A stretch of 64,000 nucleotides of DNA from Streptomyces sp. NBC_00654 (GTDB lineage: Bacteria; Actinomycetota; Actinomycetes; Streptomycetales; Streptomycetaceae): assembly GCF_026341775.1 (NCBI RefSeq), contig NZ_JAPEOB010000001.1, forward strand, positions 3,596,001-3,660,000. Direction: 5' to 3'. The notes beneath the pieces are model-generated. The model was not told the DNA's origin. It searched no databases and saw only the letters and a program-made list of their open reading frames with translations. This document shows, piece after piece, positions 1 to 64,000 of the stretch (the first letter of the stretch is position 1; each line of letters opens with the position of its first letter). The translations under genes were made by a program, and so were the position numbers.

Positions 1-5
1 AGCCT

Positions 6-4045
<4,040 letters not shown>

Positions 4046-4267
4046 GATGTCCCGTTCAGGCCGCCGCGTCGTCGTCCTTGAGTCGGCGATTCGGCGTACT
4101 GCTCTAGTAGTACGGGCGTAACGCCTACGTCCTCCTCCTGACGGTAGTCCTCCTTCCCCCAGGGCTCAGAAGTTGGGCCCCTGCGGATACGGTGAGCTGC
4201 TGATCCGGCACATCGAGTGGCCGGAACAAGGCGGACGGGCTGTGACCGGCCCGAGGAGGAGCCGAGC

Positions 4268-4960
4268 ATGGACCTGACCCGAGCGGCCTCGGTGGGCGGA
4301 TTCTTCGCCCTCAGGACCGCCCCCGTCCCCGAGGGGGCCCACCGGCCGCTGGCACGGCTGTACGCAGGGGAAACGGCGCCGCTCACGGCCCGTATCGACA
4401 GGGTCGCCGCCCGGCTCCAGGCTCCCGAGCGCCGGGTCGCCGCCTCCATCGCCCACCTCGGTCTCGCGGCGCGGCTCTGGTCCGTCGCGCTGGGGCCGGC
4501 CGCGCTTTTCGGCCAGTTCCCGGACATCGCGCCCGAGGCACTGCACTGGGACCCGGAGCACACCTCCCCGGACGACCTGTGGCTGGCGGACCCGGAAGCG
4601 GTGCCGGGCACCGCCGAGCGGCTGCGCGAGGCCGTCCAGTACGGACACCTCGTGCCGCTCGCCGCGGCGATGCGGCGCGACGGGAACATCTCCGGCCGGC
4701 TGCTGTGGGGCAACGCGGGCTCGGCGCTCGCCGGTGCCGTACGCGAACTCGTCGCCTGGGCGCGGACGAACTCCCGCCCGGACGTGGCGCACCGGGCCCG
4801 TGCGCTGGGGGCCGAACTCTTCGACGATCCGGACCTGCGGACCACCGGTGCTCCGCACACACCGGCGTTCCGGCGGCGCAGTTGCTGTCTGTACTACCGG
4901 TGTCCGGCGGGCGGGCTGTGCGGCGACTGCGTCTTCGACGCACCACCCGTGGCGCGCTGA
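4268..4960 (+). CDS. FhuF-like (2Fe-2S)-binding protein
   Basis: This 230-residue protein ends in the FhuF-type iron-sulfur signature, CCLYYRCPAGGLCGDCVF, which supplies four cysteines in a CC...C..C arrangement. The N-terminal part (RMDRVAARL-like and LGLAARLWSVALGP segments) resembles the FhuF/IucA-C-like ferric-siderophore reductase fold. Such proteins are thought to reduce Fe(III)-siderophore in the cytoplasm to release iron. A strong Shine-Dalgarno (GAGGAGG around 4253) precedes the ATG at 4268. No siderophore uptake gene is adjacent and no DmdR/IdeR-type iron box was found upstream, so the substrate is unknown. Confidence 0.82.
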   Translation: MDLTRAASVGGFFALRTAPVPEGAHRPLARLYAGETAPLTARIDRVAARLQAPERRVAASIAHLGLAARLWSVALGPAALFGQFPDIAPEALHWDPEHTSPDDLWLADPEAVPGTAERLREAVQYGHLVPLAAAMRRDGNISGRLLWGNAGSALAGAVRELVAWARTNSRPDVAHRARALGAELFDDPDLRTTGAPHTPAFRRRSCCLYYRCPAGGLCGDCVFDAPPVAR

Positions 4961-5030
4961 CGGGTCCGGGCCGCCGTCCTCCGGGCCGCCGTCCTCCGGC
5001 CGACCGGTTCCCCGGCCACTCGGCGACCGC

Positions 5031-5486
5031 TCAACTGCTCAGCTCGAACTCCGCCCGGATGCGCTTGCCCACCGGCACCCGCTCGGCGGTCAGCCGGTCG
5101 CACAGCGCGACGACGATCTCCATGCCGTGGCCGCCGGGCCGGGCCGGATCGGGCGCGTAGAGCACGGGCAGTGCCGTGCTGCTGTCGTACACCGTGACGC
5201 TGATGCGCTCGGCGGTGCCCTCCAGCTCCAGGAGATAGGGCCCGTGGCTGTACCGGTCGGCGTTGGTGACCAGTTCGCTGACCGCCAGCATCAGGTCGTT
5301 GCGGGTGTGTTCCCCCAGCACCGCCAGCCATTCGGCCGCGAGCCGCGCCAGGAACCGGTCGGCCAGGGCACGGGCCTGCGCTATGCAGCCCGGCTCGCCG
5401 TCGAACACGGCGGCGCTGTGCAGCATCTCGGTGGGCCGTGACTCCTCGGAGCGGCCGACCGGTCGCGAGGTGACCTGTTCGTTCAT
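5031..5486 (-). CDS. anti-sigma regulatory factor-like ATP-binding protein (RsbW/HATPase_c_2)
   Basis: The 151-aa protein is a stand-alone GHKL ATPase domain: N-box ELVTNADRYS around residue 70 and G-box GGHGMEIV around 117. Streptomyces encodes dozens of these RsbW-like proteins, which act as serine kinases of anti-anti-sigma factors or as anti-sigma factors. It lies downstream of, and on the same strand as, a SigB/F/G-type sigma gene (start 6580), but a strong hairpin (5674-5715) separates them, so co-transcription is doubtful. A functional pairing with that sigma is plausible but inferred from position. No RsbV-like gene is adjacent. Confidence 0.85.
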   Translation of the reverse strand: MNEQVTSRPVGRSEESRPTEMLHSAAVFDGEPGCIAQARALADRFLARLAAEWLAVLGEHTRNDLMLAVSELVTNADRYSHGPYLLELEGTAERISVTVYDSSTALPVLYAPDPARPGGHGMEIVVALCDRLTAERVPVGKRIRAEFELSS

Positions 5487-5673
5487 GAGCTCCAGCCAGG
5501 GCGCTGCGGGGATGGTCGGATTCGCTTTCTCGCCGGTCGTCTACCCGCGTCCGGACATCTCACTCCGGCCGGATTCCGGCGGCCCCACGAGGGGGCGGGG
5601 AAATCCTACGGGTTCCGTCCCGGTCCGCTCCAACACCCGGCGGACCGGGGGGTGCCGCGGGGGAGGGCCGGCA

Positions 5674-5715
5674 CGCGTTCCGGCCCCCTCACCGGCGCGA
5701 GGGGGCCGGAACGCG
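5674..5715 (-). terminator. intrinsic terminator-like hairpin after the sigma gene
   Basis: A perfect 17-bp GC-rich stem (5674-5690 with 5699-5715) closes an 8-nt loop, 14 bases beyond the stop of the sigma gene on the minus strand. It lacks a T-tract, as is usual in Streptomyces. Confidence 0.8.
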
Positions 5716-5728
5716 AGCGGACGATCCG

Positions 5729-6580
5729 TCAGGCCACCACGGACATGCCCGTGCGCAGGCGTTGCACGATCCGCGACAGCAGCCGCGACACATGCATCTG
5801 GGAGACGCCCAGCTCCGCGCCGATCTGTGCCTGCGTCATCTCGTCCCCGAACCGCATCTGGACGATTCTGCGCTCCCGCTCGTCCAGCTGCTCCAGGAGC
5901 GGCGCCAGGGTGTGCAGGTTTTCGACGGTCTCCATGGCGGGGTCCGTCTCGCCCAGCAGATCCGCGTAGGCCCGCTGGTCCTGACCCGAGTCGCTGTCGG
6001 CCGACGGGGTGTCGAGGGAACCCGCCGAATAGCCGTTGGCGGCGACCAGACCCTCGATGATCTCCTCCTCCGGGAGGTCCAGACGGGCGGCGAGCTCCTT
6101 GACCGTGGGTTCGCGGTCCAGCTCCGCCGACAGCTGTTCCTTGGCCTTCGCCAGGTCCACGCGCAGTTCCTGGAGCCGCCGCGGCACGTGGACGGACCAG
6201 GAGGTGTCCCGGAAGAAGCGCTTGATCTCGCCGACGATGTACGGCACGGCGAAGGTGGCGAACTCGACCTCCCGGGACAGGTCGAAGCGGTCGATCGCCT
6301 TGATCAGCCCGATGGTGCCGACCTGGATGATGTCCTCGGTGTCGTCACCGCCGCGGTTGCGGAACCGGGAGGCGGCGAAACGCACCAGCGACAGGTTCAT
6401 CTCGATGAGGGTGTTGCGCGCGTACTGGTACTCGTGCGTGCCCTCCTCAAGGACCTGGAGCCGGTCGAAGAACACCTTCGACAGGGCGCGGGCGTCCTGT
6501 GGCGCGACCTTCCCGGTCTCCTCGATCCAGGGCAGTGTGCCCGGGTCGGCTCCGGTGGTTCGCACGGACATGGCCGCCAT
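5729..6580 (-). CDS. SigB/SigF/SigG-family RNA polymerase sigma factor
   Basis: The 283-aa group 3 sigma factor has recognisable regions 2 (NLSLVRFAASRFRNRG, DIIQVGTIGLIKAIDRFD, FATFAVPYIVGEIKRFFRD), 3 (SVHVPRRLQELRVDLAKAKE) and 4 (LDERERRIVQMRFGDEMTQA, then IGAELGVSQMHVSRLLSRI). These stress or developmental sigma factors are normally held by RsbW-type kinases and released by partner switching. An RsbW-like gene lies downstream, and a PP2C/SpoIIE phosphatase gene lies 16 kb away. GGCAGGGAGGG lies just upstream of the ATG at 6580, supporting that start. Which of the paralogous Streptomyces SigB-type factors this is cannot be decided from the sequence alone. Confidence 0.93.
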   Translation of the reverse strand: MAAMSVRTTGADPGTLPWIEETGKVAPQDARALSKVFFDRLQVLEEGTHEYQYARNTLIEMNLSLVRFAASRFRNRGGDDTEDIIQVGTIGLIKAIDRFDLSREVEFATFAVPYIVGEIKRFFRDTSWSVHVPRRLQELRVDLAKAKEQLSAELDREPTVKELAARLDLPEEEIIEGLVAANGYSAGSLDTPSADSDSGQDQRAYADLLGETDPAMETVENLHTLAPLLEQLDERERRIVQMRFGDEMTQAQIGAELGVSQMHVSRLLSRIVQRLRTGMSVVA

Positions 6581-6821
6581 GGTGTCGCCCTCCCTGCCGT
6601 CGGATGTGTCGATGCGCGCCTGCCCAGCAATACGGAGGTCATGCGTCCGGGCGCGCTCTTCTGCCGCAGGTCGAGTCCATGTCGATAAATCGTCGAACGG
6701 ATGTCGACAAAGGGTCGGGCGGACACGAACGGAGCAGCGTTCGGCTCATGGCAGACTTGACCGGGGTGTTTCGGCCTGCGGTGACCAGTGGCCCGCAGGG
6801 ACAGATGGCAGAGGATCGGCA

Positions 6822-8306
6822 ATGACGGTGACAGAGGACAACCCGGAGTTCGCTCCCGGAATCGAAGAGTTCGGTGCCGGTATCGACCCGGAGCGACTGG
6901 CCGTCTGCCTGAGCGTGCTCGACGAACTCGACTCCATCGAGATCGACCACCCGGACGCCGTCGCCGTGCGCCGGGCCACCGCGGGCGTCTACCGCACGGT
7001 GAAGCAGCGCCGCCGCCAGGAGCGCCGGGCGGCGAAGACCGCGCACGACAAGGCCGTCACCGAAGCCACCGCGACCGGCTCCGCCGAGCGCATCGACGAC
7101 GAGACCCAGGGCGTCCTGCCCTCGTCCTCGGCCGAGGCGGAGATCGCCGGGATACTCCAGCGGCCCCGGTCCTGCTACATCTGCAAGACCCGCTACGTCG
7201 AGGTGGACGCCTTCTACCACCAGCTCTGTCAGCGGTGCGCCAAGGAGAACCGGGCCCGGCGCGACGCCCGGACGGACCTCACGGGGCGCCGTGCGCTGCT
7301 CACCGGCGGCCGGGCGAAGATCGGTATGTACATCGCGCTGCGGCTGCTGCGCGACGGTGCGCACACCACCATCACCACCCGCTTCCCCAACGACGCGATC
7401 CGCCGCTTCAAGGCGATGCCGGACAGCGACGAGTGGATCCACCGGCTGAAGATCGTCGGCATCGACCTCCGTGACCCGGCCCAGGTCGTGGCTCTCGCCG
7501 ACTCGGTCGCCGCCGAGGGGCCCCTGGACATCCTGATCAACAACGCCGCCCAGACCGTGCGCCGGTCCCCGCAGGCGTACAGCGAGCTGGTCGGTGCGGA
7601 ATCGGCGCCGCTGCCCGCGGGCGAGCTGCCCGCGGCCGAGGTGATCGGCACCTTCGGCAGCGGCACCGTGGACCGGGTCGCCGCGCTGCCCGCCGCCCGC
7701 AGGGAGGGGCTCAGCGCGCAGGACGTCACCGAGCTCGCCCTGGTCACGGGCTCGGCCTCGCCGGCGCGCATCGCCGCCGGTACCGCGATCGACGCGGGCG
7801 GGCTCGTCCCGGACCTGCACGACACCAACAGCTGGATCCAGACGGTCGAGGAGGTCGAGCCGATCGAGCTCCTCGAAGTCCAGCTCTGCAACTCGACCGC
7901 GCCGTTCATCCTGATCAGCCGGCTCCGCCCGGCGATGGCGGCCACGGCCGCGAAGCGCGCGTACGTGGTGAACGTCTCCGCGATGGAGGGGGTCTTCAGC
8001 CGCGGTTACAAGGGCGCCGGCCACCCGCACACCAACATGGCCAAGGCCGCCCTGAACATGCTGACCCGCACCAGCGCCCAGGAGATGTTCGAGAAGGACG
8101 GCATCCTGATGACCGCCGTCGACACCGGATGGATCACGGACGAGCGTCCGCACCCCGACAAGATGCGCCTCGCCGAGGAGGGCTTCCACGCCCCTCTCGA
8201 CCTGGTCGACGGTGCCGCCCGGGTCTACGACCCGATCGTGCGCGGGGAAGAGGGCGAAGAGCTGTACGGCTGCTTCCTCAAGGACTACGCGCCCGCGGGC
8301 TGGTGA
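6822..8306 (+). CDS. large SDR-family protein with N-terminal Cys4 segment
   Basis: The 494-residue protein has an N-terminal region of about 150 aa with a charged helical stretch and a zinc-finger-like Cys4 motif (C118-x2-C121 and C136-x2-C139). A Rossmann-type SDR domain follows, with a nucleotide-binding motif variant LLTGGRAKIG, DLRDPAQV, ILINNAAQT and VVNVSAMEG. The expected YxxxK catalytic motif reads TNMAK, so the catalytic tyrosine appears absent and the reaction is uncertain. An insertion between residues about 255 and 320 separates the two halves of the fold. The start at 6822 gives the best conserved N-terminus; an AGAGG lies upstream. The gene is followed by a hairpin and seems monocistronic. 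It may be an oxidoreductase-like regulatory or binding protein; function unknown. Confidence 0.78.
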   Translation: MTVTEDNPEFAPGIEEFGAGIDPERLAVCLSVLDELDSIEIDHPDAVAVRRATAGVYRTVKQRRRQERRAAKTAHDKAVTEATATGSAERIDDETQGVLPSSSAEAEIAGILQRPRSCYICKTRYVEVDAFYHQLCQRCAKENRARRDARTDLTGRRALLTGGRAKIGMYIALRLLRDGAHTTITTRFPNDAIRRFKAMPDSDEWIHRLKIVGIDLRDPAQVVALADSVAAEGPLDILINNAAQTVRRSPQAYSELVGAESAPLPAGELPAAEVIGTFGSGTVDRVAALPAARREGLSAQDVTELALVTGSASPARIAAGTAIDAGGLVPDLHDTNSWIQTVEEVEPIELLEVQLCNSTAPFILISRLRPAMAATAAKRAYVVNVSAMEGVFSRGYKGAGHPHTNMAKAALNMLTRTSAQEMFEKDGILMTAVDTGWITDERPHPDKMRLAEEGFHAPLDLVDGAARVYDPIVRGEEGEELYGCFLKDYAPAGW

Positions 8307-8336
8307 TCCGGGGCCGGTTCTCCCGGCCCCCGGATC
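8305..8336 (+). terminator. terminator hairpin after the SDR gene
   Basis: An inverted repeat (GATCCGGGGCCGG with CCGGCCCCCGGATC, one bulged base, 5-nt loop) begins at the SDR stop codon and would end its transcript. Confidence 0.7.
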
Positions 8337-8351
8337 CGCCGATGGCGGAAA

Positions 8352-8365
8352 GTGACCCAGGCCAC
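8352..8365. promoter_or_regulatory. Crp-like site upstream of the small gene
   Basis: GTGACCCAGGCCAC matches the Streptomyces Crp consensus GTG-N6-GNCAC exactly. It lies in the 298-bp intergenic stretch between the SDR gene and the 57-codon gene at 8605. The rest of that stretch (8366-8604) holds a relatively AT-rich promoter-like segment around 8390-8412 and nothing else recognised. A short degenerate site can occur by chance. Confidence 0.4.
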
Positions 8366-8604
8366 ACGTTCTGTCGAGCGCGATGACGCTCATTTGGTTA
8401 CTCTGAAGTGAACGGACGGCACCGAGGGATCCACGAACCTTCCTCGACCGTCCTGGGACAGGCCTGCAACCAGGTCGTCGTCCCGCCCCATGCCGGCGCC
8501 ACCGCGACCGAACTGTTCCTGCCCCTGCCCCCGAGGGCGGTCGGTCCACGGCCGAGAGGTCGCGCCGTAACTGTCCGGGGTTACGCGACACAGAGGAGTG
8601 CGCG

Positions 8605-8778
8605 GTGACACCAGAACTGACGAAGGACGAGAAGCGGCCCGCCGAAGGGCACGGAGAGCGGGCCGGACGGCCCGAGAAGCTCCGGAACATCGAGGTCTGG
8701 GCCAGGTCCGCACCCATCCGGCTGGCCGGCTACGAGGACGACCTCGCCGAGCCGCACATCCTGCCCGGCATCGACTGA
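8605..8778 (+). CDS. small conserved-looking protein of unknown function (57 aa)
   Basis: A GTG start at 8605 with a good Shine-Dalgarno (GAGGAG, 6-nt spacing) opens a 57-codon frame ending in TGA at 8778. About 88 percent of codons end in G or C, as in the neighbouring genes. The first half is highly charged (Lys/Glu/Arg-rich). The C-terminal part, SAPIRLAGYEDDLAEPHILP followed by GID, looks like a constrained, conserved segment. There is no signal peptide, no cysteine and no transmembrane helix. The gene is isolated by hairpins on both sides (8305-8336 and 8797-8849), so it is its own transcription unit. The leader-core look recalls peptide precursors, but no modification enzyme is adjacent. 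I do not recognise the family. Confidence 0.7.
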   Translation: MTPELTKDEKRPAEGHGERAGRPEKLRNIEVWARSAPIRLAGYEDDLAEPHILPGID

Positions 8779-8796
8779 CAGTCGTAGCCGCACACC

Positions 8797-8849
8797 GCAC
8801 CGCCGAGCCCCGGCTCCCGCACCCGCGGGGGACCGGGGCTCGGTGGTGC
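8797..8849. terminator. bidirectional terminator between small gene and crcB
   Basis: A 17-bp stem with one mismatch (8797-8813 with 8833-8849) lies between the 3' ends of the plus-strand 57-aa gene and the minus-strand crcB gene, so it can serve both. Confidence 0.75.
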
Positions 8850-8887
8850 GAGAGGCCCGGCAGCCCGGGCCCGCGCGGCCGGTCCCG

Positions 8888-9265
8888 TCACCGGACCGCG
8901 CCGGCCAGGGCGGCCCCGGCGAAGGACAGTCCCACGCCCGCGCCGACGCTGACGCACAGGTAGGCGCCGGCCGCGGCGACGCGGCGTGCGGAGGCCAGGG
9001 CCAGCAGCTCGTACGAGAGCGTCGACCAGGTCGACAGGGCCCCGCAGAAACCGGTGGCCAGCAGCAGGTGGACCCGGGACCCCAGATCCCCCTCGGACGC
9101 CCCTTCGGCGACGAATCCGAGGATCAGCGCGGCGGCCGCGTTCGCCGCGAAGGTGCCCCAGGGGATGGCGGTGTGGACGCGGGACGTGACCGCGGCTCCG
9201 GTCAGATAGCGGAGCGGGGCGCCCACGAGACCGCCGGCCAGGACGAGCAGCCAGTCGAGCGTCAT
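8888..9265 (-). CDS. crcB: fluoride exporter CrcB/Fluc, second subunit
   Basis: The 125-aa membrane protein has four predicted helices and Fluc signatures: GGLVGAPLRYLTG near the N-terminus, GTFAANAAAALILGF, and GFCGALSTWSTLSYE in helix 3. Fluc channels are dual-topology dimers that export fluoride. High-GC Gram-positive bacteria often encode two different subunits in tandem, and this gene overlaps the upstream crcB by 4 bp (ATGA), consistent with a heterodimer made from a coupled operon. The start ATG at 9265 is fixed by that overlap. No fluoride riboswitch was found in the correct orientation. Confidence 0.9.
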   Translation of the reverse strand: MTLDWLLVLAGGLVGAPLRYLTGAAVTSRVHTAIPWGTFAANAAAALILGFVAEGASEGDLGSRVHLLLATGFCGALSTWSTLSYELLALASARRVAAAGAYLCVSVGAGVGLSFAGAALAGAVR

Positions 9266-9729
9266 GCGGTCACCCCGTTGCCGCTCCGGCGGCCCAGCAC
9301 CGCGCGCGTGGCGTACACGCCCGCGGTCACACCCGCGAGAGCCGCGACGACGGTCAGGACCAGGCAGCCGACCGCGTACCCGGGGGATCCCTCCTCGAAC
9401 AGCCGGCGCACGTCGTCGGTGTAGTGGGAGAACGTGGTGAATCCGCCGAGCGCGCCGGTGCCCAGCAGTGGATTCAGCAGAGCCGGCGCACCGGTGAACC
9501 GTTCCTTGAGGGCCACCATCAGGATCCCCATCAGCAGACAGCCCACGGCGTTGATCAGCAGGACGGTCCAGGGGAAGGACGACTCCCCGTCCGGCCACAG
9601 GCGCTCCGCGCCGTAGCGTGCCCCGGCGCCGATGGCGCCGCCGACGGCCACGGCGGCGACCACGGGGCCCTGTCTGCCGGGGGAGTGATCGGGGTGAGCG
9701 TGTTCGCGCGAAGGGGATCTGAGGGACAC
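9262..9729 (-). CDS. crcB: fluoride exporter CrcB/Fluc, first subunit
   Basis: The 155-aa four-helix membrane protein has the Fluc family pattern: GGAIGAGARYGAERL, WTVLLINAVGCLLMGIL with the conserved membrane Asn, and GALGGFTTFSHYTDD with the conserved TTFS break in helix 3. It is somewhat longer than usual because of a polar N-terminal extension of about 25 residues; an internal start cannot be excluded. The downstream crcB starts within its stop codon, so the two subunits are probably translated in a coupled way and assemble as a heterodimeric fluoride channel. It is divergent from the urea transporter across a 200-bp AT-richer intergenic region. Confidence 0.9.
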   Translation of the reverse strand: MSLRSPSREHAHPDHSPGRQGPVVAAVAVGGAIGAGARYGAERLWPDGESSFPWTVLLINAVGCLLMGILMVALKERFTGAPALLNPLLGTGALGGFTTFSHYTDDVRRLFEEGSPGYAVGCLVLTVVAALAGVTAGVYATRAVLGRRSGNGVTA

Positions 9730-9929
9730 CTGTGGACCGTACGGGGCGGCGATGGCGCCCCCGGCGTACCGACCGCGCGGGGCTGCGGGCCGTCACTCCT
9801 CCGGCGCAGCCATCCGGATTCTCCGGTGGGGCGAAAGTAAGCAAATGGGATATATCTATCATTGGCTGCCACCTCCGTTCCCCGGGTGGCTTCGCCGCCA
9901 TGTTTCCCTGCTGAGTTACGGAGTTCCTC

Positions 9930-10892
9930 GTGCCCTCCGCCGAAGCGCGACAGCACCAGAGGTCGAAGGCACCGCAGCCGCTGGCCTACTTACTCGCCTC
10001 CGTGCGCGGAGTCGGTCAGGTGGATCTCCAGCCCGGCGCCTGGACGGGCGCCGTCATCCTTCTCGGACTGTGGGCGGCGGGCTGGGAGACCGGTCTCTTC
10101 GCCACCCTCGGCACACTGATCTCCACCGCCACCGCCTACGCCCTCGGCGTGGACCGCTCGGGCATCGCGCTGGGTCTCCAGGGGTACTGCGGCTGCCTCA
10201 CCGGCATCGCCCTCGTCAGCTCGCTGGGCCACCATCCGGCCACCTATGTGCTCGCCGTCATCGGCGCCATCATGTGCACGCTCCTCATGGCGGCCCTCAC
10301 CACACTGCTCGCCCCCTACGGACTGACCGCGCTCACCGCGCCGTTCTGCCTGGTCTCCGGAGTCATGGTGCTCGGAGCGCCCTCCTTCGGCCGGATCTGG
10401 CACGGTGACCCGGCACCCGTGTCCAGCACGACCAGCGGGGACACCGCACTGTCCTGGGACGACCTCTGGCACGGCTTCTTCACCAACGTCTCGCAGGTGT
10501 TCCTGGTCGACGACTGGTATGTCGGACTGATCATGCTCGTGGGCCTGGCCCTCGCCGGGGTCCGTGTGGTCCTGTTCGCCGTCGCGGGCAGTGCCGTCGG
10601 GATCTTCGCCGCCTGGGCGCTCGGAGCGCCCGCCGAACTGATCGCCAACGGGATCTACGGCTACAACGCGGTTCTCGTGGCCATCGCCGTCGGTGCGGTC
10701 CTGCTGGCCGGCACTGTCTGGAACGCGGTGTACGCGCTGTTCGGAGCCGCCGCCACCACCGGCCTGACGGCATCGCTGACCTCACTGTTCAAACCCTTCG
10801 GCGGCCATACCTTCACCTGGCCGTTCATCCTCACGACCTGGGTCCTCATGGCCGCCGTGCCGCTCCTGCCGCGCTTCCGCCCGAGCGACTGA
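9930..10892 (+). CDS. urea transporter
   Basis: The 320-aa integral membrane protein has about ten helices and the duplicated organisation of the bacterial UT/Yut urea channel family (for example GLQGYCGCLTGIALVSSLG and, in the second half, NGIYGYNAVLVAIAVGAV). It passes urea across the cytoplasmic membrane for the urease encoded by the following genes; ureA begins 55 bp downstream. The GTG start at 9930 has a Shine-Dalgarno (ACGGAG) 6 nt upstream. Codon 21 is TTA (9990-9992), a rare codon in Streptomyces read by the bldA tRNA, so translation may be developmentally limited. A later start that would bypass this codon has no good ribosome site. Confidence 0.92.
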   Translation: MPSAEARQHQRSKAPQPLAYLLASVRGVGQVDLQPGAWTGAVILLGLWAAGWETGLFATLGTLISTATAYALGVDRSGIALGLQGYCGCLTGIALVSSLGHHPATYVLAVIGAIMCTLLMAALTTLLAPYGLTALTAPFCLVSGVMVLGAPSFGRIWHGDPAPVSSTTSGDTALSWDDLWHGFFTNVSQVFLVDDWYVGLIMLVGLALAGVRVVLFAVAGSAVGIFAAWALGAPAELIANGIYGYNAVLVAIAVGAVLLAGTVWNAVYALFGAAATTGLTASLTSLFKPFGGHTFTWPFILTTWVLMAAVPLLPRFRPSD

Positions 10893-10947
10893 CCCCGCCC
10901 GTCCGCCCACGTGTTGCCGCACATCCCCGACGAGGAAGGTACCGACG

Positions 10948-11253
10948 ATGAACCTCGCGCCTCGCGAGATCGACAAACTGCTCGTGTACGTCGTGGCCGA
11001 CCTGGCCCGCAAACGCCAGGGCCGCGGTCTCAAGCTCAACTACAGCGAGTCGGTGGCACTGATCACCGAAGCCATCCTCGAAGCGGCCCGGGACGGAAGG
11101 AGCGTGGCCGACTGCATGGAACTCGGCCGCCATGTCGTTGGCGAGGACGACACGATGCCCGGCGTACGGGAGATGCTCGGCCTGCTCCAGGTCGAGGCGT
11201 CCTTCGTCGACGGCACGAAGCTCGTCTCCTGCCACGACCCCATCGGCGGCTGA
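10948..11253 (+). CDS. ureA: urease subunit gamma
   Basis: The 101-aa protein matches the UreA family over its whole length (MNLAPREIDKLLVYVVADLA, LNYSESVALITEAILEAARD, PGVREMLGLLQVEASFVDGT). It is the smallest structural subunit of the nickel urease that hydrolyses urea to ammonia and carbamate in the cytoplasm. A strong ribosome site (GAGGAAGG) precedes the ATG. It follows the urea transporter and precedes a CbiX-like gene rather than ureB directly, which is unusual for ureABC operons. Confidence 0.97.
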   Translation: MNLAPREIDKLLVYVVADLARKRQGRGLKLNYSESVALITEAILEAARDGRSVADCMELGRHVVGEDDTMPGVREMLGLLQVEASFVDGTKLVSCHDPIGG

Positions 11254-11258
11254 CCCCG

Positions 11259-12164
11259 GTGGCCGGGCGATGCCGGGTGATCGTTGTCTGCGGACACGAG
11301 GCCGCGTACGGGCGGGCCGTGGCGGACCTGACGGGTCCGGACGTGACCGTGGTGCCCGGCGGACGGGAGCTGTTCCGGTGTCTTGCGGAGCTGGGCCGCC
11401 GGGGGGAGGAGAGCTGTGTCGTACCGATGACGCTCGGGCGCGACCCCGAACTCGTCGCCGACACCGCCCGTACGCTCCGGGCGCTGCCCGCGAAGGACCG
11501 GGCGGGGACGGTCCTGGCCGAACCGTTCGGCACCGCGCAGCACCTCGTCGGCTGGCTGCGGGCCGCCGCGGGCCGGGTACCGGCCTCCGACGCGCTGCTC
11601 GTCACGGCACCTTCCGGGGATCCGTTCGAGGACGCCGAGCTGTACCGGGTCGCGAGTCTCGTGCGGCGCTACGGGAACCACCCGCTGGTCGAGGTGGCGT
11701 TCACCGGCGGTGACCCCGATCCCGCGCAGGGGGTGCGGCGCTGTCTGCTGCTGGGCGCCGCCCGGGTGGTGGTGCTGCCGGCGGCGTTCGCGGTGCCCGG
11801 GGTCCCGGAGGTGCCGGGCGCCCGGGTCACCGTCGCCGGCCCGCCGGTGTCGCGCTCCGCCCTGCTGCGGGTGCTCGCCGAACGGGTCTTTGACGCCCTG
11901 CGCCGACGCGAGCACGGCGACGACGGGATCGCCGCCGGACTGGGCGCCGCCGACCACCACGGCCACCACCACACCCACCCACCGGGCGAGGGCCACGAGC
12001 ACGGCCACGAGCACGGCCACGAGCACGGTCAGGCACCCGGCCACAGCCATGGTCACGTCCATGTCCCCGCCCACGGCGGGGGCCGGCACGACGACAGCCA
12101 CGAGCACCCGCATCAGCACCCGCACGCCCCCGGCGCGGGACACGTTCTCAGGAGCTCCGCATGA
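11259..12164 (+). CDS. CbiX/sirohydrochlorin-chelatase-like protein with His-rich tail (putative nickel protein)
   Basis: The 301-aa protein begins with a CbiX-type class II chelatase fold in two halves ([20 protein letters not shown]; then [38 protein letters not shown]). It ends in a tail of about 65 residues with roughly two dozen histidines in HE/HG repeats (about 230-295). The first chelatase-type histidine (H13) is kept, but the position expected for the second (G-x-H in CbiX) reads G-R-D. The gene lies between ureA and ureB, starts 5 bp after ureA, and its stop overlaps the ureB start by 4 bp, so it is co-translated with urease. No ureE is present. By analogy with His-rich UreE and HypB, nickel storage or delivery is a reasonable inference; cobalt chelation for cobalamin is less likely here. 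GTG 11277 is an alternative start. Confidence 0.85.
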
Positions 12165-12781
12165 CGTTCCGTCAGAAATACATCTACGGCAAGGACCCCG
12201 TCGAGATCAACGCGGGCCGCCGCACGGTGACGCTCACCGTCAGCAATACCGGCGACCGCGCGGTCCAGGTCGGCTCGCACTACCACTTCTTCGAGGTGAA
12301 CTCCGCGCTGTCCTTCGACCGCCAGCAGGCGCTCGGCATGCACCTCAACATCCCGGCAGGCACCTCCGTACGCATCGAACCCGGCGGCACGCGCGAGGTC
12401 GAACTCTGCGCCTATGCCGGAACGGGCCGGCTCGTCGGCTTCAGCGGACTGCTCAACGGCAGCCTCGCCTCCCACCCCGCGAAGGTCGAGGCCGTGCGCA
12501 AGGCCATCGAGCAGGGCTTCCAGGGCGCCGAACAGCCCCCGAAGGCCGCGGTGGCGCCCCGCGCGAAGAGCCCGCGCAAGAACGCGAGCCCGAAGACCAC
12601 GACCGGTGCCAAGAACGCGAAGGCCACGCCCGGCACCAGGAGCGTGAAGGCCGCTCCGAGCGCCAGGAGCGCGAAGGCCGCGGCAGGTGCCAAGGGCGGG
12701 AAGGCCGCCGCGGGCGCCAAGAACGCGAAATCCACGACCGGCGCCAAGAGCGCGAAGACCAAGAAGAAGGGTTCGCGCTGA
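12161..12781 (+). CDS. ureB: urease subunit beta with Lys/Ala-rich extension
   Basis: Residues 1 to about 105 are a standard UreB domain ([60 protein letters not shown]). The remaining roughly 100 residues are an extension absent from ordinary UreB proteins of about 102 aa. It is rich in Lys, Ala, Gly, Ser and Thr and built from degenerate repeats such as [10 protein letters not shown] and [13 protein letters not shown], ending in TKKKGSR. Such tails resemble the basic tails of histone-like proteins; its role here is unknown. The start overlaps the upstream gene by 4 bp and the stop overlaps ureC by 1 bp, so stoichiometric coupled translation is expected. Confidence 0.95.
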
Positions 12782-14505
12782 TGCCCATCCTGCCCCGCAA
12801 GCAGTACACCGACATGTTCGGCCCGACGGTCGGTGACCGGTTCCACCTCGCCGACACCAACCTCGTCGTCGAGGTCGAGAAGGACTTCAGCGAGGGCCAG
12901 TACGGCGACGAGGTCCTCTACGGCGGCGGAAAGACCATGCGTGACGGCATGGCGGCCTCCCCGCAGGCGACCAGCGGCCAGGGCGCGCTGGACACCGTCA
13001 TCACCAATGTCGTGGTCATCGACCCCATGGTGGGCGTCGTCAAGTGCGACATCGGGATCAAGAACGGGATGATCGCCGGGATCGGCAAGTCCGGCAATCC
13101 GCAGACGCAGAACAACGTCGACCCGAACCTGGTCATCGGCCCGGGTACCGAGGCCATCGCGGGCGAGCACCTCATCGCCACCGCCGGGGCCATCGACAGC
13201 CACGTCCACCTGATCGCCCCGCAGCAGGCCGAACAGGCGCTGACCAACGGCATCACCACCCTCATCGGCGGTGGTACCGGTCCCTCGGACGGCACCAACG
13301 GCACCACGTGCACCCCCGGTCCCTACAACATCGCCCGTTTCCTCCAGGCTGCCGAGGCCTGGCCGGTGAACCTGGGCATCATGGGCAAGGGGAACGGCAG
13401 TCTGCCGGAGGCCCTCGACGAGCAGATCGAGGCCGGAGCCTGTGCCCTGAAGGTCCACGAGGACTGGGGTGCCACCCCGGCCGTCATCGACAACGCGCTC
13501 AATGTCGCGGACCGCTACGACGTCCAGGTGTCCATCCACACCGACAGCCTGAACGAGAGCGGCTTCTTCGAGGACACCCGCTCCGCGATCGACGGCCGCG
13601 CGATCCACACCTTCCACAGCGAGGGCGCGGGCGGCGGTCACGCCCCCGACATCATGCGAGTGGCCGGCGAGCCCAACATCCTGCCGTCCTCGACCAACCC
13701 GACGCTGCCCTACACCAAGAACTCCGTCGATGAACTCCTCGACATGGTCATGGTCTGTCACCACCTCAGCCATGACATCCCCGAGGACGTGTCCTTCGCC
13801 GACAGCCGGGTCCGCGCCGAGACGATCGCCGCCGAGTCGGTGCTCCACGACCTCGGCGTGATCAGCATGTTCTCCTCCGACTCCCAGGCCATGGGCCGGG
13901 TCGGTGAGTCGGTGACCCGCGCCTTCCAGACGGCGCACCACTGCAAGGACAAGCTGGGAATCCTGGAGGGCGACTCCGCCCGCAACGACAACCAGCGGGT
14001 CCTGCGCTATCTGGCGAAGGTCACCATCAACCCGGCCATCGCCACCGGTATCGCCGACCATGTGGGCTCCCTGGAGAAGGGGAAGATCGCCGACATCGTG
14101 CTCTGGCCCATCCACTCCTTCGGCGCCAAGCCGAAGATGGTCATCAAGGGCGGCATCATCTCCTGGGCGCAGATGGGCGACCCGAACGCCTCACTGCCCA
14201 CTCCGCAGCCGGTCATCTACCGTCCGATGTTCGGGCAGTTCGGCAAGGCGCTGCCGGCCACCCATGTCACCTTCATGTCGCAGGCGGGCATCGCCGCGGG
14301 CGTCCCGGCGGAACTCGGCCTGGACCGCACGATCCTGCCGGTGCGCGGTACCCGCACGATCGGCAAGCACAACATGGTGCGCAACAACGCGCTGCCGGAC
14401 ATCCAGGTGGACCCGGAGACCTTCAAGGTCACCCTCGACGGCAAGGTCGCGACGATCGACCCGGCCGAGGAACTGCCCCTCAACCACCTGTTCTTCCTGG
14501 TCTAG
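12781..14505 (+). CDS. ureC: urease subunit alpha
   Basis: This 574-aa catalytic subunit is of typical length. The nickel ligands are visible: the HxH pair in [13 protein letters not shown], the carbamylated lysine in [10 protein letters not shown], the histidine in [13 protein letters not shown], the histidine in [15 protein letters not shown], and the aspartate in [10 protein letters not shown]. The mobile flap motif [14 protein letters not shown] with its general-acid histidine is also intact. The enzyme is therefore probably active. Maturation needs UreD, UreF and UreG, encoded immediately downstream, and a nickel supply for which only the CbiX-like gene is a local candidate. The start overlaps the ureB stop by one base. 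Confidence 0.98.
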
Positions 14506-14519
14506 GGCCTGAAACCCCG

Positions 14520-15296
14520 ATGTACCTCAACGAGCGCGAGCATCCCGGCCGCCCGGCCGCCCCGGCACCGCCACCCGTGGTGCCGCCGGCCGGGCCCGCC
14601 GGGACCGGACCGGACCTCGCGGCGCTGCTGACCGGTCTCCAGCTGACCGATTCGGCCTTCCCGAGCGGCTTCTACACGCTGTCCCACAGCCTGGAGGGAT
14701 ACGCCCACGCGGGGGCCGTCGACGCCGCCACCCTGCCGTCGCTGCTGGAGGACCTGCTGGTGCACGGCGTCGGTCCGGCGGACGCCACCGCCCTCGCCCT
14801 CGCCCACCGGGCCGCGGCGTCGGGCGACCTGGACGCGGTGGCGGACATCGACGAGCATCTGTTCGCCACCAAACTGGGCCGGGAGATGCGCCAGGCGTCC
14901 ACCCGGACCGGGCGGCAGCTCCTCGACCTGGGGGCGGAGGTCTTCGACCGGCCGTCGATCACCGCCTACTTCGACCGGGTCCGGCGCCGGGAGGCGCCCG
15001 GCACCCAGGCGGTCGCCGCCGGGGTCATCTACGCCGCGACCGGGGTCCCGGTCCGCCAGGCCGTCGCGGCCGACCTGTTCGCGTTCTGCGCCAGCTTCGC
15101 CGGTGCGGCCCTGCGGCTCAGGCTGACCGACCACCGGAAGGCCCAGACCCTGCTGCGGGGAGCCGCACCCGTCATCGAGCGTGTCGTCGAAGAGGCGCTG
15201 CGGCGCGAACTCGCCGATGTCGGCGCCACCGTCTTCGCCTCCGACGTCATGTCGGGCCGCCACGAACGCGCCGAGGCGCGCCTCTTCGCCAGCTGA
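14520..15296 (+). CDS. ureF: urease accessory protein UreF
   Basis: The 258-aa helical protein is of the UreF family (LTGLQLTDSAFPSGFYTLSH, SLEGYAHAGAVDA, FAFCASFAGAALRLRLTDH). UreF bridges UreD and the GTPase UreG in the complex that inserts nickel into urease and is thought to gate GTP hydrolysis. The first 35 residues are a Pro/Ala-rich extension. The gene begins 14 bp after ureC and precedes ureG. Order C-F-G-D is the usual Streptomyces arrangement. Confidence 0.95.
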   Translation: MYLNEREHPGRPAAPAPPPVVPPAGPAGTGPDLAALLTGLQLTDSAFPSGFYTLSHSLEGYAHAGAVDAATLPSLLEDLLVHGVGPADATALALAHRAAASGDLDAVADIDEHLFATKLGREMRQASTRTGRQLLDLGAEVFDRPSITAYFDRVRRREAPGTQAVAAGVIYAATGVPVRQAVAADLFAFCASFAGAALRLRLTDHRKAQTLLRGAAPVIERVVEEALRRELADVGATVFASDVMSGRHERAEARLFAS

Positions 15297-15325
15297 CCAT
15301 CCACCCCACCGGACAAGGGAGCACC

Positions 15326-15946
15326 ATGGACGACAACGTACTGAGGGTCGGCGTCGGCGGACCGGTCGGCTCGGGCAAGACCGCCCTCATCGAGGCGCTG
15401 GTGCCCGTGCTCATCGCCCGGGGCCACCGTCCCTCCGTCATCACCAATGACATCTACACCCAGGAGGACGCCCAGCACATCCGCCGCACGCTCGACGGGA
15501 TCCTGGAACCGGAGCGGGTGGTCGGTGTCGAGACGGGCGCCTGTCCGCACACGGCCGTCCGCGACGACCCGACGATGAATCTGGCGGCGGGTGCCGAGAT
15601 GCTGGAGCGGTTCCCGGACACCGACACGCTGTTGTACGAGTCCGGCGGCGACAACCTCACACTGACGTTCAGCCCGGCCCTCGTCGATCTCTTCCTGTTC
15701 GTCCTGGACACCGCCGAGGGCGAGAAGATGCCGCGTAAGCGGGGCCCCGGTATCACCGATTCCGATCTGCTCGTCATCAACAAGATCGATATCGCGAAGT
15801 ATGTGCGCACGGACATCGGGATCATGGAGTCCGACGCCCACCGGGTCCGTGACAACCGCCCCGTCGTCCTCACCGACTGTCTCACCGGCATCGGTATCGA
15901 GGACATCGCGGGCTATCTGGAATCCCGCCGCAAGGTGCTGATCTGA
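15326..15946 (+). CDS. ureG: urease accessory GTPase UreG
   Basis: The 206-aa SIMIBI-class GTPase has a P-loop (GVGGPVGSGKTALIEAL), the switch region with the metal-binding CPH motif (GVETGACPHTAVRDDP), the ESGGDNL motif and the guanine-specificity NKID (INKIDIAKYV). UreG carries nickel and couples GTP hydrolysis to its delivery into apo-urease. It lacks the N-terminal His-rich extension seen in some plant and actinobacterial UreG proteins, so metal storage must be elsewhere; the His-rich CbiX-like protein of the same operon is a candidate. An AAGGGAGCACC sequence supports the ATG. Confidence 0.97.
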   Translation: MDDNVLRVGVGGPVGSGKTALIEALVPVLIARGHRPSVITNDIYTQEDAQHIRRTLDGILEPERVVGVETGACPHTAVRDDPTMNLAAGAEMLERFPDTDTLLYESGGDNLTLTFSPALVDLFLFVLDTAEGEKMPRKRGPGITDSDLLVINKIDIAKYVRTDIGIMESDAHRVRDNRPVVLTDCLTGIGIEDIAGYLESRRKVLI

Positions 15947-15947
15947 C

Positions 15948-16928
15948 ATGCCGCCCGCCCCCGTACCCCCCATGGCGCCGCGGTCCGCCACGGACCGGCT
16001 CGCGCCGGGGTACTACACGGCGGCGCGCGTCCCCCCGGAGGTGGGGGAGCTGGCGTCCCTGCCCGATACGCTCGCCCCCGGCTCACCGGCGAAGGTCGGC
16101 ATCCTGGACCTGGGCTTCGCCGTCCGGGGCGGGCGCACGGAGCTGGTCGAGCGCTACCAGAAGACGCCGTTGCAGATCATGCGGCCGTTGTGGATCGATC
16201 CGGCGCTGCCCGGGATGAGTTACGTGTATCTGATGGCCACCGGCGGCGGGATCGCCCAGGCCGACCGCTACCGGATGGACTTCCGCTGCGGCCCCGGCAC
16301 CCAGGTGCATCTGACCACCCAGGCGGCGAGCAAGATCTTCCGGATGGAGCACGACTACGCGAGCCAGCGCGTGCACATCACGGCGGCGGAGGGCTCCTAC
16401 GTCGAATACCTCCCCGACCCGCTGATCCCGTTCAGGGACGCCCGGTTCTACCAGCACACCGACGTGACCGTCGCGCCCGGTGCCACCGTCGTCCTCGGCG
16501 ACACCGTCACCGCCGGGCGGCTCGCCCGCGGCGAGCGTCACGACTACCGGGTGCTCGCCACGGACCTGCGCATCCGCCGCCCCGACGGCACCCTGCTGGC
16601 CATCGACACCCTGCGGCTGGCGCCGGGCGGCGGCCGGGGCCGGGCGGAGGTCCTGGGGCCCGGGGTGTTCGCCGGGCACGATCATGTGGCCTCGCTCTAT
16701 GTCGTCACCGACCGCAGACCCGCGGCCGAGGTCGCCGACACCCTGCACCACGCACTGGCGGAACGCGGACTGCTGTACGGCGTCAGCGTGCTGCCGCGGG
16801 AGTGCGGCGCCTGGGTACGGCTCCTCGACGACAGCCCGGTCCGGGTCGCCGCCGCGAAGGACGCCGCCTGGGACGCCGTACGCCGTCTGCTCACCGGCCA
16901 CCCGGCCCCCGACCTGCGTAAAGCCTAG
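15948..16928 (+). CDS. ureD: urease accessory protein UreD (UreH)
   Basis: The 326-aa protein matches the UreD family in length and motifs (KVGILDLGFAVRGGRTELVE, YQKTPLQIMRPLWIDP, VHLTTQAASKIFRME, VEYLPDPLIPFRDARF). UreD is the scaffold that binds apo-urease and forms the nickel-transfer complex with UreF and UreG. The gene starts one base after the ureG stop region and is the last accessory gene of the operon. An N-terminal extension of about 40 residues precedes the core. Confidence 0.94.
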   Translation: MPPAPVPPMAPRSATDRLAPGYYTAARVPPEVGELASLPDTLAPGSPAKVGILDLGFAVRGGRTELVERYQKTPLQIMRPLWIDPALPGMSYVYLMATGGGIAQADRYRMDFRCGPGTQVHLTTQAASKIFRMEHDYASQRVHITAAEGSYVEYLPDPLIPFRDARFYQHTDVTVAPGATVVLGDTVTAGRLARGERHDYRVLATDLRIRRPDGTLLAIDTLRLAPGGGRGRAEVLGPGVFAGHDHVASLYVVTDRRPAAEVADTLHHALAERGLLYGVSVLPRECGAWVRLLDDSPVRVAAAKDAAWDAVRRLLTGHPAPDLRKA

Positions 16929-16995
16929 TCCGTCTCCGGAAGAACCCGCCCGGCCCACGAACGCTCCCACCCCCTCCCCCACGAGGTGTCCCTCG

Positions 16996-18345
16996 ATGAT
17001 CACCGCCCCCGCGCCGATGCCCCCCGCGTACGACTCCGGCGACACCGCCTGGCTGCTCGCCTCCACCGCGATGGTGCTGCTGATGACGCCGGGACTGGCG
17101 TTCTTCTACGGCGGTATGGTGCGCACCAAACACATCCTGATGATGATCAAGATGAGTTTCGCCGCGCTCGCCTTCGGCACCATCGTCTGGTGGGTGATCG
17201 GCTACACACTCGCCTTCGGCCCCGATGTCGGAGGAGCGGGAGTGATCGGCGATCTCGACCATGTGTTCATGCGCGGGATCGAACTGAACACCCTCACCGG
17301 TCACATCCCCACGTACGTCTACAGCACCTTCCAGATGGGCTTCGCCATCATCACCGTCGCGCTGATCAGCGGCTCGATCGCCGACCGCGCCACGATGAAG
17401 GGCTGGCTCGTCTTCGTCGTCCTGTGGCTGCTCATCGTCTACATCCCGGTCGCGCACTGGGTGTTCGACCAGGACGGCTGGATCGTGAAGCATCTGGGGG
17501 CACTCGACTTCGCCGGCGGTCTGCCGGTGGAGCTGAATTCCGGTGTCGCGGGGCTCGCGGTGGCACTGGTACTGCGCGCACCGCGCGACTTCGCACGCCG
17601 CGAGGAGCAGCCGAACAACATCCCGCTCGTCGTCGTCGGTGTCGCACTCCTCTGGTTCGGGTGGTTCGGCTTCAACTCCGGCTCCGCGCTCTCCGACCAG
17701 GGCACCGCGGCGGCCGCCTTCCTGAACACCCAGCTCGGCGCGGCGGGTGCCATGGTCATTTGGCCGCTGGTGGAGAGGTGGCGCACCGGCCGGGTCACCA
17801 CCATGGGTGTCGTCTCCTCCGCCGTCGCGGGCATGGTCGCCATCACCCCGGCCTGCGGGGAGATCAACACCCTCGGAGCCGTCATCACCGGTCTGGTCGT
17901 CGGCGCCGTCTGCGCCTTCGCCATCACGCTGAAGTACCGCTTCGGCGTGGACGACACCCTGGACGTCGTCGGTGTGCACGGGGTGGGCGGTCTGATCGGT
18001 CTGATCATGGTCGGGCTGTTCGCCACCGCGCGGATCAGCGGCAAGGAGGGGCTGTTCTACGGCGGCGGCTGGGGGCTGCTGGGCAAGCAGCTCGTCGCCA
18101 TCGTCTCGGTGATCGCGTTCTCCTTCGTCCTCACCTGGATCATCGCGAAGGCGGTGGACCTGACCGTCGGATTCCGTGCCCGCGACGAGTACGGCAGTGT
18201 GCCGGGCGAAGAGGTGGAGCGGGCCTACGACTTCCGGACCGCCGAGCGGCTGGGCGCGCTGGTCCAGGGCAGGGAAGGCACCAGCGACTCCGAACTCGTG
18301 GAGCAGATCGGCCGGTTGCTGAAGTCCCGCGAGGATGCCAAGTAG
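16996..18345 (+). CDS. ammonium transporter (Amt/MEP/Rh family)
   Basis: The 449-aa channel protein has eleven predicted helices and Amt signatures: DTAWLLASTAMVLLMTPGLA, FFYGGMVRTKHILMM, a periplasmic-vestibule segment, HWVFDQDGW, and GVHGVGGLIGLI with the second pore histidine. The C-terminal tail of about 70 residues after the last helix is Glu-rich and longer than in E. coli AmtB. It starts 67 bp after ureD on the same strand, so it is probably part of the urea operon and may recover ammonium leaking from urease. No glnK lies next to it; the main Streptomyces amtB-glnK-glnD locus is therefore elsewhere. Confidence 0.93.
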   Translation: MITAPAPMPPAYDSGDTAWLLASTAMVLLMTPGLAFFYGGMVRTKHILMMIKMSFAALAFGTIVWWVIGYTLAFGPDVGGAGVIGDLDHVFMRGIELNTLTGHIPTYVYSTFQMGFAIITVALISGSIADRATMKGWLVFVVLWLLIVYIPVAHWVFDQDGWIVKHLGALDFAGGLPVELNSGVAGLAVALVLRAPRDFARREEQPNNIPLVVVGVALLWFGWFGFNSGSALSDQGTAAAAFLNTQLGAAGAMVIWPLVERWRTGRVTTMGVVSSAVAGMVAITPACGEINTLGAVITGLVVGAVCAFAITLKYRFGVDDTLDVVGVHGVGGLIGLIMVGLFATARISGKEGLFYGGGWGLLGKQLVAIVSVIAFSFVLTWIIAKAVDLTVGFRARDEYGSVPGEEVERAYDFRTAERLGALVQGREGTSDSELVEQIGRLLKSREDAK

Positions 18346-18390
18346 CGCGGACGGCCGAGCGCCCGGAAGCGGGCGGCAGGGGACCGGGAG

Positions 18391-18429
18391 CGCGTGTCCG
18401 GGCCGGTGGCAGGCCCCGGCCCGGACGCG
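18391..18429 (+). terminator. hairpin after the ammonium transporter
   Basis: CGCGTGTCCGGGCCGG pairs with CCGGCCCGGACGCG (two unpaired bases, 9-nt loop), 45 bp after the end of the urea operon and before the convergent lipase-maturation-factor gene. Confidence 0.55.
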
Positions 18430-18557
18430 TCATGTCGTCGGCGACCGGATGACGCTCCTCGGGGACGACCGGCCGCTCAGCCGGCGCACCACGGGCGGCC
18501 CACTCGTGATCGATGTGCCCGCGGCGGCGCGCCGGACGGGGGAGCGCGCCTGGGTGT

Positions 18558-19994
18558 TCACGGTCGCCTGGTCGTCCTGCGCGGCACCGGCCGGGCCATC
18601 GGCCGCATGAACTCCCGTACGTAGGTCCGGTGCCACCAGCGTCCGGTGGCCCGCAGTTCGCGCCAGTCGGTGTACCGGTAGTGGTACACCCTGGCGCGGA
18701 CGTGCGCGGGCGGTGTGCCGGGGAACGGATTGTGCCGCAGCAGCCGGAGCGTGTCGCGGTCGTTCCTCAGGAGCCGCTCGGCGAACGGCCCGAACCACGG
18801 ACGGGCGTAGGCGGGGGAGAGGGCCGCGAACCACATCATCCAGTCGAGCCGCAGGTGATAGGGGGCGAACTGCCGTGCCGCACGGCGCGGATCGCCCGGC
18901 TTGCCGCGGAAGCCGTACTCCCGCCAGTGCGCCCCGTCGTGGGCGACCGGATCGGCCGTCCCCTCCACCACGACTTCGAGCCGGAGCCTGCTGATGCTGC
19001 CGAACGCCCCGTAGGTATTGACCAGATGCAGGGGATCGAAGGACCGGTTCATCACCTGACGGCGGGAGAGCAGATTGCGCGCCGGGCGGTAGCTGAGGAC
19101 CAGGATCAGCGCGGTGACCGCGATGACGGCCACCTCGTACCAGAGCGGCGGCGCCGACAGCGCGGGAGGCCGGCCGCCGATCGGACGCCAGTCGACCGCG
19201 GAGAGGGCGAGAGTGATCGTCAGCCAGTTCAGCCAGGCGAAGTTCCCGGACAGGACCAGCCACAGCTGGGTGATGACCATCAGCCCCGCGGCCGCGCTCG
19301 CCACCGGCTGCGGGGTGAACAGGAGGAAGGGGACCAGAAGCTGGGTGACATGGTTGGCGGCCGCCTCGACCCTGTGCACCGGTCTCGGCAGACGGTGGAA
19401 GAACCAGCTCAGCGGCCCCGGCATCGGCTGGGTCTCGTGGTGGAAGTCCAGACAGGTCAGCCGCCGCCAGCACGCGTCGCCCCGGATCTTGATGAGCCCG
19501 GCACCGAACTCCACCCGGAAGAGCAGCCAGCGCAGCAGCCACAGCACCAGCACCGGCGGCGTGGTGTCCCCGGTACCGAGAAAGACGGCGAGGAACCCCG
19601 TCTCCAGCAGCAGGGACTCCCAGCCGAAGCCGTACCAGACCTGGCCGACCTGGACGATCGACAGGTACAGCACCCATGGCAGAGCCCAGAGCAGCATCCC
19701 GCCCCACAGCGGAAGGTGTCCGTCGAGTCCGGCGATCAGGGCCACCGAGATGGCGCAGCCGCTCCAGGCGACGGCGGCGAAGAACCGGTCGGAGTAGTGG
19801 AGCCGGAAGAGACCGGGAGCCTCCCGCCAGTGAGTGCGCCGCAGCAGCTCCGGTACGGGCAGCATGCCGCGCTCGCCGATCAGCGCACGGAACTGGAGCG
19901 CGGCGGCGAGGAAGGCGACCAGATAGACCACGGCCAGTGCCCGCTGGAAGATCAGCCTGCTGAGCCAGTAGCCGTCTGCGGTGAACCACTCCAT
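18558..19994 (-). CDS. lipase maturation factor family protein
   Basis: The 478-aa polytopic membrane protein is a member of the LMF1/LMF2 family: about eight helices in the first 330 residues, then a soluble domain. Characteristic segments include VWYGFGWESLLLETGFLAVF, LLRWLLFRVEFGAGLIKIRG and, near the end, DWMMWFAALSPAYARPWF. In animals the family assists folding of secreted lipases in the ER; the bacterial role is not established. The gene starts 22 bp after the DUF1990 gene on the same strand, so the two probably form an operon controlled by the promoter and palindromes at 20581-20635. Confidence 0.9.
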   Translation of the reverse strand: MEWFTADGYWLSRLIFQRALAVVYLVAFLAAALQFRALIGERGMLPVPELLRRTHWREAPGLFRLHYSDRFFAAVAWSGCAISVALIAGLDGHLPLWGGMLLWALPWVLYLSIVQVGQVWYGFGWESLLLETGFLAVFLGTGDTTPPVLVLWLLRWLLFRVEFGAGLIKIRGDACWRRLTCLDFHHETQPMPGPLSWFFHRLPRPVHRVEAAANHVTQLLVPFLLFTPQPVASAAAGLMVITQLWLVLSGNFAWLNWLTITLALSAVDWRPIGGRPPALSAPPLWYEVAVIAVTALILVLSYRPARNLLSRRQVMNRSFDPLHLVNTYGAFGSISRLRLEVVVEGTADPVAHDGAHWREYGFRGKPGDPRRAARQFAPYHLRLDWMMWFAALSPAYARPWFGPFAERLLRNDRDTLRLLRHNPFPGTPPAHVRARVYHYRYTDWRELRATGRWWHRTYVREFMRPMARPVPRRTTRRP

Positions 19995-20016
19995 CCCTCC
20001 CAGTATCGGCCAGGGT

Positions 20017-20526
20017 TCAGCTCACGGCCACGATTCGGCGCAGGGTCCGGCCCAGCCTCCGCGCGTACCAGAGCTGTACGGGCGGCACGAGCGGCCCGGC
20101 GAGCCGGGCGTACCAGCTCGCCGGGCGGGAGAACGCCATGACCGTGAACCAGACCGTGCCGTCGTCCGCCAGATCCACCACGAAACACTCCTCGCCGCGT
20201 TCGGGATGCCGCTCCAGCGTCCCGTAGCCGAAGCCGGTGCGGTCCTTCTCGTACGCGGTCCAGACCACCTCGCACGGGGCGGTGAACCGGACGGGGCCGA
20301 GCCCCAGCGACACCTGGACGCCGCCGCCCGCCTCCGCCCGTGCCGCCGAGGCGTTCACCCGGGCGCCCGAGGTGCGGTGCATCCGCCACTCCGTGACCGC
20401 GGCGCCCGCGGCCCGGAAGTCGGACCGGCCCCGGCCCACCCGGGTGCGGTGGTGGAGATGGTGGTAGCCGCTCGGGAGCGGGCCGAGCCGGGTGGCCCCG
20501 ACCTCCGGGTAGGTGAACGTCGTCAT
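20017..20526 (-). CDS. DUF1990 domain-containing protein
   Basis: The 169-aa protein fits the DUF1990 family along its whole length (TYPEVGATRLGPLPSGYHHL, VVWTAYEKDRTGFGYGTLER, TVWFTVMAFSRPASWYARLA). The fold is thought to be a lipocalin/START-like beta barrel and the biochemical function is unknown. The ATG at 20526 is the only start giving the conserved N-terminus. Upstream lies a sigma-70-type promoter flanked by two matching palindromes, so the gene is probably repressor-controlled, and a lipase maturation factor gene follows within 22 bp. No regulator gene is adjacent. Confidence 0.85.
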   Translation of the reverse strand: MTTFTYPEVGATRLGPLPSGYHHLHHRTRVGRGRSDFRAAGAAVTEWRMHRTSGARVNASAARAEAGGGVQVSLGLGPVRFTAPCEVVWTAYEKDRTGFGYGTLERHPERGEECFVVDLADDGTVWFTVMAFSRPASWYARLAGPLVPPVQLWYARRLGRTLRRIVAVS

Positions 20527-20580
20527 GCGGTCCCGCCTTCCGGGTGGGCGGCGCCCCGGACACGGCGCCGGGCAGCCCCT

Positions 20581-20594
20581 TTGAACATGTTCAA
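20581..20594. promoter_or_regulatory. operator palindrome, proximal copy
   Basis: TTGAACATGTTCAA is a perfect 14-bp palindrome just downstream of the predicted start of transcription of the DUF1990 operon. It shares the TTGAAC-N2-GTTCAA frame with the copy at 20620, centre to centre 40 bp. Confidence 0.75.
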
Positions 20595-20605
20595 CAGCTG
20601 GGTCG

Positions 20606-20634
20606 AGAGTAGGGCTTTCCTTGAACGCGTTCAA
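20606..20634 (-). promoter_or_regulatory. sigma-70-type promoter of the DUF1990 operon
   Basis: On the minus strand TTGAAC (20634-20629) and TACTCT (20611-20606) are separated by exactly 17 bp. The -35 box is half of the distal palindrome, so a repressor bound there would block RNA polymerase. Confidence 0.65.
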
Positions 20635-20635
20635 G
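20620..20635. promoter_or_regulatory. operator palindrome, distal copy over the -35 box
   Basis: CTTGAACGCGTTCAAG is a perfect 16-bp palindrome covering the predicted -35 hexamer of the DUF1990 operon. Together with 20581-20594 it forms a two-site operator. Symmetric AAC-GTT sites of this size are common for TetR-type repressors; the actual protein is unknown. Confidence 0.75.
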
Positions 20636-20748
20636 ACGCTGGGTGGTACGTCGTGTGCGCCATGTGCCCCATGCCGGCTTGCGGGCGGGCGTGACGTGCC
20701 CAAGAGATGGGAGTCGCCCATCCGCCCGATGTGAACAGGCAGGTCGAC

Positions 20749-21942
20749 GTGGCCAGACAGACTGACACAGGCCGGCAGGCGCCGCCCGGTCCGGCCTCCC
20801 GGCATCTGCGGCGCGCGATGCTCGCCGCGCTGTCCGCCGGAGTCCTGTTCGCCGCGGGCTGCGGCGACGGCGGCGACGGGGCGGCGCGCGGTACCCCCGG
20901 CACCGCCGAGGCCGCGGAGGTCCTTCTCCAGCCGGTGGCGGTGGCGGGACCGGCTCCGTTCACCGGGTCGACGGCGAGGCCCGCGCCCGCGCCGTCCGTC
21001 ACCGCGAAGTCGACCGCCAGGCCCCCGGGCGACGTCCGGAGGGCGCGGGCCGTGTCCGGGGCGGCCCCGGGACTCTACGGCGGCACCCGCTCCGCCGCGG
21101 CCTGCGACGTCGAACAGCAGATCCGCTTCCTGACCACCGACCGGGCCAAGGGGCGCGCCTTCGCCGGGGCCGCGGGCATCGAGCCGGTACAGATCCCCGG
21201 GTACCTGAGATCGCTGACCCCCGTCGTTCTGCGGGCCGATGTCCAGGTGACCAGCCACGGCTACGAGGCGGGCGCGGCCACCAGCTTCCAGTCCCTGCTC
21301 CAGTCGGGCACCGCCGTCATGGTCGACAGCAGGGGCCTGCCGCGGGTCCGCTGCGCCTGCGGCAACCCGCTGGACCCGCCCGTCGTCGCGAAGGGCCGGG
21401 TCGCGCACCGCGGCGAGCCCTGGGCGGGCCACGACCCGTCCCGGGTCACGGTCATCCGCTCCAGCGCGCAGGTGATCACCCATCTGGTCATCGTCGATGT
21501 CGCGGACAACACCTGGATCGAGCGGCCCATGGGTGACGGCGGAGGCCGGGACAAGGTTCCGGACGTCCCGCCGCCGTTCGAGCCGGGCGACGACATCCTG
21601 CCACCGTCGCGCCCGGCGGACCCGTCCGGTTCCGCCGACCCCACGCCCTCCGGCGGGACGGGGCGTACGGACTGTCCGGCGCCGGCCCGGCCGGGCCGTG
21701 ACGCAGGGACCGCGGCACCCACGGGATGCCCGACGGGCGGTGACGGCGACCCGGACCGGGACCCCGTGACGCCCGGCATGCCCACGGACACCCCCACCGA
21801 CCTGCCGCCCGACGGCCCCGGTGACCCCGACCCCGGCCACCCGGCCGATCCCGTCCACCCGGACGGGTACCCGGACGGACCGGCCCCGGTCCTTCCCGAC
21901 GGACCCGCCGAGCCGGCCGCCCCCGAGCCCTTCGCGGGCTGA
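20749..21942 (+). CDS. DUF6777-like lipoprotein
   Basis: The 397-aa protein starts with a lipoprotein signal (twin-Arg-like RR, hydrophobic AMLAALSAGVLF, lipobox AAGC). An Ala/Pro linker leads to a folded domain (about residues 110-265: ACDVEQQIRFLTTDRAKGRA, AGIEPVQIPGYLRSLTPVVL, VRCACGNPLDPP) that I associate with DUF6777. The last roughly 120 residues are a Pro/Asp/Gly-rich, probably unstructured tail. It should be anchored outside the membrane; function unknown. The GTG at 20749 has AGGCAGG upstream and gives a compact signal peptide; ATG 20707 in the same frame is the alternative but lacks a properly spaced ribosome site. Confidence 0.8.
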   Translation: MARQTDTGRQAPPGPASRHLRRAMLAALSAGVLFAAGCGDGGDGAARGTPGTAEAAEVLLQPVAVAGPAPFTGSTARPAPAPSVTAKSTARPPGDVRRARAVSGAAPGLYGGTRSAAACDVEQQIRFLTTDRAKGRAFAGAAGIEPVQIPGYLRSLTPVVLRADVQVTSHGYEAGAATSFQSLLQSGTAVMVDSRGLPRVRCACGNPLDPPVVAKGRVAHRGEPWAGHDPSRVTVIRSSAQVITHLVIVDVADNTWIERPMGDGGGRDKVPDVPPPFEPGDDILPPSRPADPSGSADPTPSGGTGRTDCPAPARPGRDAGTAAPTGCPTGGDGDPDRDPVTPGMPTDTPTDLPPDGPGDPDPGHPADPVHPDGYPDGPAPVLPDGPAEPAAPEPFAG

Positions 21943-21944
21943 GC

Positions 21945-21970
21945 GGGGCCGGGTGCGGGTGCGGGGCGGG
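21945..21970 (+). other. G-quadruplex-like run
   Basis: Five runs of three or four G separated by 1-3 bases lie between the DUF6777 gene and the SpoIIE-type gene, on the coding strand about 90 bp before the latter's start. A folded structure is possible but unproven in such GC-rich DNA. Confidence 0.35.
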
Positions 21971-22055
21971 TGCGGCGGCGGGCTGCGGGCGAGGGTGGGG
22001 AGCAGGGGCGTGGGAACGCTCGAAGAATCGGACAAATGATGGCAGAGTGACCCAC

Positions 22056-24122
22056 ATGGATGATCGGGTAGCGGGTGCCCTGTCACTCCCCGACGACTGG
22101 CCCGCCCACCCGGACCTCAGCCTCGCCCTGAACCGTATGGGCAGCTTCGACTGGGATCTGGACAGCGGCCTGATGCACATGGACCGGCCCGCCCTCGACG
22201 TGTTCGACCTGAGCCCCGAGGAGTACGACGACCGGCCGGAGTCGCTCGCCGTGCGCGTACCGACGGACGAGGGCATCCGGCTGGACAGCATGGTCTCGCA
22301 GGCGCTGAAGAGCGGGTCCGCCAACTACGGCGTGTACTTCCGTATCCAGCGGCGCGACGGGACCCTGCGCTGGACCCATACCCAGGGCTTCGTCCGGCGG
22401 GACCCCACCGGCCGGCCCCGTCGCATCATCGGAATCGTCCGCGACGCCACCCAGGAGCTGGCCGACTCGACCGCCCGGCTGGAAGTGGACCAGGACCGCC
22501 GGCGCCGCACCAGTCTGGTGGAGGGCACCACGGCGGCCCTGGCGCACGCCCGTACCGTCAAGGACGTCATCGACGTGCTCAACAACTCCCAGGGGCTCGC
22601 GCACCTCGGTGCGACCAGCCTCGTCGTGGGGCTGCTGGAGGCGGGGCGCATCCATCTCGTGGCCGACGGGCCCGACGGGGCGTATGTGCCGGGCACCCGG
22701 TACACCCGGACGGACGAGCCGTACCCCATGAGTGAGGTGGTCCGCACGCTCACGCCGCGCTTCATCGAGTCCGCCGAGGACTTCGCCGCCTCGTACCCCC
22801 TCCTGTGGCCCAGCATCAGCCACCTCGGCATCACCTCCGCCGCCTATCTGCCACTGATCGCCCAGGCCCGCCCGATCGGCGCCCTCGGGCTGCTCTACGG
22901 GGACAAGGAGGGCTTCACCGCCGATGAACGCAATCTGATGGTGGCGCTCGGCAGCTCGATCGCGCAGAGCCTCCAGCGCGCGATGCTCTACGAGCAGGAG
23001 CACGACCTCGCCGAGGGGCTCCAGCAGGCGATGCTGCCGCGCCGTATCCCCGAGGTGCCCGGGGCGCAGGTCGCCGTCCGCTACCGCTCGGCCCGCCTGG
23101 CGCGCGACATCGGCGGCGACTGGTACGACATCATTCCGCTGCCCGGCGGCCGGGTCGGCGCCGTCATCGGAGACGTACAGGGCCATGACACCCACGCGGC
23201 GGCCGTCATGGGGCAGCTCCGGATCGTGCTGCGCGCCTACGCGGCCGAGGGGCACAGCCCGGCCACCGTGATGGCGCGGGCCTCCGTCTTCCTCCATGAG
23301 CTCGACACCGACCGGTTCGCCACCTGCAGTTACGCCGAGGCCGATCTGACCACCGGAGTCGTGCAACTGGTCCGGGCCGGGCACGTCGACCCGCTGGTGC
23401 GGGACGCGGACGGCAGCTGCCGCAGACTGCCGGTCGAGGGCGGGCTGCCGCTCGGCCTCTCGGCCGAGTTCGGCCGGCTGGAGTACCCGGTCAGCACCGT
23501 CGAGCTGGACCCCGGCCAGACGCTGGTGCTCTACACCGACGGCCTGGTGGAAATGCCGGGTACCGATCTGGACGAGGGCATGCAGCTGCTGACCGCCATG
23601 GTGACGAACGGCCCGCAGCACCTGCAGACGCTGGCCGACCAGCTCTGCGAAGCCGTCGACGAACGGGGCGGCGAGGACGATGTCGCGGTGCTGCTCCTGC
23701 GCCGCAGGGCCGCCGACGCACCGCAGCCCGGCGGCCGGCTCCAGCAGCACGTCGCGCAGAACGACCCGGAGGCGCTGAGCTCCTCCCGGCACATGCTCAG
23801 GGCGGCGGTACGGGCATGGGGTGCCAAGGACCGCGCGGACGAGATCGAACTGGCCGCCGACGAGCTGATCACCAACGCGCTGATGCACACCGACGGCGGG
23901 GCCATCGTCACGATCCGGGTCCTCGCCGGGCCCGAGCGGCGGCTGCGCGTCGATGTCGAGGACCGCTCCAGCGCTCTGCCGCGGCGCAGGGACGCGGGGG
24001 AGTCGGGAGTCTCCGGGCGCGGCCTGATGCTCGTGGACCGGCTGGCCGACGTCTGGGGCGTGGAGTCCCGGGGCAACGGCAAGTGCGTGTGGTGCGAGTT
24101 CCTCATCCCTGAGCGGCTGTGA
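22056..24122 (+). CDS. PAS-GAF-SpoIIE phosphatase with C-terminal HATPase domain
   Basis: The 688-aa regulatory protein has four modules. A PAS domain (about 25-140: FRIQRRDGTLRWTHTQGFVR) and a GAF domain (about 160-310) are followed by a PP2C-type SpoIIE/RsbU phosphatase (about 340-550: RDIGGDWYDIIPLPGG, GAVIGDVQGHD, TLVLYTDGLVE with the metal-binding Asp residues). It ends in an RsbW-like HATPase (about 580-688: AADELITNALMHT, GRGLMLVDRLADVWGV). Such hybrids both dephosphorylate anti-anti-sigma proteins and could phosphorylate them, controlling SigB-type sigma factors in response to PAS/GAF-sensed signals. No sigma gene is adjacent; the one at 5729 is 16 kb away. ATG 22056 was preferred to GTG 22047; neither has a strong ribosome site. 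Confidence 0.92.
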   Translation: MDDRVAGALSLPDDWPAHPDLSLALNRMGSFDWDLDSGLMHMDRPALDVFDLSPEEYDDRPESLAVRVPTDEGIRLDSMVSQALKSGSANYGVYFRIQRRDGTLRWTHTQGFVRRDPTGRPRRIIGIVRDATQELADSTARLEVDQDRRRRTSLVEGTTAALAHARTVKDVIDVLNNSQGLAHLGATSLVVGLLEAGRIHLVADGPDGAYVPGTRYTRTDEPYPMSEVVRTLTPRFIESAEDFAASYPLLWPSISHLGITSAAYLPLIAQARPIGALGLLYGDKEGFTADERNLMVALGSSIAQSLQRAMLYEQEHDLAEGLQQAMLPRRIPEVPGAQVAVRYRSARLARDIGGDWYDIIPLPGGRVGAVIGDVQGHDTHAAAVMGQLRIVLRAYAAEGHSPATVMARASVFLHELDTDRFATCSYAEADLTTGVVQLVRAGHVDPLVRDADGSCRRLPVEGGLPLGLSAEFGRLEYPVSTVELDPGQTLVLYTDGLVEMPGTDLDEGMQLLTAMVTNGPQHLQTLADQLCEAVDERGGEDDVAVLLLRRRAADAPQPGGRLQQHVAQNDPEALSSSRHMLRAAVRAWGAKDRADEIELAADELITNALMHTDGGAIVTIRVLAGPERRLRVDVEDRSSALPRRRDAGESGVSGRGLMLVDRLADVWGVESRGNGKCVWCEFLIPERL

Positions 24123-24314
24123 GGCGGCGTCCCGTGAGCCGCTGAGGCACCTCGCCCAAGAGGCCCGGCCCGCGTGCGCGTGACGGGTCCCCGGCGGAGA
24201 ATGATCCGTACTGCAAGGTAACAATACGTAACAAGTCTGTCCTTGACCGTAATCGACCGCAAGGGATTGACTGCGGCCGTACGGCGGTTCTGCCTTCGAT
24301 GACATGAGGACCCG

Positions 24315-25694
24315 TTGGGCACCGAGCTTCTGGCCCCTCTCGATCTGGCTTTCTGGCACTTCGAATCCGCGTCCCACCCGATGCATCTCGGCGCGCTCGC
24401 CGTCTTCTCGCCGTCCCCCGGCGTCACCCCGCAGGACATCCTGGGGCTGCTCGGCGACCGGGCCGCCGCGATTCCCCGGCTGAGGATGTGCGTACGGGAC
24501 GTGCTGCTGCCGGTCGGCGGCTGCGCCTGGGCCGTGGACAAGAACTTCGATGTCCACCGCCACGTCAGGCGGCTGGTCCTGGCCGAGGGCGACTTCATGG
24601 AGCAGACGACCCGGCTGGCCGGGGAGCTGATGGAGCAGCCGCTCGGAAGGGGGCTGCCGCCCTGGCGGATGTACCTCATCGGGGGTGCCGGCGGCGGGCC
24701 GTTCGCCGTACTGGTGAAGCTGCACCACGCGCTCGCCGACGGGATGCGCGCCGTCGCCATCGGCGCCGGGATCTTCGACGAGATCGCGGCCGTCACCGGC
24801 GGCCGGGGCGCGGCCCGCCGCGCCCCCGTACCGCCGCGCTCGTGGCTGCCGGACCCCCGTGACGTGGTGGGTACGGCGCTGGGGCGGATCGGTGAGGTCG
24901 GCCGGGCGCTCGGCGTGGGAGCCTCCGTCGTCCGGGCGGGGCGCTTCGGTCCGCGGGGTGCGACCGCGCTCACCGCGCCCTCCAGCGGCACCCGGCGGAT
25001 CGCCACCGCGGAGCTCGACGCCGCCGCGGTCCGACGGATCCGCCGGGCCGAGGGCGGCACGGCCAACGACGTCCTGCTCGCCGTGGTGGCCGGGGCGCTG
25101 CGGCGCTGGATGCTGGAGCGAGGCGAGCCGCTGCCCGCCGGTGATCCGCGTGCCCTGGTGCCCGTCTCCCGGCGGCGGCCGGGCGGTGCGGCGGTGACCG
25201 GCAACCTGCTCTCCGGATACCTCCTCGGCCTGCCGGTCGGCGAGTCCGACGGCCGTGAGCGGCTTCGCGCGGTCCGCACCGCCATGGACCGCAACAAGGC
25301 GGCGGGACCGCTGAAGGGCGCGGGCGCCGTCGCCGTACTCGCCGATCGGCTGCCGCCCCTGGCCCACCGGCTCGGGGCGCCGCTGGCCGCCGGTGCCGCG
25401 CGGATGCTGTTCGACGTTCTGGTGACCAGCGTGCCGCTGCCGCGCTCCGCGCTCTCGCTCGGCGGCTGCCCCCTGCGCGCGCTCTACCCGATGGCCCCGC
25501 TGGCCCGGGGGCAGTCCCTCGCCGTGGCGCTGTCCACCTACGGAGGGCGGGTGCAGGTCGGGCTGGTGGCCGACGGCAAGGCGCTCTCGGACCTCGACCG
25601 GCTGGCGGCCGCGGTCCAGGAGGAGTTCGGGGAGCTGTACGCGCTGACGGTCACCTCGCGGACCGCGGCGCTCGGCGGCGGGGAAAGCGCGTGA
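24315..25694 (+). CDS. wax ester synthase / diacylglycerol acyltransferase (WS/DGAT) family
   Basis: The 459-aa protein has the acyltransferase active-site motif HHxxxDG (HHALADG, H137-H138 and D142-G143) and the family N-terminus PLDLAFWHFES, with NDVLLAVVAGALRRW and the C-terminal VTSVPLPRSALSLGG segment. The family esterifies diacylglycerol or alcohols with acyl-CoA at the membrane, making storage triacylglycerol or wax esters, a normal Streptomyces reserve. The predicted start is TTG at 24315 with GAGGA 4 nt upstream. The 192-bp upstream region contains a repeated GTAACAA pair (near 24219-24235) and a TTGACC hexamer but no promoter I can define. A hairpin at 25700-25725 ends the unit. Confidence 0.92.
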   Translation: MGTELLAPLDLAFWHFESASHPMHLGALAVFSPSPGVTPQDILGLLGDRAAAIPRLRMCVRDVLLPVGGCAWAVDKNFDVHRHVRRLVLAEGDFMEQTTRLAGELMEQPLGRGLPPWRMYLIGGAGGGPFAVLVKLHHALADGMRAVAIGAGIFDEIAAVTGGRGAARRAPVPPRSWLPDPRDVVGTALGRIGEVGRALGVGASVVRAGRFGPRGATALTAPSSGTRRIATAELDAAAVRRIRRAEGGTANDVLLAVVAGALRRWMLERGEPLPAGDPRALVPVSRRRPGGAAVTGNLLSGYLLGLPVGESDGRERLRAVRTAMDRNKAAGPLKGAGAVAVLADRLPPLAHRLGAPLAAGAARMLFDVLVTSVPLPRSALSLGGCPLRALYPMAPLARGQSLAVALSTYGGRVQVGLVADGKALSDLDRLAAAVQEEFGELYALTVTSRTAALGGGESA

Positions 25695-25699
25695 TAGGT

Positions 25700-25725
25700 C
25701 GGACAGATCGCTGAAGATCTGTCCG
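25700..25725 (+). terminator. terminator after WS/DGAT gene
   Basis: A perfect 10-bp stem (CGGACAGATC with GATCTGTCCG) and 6-nt loop begin six bases after the stop codon at 25694. Confidence 0.7.
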
Positions 25726-25828
25726 CATTCCTGGTGATGGCTCCTGCCGGGAGTGTTGACGCGCCCAAGTGATCCGATGAATATTCGCTCTGTACATCAA
25801 AGTGATCATCGGGGAGGGCGGCGGATCC

Positions 25829-26824
25829 ATGCGGCGCAACAGGCTCGGACGCAGTGCGGTCGAGATCACCGAACTGTCCTTCGGGGCAGCGGCCATCGGC
25901 AATCTCTTCACCGCAGTCACCCCGGAACAGGCCGCTGCCGCCGTCGACGCGGCCTGGGACGAGGGCATCCGCTACTTCGACACCGCGCCGCACTACGGCC
26001 TCGGCCTCTCAGAACGGCGGCTCGGCGAAGCCCTGCGCACCCGGCCCCGCGACGCGTACACGGTCTCGACCAAGGTGGGGCGGATCCTCGAACCGCTGCC
26101 CGCGGGTGACAGGCCCGCCGGCGACGGGCTCTCCGAAGGGTTCGCCGTACCCGCCACCCACCGGCGCCGCTGGGACTTCAGCGCCGACGGCGTCCGCCGG
26201 AGCATCGAGGACAGCCTCGAACGGCTCGGCCTCGACCGCGTCGACATCGTCTATCTGCACGACCCCGACGACCACGGGGAAGCGGCGTTCCGCGAGGCGT
26301 ACCCGGAGCTGGAGCGGCTGCGCGCCGAGGGCGTCGTCGGGGCGATCGGCGCCGGGATGAACCAGACCGCCATGCTCACCCGGTTCCTGCGCGACACCGA
26401 CGTCGACACCGTCCTGTGCGCGGGCCGCTACACCCTTCTCGACCGGAGCGCCCTGACCGCCCTGCTGCCCGAGGCCGCCGCCCGCGGCAGGAGCGTCGTC
26501 GTCGGCGGCGTCTTCAACTCCGGACTCCTCGCCGACCCGCGCCCCGGCGCGCGGTACGACTACGCCGCCGCCCCTCCGGCCCTGCTCGACCGGGCCCTGC
26601 GGATGAGGGCCGTCGCCGAGGGGCACGGTGTGCCGCTGCGCGCCGCGGCCCTGCACTTCCCCCTCGCCCACCCCGCCGTCGCCGGAGTGCTCGTCGGTAC
26701 GCGTTCCCCGGACGAGGTCCACGACGCCGCCGCCCTGCTGCGCGGCGGCATCCCGGACGGGCTCTGGGACGACCTGCGCGCCGAAGGACTGCTGATGACG
26801 GACGGACACGAGGACGGGAACTGA
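25829..26824 (+). CDS. aldo/keto reductase, probable L-fucose (deoxysugar) dehydrogenase
   Basis: The 331-aa protein is an AKR barrel with the catalytic tetrad visible (D and Y in YFDTAPHYG, K in VSTKVG, H in DIVYLHDPDD). Its similarity to the L-fucose/pyridoxal dehydrogenase branch and its neighbours, a mutarotase and an amidohydrolase-type lactonase, suggest NAD(P)-dependent oxidation of a free deoxysugar such as L-fucose to its lactone. ATG 25829 was chosen over GTG 25802 because GGGGAGGG lies 10 nt upstream of it. The mutarotase gene starts 1 base after the stop, so the cassette is one operon. No dedicated permease or regulator is adjacent. Confidence 0.88.
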   Translation: MRRNRLGRSAVEITELSFGAAAIGNLFTAVTPEQAAAAVDAAWDEGIRYFDTAPHYGLGLSERRLGEALRTRPRDAYTVSTKVGRILEPLPAGDRPAGDGLSEGFAVPATHRRRWDFSADGVRRSIEDSLERLGLDRVDIVYLHDPDDHGEAAFREAYPELERLRAEGVVGAIGAGMNQTAMLTRFLRDTDVDTVLCAGRYTLLDRSALTALLPEAAARGRSVVVGGVFNSGLLADPRPGARYDYAAAPPALLDRALRMRAVAEGHGVPLRAAALHFPLAHPAVAGVLVGTRSPDEVHDAAALLRGGIPDGLWDDLRAEGLLMTDGHEDGN

Positions 26825-26825
26825 C

Positions 26826-27137
26826 ATGAGGGTCGCTCTGCACACCAAGGTCCGCGCCGACCGCATCGAGGAGTACGAGGCCGCGCACCGCGAAGTCCCG
26901 GCGGAACTCACCCGCGCCATCAGGGCGGCGGGCGCCACCTCCTGGACCATCTGGCGAAGCGGCACCGATCTCTTCCACCTCGTCGAGTGCGCGGACTACG
27001 CCCGGCTCCTGGCGGAACTGGAGCAGCTCCCCGTCAACGTCGCCTGGCAGGCCCGGATGGACCAGCTGCTCGACGTCTCCCACGACTACTCGGCGGACGG
27101 CGCCGGGGCCGGACTGCCCGTCGCCTGGGAGCTGTGA
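26826..27137 (+). CDS. L-rhamnose mutarotase family protein
   Basis: The 103-aa protein has the RhaM/DUF718 pattern (VALHTKVRADRIEEYEAAHR, ATSWTIWRSGTDLFHLVE, NVAWQARMDQLL). The family interconverts alpha and beta anomers of L-rhamnose or related 6-deoxyhexoses, providing the anomer used by the next enzyme. Here it sits between a sugar dehydrogenase and a lactonase, with gaps of 1 and 2 bp, so it is part of a non-phosphorylative deoxysugar pathway. L-fucose and L-rhamnose remain equally possible from sequence. Confidence 0.9.
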   Translation: MRVALHTKVRADRIEEYEAAHREVPAELTRAIRAAGATSWTIWRSGTDLFHLVECADYARLLAELEQLPVNVAWQARMDQLLDVSHDYSADGAGAGLPVAWEL

Positions 27138-27139
27138 GC

Positions 27140-28015
27140 ATGACCGCTCCCGTACCCCCCGCGCTTCCCCTGCCTGCGGTCGACTCCCACCACCACGTCT
27201 GGGACCTCGCCGTGCGTGACCAGGACTGGATCACCGGCGAGGAACTGGCCCCCATCCGGCGCACCTTCACCCTCGCCGACCTGGAACCCGAGGCCCGCGC
27301 CGCGGGGGTGTACGCCACCGTCCTCGTGCAGACCGTCACCGTCGCCGAGGAGACCCCCGAATTCCTCGCCCTCGCCGACGGCAGCGACCTGGTCGCGGGC
27401 GTCGTCGGCTGGAGCGACCTCACCGACCCCGGGATCGCCGGCACCCTCGCAGCCCTGCGCGCCCTGCCCGGCGGCGACCGCCTCGTCGGCCTGCGCCACC
27501 AGGTCCAGGGCGAACCCGACCCCGAGTGGCTGCTGCGGCCCGACGTGCTGCGCGGGCTCGCCGCCGTCGCCGACGCCGGACTCGTCTACGACCTCATCCT
27601 CCGGCCGCACCAGCTGCCCGCCGCCACGAGGGCCGCCGAACTGCTCCCCGCACTCACCTTCGTACTCGACCACGGGGGCAAACCGCCCATCGCCGCCCGG
27701 CGCGTCCACCCGTGGTCCGAGGACCTCGGGGCCCTGGCAGCCCTCCCCAACACCGTCTGCAAGCTCTCCGGTCTGGTCACCGAGGCCGACCCGCGCACCT
27801 GGACGGTCCAGGACCTGCGCCCGTACACCGCCACGCTCCTGGACGCCTTCGGACCGGACCGGCTGATGTTCGGCTCGGACTGGCCGGTGTGCCGCCTCGC
27901 GGCGGGGTACGCGGAGGTCGTCGACACCGCACACACACTCACCTCCCACCTCACCGAGGACGAGCGGCGGGCCGTGTTCGCGGGGACCGCCACCCGCGTC
28001 TACGGACTCGGCTGA
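27140..28015 (+). CDS. amidohydrolase family protein, probable L-fucono-1,5-lactonase
   Basis: The 291-aa amidohydrolase-superfamily barrel has the metal-site motif VDSHHHVWD at the N-terminus, FVLDHGGKPPI with a central histidine, CKLSGLVTEAD, and the terminal MFGSDWPVCRL. This COG3618 pattern is that of L-fuconolactone/L-rhamnonolactone hydrolases. Following the dehydrogenase and the mutarotase, it would open the sugar lactone to the aldonate; the later dehydratase and aldolase genes are not in the window. The ATG at 27140 is 2 bp after the mutarotase stop, with GGGAGCTGTGAGC upstream. Confidence 0.88.
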   Translation: MTAPVPPALPLPAVDSHHHVWDLAVRDQDWITGEELAPIRRTFTLADLEPEARAAGVYATVLVQTVTVAEETPEFLALADGSDLVAGVVGWSDLTDPGIAGTLAALRALPGGDRLVGLRHQVQGEPDPEWLLRPDVLRGLAAVADAGLVYDLILRPHQLPAATRAAELLPALTFVLDHGGKPPIAARRVHPWSEDLGALAALPNTVCKLSGLVTEADPRTWTVQDLRPYTATLLDAFGPDRLMFGSDWPVCRLAAGYAEVVDTAHTLTSHLTEDERRAVFAGTATRVYGLG

Positions 28016-28088
28016 CCCGTCCACGGCCGCAGCCGCCCGGCCGCCGCTGGAGAGGCACCCGTCACCGGCCTGCGGCAGGCTGGGGGAC

Positions 28089-28949
28089 ATGCCCGAACTG
28101 CCGGAAGTCGAAGCCCTGCGGGTCTTCCTCGACGACCACCTCGTCGGCAAGGAGATCGCCCGCGTCCTGCCGCTCGCGATCAGCGTCCTCAAGACGTACG
28201 ACCCACCGCTGACCGCCCTGACCGGCGGCACCGTCACCGCCGTGGACCGGCACGGCAAGTTCCTGGACATCGAGGTGGGGCCGCTGCACCTGGTCACCCA
28301 TCTCGCGCGGGCCGGCTGGCTCCGGTGGCAGGACAGCTTCCCGGCCACGCCGCCCCGGCCCGGGAAGGGCCCCCTCGCGCTGCGCACCGTCCTGAGCGGC
28401 GGCGACGGCTTCGACCTCACCGAGATGGGCACCACCAAACGCCTCTCCGTCCACCTGGTGCACGATCCCGCCGAGATCCCCGGCGTCGCCCGTCTGGGGC
28501 CCGACCCGCTCGCCGGCTCCTTCGACCGTGACACGTTCGCGGCCCTGCTCGGCGGGGAACGCCGCCGGATCAAGGGCGCCCTGCGCGACCAGTCCCTCAT
28601 CGCGGGCATCGGCAACGCCTACAGCGACGAGATCCTGCACGTCGCGAAGATGTCCCCGTTCAAACCCACCACCGGCCTCGGCGAGGACGACATCACCCGG
28701 CTGTACACCGCGCTGCGCACCACCCTCGGCGATGCCGTCGCCCGCTCCAGCGGACTCACCGCCGGAAAGCTCAAGGCCGAGAAGAAGAGCGGCATGCGGG
28801 TCCACGGCCGCACCGGCCTGCCCTGCCCGGTCTGCGGCGACACCATCCTCGAAGTCTCCTTCCGCGACTCCTCCCTCCAGTACTGCCCCACCTGCCAGAC
28901 CGGCGGCAGACCGCTCGCCGACCGCCGGCTGTCCAGGCTCCTCAAATAG
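28089..28949 (+). CDS. Fpg/Nei-family DNA glycosylase/AP lyase
   Basis: The 286-aa base-excision repair enzyme begins with the invariant MPELPEVEAL (catalytic Pro2 and Glu3 after Met removal). It has the H2TH motif (QSLIAGIGNAYSDEILH) and ends in a four-cysteine zinc finger (CPVCG then YCPTCQTGG). It would excise oxidised bases and cut the DNA backbone at the abasic site. Sequence does not decide between Fpg (8-oxoG) and Nei (oxidised pyrimidines) specificity. The gene follows the sugar cassette after 73 bp, with TGGGGGAC near the start, and is functionally separate. Confidence 0.93.
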   Translation: MPELPEVEALRVFLDDHLVGKEIARVLPLAISVLKTYDPPLTALTGGTVTAVDRHGKFLDIEVGPLHLVTHLARAGWLRWQDSFPATPPRPGKGPLALRTVLSGGDGFDLTEMGTTKRLSVHLVHDPAEIPGVARLGPDPLAGSFDRDTFAALLGGERRRIKGALRDQSLIAGIGNAYSDEILHVAKMSPFKPTTGLGEDDITRLYTALRTTLGDAVARSSGLTAGKLKAEKKSGMRVHGRTGLPCPVCGDTILEVSFRDSSLQYCPTCQTGGRPLADRRLSRLLK

Positions 28950-28996
28950 CGGGAAGAAGCCCGTCAGCACTCGTGCCGACACCGCCCCGCAGCACC

Positions 28997-29002
28997 TACA
29001 CT
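28997..29002 (+). promoter_or_regulatory. -10 element, probable leaderless start of the LytTR gene
   Basis: TACACT ends 8 bases before the ATG at 29011, so transcription would begin at or next to the start codon. The same CCTACACTCC block and spacing recur before the DUF485-like gene. Confidence 0.5.
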
Positions 29003-29010
29003 CCGGCCTC

Positions 29011-29763
29011 ATGCTGCGCGTACTCGCCGTCGACGACGAACAACCCGCCCTGGAGGAACTCCTCTACCTCCTGCGCGCCGATCCCCGCATCCGCAGCGCC
29101 GAGGGCGCGGGCGGAGCCACCGAGGCGCTGCGCCGCATCGGCGGCGCCGTGGACGCGGGCCCCGAGGACCCGAACGCCATCGACGTCGTCTTCCTCGACA
29201 TCCACATGGCGGGCCTCACCGGACTCGACGTCGCCCAGCTGCTGGCCGGATTCGCCGCGCCCCCGCTCATCGTCTTCGTCACCGCCCACGAGGGCTTCGC
29301 CGTCCACGCCTTCGACCTGAAGGCCGTCGACTACGTCCTCAAGCCCGTCCGCCGCGAACGACTCGCCGAAGCCGTGCGGCGCGTCGCCGAACAGGTCCAG
29401 GACCGCTCCGCACCCGTCCACGACATCGCCGCGGACCAGATCCCGGTCGAACTCGGCGGCGTCATACGCTTCGTCCCCGTCGACGACATCGCGTACGCCG
29501 AGGCGCAGGGCGACTACGCCCGGCTGCACACCGCCACCGGCAGCCATCTCGTGCGCATCCCGCTGACCACCCTGGAGGAACGCTGGCGCTCCCGAGGCTT
29601 CGTCCGTATCCACCGCCGGCATCTCGTGGCGCTCGGCCGCATCGACGAACTCCGGCTGGACGCCGGCAGCATGAGTGTGCGCATCGGAGACGCCGAGCTG
29701 GCCGTCAGCCGCCGCCACACCCGCTCCCTGCGCGATCTCCTGATGCGCCAGACCAGCCGCTGA
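29011..29763 (+). CDS. LytTR-family response regulator
   Basis: The 250-aa protein has a receiver domain (residues 1-120; VLAVDDEQPALEE, phospho-acceptor Asp in VFLDIHMAGLTG, VFVTAHEGF, DYVLKPVR) followed by a LytTR DNA-binding domain (about 150-250; IAYAEAQGDYARLHT, FVRIHRRHLVAL). It is the partner of the LytS-type kinase encoded 1.9 kb downstream in the same cluster (31672), with a symporter and its small companion between them. This suggests a nutrient-sensing system that controls its own transporter, as in the BtsSR/YpdAB type. Activators of this family bind direct repeats near target promoters. Confidence 0.92.
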   Translation: MLRVLAVDDEQPALEELLYLLRADPRIRSAEGAGGATEALRRIGGAVDAGPEDPNAIDVVFLDIHMAGLTGLDVAQLLAGFAAPPLIVFVTAHEGFAVHAFDLKAVDYVLKPVRRERLAEAVRRVAEQVQDRSAPVHDIAADQIPVELGGVIRFVPVDDIAYAEAQGDYARLHTATGSHLVRIPLTTLEERWRSRGFVRIHRRHLVALGRIDELRLDAGSMSVRIGDAELAVSRRHTRSLRDLLMRQTSR

Positions 29764-29811
29764 CCTGGACCTCCGCGGCCGGAGACCTTCCCAGCGGGAC
29801 AGGGCCGCGCC

Positions 29812-29817
29812 TACACT
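29812..29817 (+). promoter_or_regulatory. -10 element before the DUF485-like gene
   Basis: TACACT lies 8 bases before ATG 29826, mirroring the LytTR gene promoter. It suggests that the transporter genes have their own, probably leaderless, transcript. Confidence 0.5.
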
Positions 29818-29825
29818 CCCAGCTC

Positions 29826-30188
29826 ATGTCCGCAGAGCCCACCCCCCGGCGCGAAGTGGTCACGGGGGAGCCTCGGCGGGTCCGTCCGCTGCCCCGCTAC
29901 CGCACCCAGTCGGAGATCGACGAGCAGACCGCCCTCGGCGGTGCCTATGTGCGCTCGCTGATGCGCAGCCAGCTCCGTGCCGCGATCACCGCCTTCGCGG
30001 TGCTCGCCCTCGTCGCGGGGACCCTGCCGCTCGTCTTCGCCGCGCTCAGGAGTTCCGCGCTCGTCTGGGCGGTGCTCGGCTTCGCCGCCTACCCGCCGCT
30101 CACCCTGACCGCCTGGTGGTACGTCCGCCGGGCCGAACGCAACGAGCGCGACTTCGCCAGGCTCGTGGAAGGCCGCCCCGCACCGTGA
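29826..30188 (+). CDS. small DUF485-like membrane protein, symporter companion
   Basis: The 120-aa protein has a polar N-terminus of about 50 residues and two transmembrane helices (AAITAFAVLALVAGTLPLVF and LVWAVLGFAAYPPLTLTAWW), then a charged tail. Small two-helix proteins of this kind (DUF485/YjcH) are encoded directly before cation:acetate-type symporters and are presumed accessory subunits. Its stop codon overlaps the GTG start of the symporter by 4 bp, indicating translational coupling. Confidence 0.82.
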   Translation: MSAEPTPRREVVTGEPRRVRPLPRYRTQSEIDEQTALGGAYVRSLMRSQLRAAITAFAVLALVAGTLPLVFAALRSSALVWAVLGFAAYPPLTLTAWWYVRRAERNERDFARLVEGRPAP

Positions 30189-31675
30189 GCGAACCCGACC
30201 ACATGGCGTCGTGGGCGGCGGTCGCTCTCGTCGTCCTCGCCACCGTCCTCGTCGGCGGATTCGGGCTGCGCATCTCCCGCACCACGTCCGACTTCTATGT
30301 CGCCTCACGCACCGTACGGCCCCGCCTCAACGCCGCCGCGATCAGCGGTGAGTACCTCTCCGCCGCCTCCTTCCTCGGCGTCGCGGGCCTGGTCCTCGTG
30401 CACGGCCCCGACATGCTCTGGTACCCGGTCGGATACACCGCCGGGTATCTCGTGCTCCTGGTGTTCGTCGCCGCGCCGCTGCGCCGCTCGGGGGCGTACA
30501 CCCTGCCCGACTTCGCCGAAGGACGGCTCGAATCGCGGCAGGTGCGCCGACTGGTCAGCGTGTTCGTGGTCGGCGCGGGCTGGCTGTACCTCGTGCCGCA
30601 GCTCCAGGGCGCCGGGCTCACCCTGAAGATCCTGACCGGTGCGCCCGGCTGGCTCGGTGATGTCCTCGTCGCCTCCGTCGTGGTGATAGCGGTCGCGGCG
30701 GGCGGCATGCGCTCCATCACCTTCGTCCAGGTGTTCCAGTACTGGCTGAAACTCACCGCGCTCCTCGTCCCCGCGGTCTTCCTCGTACTGGCCTGGCGCG
30801 GCGACGGTCAGCCGCGGGTCTCCTTCGGCGATCAGCTCCCGGTCTTCCGCGCCGACCACCCGCTGTACGCGACCTACGGGCTGATCGTGGCGACGTTCCT
30901 CGGCACCATGGGGCTGCCCCATGTCGTGGTCCGCTTCTACACCAGCCCCAACGGCCGCGACGCCCGCCGCACCACGGTCGCCGTGCTCGCGCTGGTCGGC
31001 GCGTTCTATCTGCTGCCGCCCGTCTACGGTGCGCTGGGCAGGCTGTACGCCCCCGAACTCCGGCACGGCGGGGACGCGGACGCCGCGGTGCTGCTGCTGC
31101 CCGCCCGGGTCATCGGCGGGCTCGGCGGCGATCTGCTCGGCGCGCTGATCGCGGGCGGCGCCTTCGCCGCGTTCCTGTCCACCGCCTCGGGGCTCACCAT
31201 GGCCGTCGCCGGCGTCATCACCCAGGACGTCCTGCCCTCGCGCGGCGTACGGCACTTCAGGCTGGCCACCGTGCTCGCCATCGCGGTCCCGCTGGGCGGT
31301 TCGCTGCTGGTCAGCCGGGTGCCGGTGGCCGATGCGGTGGGCATGGCCTTCGCGGTGTCCGCGTCCTCCTTCTGCCCGCTGCTCGTCCTCGGCATCTGGT
31401 GGCGCCGGCTCACCCCGCCCGGAGCGGTGGCCGGACTGCTGCTCGGGGGCGGCTCGGCGCTGCTGGCGGTCGCCATCACGGTCAGCGGTGCGGTGCGGCC
31501 GCCCGGCTGGCCGCACGCGCTGCTCGCCTGGCCCGCCGTGTGGTCCGTGCCGGTCGGCTTCCTCGCGATGATCCTGGTCTCGCTCGCCACCCCGGGCCGG
31601 ATACCCCCGGGCACCAACGCCGCCATGACCCGCTTCCATCTGCCGGAAGCGCTCACCTCCGGGAGGGAGCGATGA
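30185..31675 (+). CDS. sodium:solute symporter family protein (acetate/monocarboxylate-type)
   Basis: The 496-aa protein has about thirteen helices and the SSS-family signature segments (FYVASRTVRPRLNAAAISGE, YLSAASFLGVAGLV, AYTLPDFAEGRLES, GTMGLPHVVVRFYTSP, FAAFLSTASGLTMAVAGV). It resembles the ActP/MctC branch that takes up acetate, pyruvate or propionate with sodium or protons. It is bracketed by its small companion (4-bp overlap) and a LytS-type kinase (4-bp overlap), so uptake and sensing are genetically linked. The substrate is inferred, not shown. Confidence 0.9.
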   Translation: MSEPDHMASWAAVALVVLATVLVGGFGLRISRTTSDFYVASRTVRPRLNAAAISGEYLSAASFLGVAGLVLVHGPDMLWYPVGYTAGYLVLLVFVAAPLRRSGAYTLPDFAEGRLESRQVRRLVSVFVVGAGWLYLVPQLQGAGLTLKILTGAPGWLGDVLVASVVVIAVAAGGMRSITFVQVFQYWLKLTALLVPAVFLVLAWRGDGQPRVSFGDQLPVFRADHPLYATYGLIVATFLGTMGLPHVVVRFYTSPNGRDARRTTVAVLALVGAFYLLPPVYGALGRLYAPELRHGGDADAAVLLLPARVIGGLGGDLLGALIAGGAFAAFLSTASGLTMAVAGVITQDVLPSRGVRHFRLATVLAIAVPLGGSLLVSRVPVADAVGMAFAVSASSFCPLLVLGIWWRRLTPPGAVAGLLLGGGSALLAVAITVSGAVRPPGWPHALLAWPAVWSVPVGFLAMILVSLATPGRIPPGTNAAMTRFHLPEALTSGRER

Positions 31676-32862
31676 CCGGGGCGGGGATCGCCGTACTCGC
31701 CGTGCTGGCGGCGCTGCTGACCGGTGCGGGCTTCCTGCTCGGGCGCCGCACGGCCCGCCCCGTACGCCCCAGCGACGTCGGCACGCCCGTCGAGCACGCC
31801 ACGTTCGAGACCCTGCACACCGCCTCCCTCGCGGCGCCGCCGCTGCGGGCAGGTCTCACCGAGGAGAGCGCCCGCCGGTCGGCCCGCCGGCTGCGCTCGC
31901 TGCTGGGCACCGACGCGCTCTGCCTCACCGACCGCGACCGGGTCCTGGTCTGGGACGGCGCGGGACACCACCACGGCAAGGACGTGATGGACCACGTCCG
32001 GGGCCTGCTGGACAGCGGCCGCGACACCGCCTTCCACAGCGGCTGCGGCGACATCGACTGCCCGCTGCGATGGGCCGTCGCCGTCCCGCTCACCGTCGAC
32101 CACCGGGTCCTGGGCGCGCTGGTCGCCTACGCGCCGCGCGAGTCGGCGGTACTGGCCAGGGCCGCGGGAGAGGTGGCGCGCTGGGTCTGCGTCCAGCTGG
32201 AACTCGCCGAGCTGGACCGCTCCCGCACCCAGCTCATCGAGGCGGAGATCAAGGCCCTGCGCGCCCAGATCTCCCCGCACTTCCTCTTCAACTCACTCGC
32301 CGCGATAGCCTCGTTCGTCCGCACCGACCCGGAGCAGGCACGCGAACTGCTGCTGGAGTTCGCCGACTTCACCCGCTACTCGTTCCGCCGCCACGGCGAG
32401 TTCACCACCCTGGCCGACGAACTGCACTCCATCGACCAGTATCTGGCGCTGGTCCGGGCCCGTTTCGGTGAACGCCTCGCGGTCACCCTCCAGGTCGCAC
32501 CCGAAGTGCTGCCGGTCGCTCTGCCGTTCCTGTGTCTCCAGCCGCTCGTCGAGAACGCCGTCAAGCACGGGCTCGAAGGCGCCGCCACGACCAGCCGCAT
32601 CACCATCAGCGCCCTGGACGCCGGTTCCGAGGCCGAGGTCGTCATCGAGGACGACGGCACCGGCATGGACCCCGGCCGGCTGCGACAGATCCTGCGCGGC
32701 GAGGGCGGCGCGTCCAGCGGCATCGGACTCCTCAACGTCGACGAGCGGCTGCGGCAGGTGTACGGCGACGACTACGGGCTCGTCATCGAGACCGGTGTCG
32801 GCGCGGGTATGAGGATCACGCTGCGGCTGCCCAAGTACCGTGCCGGGGTGCATGGTTCATGA
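31672..32862 (+). CDS. LytS-type sensor histidine kinase
   Basis: The 396-aa kinase has one N-terminal membrane helix, a GAF-like sensory region (about 45-175, with a Cys-His-rich patch HSGCGDIDC), and a His_kinase domain with phospho-acceptor His in AQISPHFLFNSLAAIA. The HATPase has N-box PLVENAVKHGL, DDGTGMDPG, and G-box GIGLLNVDERL. It starts inside the stop of the symporter gene. It should phosphorylate the LytTR regulator encoded at 29011. The cysteines and histidines in the sensor part hint at a metal or redox ligand, but this is speculation. Confidence 0.92.
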   Translation: MTGAGIAVLAVLAALLTGAGFLLGRRTARPVRPSDVGTPVEHATFETLHTASLAAPPLRAGLTEESARRSARRLRSLLGTDALCLTDRDRVLVWDGAGHHHGKDVMDHVRGLLDSGRDTAFHSGCGDIDCPLRWAVAVPLTVDHRVLGALVAYAPRESAVLARAAGEVARWVCVQLELAELDRSRTQLIEAEIKALRAQISPHFLFNSLAAIASFVRTDPEQARELLLEFADFTRYSFRRHGEFTTLADELHSIDQYLALVRARFGERLAVTLQVAPEVLPVALPFLCLQPLVENAVKHGLEGAATTSRITISALDAGSEAEVVIEDDGTGMDPGRLRQILRGEGGASSGIGLLNVDERLRQVYGDDYGLVIETGVGAGMRITLRLPKYRAGVHGS

Positions 32863-32878
32863 CCCGGCGCGCGGGCGT

Positions 32879-33406
32879 TCAGCAGAGGTGGACGGCCAGG
32901 TGCCCGAGCGGCAGCCCGAGCTGCCACGCCGGTGTCCAGACCTGGGCCTCCGCTTCACCGGTCCTGTCCGCCCGCTCCGCCCGGCCGGCTCCGTGACCCG
33001 GTGGCTCCCGGTGCGGCGGCGTGATCGCGTCGAGGTCCGCGGCGAGCATCTCGGTCTCCTCCAGCCACCGCCAGGCCGCCCGCGCGAGCGCCAGATCGGG
33101 GTCGCCGGGTGCGGACCGCGCCGCCGCGCCCGCCAGCCGCTCGCAGACCCATCGGCGCCAGGGCGCCCCGCACGCGGTGAGCAGCCGCAGTTCGTCCACC
33201 CGCGCCTCGGACAGGGCACCGGCCGCCGCCCCGTCCGAGAGGAAGATCGTCAGCGCGAGCGCGTCGCGCCCCGCGCGGAACTCCAGCGTCGCCGGCTCCA
33301 TCAGGTCGCCGGTCCTCAGCAGCTCGTCGGCCATGTACTCCGTGGACAGCCAGGCCATCGGGACCGGCAGCCCGCCACCGGTCCCCTCGTCACGTTCCGG
33401 ACGCAT
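32879..33406 (-). CDS. hypothetical protein (175 aa)
   Basis: A 175-residue frame with Streptomyces-like codon bias and no recognised family. It is predicted to be soluble and mainly helical, rich in Ala, Glu, Leu and Arg (MAWLSTEYMADELLRTGDLM, ARAAWRWLEETEMLAADLDA), with no signal peptide, membrane helix or cysteine pattern. ATG 33406 is the first start; the Met in PMAWLSTEY (codon 17) is a possible alternative. It converges with the kinase gene (16-bp gap) and is divergent from the small anti-sigma gene at 33518. Function unknown. Confidence 0.6.
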   Translation of the reverse strand: MRPERDEGTGGGLPVPMAWLSTEYMADELLRTGDLMEPATLEFRAGRDALALTIFLSDGAAAGALSEARVDELRLLTACGAPWRRWVCERLAGAAARSAPGDPDLALARAAWRWLEETEMLAADLDAITPPHREPPGHGAGRAERADRTGEAEAQVWTPAWQLGLPLGHLAVHLC

Positions 33407-33517
33407 TCCGTCCCGCCTCTCTCCCCGCTCGGCACCGGGCTCCACCGAGCATTGAACCGGGGGCGGGTGCCCCGCGTGGGCAGAAGAGCAGGATCGTTGA
33501 GGAGATACGAGGTTGTG

Positions 33518-33730
33518 ATGACCGCCGACCCCGGCGATGACCCGCATGTGCGCCAGTCGCTCGGCGCGTACGTCCTGGACGCCCTGGACGAGGACGAGGC
33601 GCGCCGGGTCTCCGGACACCTCCAGCGCTGCGACGGATGTGCCGCGGTCTATGTGGAGCTGGCGGAGGCCTCGGCCCTGCTCGCGCTGCTCGGTGAGGAG
33701 GACCTGTCCCCGGGGCCGCCCGCCCCGTAA
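33518..33730 (+). CDS. minimal zf-HC2 anti-sigma factor-like protein (70 aa)
   Basis: The 70-aa protein has the anti-sigma zinc-finger pattern (LGAYVLDALDEDEARRVSGH then LQRCDGC, an HxxxCxxC zinc site), as in ZAS-domain anti-sigma factors. It stops soon after, with no membrane helix and no periplasmic sensor domain, whereas typical Streptomyces membrane-bound relatives are over 200 aa. GAGGAG precedes the GTG/ATG pair at 33515/33518. Its last 82 bp overlap, antisense, the end of the ECF sigma gene on the other strand. It could be a cytoplasmic anti-sigma factor for that sigma or a truncated remnant; codon usage looks normal. Confidence 0.75.
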   Translation: MTADPGDDPHVRQSLGAYVLDALDEDEARRVSGHLQRCDGCAAVYVELAEASALLALLGEEDLSPGPPAP

Positions 33731-34233
33731 CCGGGCAGGCCGCGCGACAGCAGCCGCAGCGCGTAGTACGAGCGGGACTTGACGGTGCCCGGCGGGATGC
33801 CGAGCACCTTCGCCGTCTCGCCCACGCTGAGTCCCCGGAAGTAGATCTGCACCAGCACCGCACGGTGCTCGGGGCTGAGGGTGCGCACGGCCTCCCGTAC
33901 GTCGAGGGCGCGGACCGCCGAGTCGGCCGTGTCCTGCGGTGCCGGGGCACTCTCCAGGACGGCGTCGCTCACCTCGACGGGGCGGGCACCGCGCGACCTG
34001 CGGGCGTCGATGGCGAGCCGGCGTCCGACGGTGAAGAGCCACGGGCGCATCGAGTCGAAGGGCGCGTCGAACGCCTCCGGATGCTGCCAGGCGCGTACCA
34101 GGGTCTCCTGGAGCAGGTCCTCGGCACGCTGCCGGTCGCCGAACGTGAGGCCGAGCAGAAAGTGGAACAGTGCGGGGCCGTGCTCGCGCTGCAACTCCGC
34201 GATGGCCCGCTCATCGGTCGTTGTCGTGGTCAT
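33649..34233 (-). CDS. ECF-family RNA polymerase sigma factor
   Basis: The 194-aa protein has sigma region 2 (FHFLLGLTFGDRQRAEDLLQ, ETLVRAWQHPEAFD, MRPWLFTVGRRLAIDARRSR) and region 4.2 (LSPEHRAVLVQIYFRGLSVG, ETAKVLGIPPGTVKSRSYYA), resembling the SigK/SigL group whose partners are zinc-binding anti-sigma factors. The C-terminal 25 residues are Ser/Gly-rich; they correspond to the part overlapping the convergent anti-sigma-like gene. Normally the anti-sigma gene follows the sigma gene on the same strand; here the two face each other. The target regulon is unknown. Confidence 0.9.
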   Translation of the reverse strand: MTTTTTDERAIAELQREHGPALFHFLLGLTFGDRQRAEDLLQETLVRAWQHPEAFDAPFDSMRPWLFTVGRRLAIDARRSRGARPVEVSDAVLESAPAPQDTADSAVRALDVREAVRTLSPEHRAVLVQIYFRGLSVGETAKVLGIPPGTVKSRSYYALRLLSRGLPGYGAGGPGDRSSSPSSASRAEASASST

Positions 34234-34464
34234 CGTGAACGTCCTTTCCCGCGAAGGCCTCTGCCGCCTCGCTGCCGCCTGCCGTATACGAACGCATCGG
34301 GGCGCTGAGCAACAGGCGGTACGCCGAGGCGTGCGACGAGCGGTCGCACAGTGCGGCGAATGGTGCGGTGAACGGTCGCGGGGCCGTCGGGTGCGAACAG
34401 TACGGCCGGTTCAGCTACTTACGCGGCTTTGCTCCTTGAATGAGTTGTATGACTATCTCTTTAT

Positions 34465-34486
34465 TCGGAAGGTCTAAATCTTCCGA
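34465..34486 (+). promoter_or_regulatory. inverted repeat in the CapA leader
   Basis: TCGGAAG and CTTCCGA flank 8 bases (GTCTAAAT) in an AT-rich stretch, ending 4 bases before the Shine-Dalgarno (GGAG, 34491) of the CapA-like gene. It could act as an operator or as an RNA hairpin affecting translation. The surrounding 34427-34470 is unusually AT-rich for this genome and probably holds the promoter. Confidence 0.5.
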
Positions 34487-34502
34487 CTGTGGAGCCGCGC
34501 AG

Positions 34503-35714
34503 ATGACGAAGCGCATCCGAAGGGGCGCGACGGCCGCCGTCGCCGTGCTGTTCGCCGCGGCGGCCGGCTGTACGGGCCCGCAGCCCCCGCCGGCCGGGGA
34601 GCGCGGGCCGCGGCCCGCCGGTTCCCCGGCCGCCCGGGGTGCGGGGGGCGAGGAAACCGGCGGGCCGGGCGCCTTCACGCTGCTGGCCTCCGGCGACGTA
34701 CTCCCGCACTCCTCCGTCATCGAGCGGGCCGCCGCCGACGCGGGCGGCCGCGGCCACGACTTCGCCCCGATGCTCGAAGGTGTCGCCCCGGTCGTCTCCC
34801 GGGCCGATCTGGCCCTCTGTCACATGGAGACGGTGTACGGGCCCGCCGGCGGACCGTTCAGCGGCTATCCGAGCTTCACCTCGCCGCCCGAGATCGCCAC
34901 CGCGCTGCGCTCGACCGGATTCGACTCCTGCTCGACCGCCTCCAACCACAGCCTGGACGACGGCACGGAAGGCATCCGCCGCACCCTGGACGCCCTGGAC
35001 AGGGCGGGCGTGCGGCACGCCGGTTCCGCCCGCACCGCCGCGGAGGCCGCCCGCCCCGTACTGCTGAACGCGGGGCCGGGGAAGCGGGCGGCCACGGTCG
35101 CCCACCTCGCGTACACCTACGGCACCAACGGCATCCCGTCGCCCGCCGGCCGGCCCTGGGCGGTCAACGTGACCGACGGGCGCAGGATCGTCGCCGATGC
35201 CCGAGCCGCCCGCCGCGCGGGCGCCGACGTGGTCGTCCTGTCCGTGCACTGGGGCACCGAGTGGCAGGACGAACCCGACGGGGAACAGCTCGCACTCGCC
35301 GAGCGGCTCACCGCGTCCGCGTCGGCCGGCCGCCCCGACCTCGACCTGATCATCGGCACCCACGCCCATGTGCCGCAGGCCTACGAGAAGGTCAACGGCA
35401 CCTGGGTCGTCTACGGCATGGGCGACCAGATCGCCGGAGAGATGATCAACTACGAGGGTGAGCGGGATCCGCGCGGCAACCAGGGCTCCATGGCGCGCTT
35501 CACCTTCGCGCCGCCCGGGAAACCCGGGCAGCGCTGGACGGTGGAGAAGGCCGAATTCATCCCCCAGTGGTACGACCCCGAAGCCGGTCGTGTCATCGAT
35601 CTCAACGCGGCCATCGGCGACGGGAACAACGGTCTGCGGGAGGTCCGCGACCGCATCCGCACCGTGGTGCTGGGCCGGGGAGCGGGCCGGGACGGCCTGG
35701 TCATGGGGAAGTAG
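34503..35714 (+). CDS. CapA-family (PGA_cap metallophosphoesterase-like) lipoprotein
   Basis: The 403-aa protein has a lipoprotein signal (MTKRIRRGATAAVAVLF, lipobox AAGC), a short disordered linker and a CapA domain of calcineurin-like fold (ASGDVLPHSSVIERA, STASNHSLDDGTEGI, VVVLSVHWGTEWQ, LIIGTHAHVPQAYE). The metal-binding Asp, Asn-His and GTHAH residues are present. CapA is part of poly-gamma-glutamate synthesis in Bacillus, but in actinomycetes solitary CapA-like proteins occur without capB/capC, as here, and their role is uncertain. ATG 34503 with GGAG 8 nt upstream was chosen over ATG 34440, since it gives the short lipoprotein signal. Confidence 0.88.
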   Translation: MTKRIRRGATAAVAVLFAAAAGCTGPQPPPAGERGPRPAGSPAARGAGGEETGGPGAFTLLASGDVLPHSSVIERAAADAGGRGHDFAPMLEGVAPVVSRADLALCHMETVYGPAGGPFSGYPSFTSPPEIATALRSTGFDSCSTASNHSLDDGTEGIRRTLDALDRAGVRHAGSARTAAEAARPVLLNAGPGKRAATVAHLAYTYGTNGIPSPAGRPWAVNVTDGRRIVADARAARRAGADVVVLSVHWGTEWQDEPDGEQLALAERLTASASAGRPDLDLIIGTHAHVPQAYEKVNGTWVVYGMGDQIAGEMINYEGERDPRGNQGSMARFTFAPPGKPGQRWTVEKAEFIPQWYDPEAGRVIDLNAAIGDGNNGLREVRDRIRTVVLGRGAGRDGLVMGK

Positions 35715-35753
35715 GCGGCGCGGACCCGTACGCCGGGCACCGCGGGCCGGCCC

Positions 35754-36215
35754 CTACGGCACCACGGTGACCGGCCAGCGCCCGGCCTTCACCAGCCGTA
35801 CCGCCACCGACCCGATGAAACGGTGCCCCGCCGACTCCGACGCGCCCACCACCACGGCGTCCGCCCGCAGCTCGTCAGCCGCCGTCACGAGCCCGTTGTA
35901 GGGATCACCGCGGAAGGTGTGGAACTCCCAGCGCACATCCCATATGTCCTTGAGCCGCTCCGTGGCCGCCCGGATCTCGCTGACCAGCCCCTCGGCGACC
36001 TCGACGGTGGTGTCCCCGACCGGCGCGCCGAGCGCGGCACCCGCGGGCATCACGGGCTGGACGTACACGAGGGCGAGCATGGCGTTCTGCCGACGGGCGA
36101 GCCCGGCCGCGTAGGCCGCGGCGCGCATGGAGGAGTCGGACCCGTCGAGACCGGCGACGATCACCTTGGGACCGTCTGTGCCACGTTCGAACTGATGGGG
36201 GTTCTGGTCTGTCAC
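35754..36215 (-). CDS. universal stress protein (UspA-like)
   Basis: The 153-aa single-domain USP has VIVAGLDGSDSSMRAAAYAA at the start and the ATP-binding-type ending VVVGASESAGHRFIGSVAVR followed by RWPVTVVP. The glycine-rich loop is G-x2-E-x7-GS-like, so nucleotide binding is likely but the loop is not fully canonical. Such proteins are cytoplasmic stress or dormancy factors. The start is GTG 36215; longer in-frame extensions upstream have no ribosome site. It converges on the CapA-like gene (39-bp gap) and is divergent from the polysaccharide deacetylase. Confidence 0.88.
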   Translation of the reverse strand: MTDQNPHQFERGTDGPKVIVAGLDGSDSSMRAAAYAAGLARRQNAMLALVYVQPVMPAGAALGAPVGDTTVEVAEGLVSEIRAATERLKDIWDVRWEFHTFRGDPYNGLVTAADELRADAVVVGASESAGHRFIGSVAVRLVKAGRWPVTVVP

Positions 36216-36380
36216 GGGACAGAGGTTATCGGCTGATACGGAGGAAGCTGCTCCGGGTGTCCCCGGCACGGTGAGCGGTCCCGCCGGGCGCCGCCGACCT
36301 GCTGCGTCGATCGGGTGCAAAACCACCGGCACCCGGTGTCGCACGCACGCTCGCACGCTCGGGCGTGCGAGCAGTTGGCC

Positions 36381-37223
36381 ATGAGACGTGATCAGACCTC
36401 ACCCGGGCGCCGCACCGCTCTGAAACTCGCCCTGGGCTTCGGGGCCGCCACCGCCGTACACCTGATCGCGGCCGATCAGGCCGCCACACCGGTCCGTCCC
36501 GCGGGCACTCGGGCCACCGCCGCCGCCGGTCCGCCGGCGAAACCGCGGGGGAGACCCTCCGCCTACCGGCTGCAGCCGATGACCGGGAGCGCGCCGCCCC
36601 GGTTCAGACCGGCGGCACCGCCGGTACGCACCCGGCCGTTCGAGGCGCTGCCCGCCCTCGGGCACTCCATGGTGCTCAGCTTCGACGACGGCCCCGACCC
36701 CCGGTACACGCCGGACATCCTGGCCACGCTGCGCGCACACCGGGTTCGCGCGATGTTCTTCGTCTGCGGCGAGATGGCCGACGACAACCGGGACCTGCTG
36801 CGGGAAATGGCGGCGGACGGCCATGTCGTGGGCAACCACACCTGGACCCACCCGTTGGTCCCGAAACTCTCCCGGCCGGGCATCCGCGACGAACTGGGCC
36901 GCACGAGCGAAGTGATCGAGAGGACGCTCGGCGCCCCGCCGCTCTGGTACCGGGCGCCCTACGGAGCGTGGAACCGCGACTCGTTCGAGATCGGCGCCGA
37001 GCTGGGCATGGAGCCGATGGCCTGGACCGTGGACACACTGGACTGGACGACGCCGGGCACCGGAACCGTCGTGCGCCGGGTCCTGGACGGAGCCGCGCCC
37101 GGGGTGGTGGTCCTCTCGCACGACGCGGGCGGCAACCGGTCGCAGAGCGTCGCCGCGCTCCGCCGCTATCTGCCCGCGCTGCTCGACGACGGCTACCGGA
37201 TCACCGTGCCGCACCGCGACTGA
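36381..37223 (+). CDS. secreted polysaccharide deacetylase (NodB homology)
   Basis: The 280-aa protein has a Tat-like signal (RRDQTSPGRRTALKLALGFG) and a Pro-rich linker. A carbohydrate esterase 4 domain (about 90-275) follows with all five motifs: SFDDGPDPR, HTWTHP (metal histidines), RAPYGAWN, DWTTPG and LSHDAGG. It would remove acetyl groups from N-acetylglucosamine in peptidoglycan, chitin or another glycan outside the cell. It is one of several envelope genes clustered here, beside a class F sortase gene on the opposite strand. Confidence 0.92.
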   Translation: MRRDQTSPGRRTALKLALGFGAATAVHLIAADQAATPVRPAGTRATAAAGPPAKPRGRPSAYRLQPMTGSAPPRFRPAAPPVRTRPFEALPALGHSMVLSFDDGPDPRYTPDILATLRAHRVRAMFFVCGEMADDNRDLLREMAADGHVVGNHTWTHPLVPKLSRPGIRDELGRTSEVIERTLGAPPLWYRAPYGAWNRDSFEIGAELGMEPMAWTVDTLDWTTPGTGTVVRRVLDGAAPGVVVLSHDAGGNRSQSVAALRRYLPALLDDGYRITVPHRD

Positions 37224-37261
37224 CGGTGGGACGGCGGGGGCGCGGCCGCCGTACTCCCGGC

Positions 37262-37279
37262 GGGCGCGCTCCCGCGCCC
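37262..37279. terminator. short hairpin between deacetylase and sortase genes
   Basis: GGGCGCG and CGCGCCC with a 4-nt loop lie between two convergent stop codons (37223 and 37281); a possible shared terminator. Confidence 0.4.
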
Positions 37280-37280
37280 C

Positions 37281-37940
37281 TCAGCGGGTCTCGACCAGCC
37301 GGGCGAAGACGACCACGTTCCCGTCGTACCCGCCCGCCCTGGAGTAGCCGCCGCCGCAGGTGATCACCCGGAGCTCCGCGTGGCCCGTGTCGCCGTACAC
37401 CCGGGCGCCGGGGAAGTCGTTCTTGGAGAACACCTCCACGCCGTACACCTCGAACACTCCGATCCGGCCGTCGTAGCGGGTCACCTCGACCTGCTTGCCC
37501 TTGGCGAGCGAGCCGAGCCCGTAGAAGACGGCGGGCCCGGACTTGTTGTCGACATGGCCGACCACGACGGCGGTTCCGCGCTGACCGGGAGCGATCCCGT
37601 TCTGGTACCAGCCCGCCAGGTTGGGGTCCTCCGGGGGCGGCGCGGCGATCCAGCCGTTCGCGTCCAGATTCACATCGATGACGGGTGCGTCGACATCGAT
37701 GGACGGGATCTGGACCCGGGCGGCGGGGGCATACGGCAGGGTCTGCACCGGCTCGCCCTCCACGGGCGGACCCGCGGTGTCCTGCCCCTTGTCCAGGGAG
37801 GCGGCCGCTGCGGGCTGGGGCGGGCCCGCCGTGATGTCCGCGCCGTTCCTCATGAGGGCGAGGCCGGTGAGCATCACCAGGGCGACAGCGCCCCAGGGCA
37901 CGCGTCTGGTGCGCTCGGCCCCCGAGTAGTCCCGGCCCAT
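37281..37940 (-). CDS. class F sortase
   Basis: The 219-aa protein has a single N-terminal membrane helix, a short linker and a sortase beta-barrel (about 75-219). The catalytic histidine lies in VVVGHVDN, the cysteine in RVITCGGGYSR, and an arginine in the final VVVFARLVETR. Class F sortases are the small actinobacterial type that attach surface proteins to the wall; their sorting signals are less well defined than LPXTG. Two related surface proteins with a common C-terminal helix and Arg tail are encoded within 1.6 kb (38265 and 38936) and are candidate substrates. Confidence 0.92.
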   Translation of the reverse strand: MGRDYSGAERTRRVPWGAVALVMLTGLALMRNGADITAGPPQPAAAASLDKGQDTAGPPVEGEPVQTLPYAPAARVQIPSIDVDAPVIDVNLDANGWIAAPPPEDPNLAGWYQNGIAPGQRGTAVVVGHVDNKSGPAVFYGLGSLAKGKQVEVTRYDGRIGVFEVYGVEVFSKNDFPGARVYGDTGHAELRVITCGGGYSRAGGYDGNVVVFARLVETR

Positions 37941-38264
37941 GGTTCTCCCTTCGTCGCGACGAGGGGAACGTTAGGTGCCGTGCGGCGGGGCGGCGATCAG
38001 AGAGGGGCGAACGGGTGGCGGCACCCGCCGGCCCACCGGGCTGTCTGCTCTTCGGAGTAATGAGCGGATAAAAGTTCTGACGGTCTGTGACCTGCGACTC
38101 CGTCAGATCCGGGGTTTCCGTACGGCGTGTCGGCTCACCGGGGTGGAGCAGTGCCGAAGTGCGACGGCCCGGGGAACTGGTGAGGGTTCGTCATGGGACG
38201 CGTTTCTCTTCGATCCATCCCGGAGGACAGGACTCCGGGGCGCGCCCCGCTGGAGGTTCACACC
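37941..38264. other. intergenic region between sortase and surface-protein gene
   Basis: These 324 bp contain the divergent promoters. CTGACGG and CCGTCAG (near 38078-38108) form an inverted repeat with 17 bases between, next to an AT-rich segment (GCGGATAAAAGTTCTGAC). An in-frame ATG at 38193 would extend the surface protein by 24 residues but has no ribosome site. No RNA gene was recognised. Confidence 0.5.
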
Positions 38265-38840
38265 ATGCGTGCTTCACGCGCTCTCGCGGTCACCGCGACC
38301 GCCTTCGCGGCCGTCGGGCTGGCGGCCCCGCTGGCCGCCGCCGGCGGTGCTCCCGGCGATGCTCCGCGCAATATCACCGTCAATCCCTCGTCGGTCCACC
38401 AGGGCGCCACGATGCAGGTGACCGCACAGGGCTGCCGCAACGGCGGCAAGGTGTGGTCGAACGCCTTCCCGACGACCGAGCTGTCGGCGGGCCGTACGGG
38501 GTACGCCACGGCGCACATCCGGCACAACGCCACGCCCGGGAACTACAACCTGTCCGTGCGGTGCAACAACAACAACGAGAACAACAACGACTTCAACGGG
38601 AACGGGGGCAACGGAGGCAACGGGGGCGACGGCGGCAACGGCGGAAACGGAGGAAACGGCGCCATCGCGACGCACCAGTTCACCGTCCTGCCCGGCCGGG
38701 GCGCACAGGGCGGCCTGGGCGGTTCCATGGGGCCGAGCTCCGTGGAGATGCAGATCGGCGGCGGTCTGGTGGCCGCGGCGGCCGTCGGAGGTGCCGTCTT
38801 CATCACCCGGCGCCGGCGGTCGAGCGATGCGGCGGTCTAG
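38265..38840 (+). CDS. cell-surface protein with Asn/Gly repeat and C-terminal anchor, sortase-linked
   Basis: The 191-aa protein has a signal peptide (MRASRALAVTATAFAAVGLA then APLAAAGG), an Ig-like domain (about 30-105: NITVNPSSVHQGATMQVTAQ, then GCRNGGKVWSNAF) and an Asn-rich then NGG-repeat segment (about 105-135). The end reads GGLGGSMGPSSVEM, then a membrane helix and ITRRRRSS. The C-terminus is shared with the facing gene at 38936, which suggests a common export or sortase signal. TGGAGG precedes the ATG at 38265. No LPXTG is present. Function unknown, probably wall- or membrane-attached. Confidence 0.8.
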   Translation: MRASRALAVTATAFAAVGLAAPLAAAGGAPGDAPRNITVNPSSVHQGATMQVTAQGCRNGGKVWSNAFPTTELSAGRTGYATAHIRHNATPGNYNLSVRCNNNNENNNDFNGNGGNGGNGGDGGNGGNGGNGAIATHQFTVLPGRGAQGGLGGSMGPSSVEMQIGGGLVAAAAVGGAVFITRRRRSSDAAV

Positions 38841-38873
38841 GGCCTCGAACCTCCCGCCCGGCCCGATACGCCC

Positions 38874-38908
38874 GTCGCCCCGGGTCCTGGATCAGGACCC
38901 GGGGCGAC
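38874..38908. terminator. bidirectional terminator between the two surface-protein genes
   Basis: A near-continuous 16-bp palindromic stem (38874-38889 with 38893-38908, 3-5 nt loop) sits between the convergent stops at 38840 and 38936. Confidence 0.85.
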
Positions 38909-38935
38909 TGTCGTGCGTCCGCGGTGTACCGCCGG

Positions 38936-39481
38936 TCAGTGCTGACGGCCGGCGGTGCGCCGCCGCACGAAGTAGACGGCCCCGGCGCCCGCCGCCAGCA
39001 CCAGCCCCGTACCGGCGGCGATGCTGGTGGCGTCCATCGTGCCGATACTGCCTCCGAGCCCGCCGGTCACCCCGCCGGGTGGCGCGATGGATGTCGAACT
39101 GGATGTGGGCGCCGTGGTGGGGGTGGCGGTGGCGCCGCTGGTGATGGTCAGGCTGACGCTCCTGCTCGCCCCCGTGGAGCCGCAGACGAAGGTCACCGCG
39201 TAGACGGCACCCCGCCTGGCGGCCGCGTCGACCGTGGCGGTGGCCGAGGTGCTGCCGCTCGGGATGACCGTGGTGCCGAACACGCCCGAGGTGACGGTCG
39301 TATTGCCCGTGCAGCCCCCGCTGCCGAGGGTGACCGTGCCGCCCGGGGCGACCACCGACGGGGCGACGGTCGGGTCGAACGAGGTGTTCGTGCCGCCCGC
39401 CACGGCTTGGACGGCCGGTGTCAGCAGGGTGAGTGCGGTGGCGCCGAGCAGGGCGGCGGGTGCGACACGTATCGCGCGCAT
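38936..39481 (-). CDS. cell-surface protein with Ig-like domain and C-terminal anchor, sortase-linked
   Basis: The 181-aa protein has a signal peptide (MRAIRVAPAALLGATALTLL), a beta-rich domain with two cysteines (TVTLGSGGCTGNTTVTSGVF, AVYAVTFVCGSTGASRS-like), and a Thr/Ser/Pro linker. The C-terminus GGLGGSIGTMDAT, a helix (GLVLAAGAGAVYFVRRR) and a polar tail closely match the end of the protein encoded at 38265 on the other strand. GGAGG precedes the ATG at 39481. With the class F sortase gene nearby, it is a candidate substrate, although no classical LPXTG motif is visible. Confidence 0.8.
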   Translation of the reverse strand: MRAIRVAPAALLGATALTLLTPAVQAVAGGTNTSFDPTVAPSVVAPGGTVTLGSGGCTGNTTVTSGVFGTTVIPSGSTSATATVDAAARRGAVYAVTFVCGSTGASRSVSLTITSGATATPTTAPTSSSTSIAPPGGVTGGLGGSIGTMDATSIAAGTGLVLAAGAGAVYFVRRRTAGRQH

Positions 39482-39618
39482 GGTGAATCCTCCGGGTCCC
39501 CGAGGAGCAGCTGCGGAACGGATTTCCACAAGGAATAGGAAATGCACCTCGATACCCGAAACGCTAGAAGTCGCTCATATCGCCCGCGATCAGGGTCCGG
39601 CGAATGGGGCAGCGTTGT

Positions 39619-39644
39619 CCCCCGGCCGGCGCACCGGCCGGGGG
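39619..39644 (-). terminator. terminator after the DUF4239 gene
   Basis: A perfect 11-bp stem (CCCCCGGCCGG with CCGGCCGGGGG, 4-nt loop) starts 10 bases past the stop of the minus-strand DUF4239 gene. Confidence 0.75.
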
Positions 39645-39653
39645 TGGCGGCCG

Positions 39654-40418
39654 TCAGCCGCCCGCGTGCGGGAACAGGTCGAGGAAGGGTGCGGCGGTGG
39701 CCGGGACACCCCGGCCGAACGGTGAGTCGAAGTCCCAGATGAGGAAGAGCAGAAAGGCGATGAGTGCGCTGAACAGGCCCGCCAGCAGCAGTTCGCGGAA
39801 GGTCCTGCGGATCTGCAGCGTGAAGATCAGCCCGACCGTCACCAGCGCTCCGGTGATCAGCCCGAACCAGACCACCCCCGGCATGGTGGCTCCGGCGCTC
39901 TGCCCCCGGGAACTGCGGGCGTCGTCGGCGGCGGCGACCTGGTCCACCAGTGGCTGGTACGCCTGCCCTTCGTGATCGGTCCTCGGCTCGTATCCGGTGA
40001 CGTCGGCACGGACCCGGTCCAGCAGGCGCGTACCCCGGTCGGTGAGGCTGCCGCGGTCGGACATGGCCTTCCACTCGTCACGGACGACATGGCCGACATA
40101 GGCGTCGACATCGGCGCGGATACGGTCGCGGACCTCGGCCGGATAGACCGATGACCGTGCCCGCACCTCGTGCAGCGCCTGGGCTTCCAGCCGTACCGAC
40201 TCCTGGGCCGCGCTGCGGCCCTCCCAGACTCCGGCGATGGCGAGGCCGAGCACGATCGCGTACACCACGCCGATCATCATCGTCATGTACTCGATGACGT
40301 CGGGTGTCTCGGACGGGTCGTCGTCCTCGCCGACGCGGCGGTTGTTGAGGACGGCGATGGTGAGGACGACGGCGCAGGCCGAGGCCATCGCAAGGGTCAG
40401 AACAAGCCATTCCGACAT
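39654..40418 (-). CDS. DUF4239 (bestrophin-like) membrane protein
   Basis: The 254-aa protein has two N-terminal helices (LVLTLAMASACAVVLTIAVL and MTMMIGVVYAIVLGLAIAGV), a long charged helical middle part (about 65-180) and two C-terminal helices. This is the pattern of the DUF4239/bestrophin-like family (ALHEVRARSSVYPAEVRDRI). The family is of unknown function, possibly an ion channel. It starts 15 bp after a proline-rich membrane protein gene on the same strand and is probably co-transcribed with it. Confidence 0.82.
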   Translation of the reverse strand: MSEWLVLTLAMASACAVVLTIAVLNNRRVGEDDDPSETPDVIEYMTMMIGVVYAIVLGLAIAGVWEGRSAAQESVRLEAQALHEVRARSSVYPAEVRDRIRADVDAYVGHVVRDEWKAMSDRGSLTDRGTRLLDRVRADVTGYEPRTDHEGQAYQPLVDQVAAADDARSSRGQSAGATMPGVVWFGLITGALVTVGLIFTLQIRRTFRELLLAGLFSALIAFLLFLIWDFDSPFGRGVPATAAPFLDLFPHAGG

Positions 40419-40433
40419 GGGTTTCTCCCTCGG

Positions 40434-40988
40434 TCAGCGGGACGAGCGGGGCCGGAGCACGGCGACGGCGAATACGGCGGGGGCGGTGATCAGCAAGGTC
40501 AGGGAGACCAGCGACGGCCCGCTCCCCGGTGTCTTGTGTGCCGCCCTGCGGTACGTGGGGAGTGCCACGGGCCGGGGGGTCGGGGGCGCCGCGCGTGCCG
40601 ATGGTGTCGGCGCGGGCTGCGGGGAAGGTTTCGGTGGGGGCGGTGGCGTGGGCATCCGCGACGGAGGCTCCGGTTCCGGTGGTGCGGGAACCGGAGCGGG
40701 CGCAGGCGGAGGCGGGGGTGCGGGCGCTGGCGGTGGCGGTGGCGGTGCGGGACGGGGTGGAGGAGGAGGCGGCGGTGGCTCCTCCGGCGGCGGCGGGGGA
40801 GGTTCGGGCTTCGGGACCGCCTCGCACCGTGCTCCGCCCGCCACGGCGACCGAGGAACCGCCGTCGAGCCCGATGGAGGCCACCGCACAGGCGTCGGCGG
40901 ACGCGGGCGGCGGTATGGCTATCAGCCAGATGAGTGCGGCGGCTGCCGTGAGCCGCCCGATGAGTGATCCGTACACGATCCGGAGCAT
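40434..40988 (-). CDS. proline-rich exported/membrane protein (hypothetical)
   Basis: The 184-aa protein has a signal peptide (RLTAAAALIWLIAIPPPASA), a short region with two cysteines (DACAVASIGL...GGARC), and about 90 residues that are mostly proline (PPPPPPEEPPPPPPPPRPAP). It ends with a single C-terminal helix (SLVSLTLLITAPAVFAVAVL). It probably spans the wall as a rigid stalk with the Cys pair outside. It lies directly upstream of the DUF4239 gene (15-bp gap), so the two products may act together. No family recognised. Confidence 0.7.
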   Translation of the reverse strand: MLRIVYGSLIGRLTAAAALIWLIAIPPPASADACAVASIGLDGGSSVAVAGGARCEAVPKPEPPPPPPEEPPPPPPPPRPAPPPPPPAPAPPPPPAPAPVPAPPEPEPPSRMPTPPPPPKPSPQPAPTPSARAAPPTPRPVALPTYRRAAHKTPGSGPSLVSLTLLITAPAVFAVAVLRPRSSR

Positions 40989-41599
40989 GTTCCGCGCCGA
41001 AGCCGGACACGCGAGGAGTGGCAGTGGATTCGCCTGATAGGGGGGACAATTGACGGTTCACGTTTGAGACGCCGGGCGTGCGCACTGCCGAACCGGTCGA
41101 TCACTCAAGGCTTTTGGCGCGCGAGGACCCGGAACGGGGGAGAGATCCGCCGAAGCCGCCGTCCGGGCGACTGCTCAAGAAGTGAGCGATGCTCACCCCG
41201 GTGGCCGGGAAATGCGGCGAAAGCCGTCACTGCCGGGTAGGTCCATACCTTTTCCGGTGATGTGAAGCGCGGATCCGCCAACTGCCGGGGCGTCGGCGGA
41301 ACATGATACGCGGTCTCCGACGTACGGAACTCGGCGGTGCGCCGGAGTGGTCCGCGGGCATCACCGCGCGCATTCGTCCAAGTCGCCGCCGGGTGCCGGA
41401 AAACGGGCCCGAAGTGCCGTTCCGTCGCTGAATGCGTACACGCAGCGACGGGCGGCGCCGCACATGCCACTGGTGTGTGACCAATAACGGACCGCTAATT
41501 TCCGTTTCCGCTCGCTCTCTTGGCGGCCGATCAGTAGCCTCTGGTCAACACTGACCATGAACATGGCCGGATCGCCGTGGCGACTTGTTGGAGACATCG
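40989..41599. other. 611-bp intergenic region
   Basis: This divergent intergenic stretch holds the promoters of the proline-rich gene and of the methyltransferase-rmdA operon. Base composition is lower in GC than the genes, especially 41470-41560. Open frames exist on the minus strand (for example 41105-41470) but have poor codon bias, no ribosome site and no recognisable domain, so no gene is called. Nothing else was identified. Confidence 0.5.
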
Positions 41600-42418
41600 A
41601 TGGAGCGTCCCGCCTGGGCACCGCAAGGCATAGACATTTCGGTGCCGAGCGTGTCTCGCATGTACGACTTCTATCTGGGCGGATCGCACAATTTCGAGGT
41701 GGACCGGGAAGCGGCGCGCAAGGCCATGGAGTTCATGCCCGGCCTTCCCAAGATCATGCAGGCGAACCGGGCGTTTATGCGCCGGGCCGTGCGCTACGCC
41801 ACAAGCGTGGGTATCAGCCAGTTCCTGGACATCGGTTCCGGCATACCGACCTTCGGCAATGTCCATGAAGTCGCCCGGGCGGCCGACCCCGAGTCCCGGG
41901 TGGCGTACATCGACCACGACCCCGTCGCGGTCGCGCACAGCCAGGAAGTGCTGGAGGGCGACGACCGTACGGTCGTCGCCGCCGCCGACCTGCGCCGCCC
42001 CCGGGACATCCTGAACAGCCCCGAGGTGGGCGGACTGCTCGACCTCGGCAGGCCGGTGGCGCTGCTGCTCGTCGCGGTGCTCCACTTCATCGAGGACGCC
42101 GACGACCCGTACGCGGCTGTCGCCGAACTGCGTGAGGCGCTGGCCCCCGGCAGCCTGATCGTCGTGACCCACGCCTCGTACGAGGGGATCCCGCTGTCCG
42201 AGGCGGAGGCGGGCGGCACGGTCGGCGTCTACCGCAACATCCGCAACCCGCTCGTCATGCGTTCGCGCGACGAGGTCAGCAGGTTCTTCGAGGGGTACGA
42301 GATGGTCGAGCCCGGCCTCGTCGCCATGCCTCACTGGCGCCCGGACACCCCCGTGGTGCCGGAGCAGGAGGACCCGTTCGCCTTCTCGGGCTTCGCAGGG
42401 GTAGGACGCAAGGCGTGA
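41600..42418 (+). CDS. DUF574-type SAM-dependent methyltransferase
   Basis: The 272-aa protein fits the actinobacterial DUF574/Methyltransf_19 family (IDISVPSVSRMYDFYLGGSH, FLDIGSGIPTFGNVHEVA as the SAM-binding motif I, VAYIDHDPVAVAHSQEVL, PVALLLVAVLHFIED). Streptomyces has many paralogues; substrates are not known. ATG 41600 has GGAG 6 nt upstream; TTG 41585 is a possible longer start. The stop overlaps the GTG of the following GGDEF-EAL gene by 4 bp, indicating a translationally coupled two-gene operon, which suggests a role connected with c-di-GMP signalling. Confidence 0.9.
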   Translation: MERPAWAPQGIDISVPSVSRMYDFYLGGSHNFEVDREAARKAMEFMPGLPKIMQANRAFMRRAVRYATSVGISQFLDIGSGIPTFGNVHEVARAADPESRVAYIDHDPVAVAHSQEVLEGDDRTVVAAADLRRPRDILNSPEVGGLLDLGRPVALLLVAVLHFIEDADDPYAAVAELREALAPGSLIVVTHASYEGIPLSEAEAGGTVGVYRNIRNPLVMRSRDEVSRFFEGYEMVEPGLVAMPHWRPDTPVVPEQEDPFAFSGFAGVGRKA

Positions 42419-44589
42419 GCATTCCCGCCCAGGCGTCCGGTGAGCCGGACGCGGAACCGGACGGCCCCGAGGGCCGGCTCCGGAGATTCGCCACGATCTG
42501 GAGCCGGGCCATCTTCCCCTCGACGGCCACCTCCATGACCCGACCGGAATTCGAGCAGCATCTCCTGCCGCTGGCACGGGAGCTGAACGGAATCCTGCAC
42601 GCCCACCCGTTCGAGGCGGCGCCCGCCCAGCGCGTGGGCGCGGCGCTGGTCGAGGCCCACTGCACGGACCCGGACGCCCTCAGCTCCTCGCTCGGCGTCG
42701 TCGACTCCTATCTCGTCCTCTACTGCGGCGGCAACGGGCCCAGGGAACTGTCCACCGAGGACAGCAGGGCCCGCTGCGCACGGATGCAGCACGCGATGGC
42801 AGGCGGCTTCACCCAGGCGCTGCGTGAGCGGACCCTGTCCGAACAGGAGGCCATCGCCCGCTCGGCCCTCGCCGCCCGCTCCCACGCGGAGCAGGTGCTG
42901 CATGCCACGGAGGCACGCTTCCGGGCCGTCTTCAAGGACGCCGCCATCGGCATCGGCATCGCGGACCTGGACGGCAACGTCCTGGAGGTGAACGACACCC
43001 TCACCCGGATGTTCGGCGGCCTGGACCACCATGTCCGCGGACACAAGCTGAACGAGTGGGTCCACCCCGAGGATTCGCCGCAGGTCTGGAAGTACTACAA
43101 CGAGCTGGTGCGCGGCGAGCGCGAGCACTACCGGGTCGAGAAGCCCTACTACCGCAACGACGGAACGGTCCTGTGGACCAACCTGACGGTGTCGCTGCTG
43201 CGGGACGCCGAGGGCCGCCCGGAGTACCAGCTCGCCCTGCTGGAGGACACCACGGAGCGCAGGCTCCTCAATCTGCGGCTGCGCTACGAGGCGACCCATG
43301 ACGCGCTCACCGGCCTTCCCAATCGCACGCTCTTCTTCGAACGGCTGGAGAAGGCCGTCTCGGCGAGGAACGGCACCCGCTTCGGGCTCTGCTACCTCGA
43401 CCTGGACGGCTTCAAGGCGATCAACGACAGCCTGGGCCACGCCGCCGGTGACCGGCTGCTGGTCGAGGTCGCCGACCGGCTGCAGAGCTGCGCCACGGCA
43501 CCCGGCGAGATGGTGGCCCGGCTCGGCGGCGACGAGTTCGTCGCCCTGACCACCGGACCGGACACCGAGGACGAGGTCGACGAACTCGCCTGCCGCATCC
43601 TCGGCGTGCTCGCCACACCCATCCGGCTGGACGGCCGGGAGCTGACCGTGCGCGGTTCCATCGGCATCGTCGAAGGCCCCTCCGGGGAGCGCAGCGCCGC
43701 CGAGGTGCTGCGCAGTGCCGACATCACGATGTACCGGGCCAAGTCGGCCGGCGGCAACCGTTTCGAGCTCGCCGACGCGGAGGCCGACGCGCGCGCCATC
43801 ACCCGGCACGGGCTGACCACCGCACTGCCCGCGGCGCTGGACCGCGGTGAGTTCTTCATCGAGTACCAGCCGCTCGTGCACCTGGGCGACGGCAGTGTGC
43901 ACGGTGCGGAGGCGCTGGTGCGCTGGTGCCATCCGCAGCACGGGGTGCTCGGTCCGGACCGGTTCATCCCGCTCGCCGAGCACACCGGGCTGATCGTGCC
44001 GCTGGGCCGCTGGGTGCTGGAGGAGTCCGTCCGGCAGGCGAACTTCTGGCAGGAACGGCACAGCGACGGCGGCCCGTTGCGGATCAACGTCAACCTCTCG
44101 CCGACCCAGCTGCACCACCCGCGGCTGGTCGCCGAGACGGTCGATGTGCTGGAACGTTCCGGTCTGGAACCGGGGGCGCTCTGCCTGGAGGTCACCGAGT
44201 CCGCGCTGATCGGCGCCGACGACGACCTGCTCAAACCGCTGCGGCAGCTGGCGGAGATGGGCGTCGACATAGCGCTCGACGACTTCGGCACCGGATACTC
44301 CAACCTGGCCAATCTGCGCAGGCTGCCGGTGAGTGTGCTCAAGCTGGACCGTTCCTTCACCCAGGGCATGCAGCAGCACCCGGCCGACCCCGTCGACCTG
44401 AAGATCGTCGAAGGGATCGTGTCGCTCGCGCACAGCCTGGAGCTGGCCGTGACGGTGGAGGGCGTGGAGACCGGGGCCCAGGCCCAGCAGCTGCGTGAGC
44501 TGGGCTGCGACACCGCCCAGGGCTGGTACTACGCCCGCCCGGGTGCCCCGGACCGTATTCACAGCCTGCTGCTGGCCGACGCCGTGTGA
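42415..44589 (+). CDS. rmdA: bifunctional diguanylate cyclase/phosphodiesterase (PAS-GGDEF-EAL), RmdA-like
   Basis: The 724-aa protein has an N-terminal helical region (about 1-165), a PAS domain with PAC (about 165-285: RFRAVFKDAAIGIGIADLDG), a GGDEF domain with intact GGDEF (residues 371-375) and an EAL domain with intact EAL (499-501). The latter also shows ALDDFGTGYSNLANLRRLPV and the late glutamate in AVTVEGVET. Both synthesis and breakdown of c-di-GMP are therefore possible. From memory, S. coelicolor RmdA (SCO0928) has this architecture and lies near sdhCAB (SCO0922-0924), as here, so orthology is likely though not proven. RmdA controls aerial mycelium formation. The GTG start overlaps the methyltransferase stop. 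Confidence 0.9.
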   Translation: MSIPAQASGEPDAEPDGPEGRLRRFATIWSRAIFPSTATSMTRPEFEQHLLPLARELNGILHAHPFEAAPAQRVGAALVEAHCTDPDALSSSLGVVDSYLVLYCGGNGPRELSTEDSRARCARMQHAMAGGFTQALRERTLSEQEAIARSALAARSHAEQVLHATEARFRAVFKDAAIGIGIADLDGNVLEVNDTLTRMFGGLDHHVRGHKLNEWVHPEDSPQVWKYYNELVRGEREHYRVEKPYYRNDGTVLWTNLTVSLLRDAEGRPEYQLALLEDTTERRLLNLRLRYEATHDALTGLPNRTLFFERLEKAVSARNGTRFGLCYLDLDGFKAINDSLGHAAGDRLLVEVADRLQSCATAPGEMVARLGGDEFVALTTGPDTEDEVDELACRILGVLATPIRLDGRELTVRGSIGIVEGPSGERSAAEVLRSADITMYRAKSAGGNRFELADAEADARAITRHGLTTALPAALDRGEFFIEYQPLVHLGDGSVHGAEALVRWCHPQHGVLGPDRFIPLAEHTGLIVPLGRWVLEESVRQANFWQERHSDGGPLRINVNLSPTQLHHPRLVAETVDVLERSGLEPGALCLEVTESALIGADDDLLKPLRQLAEMGVDIALDDFGTGYSNLANLRRLPVSVLKLDRSFTQGMQQHPADPVDLKIVEGIVSLAHSLELAVTVEGVETGAQAQQLRELGCDTAQGWYYARPGAPDRIHSLLLADAV

Positions 44590-44591
44590 GG

Positions 44592-44627
44592 GGACCGCCG
44601 GGCGGACGTGCGTCAGCCCGGCGGTCC
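44592..44627. terminator. bidirectional terminator between rmdA and the LysR gene
   Basis: A perfect 12-bp stem (GGACCGCCGGGC with GCCCGGCGGTCC) with a 12-nt loop lies between convergent stops 44589 and 44659. Confidence 0.75.
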
Positions 44628-44658
44628 TGCCCGGGGGCCGGTGGTCCTGCGGTTGTCC

Positions 44659-45579
44659 TCAGCCGCCGGACGGGACCGGACTTCCGGCCCGTCCGGCGAT
44701 CGAGGACAGCAGCACACGCCGCAGCTCCCTCGCCGCCCGCGGCGGTGCCACATCGCTGCGGTGCGCGAGCGCGATCGTGCGGCGCAGCCCGGGTCTGGCC
44801 AGCGGGGTGGTGCGCAGATCGTGCCCGGCCCGGTTCGCGACCATGCTGGGCACCACCGCGATGCCCAGCCCCGCCCGGACGAAACCGAGCACCGCGTCCA
44901 TCTCGCCGCCCTCCACCGTGAACGACGGTTCGAAGCCCTCGGCGCGGCAGGCCGCCAGAGTCAGCTCGCGCAGGTCGTAGCCGTGACGGAACATCACCAG
45001 CGGCGCGCCCTGGAGATCGGTGATCCGCACCCTGCCGCCCCGCCCCGGGGCGGCCTCCGCCGCGGACGACACCACGACCAGGTCCTCGTGCAGCAGCTCC
45101 ACGGTGGTCAGCGCGGGCGAGGCGGCCGGCAGGGGCAGCACGACCAGGGCGAGATCGAGCGCGCCGCGCGCCAACTGCCGTACGAGGTCGTGCGAGCCGC
45201 CCTCCTCCAGCAGCAGCCGGACGCCCGGATGCAGATCGTGGAAGGCGCGCAGGACGTCCGGCAGCAGACCCGTGCAGAGGCTGGGGGTCGCCCCGAGCCG
45301 GACACGCCCGCGCCGCAGCTGCACCAGCTCCTGCACCTCGTGCCGGGCGGTGTCCGCGTCCGCGAGGATCCGGCGGGCCAGCGGCAGCAGCGCCTCGCCC
45401 GCGTCGGTGAGGGCGATATTGCCCCGCGCCCGGCTGAACAGTTCGGCGCCCAGCTCGTTCTCCAGCGCCCGGATCTGCTGGGAGAGCGAAGGCTGCGAGA
45501 CATGCACCGCCTCGGCGGCGCGGGTGAAGTGCCGGGCCTCGGCGACGGCCACGAAATAGGAGAGCTGCTGGAGGTGCAT
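44659..45579 (-). CDS. LysR-family transcriptional regulator
   Basis: The 306-aa regulator has the LTTR helix-turn-helix at the N-terminus (MHLQQLSYFVAVAEARHFTR, AAEAVHVSQPSLSQQIRALE) and a two-lobed effector domain (LGATPSLCTGLLPDVLRAF, GALDLALVVLPLP, FEPSFTVEGGEMDAVLGFV). It is divergent from sdhCAB, with a T-N11-A type palindrome 23 bp from its own start, so it very probably regulates the succinate dehydrogenase operon and itself. ATG 45579 gives the conserved N-terminus. Confidence 0.93.
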   Translation of the reverse strand: MHLQQLSYFVAVAEARHFTRAAEAVHVSQPSLSQQIRALENELGAELFSRARGNIALTDAGEALLPLARRILADADTARHEVQELVQLRRGRVRLGATPSLCTGLLPDVLRAFHDLHPGVRLLLEEGGSHDLVRQLARGALDLALVVLPLPAASPALTTVELLHEDLVVVSSAAEAAPGRGGRVRITDLQGAPLVMFRHGYDLRELTLAACRAEGFEPSFTVEGGEMDAVLGFVRAGLGIAVVPSMVANRAGHDLRTTPLARPGLRRTIALAHRSDVAPPRAARELRRVLLSSIAGRAGSPVPSGG

Positions 45580-45601
45580 ACACCGACGATAACGCGGCAC
45601 G

Positions 45602-45616
45602 ATAGGCAAAGCCTAT
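45602..45616. promoter_or_regulatory. LysR-type operator between LysR gene and sdhCAB
   Basis: ATAGGC-AAA-GCCTAT is a perfect 15-bp interrupted palindrome with the T-N11-A core. It lies between the divergent starts at 45579 and 45675, about 20-60 bp upstream of the sdh promoter, the usual recognition-site position for LysR regulators. Confidence 0.75.
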
Positions 45617-45637
45617 GAAGATGAGCCACACCATGTC

Positions 45638-45667
45638 TTGGACTGATGGGTCTTTCGGCCCTAGCGT
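45638..45667 (+). promoter_or_regulatory. sdhCAB promoter, probable leaderless transcript
   Basis: TTGGAC (45638-45643) and TAGCGT (45662-45667) are 18 bp apart. The expected start of transcription coincides with the sdhC ATG at 45675, and there is no Shine-Dalgarno, consistent with a leaderless mRNA. Confidence 0.6.
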
Positions 45668-45674
45668 CGTGTCC

Positions 45675-46382
45675 ATGGCATTGGCAACGCGGGCGGACCG
45701 ACGGCCGTCCATGACGCGTACACTCTGGGACTCGTCCGTCGGCAAGAAGACGATCATGGCTGTGAGCGGCCTGATCATGCTCGGCTACCTGGTCGTCCAC
45801 ATGGTCGGCAACCTGAAGATCTTCTTCGGATCAGGCGAGTTCAACCACTACGCCCACTGGCTGCGGACCATGGGCGAGCCCTTCCTGCACTACGAGTGGG
45901 CCCTGTGGATCGTCCGGGTGGTGCTCGTCGCCGCCGTCGTGCTGCACGGCGTCTCCGCATACCAGCTGAGCCGGCGCGACATCAGGGCGCGCCCGACCCG
46001 TTACGTCCACCGCAAGCCGCGTGCGAGTTACGCCACCCGGACCATGCGCTGGGGCGGCATCATCCTGGCGCTGTTCATCGTCTGGCACATCCTCGACCTG
46101 ACGACCGGCACCGCGCACCCGGGCGGCTTCCAGTCCGGACGTCCCTACCAGAACGTCATCGACACCTTCTCGACCTGGTACGGGAACACCGTCTACATCG
46201 TCGCGATGCTCGCCATGGGCCTGCACGTCCAGCACGGATTCTGGAGCGCCGCGCAGACCCTGGGCGTCGGCAGCGCCACCCGTGACCGTGTTCTGAAGAC
46301 CCTCGCCAATGTGCTCGCGGCGGTGCTGACGCTGGGCTTCATCTCCATACCCGTCGCCGTCATGACCGGAGTCGTGAGCTGA
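45675..46382 (+). CDS. sdhC: succinate dehydrogenase cytochrome b subunit
   Basis: The 235-aa protein has five membrane helices ([60 protein letters not shown]) and several histidines suitable for two hemes, as in the single-anchor (B. subtilis-like) type of complex II. No sdhD is present, which fits this class. It anchors SdhAB in the membrane and passes electrons to menaquinone. The downstream sdhA starts 1 base after its stop. ATG 45675 was chosen because the promoter predicts a leaderless start there; GTG 45669 is 2 codons upstream. Confidence 0.94.
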
Positions 46383-46383
46383 C

Positions 46384-48329
<1,946 letters not shown>

Positions 48330-48333
<4 letters not shown>

Positions 48334-49076
48334 AGCTCACCCTGCGCGTCTGGCGCCAGCAGAACGCCGAGACGCCCGGCGCCATGGCCACCTACCAGGT
48401 CGACGGCATCTCCCAGGACATGTCGTTCCTGGAGATGCTCGACACCCTCAACGAGGAGCTCATCCTCGACGGGGACGAGCCCGTCGCCTTCGACCACGAC
48501 TGCCGCGAAGGCATCTGCGGAGCGTGCAGCCTGGTCATCAACGGCGACGCCCACGGCCCGGAACGCACCACCACCTGCCAGCTCCACATGCGGTCCTTCC
48601 AGGACGGCGACACCATCGACATCGAGCCCTGGCGGGCCGCCGCGTTCCCGGTGGTCAAGGACCTCGTCGTGGACCGCTCGGCCTTCGACCGCATCATCCA
48701 GTCCGGCGGCTACATCTCCGCCCCCACCGGCACCGCCCCGGACGCGCACGCCACGCCCGTGCCCAAGCCGGACGCCGACTTCGCCTTCGAGCACGCCGAG
48801 TGCATCGGCTGCGGCGCGTGTGTGGCGGCCTGCCCCAACGGCTCCGCGATGCTCTTCACCTCGGCGAAGGTCAACCACCTCAATGTGCTGCCGCAGGGCG
48901 CGCCCGAACGTGAGACCCGGGTCCTGGACATGGTCGCGACCATGGACGAGGAGGGCTTCGGCGGCTGCACCCTCACCGGCGAGTGCGCCACGGCCTGCCC
49001 GAAGGGCATTCCGCTGCCGTCGATCGCGGCCATGAACAAGGAGTGGCTGCGCGCGACCCGCAGGGCCGCCCGCTGA
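48330..49076 (+). CDS. sdhB: succinate dehydrogenase/fumarate reductase iron-sulfur subunit
   Basis: The 248-aa protein has an N-terminal plant-type [2Fe-2S] domain ([17 protein letters not shown] plus a later Cys in TTTCQLHMR) and a C-terminal ferredoxin-like domain with two cysteine clusters ([16 protein letters not shown] and [16 protein letters not shown]). It carries electrons from the SdhA FAD to the SdhC hemes and menaquinone. It starts within the end of sdhA (4-bp overlap). A strong hairpin 16 bp after its stop ends the operon. Confidence 0.97.
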
Positions 49077-49091
49077 CCGGACCCGCACACC

Positions 49092-49123
49092 GCTCCTGAC
49101 CCCCGGCCCCGGGGGTCAGGAGC
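49092..49123. terminator. bidirectional terminator between sdhB and the UvrA-like gene
   Basis: A perfect 14-bp stem (49092-49105 with 49110-49123) and 4-nt loop lie between convergent stops at 49076 and 49127. Confidence 0.85.
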
Positions 49124-49126
49124 CGA

Positions 49127-51562
49127 TCACGAGGTCACGCCCCGGCCGTCCGGCCGCAGGGCCCTCGCCAGATAGGGGGCCGTGCGGCTGTCCGCCGCCC
49201 GTGCCACCTCCGCCGGAGTGCCCGTCGCGACGATCCTGCCGCCCCGGCCGCCGCCTCCCGGCCCCAGATCGATCACATGGTCCGCACCCGCCACCACGGC
49301 CATGTCGTGCTCCACGACCACCACCGTGTTCCGCGCGTCCACCAGCCCGTGCAACTGCCGCATCAGCACCTCGACATCGGCCGGATGCAGTCCGGTCGTC
49401 GGCTCGTCCAGCAGATACAGCGTGTGGCCGCGCCGGGTGCGCTGGAGCTCGGCGGCCAGCTTGATCCGCTGGGCCTCGCCGCCCGACAGCTCCGTCGCGG
49501 GCTGACCGAGCCGCAGATACCCCAGCCCCACATCGAGCAGCGTCGACAGACTGCGCCCGGCCGCCGGGGTGCCGGTGAAGAACCCGGCCGCCGACTCCAC
49601 CGTCAGGTCCAGCACCTGCGCGATGGTCAGCCCGCCCAGCGTGACCTCCAGTGTCGCCGGGTTGTAGCGCGCGCCGTGACAGTCGGGGCAGGGCGCGTAC
49701 GTACTGGGCAGGAACAGCAGCTCCACGGAGACGAACCCCTCGCCCTGACAGGTCTCGCACCGCCCGCCCGGCACATTGAAGGAGAACCGCCCCGCCCTGT
49801 AGCCGCGCGCCCGCGCCGTCTCCGTCCCCGCGAACAGCTTCCGTACGACGTCGAAGAGCCCGGTGTACGTGGCCAGATTCGACCGGGGCGTACGGCCGAT
49901 GGGCTTCTGGTCGACCTGGACGAGCCGGTCCACCGCCTCCAGCCCCCGCGCCGACGCGCAGTACCGCGCGCCCCGCGCCCCGGGCGGCCCGTCCGCGGCC
50001 TGCCGGTCCGCCAGTGCCCCGGCCAGCACCTGGCCGACCAGGGTCGACTTCCCCGAACCCGAGACACCGGTCACCGCGGTGAACACCCCGAGCGGGAACT
50101 CCGCGTCGACGCCGCGCACATTGTGCCGGTCCACCCCGGTCAGCCTCAGCCACCCGGACGGCGTCCTCGGCTCCCGTACCGGCGCCGGAGTTCTGTCGAA
50201 CAGGAACCGGCGCGTGGCGGACTGCGGCACGTCCGCGAGCCCGGCGGGCGGCCCGCTGTGCAGCACCCGCCCACCGTGCTCCCCGGCCAGCGGTCCCACA
50301 TCCACCAGCCAGTCCGCGCGCCGCACCACATCCATCTGGTGCTCCACCACGAAGACCGTGTTCCCGGCCTCCTTCAGCCGGCCGAGCACGGCGAGCAGGG
50401 ACTCGGTGTCCGCGGGATGCAGTCCGGCCGAGGGCTCGTCCAGGACGTACACCACCCCGAAGAGCCCCGAACGCAGCTGGGTGGCGAGCCGCAGCCGCTG
50501 CAACTCGCCGGAGGACAGCGTCGGTGCCGTACGGTCCAGGCTGAGATAGCCCAGCCCCAGCTCGGTCACCGTAGCGATCCGCGCCAGCAGATCGGCCGTC
50601 AGTACCCGCGCCGTCTCCCCGCCGCCCGCGAGGGACAGCACCTCGGCGAGCTCGGCGAGGGGCAGCGCGGCCAGCTCGGCGATCGTCCGCCCGCCGAAGG
50701 TGACGGCCATCGCCTCCGGCCGGAGCCTGCTGCCCGCGCAGACCGGGCACGGGGCGCTGGTCAGGAACCGCTCCGCCTTCGCCCGGAGCGTGGCGCTGCG
50801 GGAGTCCGCGAACGTATGCATCACATAGCGCCGGGCGCTCATGTACGTGCCCCGGTACGGGCGTTGGATCCGGCCCGCCTCACGCACCGGATGGACTGTC
50901 ACCACCGGCTGCTCGTCGGTGAACAGGATCCACTCCCGGTCGGCGGCCGGCAGCTCCTCCCACGGCCGGTCCACGTCGTACCCGAGCGCGTCCAGCACAT
51001 CGCGCAGGTTCTTGCCCTGCCAGGCTCCGGGCCAGGCGGCGATCGCCCCGTCCCGGATCGACAGCGAGGCATCCGGTACGAGCAGTTCCTCGGTGGTGCG
51101 GTGGATCCTGCCGAGACCGTGGCACGAGGGGCAGGCCCCGGCCGCCGTGTTCGGGGAGAAGGCGTCGGAGTCGAGCCGCTCGGCGCCCGCCGGATAGTCC
51201 CCGGCCCGGGAGAACAGCATGCGCAGCGAGTTGGAGAGCGTCGTGACCGTACCGACCGAGGAACGCGACCCGGGGGCGGAGCGGCGCTGCTCCAGGGAGA
51301 CCGCGGGCGGCAGTCCGGTGATCTCGCCGACCGCCGGAGCGCCGACCTGGTGGATCAGCCGGCGGGCGTACGGGGCGACGGACTCGAAGTAGCGGCGCTG
51401 GGCCTCGGCGTAGATCGTCCCGAAGGCCAGCGAGGACTTCCCGGACCCCGAGACACCGGTGAACACCGTGAGGGTGTCACGCGGGATGTCGACATGGACG
51501 TCCTGGAGGTTGTGCTCACGGGCGCCTCGCACCCGGACGTACGGATCGTGGGGGGAGGACAT
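49127..51562 (-). CDS. UvrA-like ABC ATPase (UvrA2/DrrC type)
   Basis: The 811-aa protein has two ABC modules with Walker [17 protein letters not shown] and [15 protein letters not shown], two signature motifs ([12 protein letters not shown] and [12 protein letters not shown]), two Walker B segments ([12 protein letters not shown] and [12 protein letters not shown]), and Cys-rich zinc motifs ([18 protein letters not shown]). At about 811 aa instead of about 950 it lacks the UvrB-binding domain, as expected for UvrA2/DrrC-type proteins linked to drug resistance or DNA-damage tolerance rather than core excision repair. No UvrB or antibiotic gene is adjacent. ATG 51562 starts the conserved [12 protein letters not shown] region. 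Confidence 0.93.
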
Positions 51563-51623
51563 CGGGGCGTGGCTCCGTACGGAAACTGATCAGGGCGGAG
51601 AATTCGGGGCAAGCGGTTCGATT

Positions 51624-52667
51624 CTAGTACCGCCCGCCCTGGGCGGCCCGGTCCGCGCCCACCGTCCGGCCGGTGAGCGCGGACAGCCGCCGCAGGGAGT
51701 CCAGCAGGCCCTGGCGGTCGTACGTGCTGGTCGTGACCAGTACCTCGTCGGCGCCGGTCTCCCCGATCGCCGTTTCGAGCTGTGCGGCCACCTGCTCCCC
51801 GGTGCCGTGGATGTGCCCGGCGAGGCCCCGCTCGAACATGCTCCGCTCCCGCTCCGTCATGGCGAGGCTCTCGACGCGCTCGGCGGGGGCCAGCGGGGGG
51901 AAGGAGCCATGGGTGCGGGAGTGGGCCATGGACCAGGCTTCGGGTATCAGCAGCCGACGGGCCGCCGCTTCGGTGGCGGCGACCGCGACGGTGCCCGCGA
52001 CGATCACATACGGCTGCGGAGACCGGGCGGACGGCCGGAAGTCCCTGCGGTAGACCTCGACGGCGCGCAACAGCCTGTCCCGGCCGCGCAGATCGCCGAT
52101 GACCAGGGGCAGGCCGGCCGCCGCCGCGATGGCCGCGCCCTCGCCGGTCGCCAGGATGTACGGGGGGATGTCCAGGCCCTCGGCTGGGCGGGCGTGGACC
52201 TGGGGATGGGCCTGCTGGGTGCCGTCCAGCCAGCCGAGCAGTTCGCCCAGCTGCCCGGCGAAGTCGTCGGCGTCCCGCTTGCCGCGGCCCAGCGCCCCGC
52301 GGATGCCGTCGGTGAACCCCACCGAGCGGCCGAGCCCCATGTCGATCCGTCCCGGGAACAGTGAGGCGAGCACCCCGAACTGCTCGGCGACCACGAGCGG
52401 CTGATGGTTGGGGAGCATCACCCCGCCGGTGCCGACCCGGATGGTGGAGGTCACGGCGGCGACGGCGGCGGCCAGCACGGTCGGGGCCGAGCCCGCGACT
52501 CCCGGCACGCTGTGGTGTTCGGAGACCCAGAAGCGGTGGAATCCGAGAGCCTCGGCCTCCTGGGCCAGGCGCACGGTCTCGCGCAGGGCCTGCGGGCCGT
52601 CATGACCCTCGCGGGTGCGGGAACGGTCCAGGACGGAGAAGCGGGTCGACGCGATCGAAGGGCTCAC
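51624..52667 (-). CDS. LLM-class flavin-dependent oxidoreductase
   Basis: The 347-aa protein matches the bacterial-luciferase-like family of type MsnO8 ([71 protein letters not shown]). It would use reduced FMN or F420 in oxidation or reduction of an unknown small molecule in the cytoplasm. GTG 52667 gives the conserved N-terminus ([18 protein letters not shown]). The gene lies 61 bp from the UvrA-like gene on the same strand and is divergent from the HAD phosphatase gene. Confidence 0.88.
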
Positions 52668-52724
52668 ACCGTGTTCAACGTCCTGCCCCCGCCAGGATTC
52701 CCGGAGGGCCCTTAGGCTGGGGGA

Positions 52725-53213
52725 GTGAGCGACAAGGCGCGGCCACTGGCCGTTTTCGATCTGGACGGCACACTCGCGGACAGTGCCCACCGGCAGCACT
52801 GCCTGGAGGGCCGGACGAAGGACTGGAACGCCTTCTTCACCGCCGCGGTGGATGATCCCCCGCTGGCGGAAGGGGTCGCCCTGGCGCTGGAGTGGGCCGA
52901 GGAGTGCGAGGTCGTCTATCTGACCGGACGGCCGGAGCGGTGCCGCCGCGACACCCTGGACTGGCTGGCCCGGCAGGGGCTGCCCGGGGGCCGGCTTTAT
53001 ATGCGGCGCAACGACGACCGTCGGCCGGCCCGCCGTACCAAGCTGGACAGCCTGAAGCGGCTGGGCCGGACGCGTGAGGTGCGGGTGTTCGTCGATGACG
53101 ACGAGCTGGTCTGCGATGCGGCGGAGGCGGCCGGATTCACCGTGGTGAGGGCCCGCTGGGCGGTCGCCCCGGACGTGCTGAAGGACGCGCAGGAACGCGA
53201 GGGGCGGACCTGA
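52725..53213 (+). CDS. HAD-superfamily phosphatase, polynucleotide-kinase-phosphatase-like
   Basis: The 162-aa protein has the HAD motifs: nucleophile FDLDGTLADS at residues 10-19, motif II YLTGRPE, a lysine in RRTKLDSL and acidic VFVDDDELV. The small size and the TGRPERCRRDTLDWL segment are as in the phosphatase part of T4-type polynucleotide kinases. A 3'-phosphatase role is possible but unproven. GTG start at 52725. Its stop touches the stop of the convergent dodecin gene (53214) with no spacer, so mRNA ends must overlap. Confidence 0.85.
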   Translation: MSDKARPLAVFDLDGTLADSAHRQHCLEGRTKDWNAFFTAAVDDPPLAEGVALALEWAEECEVVYLTGRPERCRRDTLDWLARQGLPGGRLYMRRNDDRRPARRTKLDSLKRLGRTREVRVFVDDDELVCDAAEAAGFTVVRARWAVAPDVLKDAQEREGRT

Positions 53214-53429
53214 TCAGGCATTCTCGTCGAGCCGGAAGCCAACCTTCAGGCCGACTTGGTAGTGCGCGATTCGGCCATCCTCGATGTGTCCGCGCACCTG
53301 GGTGATCTCGAACCAGTCGAGATTGTGCAACGTTTCAGAAGCTCTGGCAACGCCGTTCCGGATCGCCTCATCGATGCCTTCCTCGGAGGTTCCTACGATT
53401 TCGGTGACCCGATAGGTGTGGTTAGGCAT
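53214..53429 (-). CDS. dodecin
   Basis: The 71-aa protein is a full-length dodecin (YRVTEIVGTSEEGIDEAIRN, ASETLHNLDWFEITQVRGHI, HYQVGLKVGFRLDEN). Dodecins assemble into hollow dodecamers that store flavin (often FMN in Streptomyces) or, in some, coenzyme A; the tryptophan that stacks on the ligand is present. It may buffer the flavin used by the LLM oxidoreductase nearby, but this is only suggested by position. ATG 53429 has AGGGGACATAAG upstream. Confidence 0.95.
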   Translation of the reverse strand: MPNHTYRVTEIVGTSEEGIDEAIRNGVARASETLHNLDWFEITQVRGHIEDGRIAHYQVGLKVGFRLDENA

Positions 53430-53517
53430 CTTATGTCCCCTTTCCTGTGACCACGTTGCCTCATTTCGGGATGTCGCGCGAGAGGGAGAATCGGCTCGTC
53501 CCGGGCTCGAGCGGGCC

Positions 53518-53546
53518 TTGACCTGACGAATGGTCCATACCAAAAT
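53518..53546 (+). promoter_or_regulatory. promoter of the solute-binding-protein gene with DasR-like site
   Basis: TTGACC (53518-53523) and CAAAAT (53541-53546) are 17 bp apart. Between them, TGGTCCATACCA (53531-53542) matches the core of the DasR site TGGTCTAGACCA at 10 of 12 positions, placing a possible repressor site inside the promoter. Confidence 0.5.
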
Positions 53547-53630
53547 CCAGCCACGCCCGTGCGAGCGATGCCCGCAGTCCCCCCACACCGGGTTCTGATT
53601 CCGTCGTACCGTTCCGCAGAAGGTGACCCA

Positions 53631-54884
53631 GTGAAAAACCGCATACTCGCCGGAGCCGTCGCGCTCGTCTCTTCCGTCGCTCTCGGTGGATGCGGCTATT
53701 TCTCGGACTCCGGTTCCGGCGACCGCACCGTGACGGTCTGGCTGATGAAGGACAGCGTCTCCCAGGGATTCCTGGACAAGTTCACCAAGTCGTACGAGGA
53801 GGAGCACCCCTCGGTCGATCTGGAGTTCAAGATCCAGGAATGGAGCGGAATCGGCCCCAAGATCATGTCCGCGCTCAAGGGGGACGACGCCCCGGACGTC
53901 ATCGAGGTCGGGAACACCCAGGTGGCCCAGTACGCGGTCAGCGGGGGGCTGCGCGACCTCACCCTCGAATCGATGCGTGACCTGGGCAGCGACGACTGGA
54001 TTCCCGGACTCGCCCAGCCCGGGAGCATCAACGGAGTCCAGTACGGCATCCCCTGGTACGCCGCCAACCGGGTGGTGATCTACAACAAGGACATCTTCGA
54101 GCAGGCGGGCATCAGGACTCCGCCGAAGACCCGCCAGGAGTGGATCGCGGCCGGCGAAAAGCTCAACAGCAACGGAAACCAGGGCATCTATCTCGCGGGC
54201 CAGAACTGGTATGTCCTGGCCGGGTTCATCTGGGACGAGGGCGGGGACCTGGCCGACGAGAACGGCGGCGACTGGGAAGGGGCCCTCGGAACACCGGAGG
54301 CGCTCAAGGGAATGGAGTTCTACAAGGAACTCCAGTCGCTCGGCGACGGGCCCACGGACGCCGACGAGGAGAAGCCCCCGCAGACCGACGTATTCGCCCG
54401 GGGCAACGTCGCGCAGATCATCTCGGTGCCCGGGGCCGCCTCGCTCATCGAGCAGAAGAACCCCGAACTCAAGGGAAAGCTCGGCTACTTCCCCATTCCG
54501 GGCAAGACGGCGAAAGCGCCGGGTTCCGTATTCACCGGAGGCTCCGACCTGATCGTGCCCAAGAACGCCGACCAGCGCAGCGCGGGCATCGAGGTCGTCA
54601 AGGCGCTGGCGAGCGAGAAGTGGCAGACGGAACTCGTCCGGACCATGAGCTATGTGCCCAACAAGCCGAGCCTCGCGCGCGTCATCGGGGACGAGGAGGG
54701 CACCGCGGCGATGGCCGCCGGGGCCACCGAGGGCCGCGCCACCCCCAACTCGCCCCAGTGGGCGGCCGTCGAGGCCGAGAACCCGATCAAGCCGTACATG
54801 ACGGCGGTCCTCCAGGGCGGTGACCCCGCCGAGGAGGCCAAGGCGGCATCGGAGCGGATCACCGCGATGCTCACGGGCAGCTGA
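53631..54884 (+). CDS. extracellular sugar-binding lipoprotein (ABC transporter)
   Basis: The 417-aa protein has a lipoprotein signal (MKNRILAGAVALVSSVAL, lipobox GGC) and a family 1 solute-binding fold (VTVWLMKDSVSQGFLDKFTK, APDVIEVGNTQVAQYAVSGG, GIPWYAANRVVIYNKDIFEQ, FTGGSDLIVPKNAD). It resembles the DasA/NgcE-type binding proteins for chito-oligosaccharides or N-acetylglucosamine in Streptomyces, and a DasR-like site lies in its promoter, which agrees. No permease genes follow (a hairpin does), so it is an orphan that would dock onto permeases encoded elsewhere. GTG 53631 was chosen for the short signal peptide. Confidence 0.88.
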   Translation: MKNRILAGAVALVSSVALGGCGYFSDSGSGDRTVTVWLMKDSVSQGFLDKFTKSYEEEHPSVDLEFKIQEWSGIGPKIMSALKGDDAPDVIEVGNTQVAQYAVSGGLRDLTLESMRDLGSDDWIPGLAQPGSINGVQYGIPWYAANRVVIYNKDIFEQAGIRTPPKTRQEWIAAGEKLNSNGNQGIYLAGQNWYVLAGFIWDEGGDLADENGGDWEGALGTPEALKGMEFYKELQSLGDGPTDADEEKPPQTDVFARGNVAQIISVPGAASLIEQKNPELKGKLGYFPIPGKTAKAPGSVFTGGSDLIVPKNADQRSAGIEVVKALASEKWQTELVRTMSYVPNKPSLARVIGDEEGTAAMAAGATEGRATPNSPQWAAVEAENPIKPYMTAVLQGGDPAEEAKAASERITAMLTGS

Positions 54885-54891
54885 GCCGGCG

Positions 54892-54919
54892 CGGTACGTA
54901 CGCCGGGTCGTACGTACCG
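54892..54919 (+). terminator. terminator after the solute-binding-protein gene
   Basis: A perfect 11-bp stem (CGGTACGTACG with CGTACGTACCG, 6-nt loop) starts 7 bases past the stop. The remainder of the 220-bp spacer shows only another short GC palindrome near 54954. Confidence 0.75.
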
Positions 54920-55104
54920 TCCCCGGACGCGCGCCGGGCCCGTACGCCGGTGCCCCCGCGCGGGGGATTCAGCCGTCGCACATCCCCGCTCTCCGTAGCG
55001 GTCATGTCAAATCCAGCCGGTAGCGGAAGAAGTAAGGGGCCGGGCCGTCGCACCACCGCGGCGGCCCGGCAGCCGCCCTTGCTGATCCGTCCCCGGAGAC
55101 TGCC

Positions 55105-55953
55105 ATGACCGCGCTGCCCACCACCCCTCTTGCCGCCGCCCCGTTCCCCCCGGTCCCGGCCCAGGCCGCCCCCCGCCCCCGGGTCCCGGACCGGCCGGCC
55201 GCGGCCGTTCCCGAGGCCCCCGCCTACCGGGTCTCCCTCGCCACCGGCCAGGACGACGTCCGTGCCGCCCAGCGGCTGCGCCACCTGGTGTTCGCCGGCG
55301 AGCTGGGCGCCCGTCTCGACGGCCCCGAACCCGGTCTGGACATCGACGCCTTCGACGCCTACTGCGACCACCTGCTCGTACGGGAGCCGGCCACCGGAGA
55401 CGTCGTCGCCACCTACCGGCTGCTGCCGCCCGAACGGGCCCGGGTCGCCGGACGGCTCTACGCGGACGGCGAGTTCGACCTCGCGCGGCTCGGACCGATC
55501 CGCCACGACCTGGTCGAGGTCGGCCGTTCCTGCGTCCACCCCGCACACCGCAACGGCGCCGTCATCGCCCTCATCTGGGCCGGACTCGCCCGCTACATGG
55601 AACGCTCCGGCCACACCTGGCTGGCCGGCTGCTGCTCCATATCCCTCGCCGACGGCGGCGCCCTGGCCGCGCGCAGCTGGGAGACCGTCCGTACGAAGCA
55701 CCTGGCGCCCGAGGAGTACTGGGTCAGCCCCCGCCGCCTCTGGGACAGCTCCGGGCACCCCACCGGGACCGGCGGCGCCCGCGCGGATCTGCCGCCCCTG
55801 CTGCGCGGCTACCTGCGCCTGGGCGCCTGGGTGTGCGGAGCCCCGGCGTACGACCCGGACTTCGACGTCGCCGACCTCTACGTCCTGCTGCCCCTGCGCC
55901 GTACCGACCCGCGCTACCTGCGGCACTTCCTCTCCCTCGCCCCGCTGCGATGA
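55105..55953 (+). CDS. GNAT/OlsB-type acyltransferase (ornithine-acyl transferase)
   Basis: The 282-aa protein belongs to the OlsB/hemolysin-like GNAT group (RLRHLVFAGELGARLDGPEP, HLLVREPATGDVVATYRLLP, LVEVGRSCVHPAHRNGAVIA). It would transfer a 3-hydroxyacyl chain from ACP to the amino group of ornithine, giving lyso-ornithine lipid. The first 45 residues are Pro/Ala-rich and probably disordered. The stop overlaps the start of a PlsC-type acyltransferase by 4 bp, exactly the olsBA arrangement. Ornithine lipids are phosphorus-free membrane lipids of Streptomyces. Confidence 0.85.
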   Translation: MTALPTTPLAAAPFPPVPAQAAPRPRVPDRPAAAVPEAPAYRVSLATGQDDVRAAQRLRHLVFAGELGARLDGPEPGLDIDAFDAYCDHLLVREPATGDVVATYRLLPPERARVAGRLYADGEFDLARLGPIRHDLVEVGRSCVHPAHRNGAVIALIWAGLARYMERSGHTWLAGCCSISLADGGALAARSWETVRTKHLAPEEYWVSPRRLWDSSGHPTGTGGARADLPPLLRGYLRLGAWVCGAPAYDPDFDVADLYVLLPLRRTDPRYLRHFLSLAPLR

Positions 55954-56876
55954 GCGCCTGGCTGCCCGCCGCGCCCTGCACCCCGCGCGACTGCGCCGGG
56001 CACCGGGGGGCGGTCCGGCCACCCCTGCCCGCCGCGGCTCTGCTGCTCACCGGGTGCACGCTCGTCCTGCTCGGGGTGGTGTGCGTACCGGCCGTGCTGC
56101 TCCTCGGCACGGCGCACCGCGACCGGCTGATCCGCCGGTGGGCGTACACGGTGGTGCGCGCGTTCGGCGTACGCCTGAGGATCAGCGGCCGGCCGGCCCG
56201 GCGGAGGGAGGCGGGCGCGGGCGAACTCGTGGTCGCCAACCACATCTCCTGGCTCGACATCCCGCTGGTCGCCGCCGCGCTGCCCGGCCGGATGCTCGGC
56301 AAGAAGGAGATCCGCGCCTGGCCGCTGCTCGGCCCGCTGGCCGCGCTCGGCGGCACGCTCTTCATCGAGCGCGACCGGCTGCGCGCCCTGCCGGACGCGG
56401 TGCGCACCGTGGCCGGGGCCCTGCGTTCCGGCTCCCGCGTCGTCGCGTTTCCCGAAGGCAGCACCTGGTGCGGACGGGGCCCCGGCGGCCGGTTCGCGCC
56501 CGCCGTGTTCCAGGCGGCGATCGACGCCGGGGCGAGCGTACGGCCGGTCCGGATCGACTACCGCGTCCACCACGGCCACCGCGGTCGCCAGGACGTCGCC
56601 CCCTCCCGGTGCGGCCCGGAACGTGAGGGCGGCACGGGGGACGCCGCCGGAGCCGTCGCGTTCGTCGGTGACGACCCGCTCGCCGCCTCCCTGTGGCGGG
56701 TGGTGCGGGCTGCCGGACTCACCGCGGAGGTCAGCGTCCTGGCGCCGATCCCCGCGCGCGGTGAGCCCGGCAGAGGGGCGCTCGCCCGTCAGGCCCGCAC
56801 CGCCGTGCTGGCCGCCGGCCGGACGGCCGTGGCCAGCGACAGGGCGAACCGGCCCGCGGAATCCGTCCACCACTGA
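55950..56876 (+). CDS. PlsC/OlsA-type lysophospholipid acyltransferase
   Basis: The 308-aa protein has an N-terminal membrane helix and the PlsC motifs: NHISWLD (HX4D), the GGTLFIERDR segment and FPEGSTW. Coupled by a 4-bp overlap to an OlsB-like gene, it probably adds the second acyl chain to lyso-ornithine lipid, although glycerolipid acylation cannot be excluded. Its last 88 bp overlap, antisense, the end of egtD on the minus strand, so the C-terminal 29 codons are shared coding sequence. Confidence 0.85.
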   Translation: MSAWLPAAPCTPRDCAGHRGAVRPPLPAAALLLTGCTLVLLGVVCVPAVLLLGTAHRDRLIRRWAYTVVRAFGVRLRISGRPARRREAGAGELVVANHISWLDIPLVAAALPGRMLGKKEIRAWPLLGPLAALGGTLFIERDRLRALPDAVRTVAGALRSGSRVVAFPEGSTWCGRGPGGRFAPAVFQAAIDAGASVRPVRIDYRVHHGHRGRQDVAPSRCGPEREGGTGDAAGAVAFVGDDPLAASLWRVVRAAGLTAEVSVLAPIPARGEPGRGALARQARTAVLAAGRTAVASDRANRPAESVHH

Positions 56877-57781
56877 TCCAGCCGCAGCCCCGCGGCGTCG
56901 AGCTCCTCGCGCACCCCCTCCTCGCGGAACTTCGCCGACACCTCCGTACGCAGTTCCTCCCCGGCCCCGAACGGAACCACCAGATCCAGCTCGGGGATCT
57001 TCACCGTGAGCGCCCGGCGGGCCCGCAGCCGCATCTCGATCCACTCGGCACGCGGGTCCCACACCGCGACATGGCCGAAGGCGTCGAGCGGGAAATCGGC
57101 CCCCAGCTCACGGTTGACGACGCTCAGCACGTTCTTGTTGAACGCGGCCGTGACCCCGGCCGCGTCGTCGTACGCGGCCACCAGCGTGTCCTGGTCCTTC
57201 ACCAGGTCGGTGCCGAGCAGCAGCGAGTCACCGGGGGAGAGCAGCGACCGTACGGAGCGCAGGAAGGACCCGCGCTCCTCCGGGAGGAGATTGCCGATCG
57301 TGCCGCCCAGGAACGCGACCAGTCGCGGACCCGGGGTGCCGGGCAGCGCCAGGCCGCCGGTGAAGTCGGCGATGAGCGCGTGCACCGAGAGGTCCGGCCG
57401 CTCGGCGAGCAGGGATTCGGCCGCTCCGGTCAGCGCGCTCTCACTGACGTCGACGGGTACGTAGCTGTGCAGCGCGGGCAGGGCGTCCAGCAGGTGCCGG
57501 GTCTTCTCGGAGGAGCCCGAACCCAGTTCGATCAGCGTGCGGGCACCGGATGCCGAGGCGATCTCCCCGGCGCGGGCCAGCAGGATCTCCCGTTCGGCCC
57601 GCGTCGGGTAGTACTCGGGCAGCCGGGTGATCTCCTCGAACAGCTCGCTGCCGTGCGCGTCGTAGAACCACTTGGGCGGCAGGGTCTTCGGGTGCCGGGT
57701 CAGACCGCTGAGAACGTCGGCGCGCAGCGCCGCGTCCGTCGCGTCCTCCGGCAGGGTGCGGGTCAGCAGAAAGGGACTCAC
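56789..57781 (-). CDS. egtD: histidine N-alpha-trimethyltransferase, ergothioneine synthesis
   Basis: The 330-aa SAM-dependent enzyme has the EgtD pattern (TLPPKWFYDAHGSELFEEIT, LPEYYPTRAEREIL, LIELGSGSSEKTRHLLDAL, FLGGTIGNLLPEERGSFL). It trimethylates histidine to hercynine, the first committed step. It is the last gene of egtABCD; its GTG start overlaps the egtC stop by 4 bp. The 3' end overlaps the convergent acyltransferase gene by 88 bp. Confidence 0.96.
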   Translation of the reverse strand: MSPFLLTRTLPEDATDAALRADVLSGLTRHPKTLPPKWFYDAHGSELFEEITRLPEYYPTRAEREILLARAGEIASASGARTLIELGSGSSEKTRHLLDALPALHSYVPVDVSESALTGAAESLLAERPDLSVHALIADFTGGLALPGTPGPRLVAFLGGTIGNLLPEERGSFLRSVRSLLSPGDSLLLGTDLVKDQDTLVAAYDDAAGVTAAFNKNVLSVVNRELGADFPLDAFGHVAVWDPRAEWIEMRLRARRALTVKIPELDLVVPFGAGEELRTEVSAKFREEGVREELDAAGLRLDQWWTDSAGRFALSLATAVRPAASTAVRA

Positions 57782-58533
57782 GCGGTGGGCTCCTTGAGCG
57801 GGGTCAGCGAGACATCGGCAAGGGTCGCGACCAGCAGGGTGCGGTCGGGGACCTCCCGCCAGCGGGAATCGTCGTCGTACGGCTCCGAGGCCACCACCGT
57901 GCGGCGGGCCGGAGCGTGGAGATACCAGAGGCTGTCGCCCCACGCGGTGCCCACGATGACGGAACCGTCGGTGAGCAGCAGATTCAGCCGGGAGCCGGGA
58001 GCCGCGGCCGCGATCTCGCCCACGGTGTCCGCGACGGCCTGCGGGACGGCGTCGCCCCGGGCCGTCCGGTGGCGCACGAGTGCCCAGATCAGCGCGGAGT
58101 CGCAGCGGGCGGTCAGCGTCAGCAGTTCGGCGGGGGGAAGCGTGGCTGCCAGGTCCGCCATCGACCCGGGCCAGCCCCTGACCACCCCGTTGTGGCTGAA
58201 GAGCAACCGGCCCGCGGCGAACGGGGCGGCCGCCGCCTCCCCGTCCGCGCCCGCCTCCGTCGCGTCACGGACCGCGGCGAGCAGCGCCGTGCTGCGCACC
58301 ACCCGGGCCAGATCGGCGAACGTCTCGTCGCCCCAGACGGGGCCCCGGCGCCGGTAGCGGCCGGGCACCGGGTCGCCGTCCGCGTACCAGCCCACACCGA
58401 AACCGTCGGCGTTGACCGTGCCGAACCGCTGCCGGCGCGGTTCCCAGGACTGGCGGACCAGTGAGTGCGGGGGTGAGAGAACTATCTCGCCCAGGGCCAC
58501 CGGCTGTCCCACATAGGCGATATGACGACACAT
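57778..58533 (-). CDS. egtC: gamma-glutamyl-hercynylcysteine sulfoxide amidohydrolase
   Basis: The 251-aa protein is a class II glutamine-amidotransferase-type (Ntn) hydrolase beginning MCRHIAYVG, so Cys2 is the nucleophile. It continues NADGFGVGWY and LFSHNGVVRGWPGS with the oxyanion Asn-Gly. EgtC removes glutamate from the gamma-glutamyl conjugate made by EgtB. It overlaps egtB by 1 bp and egtD by 4 bp. Confidence 0.95.
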   Translation of the reverse strand: MCRHIAYVGQPVALGEIVLSPPHSLVRQSWEPRRQRFGTVNADGFGVGWYADGDPVPGRYRRRGPVWGDETFADLARVVRSTALLAAVRDATEAGADGEAAAAPFAAGRLLFSHNGVVRGWPGSMADLAATLPPAELLTLTARCDSALIWALVRHRTARGDAVPQAVADTVGEIAAAAPGSRLNLLLTDGSVIVGTAWGDSLWYLHAPARRTVVASEPYDDDSRWREVPDRTLLVATLADVSLTPLKEPTA

Positions 58534-59864
58534 CAGGCATCCCTCGCGGTCCGGAAGCCGGAGAAGATCTGGCGCCGTACCGGCAGGTCCCAGTTGCGGA
58601 ACGTACCCCGGCAGGCGACCGGGTCCACGGCGAACGAACCGCCGCGCAGCACCTTGTGGTCCGGGCCGAAGAACACTTCCGAGTACTCGCGGTAGGGGAA
58701 GGCCGCGAAGCCCGGGTAGGGGAGGAGGTCGCTCGACGTCCACTCCCACACATCGCCCATCAACTGGCCCGCGCCGTACGGGGACCGGCCCGCCGCGTAG
58801 GCGCCGGCCGCCGAGGGGCGGAGGTGGCGCTGTCCCAGATTGGCGCGGTCCGCGGTCGGGTCCTCGTCGCCCCACGGGTAGCGCCGGGACCGCCCGGACG
58901 CCGGATCGTGGCGGGCCGCCTTCTCCCACTCGGTCTCCGTGGGCAGCCTCCTGCCCGCCCAGCGGGCGTACGCGTCCGCCTCGTACCAGCTGACGTGCAG
59001 CACGGGCTCGTCGGCGGGCACCGGCTCGGTCACCCCGAACCGGCGGCGCAGCCACTGCCCGGCCTCCCGGTGCCAGAACAGCGGTGCCGACAGCGCGTGT
59101 TCCCGCACCATGGCCCAGCCCTCCGGCGCCCACCAGCGGGCGTCGGTGTATCCGCCGTCCTCGATGAACCGCTGATACGCGCCGCAGGTCACCGGGGCCG
59201 TGTCGAGGTGGAAGGCCGCCACCTCGCGGCGGTGGGCGGGCCGTTCGTTGTCCAGCGCCCATGGCTCGGTGGACGTTCCCATGGTGAACGGGCCCGCCGG
59301 TACCAGGACTTCGGCCGCGAGAGCCGCGTCGTCGGTGGGGGCGGGCGGCTGGGGGGCGGTCAGGACGGCCGGGCCCGCGCGCAGCTGATGGGTGATCAGC
59401 ATCGTTTCGTCGTGCTGCTGTTCGTGCTGGGCGATCATCCCGAAGGCGAAGGCGGCCCGTTCGAGAGGCCGGCCGCCCTCGTGCAGCTCGGCGCCCTCCA
59501 GCAGGTCCAGTGCCCTGCCCCGCACCTCGGCGGCGTACGCGCGTGCCTCGGCGGGCGCGAGGAGGGGCAGTGACGGCCGGGTGGCGCGGGGATGCTCGAA
59601 GGCGTCGTACAGTCCGTCGATCTCCGGGCGCATGGCCTCCCGGCCGCCCACGTTGCGCAGCAGCCACAGCTCCTCCTGGTTGCCGATGTGCGCCAGGTCC
59701 CAGACCAGTGGCGACATCAACGGGGAGTGCTGAGCGGTCAGTTCGCCGTCGTCCACGCTCCCGGTGAGCAGGGCGGTACGGTCGCGAGCGGTGAGGAGCG
59801 CGTCATGGGCGAGCCGCCGCAGGGTCTCGGGGTCGACGCCGGGTGTGCCGTGGGAGTCGGTCAT
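58533..59864 (-). CDS. egtB: hercynine oxygenase (sulfoxide synthase)
   Basis: The 443-aa enzyme has an N-terminal DinB-like helical domain with the iron-binding HxxxHxE motif (AQHEQQHDE) and a C-terminal formylglycine-generating-enzyme-like domain (VPAGPFTMGTS, LPTETEWEKAAR, GDVWEWTSSDLLPYPGF, VLRGGSFAVDP). It links hercynine to gamma-glutamylcysteine using oxygen and a non-heme iron. The ATG at 59864 shares one base with the egtA stop; GGAGG-like CAGGAGGT is close upstream. Confidence 0.96.
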   Translation of the reverse strand: MTDSHGTPGVDPETLRRLAHDALLTARDRTALLTGSVDDGELTAQHSPLMSPLVWDLAHIGNQEELWLLRNVGGREAMRPEIDGLYDAFEHPRATRPSLPLLAPAEARAYAAEVRGRALDLLEGAELHEGGRPLERAAFAFGMIAQHEQQHDETMLITHQLRAGPAVLTAPQPPAPTDDAALAAEVLVPAGPFTMGTSTEPWALDNERPAHRREVAAFHLDTAPVTCGAYQRFIEDGGYTDARWWAPEGWAMVREHALSAPLFWHREAGQWLRRRFGVTEPVPADEPVLHVSWYEADAYARWAGRRLPTETEWEKAARHDPASGRSRRYPWGDEDPTADRANLGQRHLRPSAAGAYAAGRSPYGAGQLMGDVWEWTSSDLLPYPGFAAFPYREYSEVFFGPDHKVLRGGSFAVDPVACRGTFRNWDLPVRRQIFSGFRTARDA

Positions 59865-61195
59865 CAGGAGGTGCCCCTTCCGGAGTGCGGCGTCGCGTCG
59901 TTCCCCGCGGTCGAGGTACCGGGACCGGCGGGATCGGGCAGGTCGTCGGCCGGACATCGGCCCCGCGCGACGAAGCGGTCGTGGAAGGCCGCCACGGTGT
60001 CGTGCACGGCCCGGCTCGCGCCGATCCGGGGGAGCGCCTCCAGCGCCACCTCGAAGCAGGTGACGGCCGCCGCCCGCAGCTCGGGGTCGGCCAGACCGTC
60101 CCGGGCGGCGCCCGCCCAGAGCGGATTGCGGGGCGCGGCGGGAGAGCCCGCCGTCTCCGCGAGCGGTTTGACGGTGCGGTACACGGTCTCGGCGGCCTCC
60201 GGGTCGTCGAACAGCGCCGTGGTCACGGCGAGCGGCACCAGCCATCCGTCCGGTCCGCCCTGCGCGTCGATCATGCGGAGTTCGAGGTGCCCGCGCGGAC
60301 GCACCGGCGGGAACAGCGTCGTGACGTGGTAGTCGAGATCGGCGCGCACGGGCGGCCGGGGGACACCGCTGCGGATCCACTCCCGGAAGGTGAGCCCGTC
60401 CGGCACGGTCCAGGGGACGGCGTCGCCCCGGATGCACATCACCGTCGTGTCCAGCGCGTGGGCGGCCCAGGCGTCGCGCGGCGGCAGACGGCCGGGCGGG
60501 GCCAGTGAGCGTACCGGGTCGAGGTTCGCCCACAGGGCCTGCCGGGTGGACTGCCACCCGGTCCTGCGCCCTTGCCGGAAAGGCGAGTTGGCGAAGGACG
60601 CCACCAGGACGGCGCCCAGCAGATGGGCGAGCTGCCAGCGCCGCCCGTAGCCGAGCGGCCCCGGCTCCTCCACGCCCGCGTCCAGACAGACCTGGACGGA
60701 AGCGGAGGTGCACATCATCGCCCGCCCGGCCGGTCCCGAGCGGTCCAGGGCCCGCTCCATGGCCTCGTAGCGCGGCTCCAGCAGCCTGCGGCGCGGTGGA
60801 TGCCAGGGATCGACGCCCAGGCCGACCGGCGCGAGTCCCAGCCGCCCGAGGGTGTCTCGCACGGCGGCGAGGTCGGCGGCGGTGGCCTCGACGCAGGCCA
60901 TCAGTGAGTCCGCGGGCAGGGAGCTGAGCTCCAGCTGGCCGCCGGGCTCGAAGGTCAGCGAGGCGCTCAGCGGCAGGGCGCGGACGGCGTCCACCGCGGC
61001 GTCGTGGCGCTCCTGGGACACCGGGACATCGGGGCGGTCCCGGTCGTGGACGAGCCATTCCAGCTCCACACCCACGGTGCGGGGCGGGCCGGTCTTGAAA
61101 CAGATGCCACGCAGTAAGTCCTCCGCCCCGCCCTCATCGAGGGGGGCGTCGGCGGAAGGGCGCGGGCCGTGATCGCCGGAACTGTCCGGGGGCAT
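59864..61195 (-). CDS. egtA: glutamate-cysteine ligase of the ergothioneine pathway
   Basis: The 443-aa protein of the GCS2/EgtA type shows VGVELEWLVHD, LTFEPGGQLELSSLPAD, MMCTSASVQVCLD and ASFANSPFRQG. It makes gamma-glutamylcysteine for EgtB and is first in the four-gene operon; egtE is not present, as is usual in Streptomyces. The start ATG 61195 has GAGGAGG 6 nt upstream. Codon 27 is TTA (plus-strand bases 61115-61117), the only TTA seen in the operon, so its synthesis may depend on the bldA tRNA and so on developmental stage. Confidence 0.95.
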   Translation of the reverse strand: MPPDSSGDHGPRPSADAPLDEGGAEDLLRGICFKTGPPRTVGVELEWLVHDRDRPDVPVSQERHDAAVDAVRALPLSASLTFEPGGQLELSSLPADSLMACVEATAADLAAVRDTLGRLGLAPVGLGVDPWHPPRRRLLEPRYEAMERALDRSGPAGRAMMCTSASVQVCLDAGVEEPGPLGYGRRWQLAHLLGAVLVASFANSPFRQGRRTGWQSTRQALWANLDPVRSLAPPGRLPPRDAWAAHALDTTVMCIRGDAVPWTVPDGLTFREWIRSGVPRPPVRADLDYHVTTLFPPVRPRGHLELRMIDAQGGPDGWLVPLAVTTALFDDPEAAETVYRTVKPLAETAGSPAAPRNPLWAGAARDGLADPELRAAAVTCFEVALEALPRIGASRAVHDTVAAFHDRFVARGRCPADDLPDPAGPGTSTAGNDATPHSGRGTS

Positions 61196-61341
61196 ACGGG
61201 CCTCCTCTTCGGTTACATCGATACCACCCAAACCCCTCCCCCGAGATCGCACAAGAGTGCCCCCGGCCGACGGAAATCCGCTTGCGTCCATGCCGGTACG
61301 GAGCCGAGCATGCCCCGTATGCACCACACGGGGGCGCGCCC

Positions 61342-62178
61342 ATGAGCGCACGACTGCGCGGCATCGCGCGGGAGACGGAGCAGGCCGTCCAGGCCGGCCG
61401 GTACCGCACCGAGGACGGCCGGGAGGTGTCCATCGAGCGCGCGCTGACCGCCGCGCTCTCCGGCACCCGGCTCTACGGCCCCGAGCCGGTGCCCGTCGCC
61501 GTCCTGGACACCGACCGCACCACGGCCGTCGAGGTGACCGGCGAGAGCAGCCTGCGGGCGGCACACCGGATGACCCGTGCGGCGGCGGGCAAGGTCGCCG
61601 TCCTCAACTACGCCTCGGCCCGCAATCCGGGCGGTGGCTACCTCAACGGCGCGCAGGCCCAGGAAGAGGCTCTGTGCCGGGGCTCCGCGCTCCACGCGAC
61701 CCTGTTGCGCGCCCCCGACTACTACGCCCACCACCGCGCCGAACGCAGCGCGTTCTACACCGACCGGGTGATCCACTCGCCCGGTGTACCGGTGTTCCGC
61801 GACGACCGGGGACGGTTCCTCGACCTCCCGTACAGCGTGGGCTTCCTCACCTCGCCCGCGCCCAACGCCGGAGTCATCCGCAGGCGGACCCCGGACGAGG
61901 CGCACCGCATCCCGGCCGCACTCGCGAGTCGCGCCGAACGGGTGCTGGAGGTGGCGGCGGTACGCGGCTACCGCAGGCTGGTGCTGGGAGCGTGGGGCTG
62001 CGGGGTGTTCCGGAACGATCCGGCACAGGTGGCGGGCGCCTTCCACACGCTGCTCCGCGACGGCGGCCGGTTCGGCGGCCACTTCGAGCAGATCGTCTTC
62101 GGCATCCTGGAACGCGGCCCGGAGTCCGCCGTCCGCACGGCTTTCGCCGGTACGTTCGCCGACCGGCTCCAGGACTGA
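61342..62178 (+). CDS. TIGR02452-family protein, microbial PARG-like macro domain
   Basis: The 278-aa protein has a DUF2263-type N-terminal part and the poly(ADP-ribose) glycohydrolase signature GGG-x6-8-QEE (NPGGGYLNGAQAQEEALCRG), then LGAWGCGVFRNDP near the end. Bacterial-type PARG removes ADP-ribose chains, and proteins of this family are presumed ADP-ribose hydrolases or binders. The catalytic glutamate pair is intact. It is divergent from egtA (146-bp gap) and converges on the MazF/PemK-like gene with only 12 bp between stops. Confidence 0.9.
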   Translation: MSARLRGIARETEQAVQAGRYRTEDGREVSIERALTAALSGTRLYGPEPVPVAVLDTDRTTAVEVTGESSLRAAHRMTRAAAGKVAVLNYASARNPGGGYLNGAQAQEEALCRGSALHATLLRAPDYYAHHRAERSAFYTDRVIHSPGVPVFRDDRGRFLDLPYSVGFLTSPAPNAGVIRRRTPDEAHRIPAALASRAERVLEVAAVRGYRRLVLGAWGCGVFRNDPAQVAGAFHTLLRDGGRFGGHFEQIVFGILERGPESAVRTAFAGTFADRLQD

Positions 62179-62190
62179 AGGGCCCTCCGG

Positions 62191-62658
62191 TCAGCTCCAG
62201 CCGTACAGTTCCCGCAGCCGCCCGGCGACCAGCTCGAACCGCTCCCGGTCCAGCGCGCAGGCCTCCCGCCGCATCCCGTCCTCGTGCACCCGCAGCACCC
62301 GGTCCAGATCGGCCCAGGACGGCCGGCCCGAGCTGTCCCAGGGGCCCGCCCCCAGCGCCACCCACTCGCGGTCCGGATCGTGCTGCTTGCTGGAGAGCTG
62401 GACGGCGAGCAGGGTGCCCGCCTCCTCGCGGGCCACGACGAGAACCGGCCGGTCCTTGCCGCGCCCGTCGTTCTCCTCGAACGGCACCCAGGTCCAGACG
62501 ATCTCGCCCGGATCGGGATCGCCGTCGCGGTCGGGGGCGTACAGGGTGCGGACCGGGCCCACATCGCGCGGATCGGCCTGGACGGTCGCGGCCGGTCCGC
62601 CGCGGCCGGGGGAGCCGGACGAACTGTCGGTGCTGTATGTGCCGTGGTGGAACGTCAT
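62191..62658 (-). CDS. PemK/MazF-family toxin-like protein
   Basis: The 155-aa protein has a PemK/MazF-like core in its second half (DPGEIVWTWVPFEENDGRGK, DRPVLVVAREEAGTLLAVQL), but the first 45 residues are a polar extension. Such proteins are ribonucleases in toxin-antitoxin pairs; however, no antitoxin gene lies on either side and the RDRPVLV motif follows a longer loop than in MazF, so it may not be a toxin. ATG 62658. Similar solitary PemK-like proteins occur in many Streptomyces chromosomes. Confidence 0.8.
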   Translation of the reverse strand: MTFHHGTYSTDSSSGSPGRGGPAATVQADPRDVGPVRTLYAPDRDGDPDPGEIVWTWVPFEENDGRGKDRPVLVVAREEAGTLLAVQLSSKQHDPDREWVALGAGPWDSSGRPSWADLDRVLRVHEDGMRREACALDRERFELVAGRLRELYGWS

Positions 62659-62729
62659 CGCATCACCGTAGGACCTGGACGGCCCATTCCGTGGAGCGGG
62701 GCCGTCGAACCGGCCGCAGGCTCGGCCTC

Positions 62730-63283
62730 ATGGCCCACACCGTCACCATCACGCTGTCCCGGATCGTCACCGCCGCCGCACTCCTCGCGGCAACCCTGCT
62801 CCCGGCGGCTCCTGCCGGAGCGTCGGATCCGCCGCGTCCCGGAGGACAGGAATCCGCACCCGCACCCGCACCCGCACCCTCAACCGTAGGGTCAGACTCC
62901 GGTACGGGCGGAGGCGGCCCGAGGGCCCTCCCGCGCACGGTGCCGGCCTGGCTGCCCCACCGGGACCAGGAGGGCGCGTACCAGGACGCACTGCGGCCCG
63001 TCGGCCAGCTGCACACTGTCAGCCCCTTCTGGTACGAGGCGATCTCGGCCGGCCGGATCGACGTACACCCCGGCGCCGGAGAACGCCGCATCATCGACGG
63101 ACCGCACCGGGCGGGCACCGAGGTGGTGCCCACCGTCATGGAGACGATGAAGTCCGGAGCCCTGGCGGCGATCCCCACCAGCCCCGCCCGGCGGTGCTGC
63201 GCCGCCACGGCGTACGCGACACGGCCCTGTGGGCCCTGAACTTCGAGGACCCCGCACTGTGGCCGGAGCCGGCCTGCGGCTGA
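62730..63283 (+). pseudogene. internally deleted, frameshifted secreted glycosidase-like gene (GH18-like)
   Basis: The frame from ATG 62730 encodes a signal peptide (LSRIVTAAALLAATLLPAAP), a Pro/Ala linker, and the beginning of what looks like a GH18-type domain (LHTVSPFWYEAISAGRID, EVVPTVMETMKSGALAA). It then runs into unrelated residues and stops at 63239. From about 63190 another frame reads VLRRHGVRDTALWALNFED then PALWPEP and stops at 63283, resembling the end of such a domain. The catalytic middle (roughly 150-200 residues expected) is missing. A deletion with frameshift is the simplest reading; a genuine 169-aa secreted protein is the alternative. Confidence 0.6.
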
Positions 63284-63408
63284 GCCACGGGCTCGCGCGG
63301 GCCGCCGTCACCGGGGGCGCCGGCGCACCGTTTCCGGCGCTCCGGCTCCGCGCTACGGGCCCCCGGACCGTTCCCCGGACCGCCCGGTCTGGAAGACTGC
63401 CCGACGCC

Positions 63409-64000
63409 ATGAGCCAGTTACCCAAACAGCCCGCCGCAGTCTCCGTTCCGACCAGCGCCGACGTGGCGCGACTCGCAGGAGTCTCCCGGGCCACCGTGTC
63501 GTACGTACTGAACAACAACGCCACCGTGCGGATCAGCGAACCCACCCGGCGAAGAGTCAGGGAAGCCGCGGCCCATCTCGGCTATGTGCCGCACGCGGCC
63601 GCCCGGAGCCTGCGCGCCGGACATACCCGGATGGTGCTGCTGCCCGACGGGAACACGCCCGCGGGGCCTCTGCACCAGCACTTCATCGAAGAACTCCAGT
63701 CCGGGCTGCGCCGCCTCGACTACACCGTCGTCCAGTACGGCAGCGGCGGCCTCGGGGCCGACGAGGCCGCCAGGGCGTGGGCGGAACTGCGGCCCGTCGC
63801 CGTCGTCGCCCCCGCCGGGGTCGCCCTCACACCGCACGGCATAGCCGTGCTCACCCGGTCCGGTGCCAAGGCGGTGATCACCCTGGGCCCGGAGCCGGTG
63901 GACGGCGCGCACGCCCTGGTCATCGACCAGCGGGAGATCGGCGGCTGCGCCGTCGGGCATCTGCTGTCGCGCGGACGCCGCCGGATCGGGGTGGTCATGC
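63409..64000 (+). CDS. LacI-family transcriptional regulator (5' part, cut by window end)
   Basis: From ATG 63409 the frame stays open to the end of the window (197 codons). The N-terminus has the LacI helix-turn-helix (SADVARLAGVSRATVSYVLN) and hinge (GYVPHAAARSLRAGHT); the effector domain begins but is incomplete. It would repress sugar-utilisation genes, perhaps those beyond the right edge. The fourth codon is TTA (63418-63420), read by the bldA tRNA in Streptomyces. The ribosome site is weak (GGAAG about 13 nt away). Confidence 0.88.
   Translation, partial: MSQLPKQPAAVSVPTSADVARLAGVSRATVSYVLNNNATVRISEPTRRRVREAAAHLGYVPHAAARSLRAGHTRMVLLPDGNTPAGPLHQHFIEELQSGLRRLDYTVVQYGSGGLGADEAARAWAELRPVAVVAPAGVALTPHGIAVLTRSGAKAVITLGPEPVDGAHALVIDQREIGGCAVGHLLSRGRRRIGVVM

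Follow-up and report, generated by a model that had tools for sequence, protein, structure and literature searches.

What does a chelatase-like protein with a long histidine-rich tail do when its gene lies between the genes of the two small urease subunits? Such a gene was found in the window, as we call the whole stretch of 64,000 nucleotides analysed here from Streptomyces sp. NBC_00654 (contig NZ_JAPEOB010000001.1 of assembly GCF_026341775.1, positions 3,596,001 to 3,660,000, forward strand). We coined the name UCX for this urease-operon CbiX-like protein. The cluster is ordered as urea transporter, ureA, UCX, ureB, ureC, ureF, ureG, ureD and an ammonium-transporter-like gene, and its features are collected in Table 1. 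An earlier note, made from the sequence, had described a class II chelatase-like fold with a tail of about 24 histidines, encoded by a gene that begins 5 bp downstream of ureA and shares 4 bp with ureB, and our analysis agrees with it on each of these points, the fold being a predicted one. For the nickel supply of ureases that lack UreE, UCX offers a concrete candidate for another carrier.

Table 1. Features of the urease cluster and its surroundings, in window positions.
Feature	Position	Strand	Evidence or remark
Two adjoining crcB-like fluoride exporter genes, beside the urease cluster	8888-9663	-	One of the two scored: best NCBIfam match 77 bits, below its cut-off
Urea transporter (UT family), first gene of the cluster	9930..10892	+	PF03253 4e-84; start codon uncertain
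ureA, urease gamma subunit	10948..11253	+	PF00547 1e-40; NF009712 over cut-off
UCX, CbiX-like with His-rich tail, 301 aa	11259..12164	+	Alignment, model, Pfam, locus context
UCX chelatase-fold core (predicted), residues 1-221	11259..11921	+	Alignment A1 and structure model
UCX His-rich tail, residues 222-301, 24 His	11922..12161	+	Composition; mostly predicted disordered
ureB, urease beta subunit, 206 residues	12161..12781	+	PF00699 5e-40 over residues 6-100
UreB C-terminal extension, Lys/Ala-rich	12470-12781		About 100 residues past the urease beta domain
ureC, urease alpha subunit	12781..14505	+	TIGR01792 over cut-off
ureF	14520..15296	+	PF01730 9e-37
ureG, N-terminus MDDNVLRVGV	15326..15946	+	TIGR00101 over cut-off
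ureD (ureH)	15948..16928	+	PF01774 1e-54
Ammonium-transporter-like gene, last gene of the conserved cluster	16996..18345	+	Gene call; name from sequence reading

Some of the neighbouring genes recur elsewhere. A urea transporter gene lies upstream of ureA in most of the 80 loci compared by tblastn context, and kin of the ammonium-transporter-like gene occur in 12 of 19 compared loci, on either strand. Urease is inhibited by fluoride, and kin of the scored crcB-like gene are seen at seven of the 19 loci, the window included, from Streptomyces, Kitasatospora, Actinomadura and Streptosporangium.

The body of UCX carries four motifs, namely GHE (residues 12-14), PMTLGRDP (56-63), a motif of 11 residues (122-132) and RC (161-162), and is followed by a tail with 24 His in 80 residues. 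In the AlphaFold model, based on an alignment of 22 family members, the body is confident and pLDDT falls below 50 in residues 236-241, 243-270 and 272-301. No Pfam or NCBIfam model reached its cut-off on UCX, CbiX being the nearest; PF01903 gave 18.7 bits against a curated cut-off of 22, and it matched 18 of the 22 members at E 0.1 or better (best 4.5e-6). Both Foldseek and VIA-align grouped the model with SirB, CbiK and ferrochelatases, residues 110-196 superposed on the CfbA monomer at 1.8 Å over 87 residues, and a comparison of the UCX profile with three ordinary actinobacterial CbiX/SirB proteins gave 98% probability over 207 columns. These structure matches and the profile comparison place the predicted fold of the body among the class II chelatases, in their two-lobed form.

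The active site is degenerate. Class II chelatases are described in the cited sections of PMC11301274 and PMC7689651 as carrying a catalytic His pair, located in one lobe of the two-lobed forms, and UCX lacks such a conserved pair, since at most one of the four chelatase His positions is kept. The first N-lobe His is retained as H13 of GHE; the second position is E64, which is variable and adjoins GRDP. In the C-terminal half A117 stands opposite His9 of CfbA, and residues 142-218 of the window protein contain no His. The earlier note had seen one of the two usual chelatase His as apparently replaced (G-R-D instead of G-x-H), an observation that our analysis confirms. Among 108 UCX rows, GHE was found in 93 and GYE in two (one of them L157), while the pattern missed 13; the Tyr in these two rows speaks against H13 serving in metal binding throughout the family. 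The Fe-S motif MxCxxC of CbiX-L was absent from all 69 rows examined, including the window protein, whose only Cys residues are at 5, 11, 41, 53 and 162. The UreE_N domain (PF02814) was not among the Pfam matches of UCX at E 1, and neither Pfam nor NCBIfam gave UCX a match to the P-loop GTPase domain of the G3E GTPases UreG/HypB. Ordinary CbiX-family genes lie elsewhere in the window's genome (four matches at two places) and in all five other UCX genomes tested. UCX could in principle be a working tetrapyrrole chelatase like CbiX, SirB or CfbA that sits in the urease operon by chance, as its predicted fold, the database names of its relatives (CbiX or sirohydrochlorin chelatase) and the His tail reported for canonical CbiX-L in the cited part of PMC7689651 would allow. 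However, the lost histidines, the Tyr at the one position that is kept, the missing MxCxxC, the ordinary CbiX-family genes elsewhere in the genome and a urease linkage that spans many genera all speak against this, and we regard it as extremely improbable.

The extent of that linkage was determined through a family scan with one genome per species; 110 loci were confirmed, and the comparison used the 80 best among them. The order ureA-UCX-ureB was found by tblastn context in 65 of the 80; in seven the contig ends after ureA-UCX (L097, L102, L107, L109, L110, L143, L152), in one it begins at UCX before ureB (L168), and in six UCX is free-standing (L139, L147, L148, L150, L155, L167). One further locus, listed as L130 and L288, holds a UCX with 16 tail His between a short ureA match and ureF-ureG-ureD, without a ureB or ureC match. 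Urease-linked UCX occurs in Streptomyces, Kitasatospora, Streptacidiphilus, Mangrovactinospora, Catenulispora, Rhodococcus/Prescottella, Speluncibacter, Smaragdicoccus, Actinomadura, Streptosporangium and Microtetraspora, and in total 486 proteins match the UCX profile at E 1e-8. The possibility raised in the earlier note, a new use of the CbiX fold, gains support from the loss of the catalytic His in a family that is conserved and syntenic. Beside the UCX urease cluster of L144 lie divergent NikC-/NikA-like ABC transporter genes (5865-9329 of that locus, below curated cut-offs), and kin of these genes occur in three Rhodococcus/Prescottella loci.

The tail varies greatly. The 78 urease-linked rows counted have a median of 17 tail His, ranging from 5 to 34 with one further row of 75, a count that left out 23 rows (seven cut at contig ends, one masked and 15 without an exact GRDP anchor). 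Free-standing relatives have 0-4 tail His (18 rows, four of them fetched twice, corresponding to 14 genes), and one genome (G043) holds two such relatives without a urease alpha match; the UCX body must therefore have some role apart from urease. Short-tailed free-standing relatives of this kind come from Catenulispora-like genomes (L062-L066, L068-L075, L087), and many of these adjoin genes that, from sequence reading, resemble trehalose-phosphate synthase/phosphatase.

The earlier note had proposed that UCX is a nickel carrier or store for urease that replaces UreE and occurs exactly where ureE is missing. The window's own genome and 60 relatives were searched for ureE, urease alpha and UCX: urease alpha was matched in 52 of these 61 genomes, and UCX at E 0.001 in 19, of which 13 were strong matches (E below 1e-30) and the six weak ones are probably ordinary CbiX. 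UreE was found in a single genome and absent from the other 60, with or without UCX. Absence of ureE is thus general among these 61 genomes and uninformative about UCX, and we dropped the presence or absence of ureE as a test. The genomes with UCX clusters covered by the UreE search number 19, seven of the 61 and 12 from outside Streptomyces. In three of these 12 a ureE gene is present, some 1.7 kb away from a second ureG; it is distant from the UCX cluster or lies on a different contig. At the genome level this is one of the findings that the note had named as refuting its idea. What survives is the nickel carrier or store, to which both the position of the gene and the pattern of UreG described below lend support, with the binding of nickel itself inferred. 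The partner that alternates with UCX is the His stretch of UreG, not ureE.

Genomes that have ureG and lack ureE were reported to carry a His stretch on UreG, including those of Streptomyces coelicolor and S. avermitilis; Bradyrhizobium japonicum and Frankia CcI3 depart from this rule, and for them the authors could only assign the nickel role to HypB (PMC2770081, in the sections cited here). No Frankia name appears among the best 120 of the 486 UCX profile matches or the best 80 of the 110 loci. In the window, UreG has a short N-terminus without His, and its C-terminus is not His-rich. Across the family, wherever both UreC and UreG of a UCX cluster could be read (97 clusters), UreG has no more than one His from its start to the P-loop. 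In 93 of them the count is zero (92) or one (1); the other four (L289, L302, L307, L308) were among 56 clusters first called UCX-less and were reassigned by hand because UCX lies at or over the contig end, and their UreG is His-free. The remaining 52 UCX-less clusters have at least three His in 42 cases, two in four and none in five (L210-L214); the last one, L208, was hand-coded as His-rich on account of an open His-rich frame upstream of the picked start, so that UreG is His-rich in 47 of 52. UreG starts were picked by a script from a start codon with a purine-rich upstream region, and among the 93 UCX clusters the distance from start to P-loop is at most 14 residues in 89 cases and 25-52 residues in four, these four having 0-1 His. 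Some genomes entered the UreG set twice from two collections. Leaving out near-copies for the tree reduced the 148 rows to 94, and here UreG was His-free in 54 of 54 rows with UCX and His-rich in 36 of 40 rows without it. At the other end of the protein, none of 148 UreG sequences has three or more His in the last 35 residues (one more was incomplete).

The five clusters L210-L214 occur in genomes that lack ureE, namely Catenulispora-like ones and one relative. They have neither a UCX nor a His-rich UreG, and a urease cluster can apparently do without both. Three of these genomes have a free-standing UCX, one has UCX in its other cluster and one has none. The 12 non-Streptomyces UCX genomes contain seven further UreG over the cut-off, beyond the UCX clusters already counted within the 93: three, with ureE at a distance of about 1.7 kb, are free of His (MKKTTRIGI), and four, in genomes without ureE, are His-rich.

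The alternation can also be followed inside single genomes. The window's genome holds four ureC over the cut-off and a single copy of UCX. The window cluster combines UCX with a His-free UreG, and the three other clusters each have a His-rich UreG, which starts MHLDHSHDG... in L078, has HAHAHSHAHAPTHAP at the N-terminus and HSHAH at the C-terminus in L077, and has a C-terminal HLHTHAHGQDPAH in L079. These His-rich UreG could also serve the UCX cluster in trans in Streptomyces. Three Rhodococcus/Prescottella genomes pair a cluster that has ureE with one that has UCX, and the UreG of each is His-free. Speluncibacter, Smaragdicoccus, Actinomadura and two Streptosporangium genomes each have one UreG over the cut-off and no UreE, and in Speluncibacter and the two Streptosporangium genomes the search found no HypB over its cut-off either. 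Judged from the searches for UreG, UreE and HypB, UCX is in these three genomes the only His-rich candidate found for a nickel protein of urease.

Clusters that lack UCX within its own clade show the pattern reversed. A class-wide search for UreD of the window's type at E 1e-40 found it in only two of 296 genomes, which was too sparse, and the survey was therefore made within the genus. Among 392 genomes, this UreD occurs at 42 places in 37 genomes, and UCX gave 32 matches in 28 genomes, equal to 30 genes as two genes are in two pieces each. Of the 42 places, 30 have UCX, nine are complete clusters without it and three are without ureABC matches. Of these last three, L279 and L280 show UreF- and UreD-like genes of the window's type with no UreG or UreC match nearby, and L277 shows ureF-ureG-ureD with an ammonium-transporter-like gene and no ureABC matches. 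All nine UCX-less clusters, L076 included, are otherwise complete, their UreC is 75-76% identical to that of the window, and their UreG starts MHDPxQ... with a His run. The position of UCX between two small-subunit genes in those 65 of 80 loci, together with a tail of such variable length, might suggest instead that UCX belongs to this urease type as one of its subunits or as a structural chaperone, the tail mattering little. We hold this to be very unlikely, given nine related clusters that are otherwise complete without UCX and a His swap with UreG that would then be a coincidence.

UreC trees were built from 94 rows with a quick method and from 47 rows with a C20 mixture and bootstraps; rows without a UreG found, with a short UreC or with less than 53% UreC identity were left out, and UreG with at least two His was coded as His-rich. 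The nine UCX-less UreC fall inside the UCX clade, with Smaragdicoccus (96/97) and Rhodococcus plus Speluncibacter (100/98) branching off earlier, and none of 200 bootstrap trees put all UCX-bearing rows on one side. The tree is explained most simply by a single gain of UCX, with which the UreG stretch was lost, and a single loss of UCX, with which a stretch returned, the direction of these changes resting on rooting with other ureases as outgroup. On the UreC tree there are two independent contrasts of opposite sign, and with only two a sign test cannot reach significance. Since a single deep split accounts for most of the contrast, one urease clade may simply have inherited UCX together with a short UreG, without any functional link. 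We consider such a lineage effect unlikely, as it leaves aside the reversal nested inside the UCX clade, the contrasts within single genomes and the general rule for UreE-less ureases published in the cited sections of PMC2770081.

Given this evidence, we think it probable that UCX is a nickel-binding urease accessory protein whose His tail supplies or stores nickel for UreG-UreF-UreD. On its way to urease, nickel is complexed with UreG and passes through a UreF-UreD tunnel (PMC10121161, cited part). We infer that the UCX tail would bind nickel and load it onto UreG, which in UCX clusters lacks a tail of its own, so that UCX would do the job given to the UreG His stretch in other UreE-less ureases and to UreE in others. 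The body would be a former sirohydrochlorin chelatase that has lost its metal-insertion site, and its conservation would most likely reflect a specific platform for docking on an accessory protein, while H13-E14 of GHE and R61-D62 of GRDP perhaps form a second metal site. The tail may be older than the link to urease: two ordinary actinobacterial CbiX in alignment A2 have His-rich C-terminal stretches and, with those of B. megaterium CbiX-L, point to a metal tail that already existed and could be recruited. Synteny, the alternation with UreG, the nested reversal, the contrasts within genomes, the published UreG rule, the loss of the catalytic His and the presence of ordinary CbiX genes elsewhere all favour a nickel role; against it we count that there are two swaps only, the clusters L210-L214, the short-tailed free-standing relatives, the variable number of tail His, the Tyr at position 13 in two rows and, in Streptomyces, the chance that His-rich UreG of other clusters act in trans.

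A co-expressed nickel buffer or detoxifier would bind nickel by its tail as well and pass none of it to UreG. The tail length and His number vary as greatly as those of a bulk binder may, and the His stretch of a HypB binds 18 nickel ions per dimer according to the cited sections of PMC2770081. Such a buffer nevertheless leaves unexplained why the UreG stretch is absent with UCX and present where UCX has gone, and why the UCX body is conserved, and it seems to us an unlikely function. Returning to UCX as an accessory protein, a bolder form of the proposal would make it a third, independent solution for nickel delivery, in which a rebuilt GHE/GRDP pocket passes nickel from the tail into UreG/UreFD, so that a fold that inserts metal into a tetrapyrrole has become one that puts metal into a protein. 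In this form, His stretches have been exchanged between UreG and UCX on two or more occasions, running in opposite directions; we put this forward tentatively, leaning towards doubt.

The pattern of UCX and UreG suggests that a histidine module can move between proteins. If the nickel role is true, many database entries called sirohydrochlorin chelatase or CbiX would be urease accessory proteins under a wrong name. None of the titles and abstract openings listed from the open-licence literature describes a CbiX-like gene in a urease operon; in the parts cited here, CbiX appears as counts in a table of a Frankia paper (PMC4531530) and as a B12 marker (PMC2667541).

Several known systems share one or other feature with UCX. 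CooJ, Hpn and similar proteins are likewise rich in His and serve a particular nickel enzyme as its nickel proteins, and they are not known to have a chelatase-fold body. UreE has a proposed nickel role in urease maturation, as UCX may have, and some UreE carry a His-rich tail, whereas UCX has no UreE domain in Pfam and a predicted chelatase fold instead. From the class of His-rich urease nickel accessory proteins UCX has the location in the operon (65 of 80 loci) and the His-rich stretch, nickel binding being presumed. CfbA and SirB have their fold in common with UCX, CfbA handles nickel and its PDB chain shows a His-rich stretch in the alignment, but of their two His ligands UCX keeps at most one, and no tetrapyrrole genes were noticed beside UCX. 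The CbiX-L of the Bacillus megaterium type is a two-lobed class II chelatase whose His-rich C-terminal region resembles that of UCX and was proposed to serve in metal storage and delivery; it keeps two catalytic His and MxCxxC, of which UCX has neither, and it works in cobalamin synthesis, whereas UCX is located in urease operons (PMC7689651, cited part). A further likeness is the His stretch of UreG in Mycobacterium, Streptomyces coelicolor and others, also a His-rich extension where ureE is absent and suggested to compensate for UreE (PMC2770081, cited sections), whereas in UCX clusters the stretch is on a separate protein of chelatase fold, as predicted, and UreG itself is His-free.
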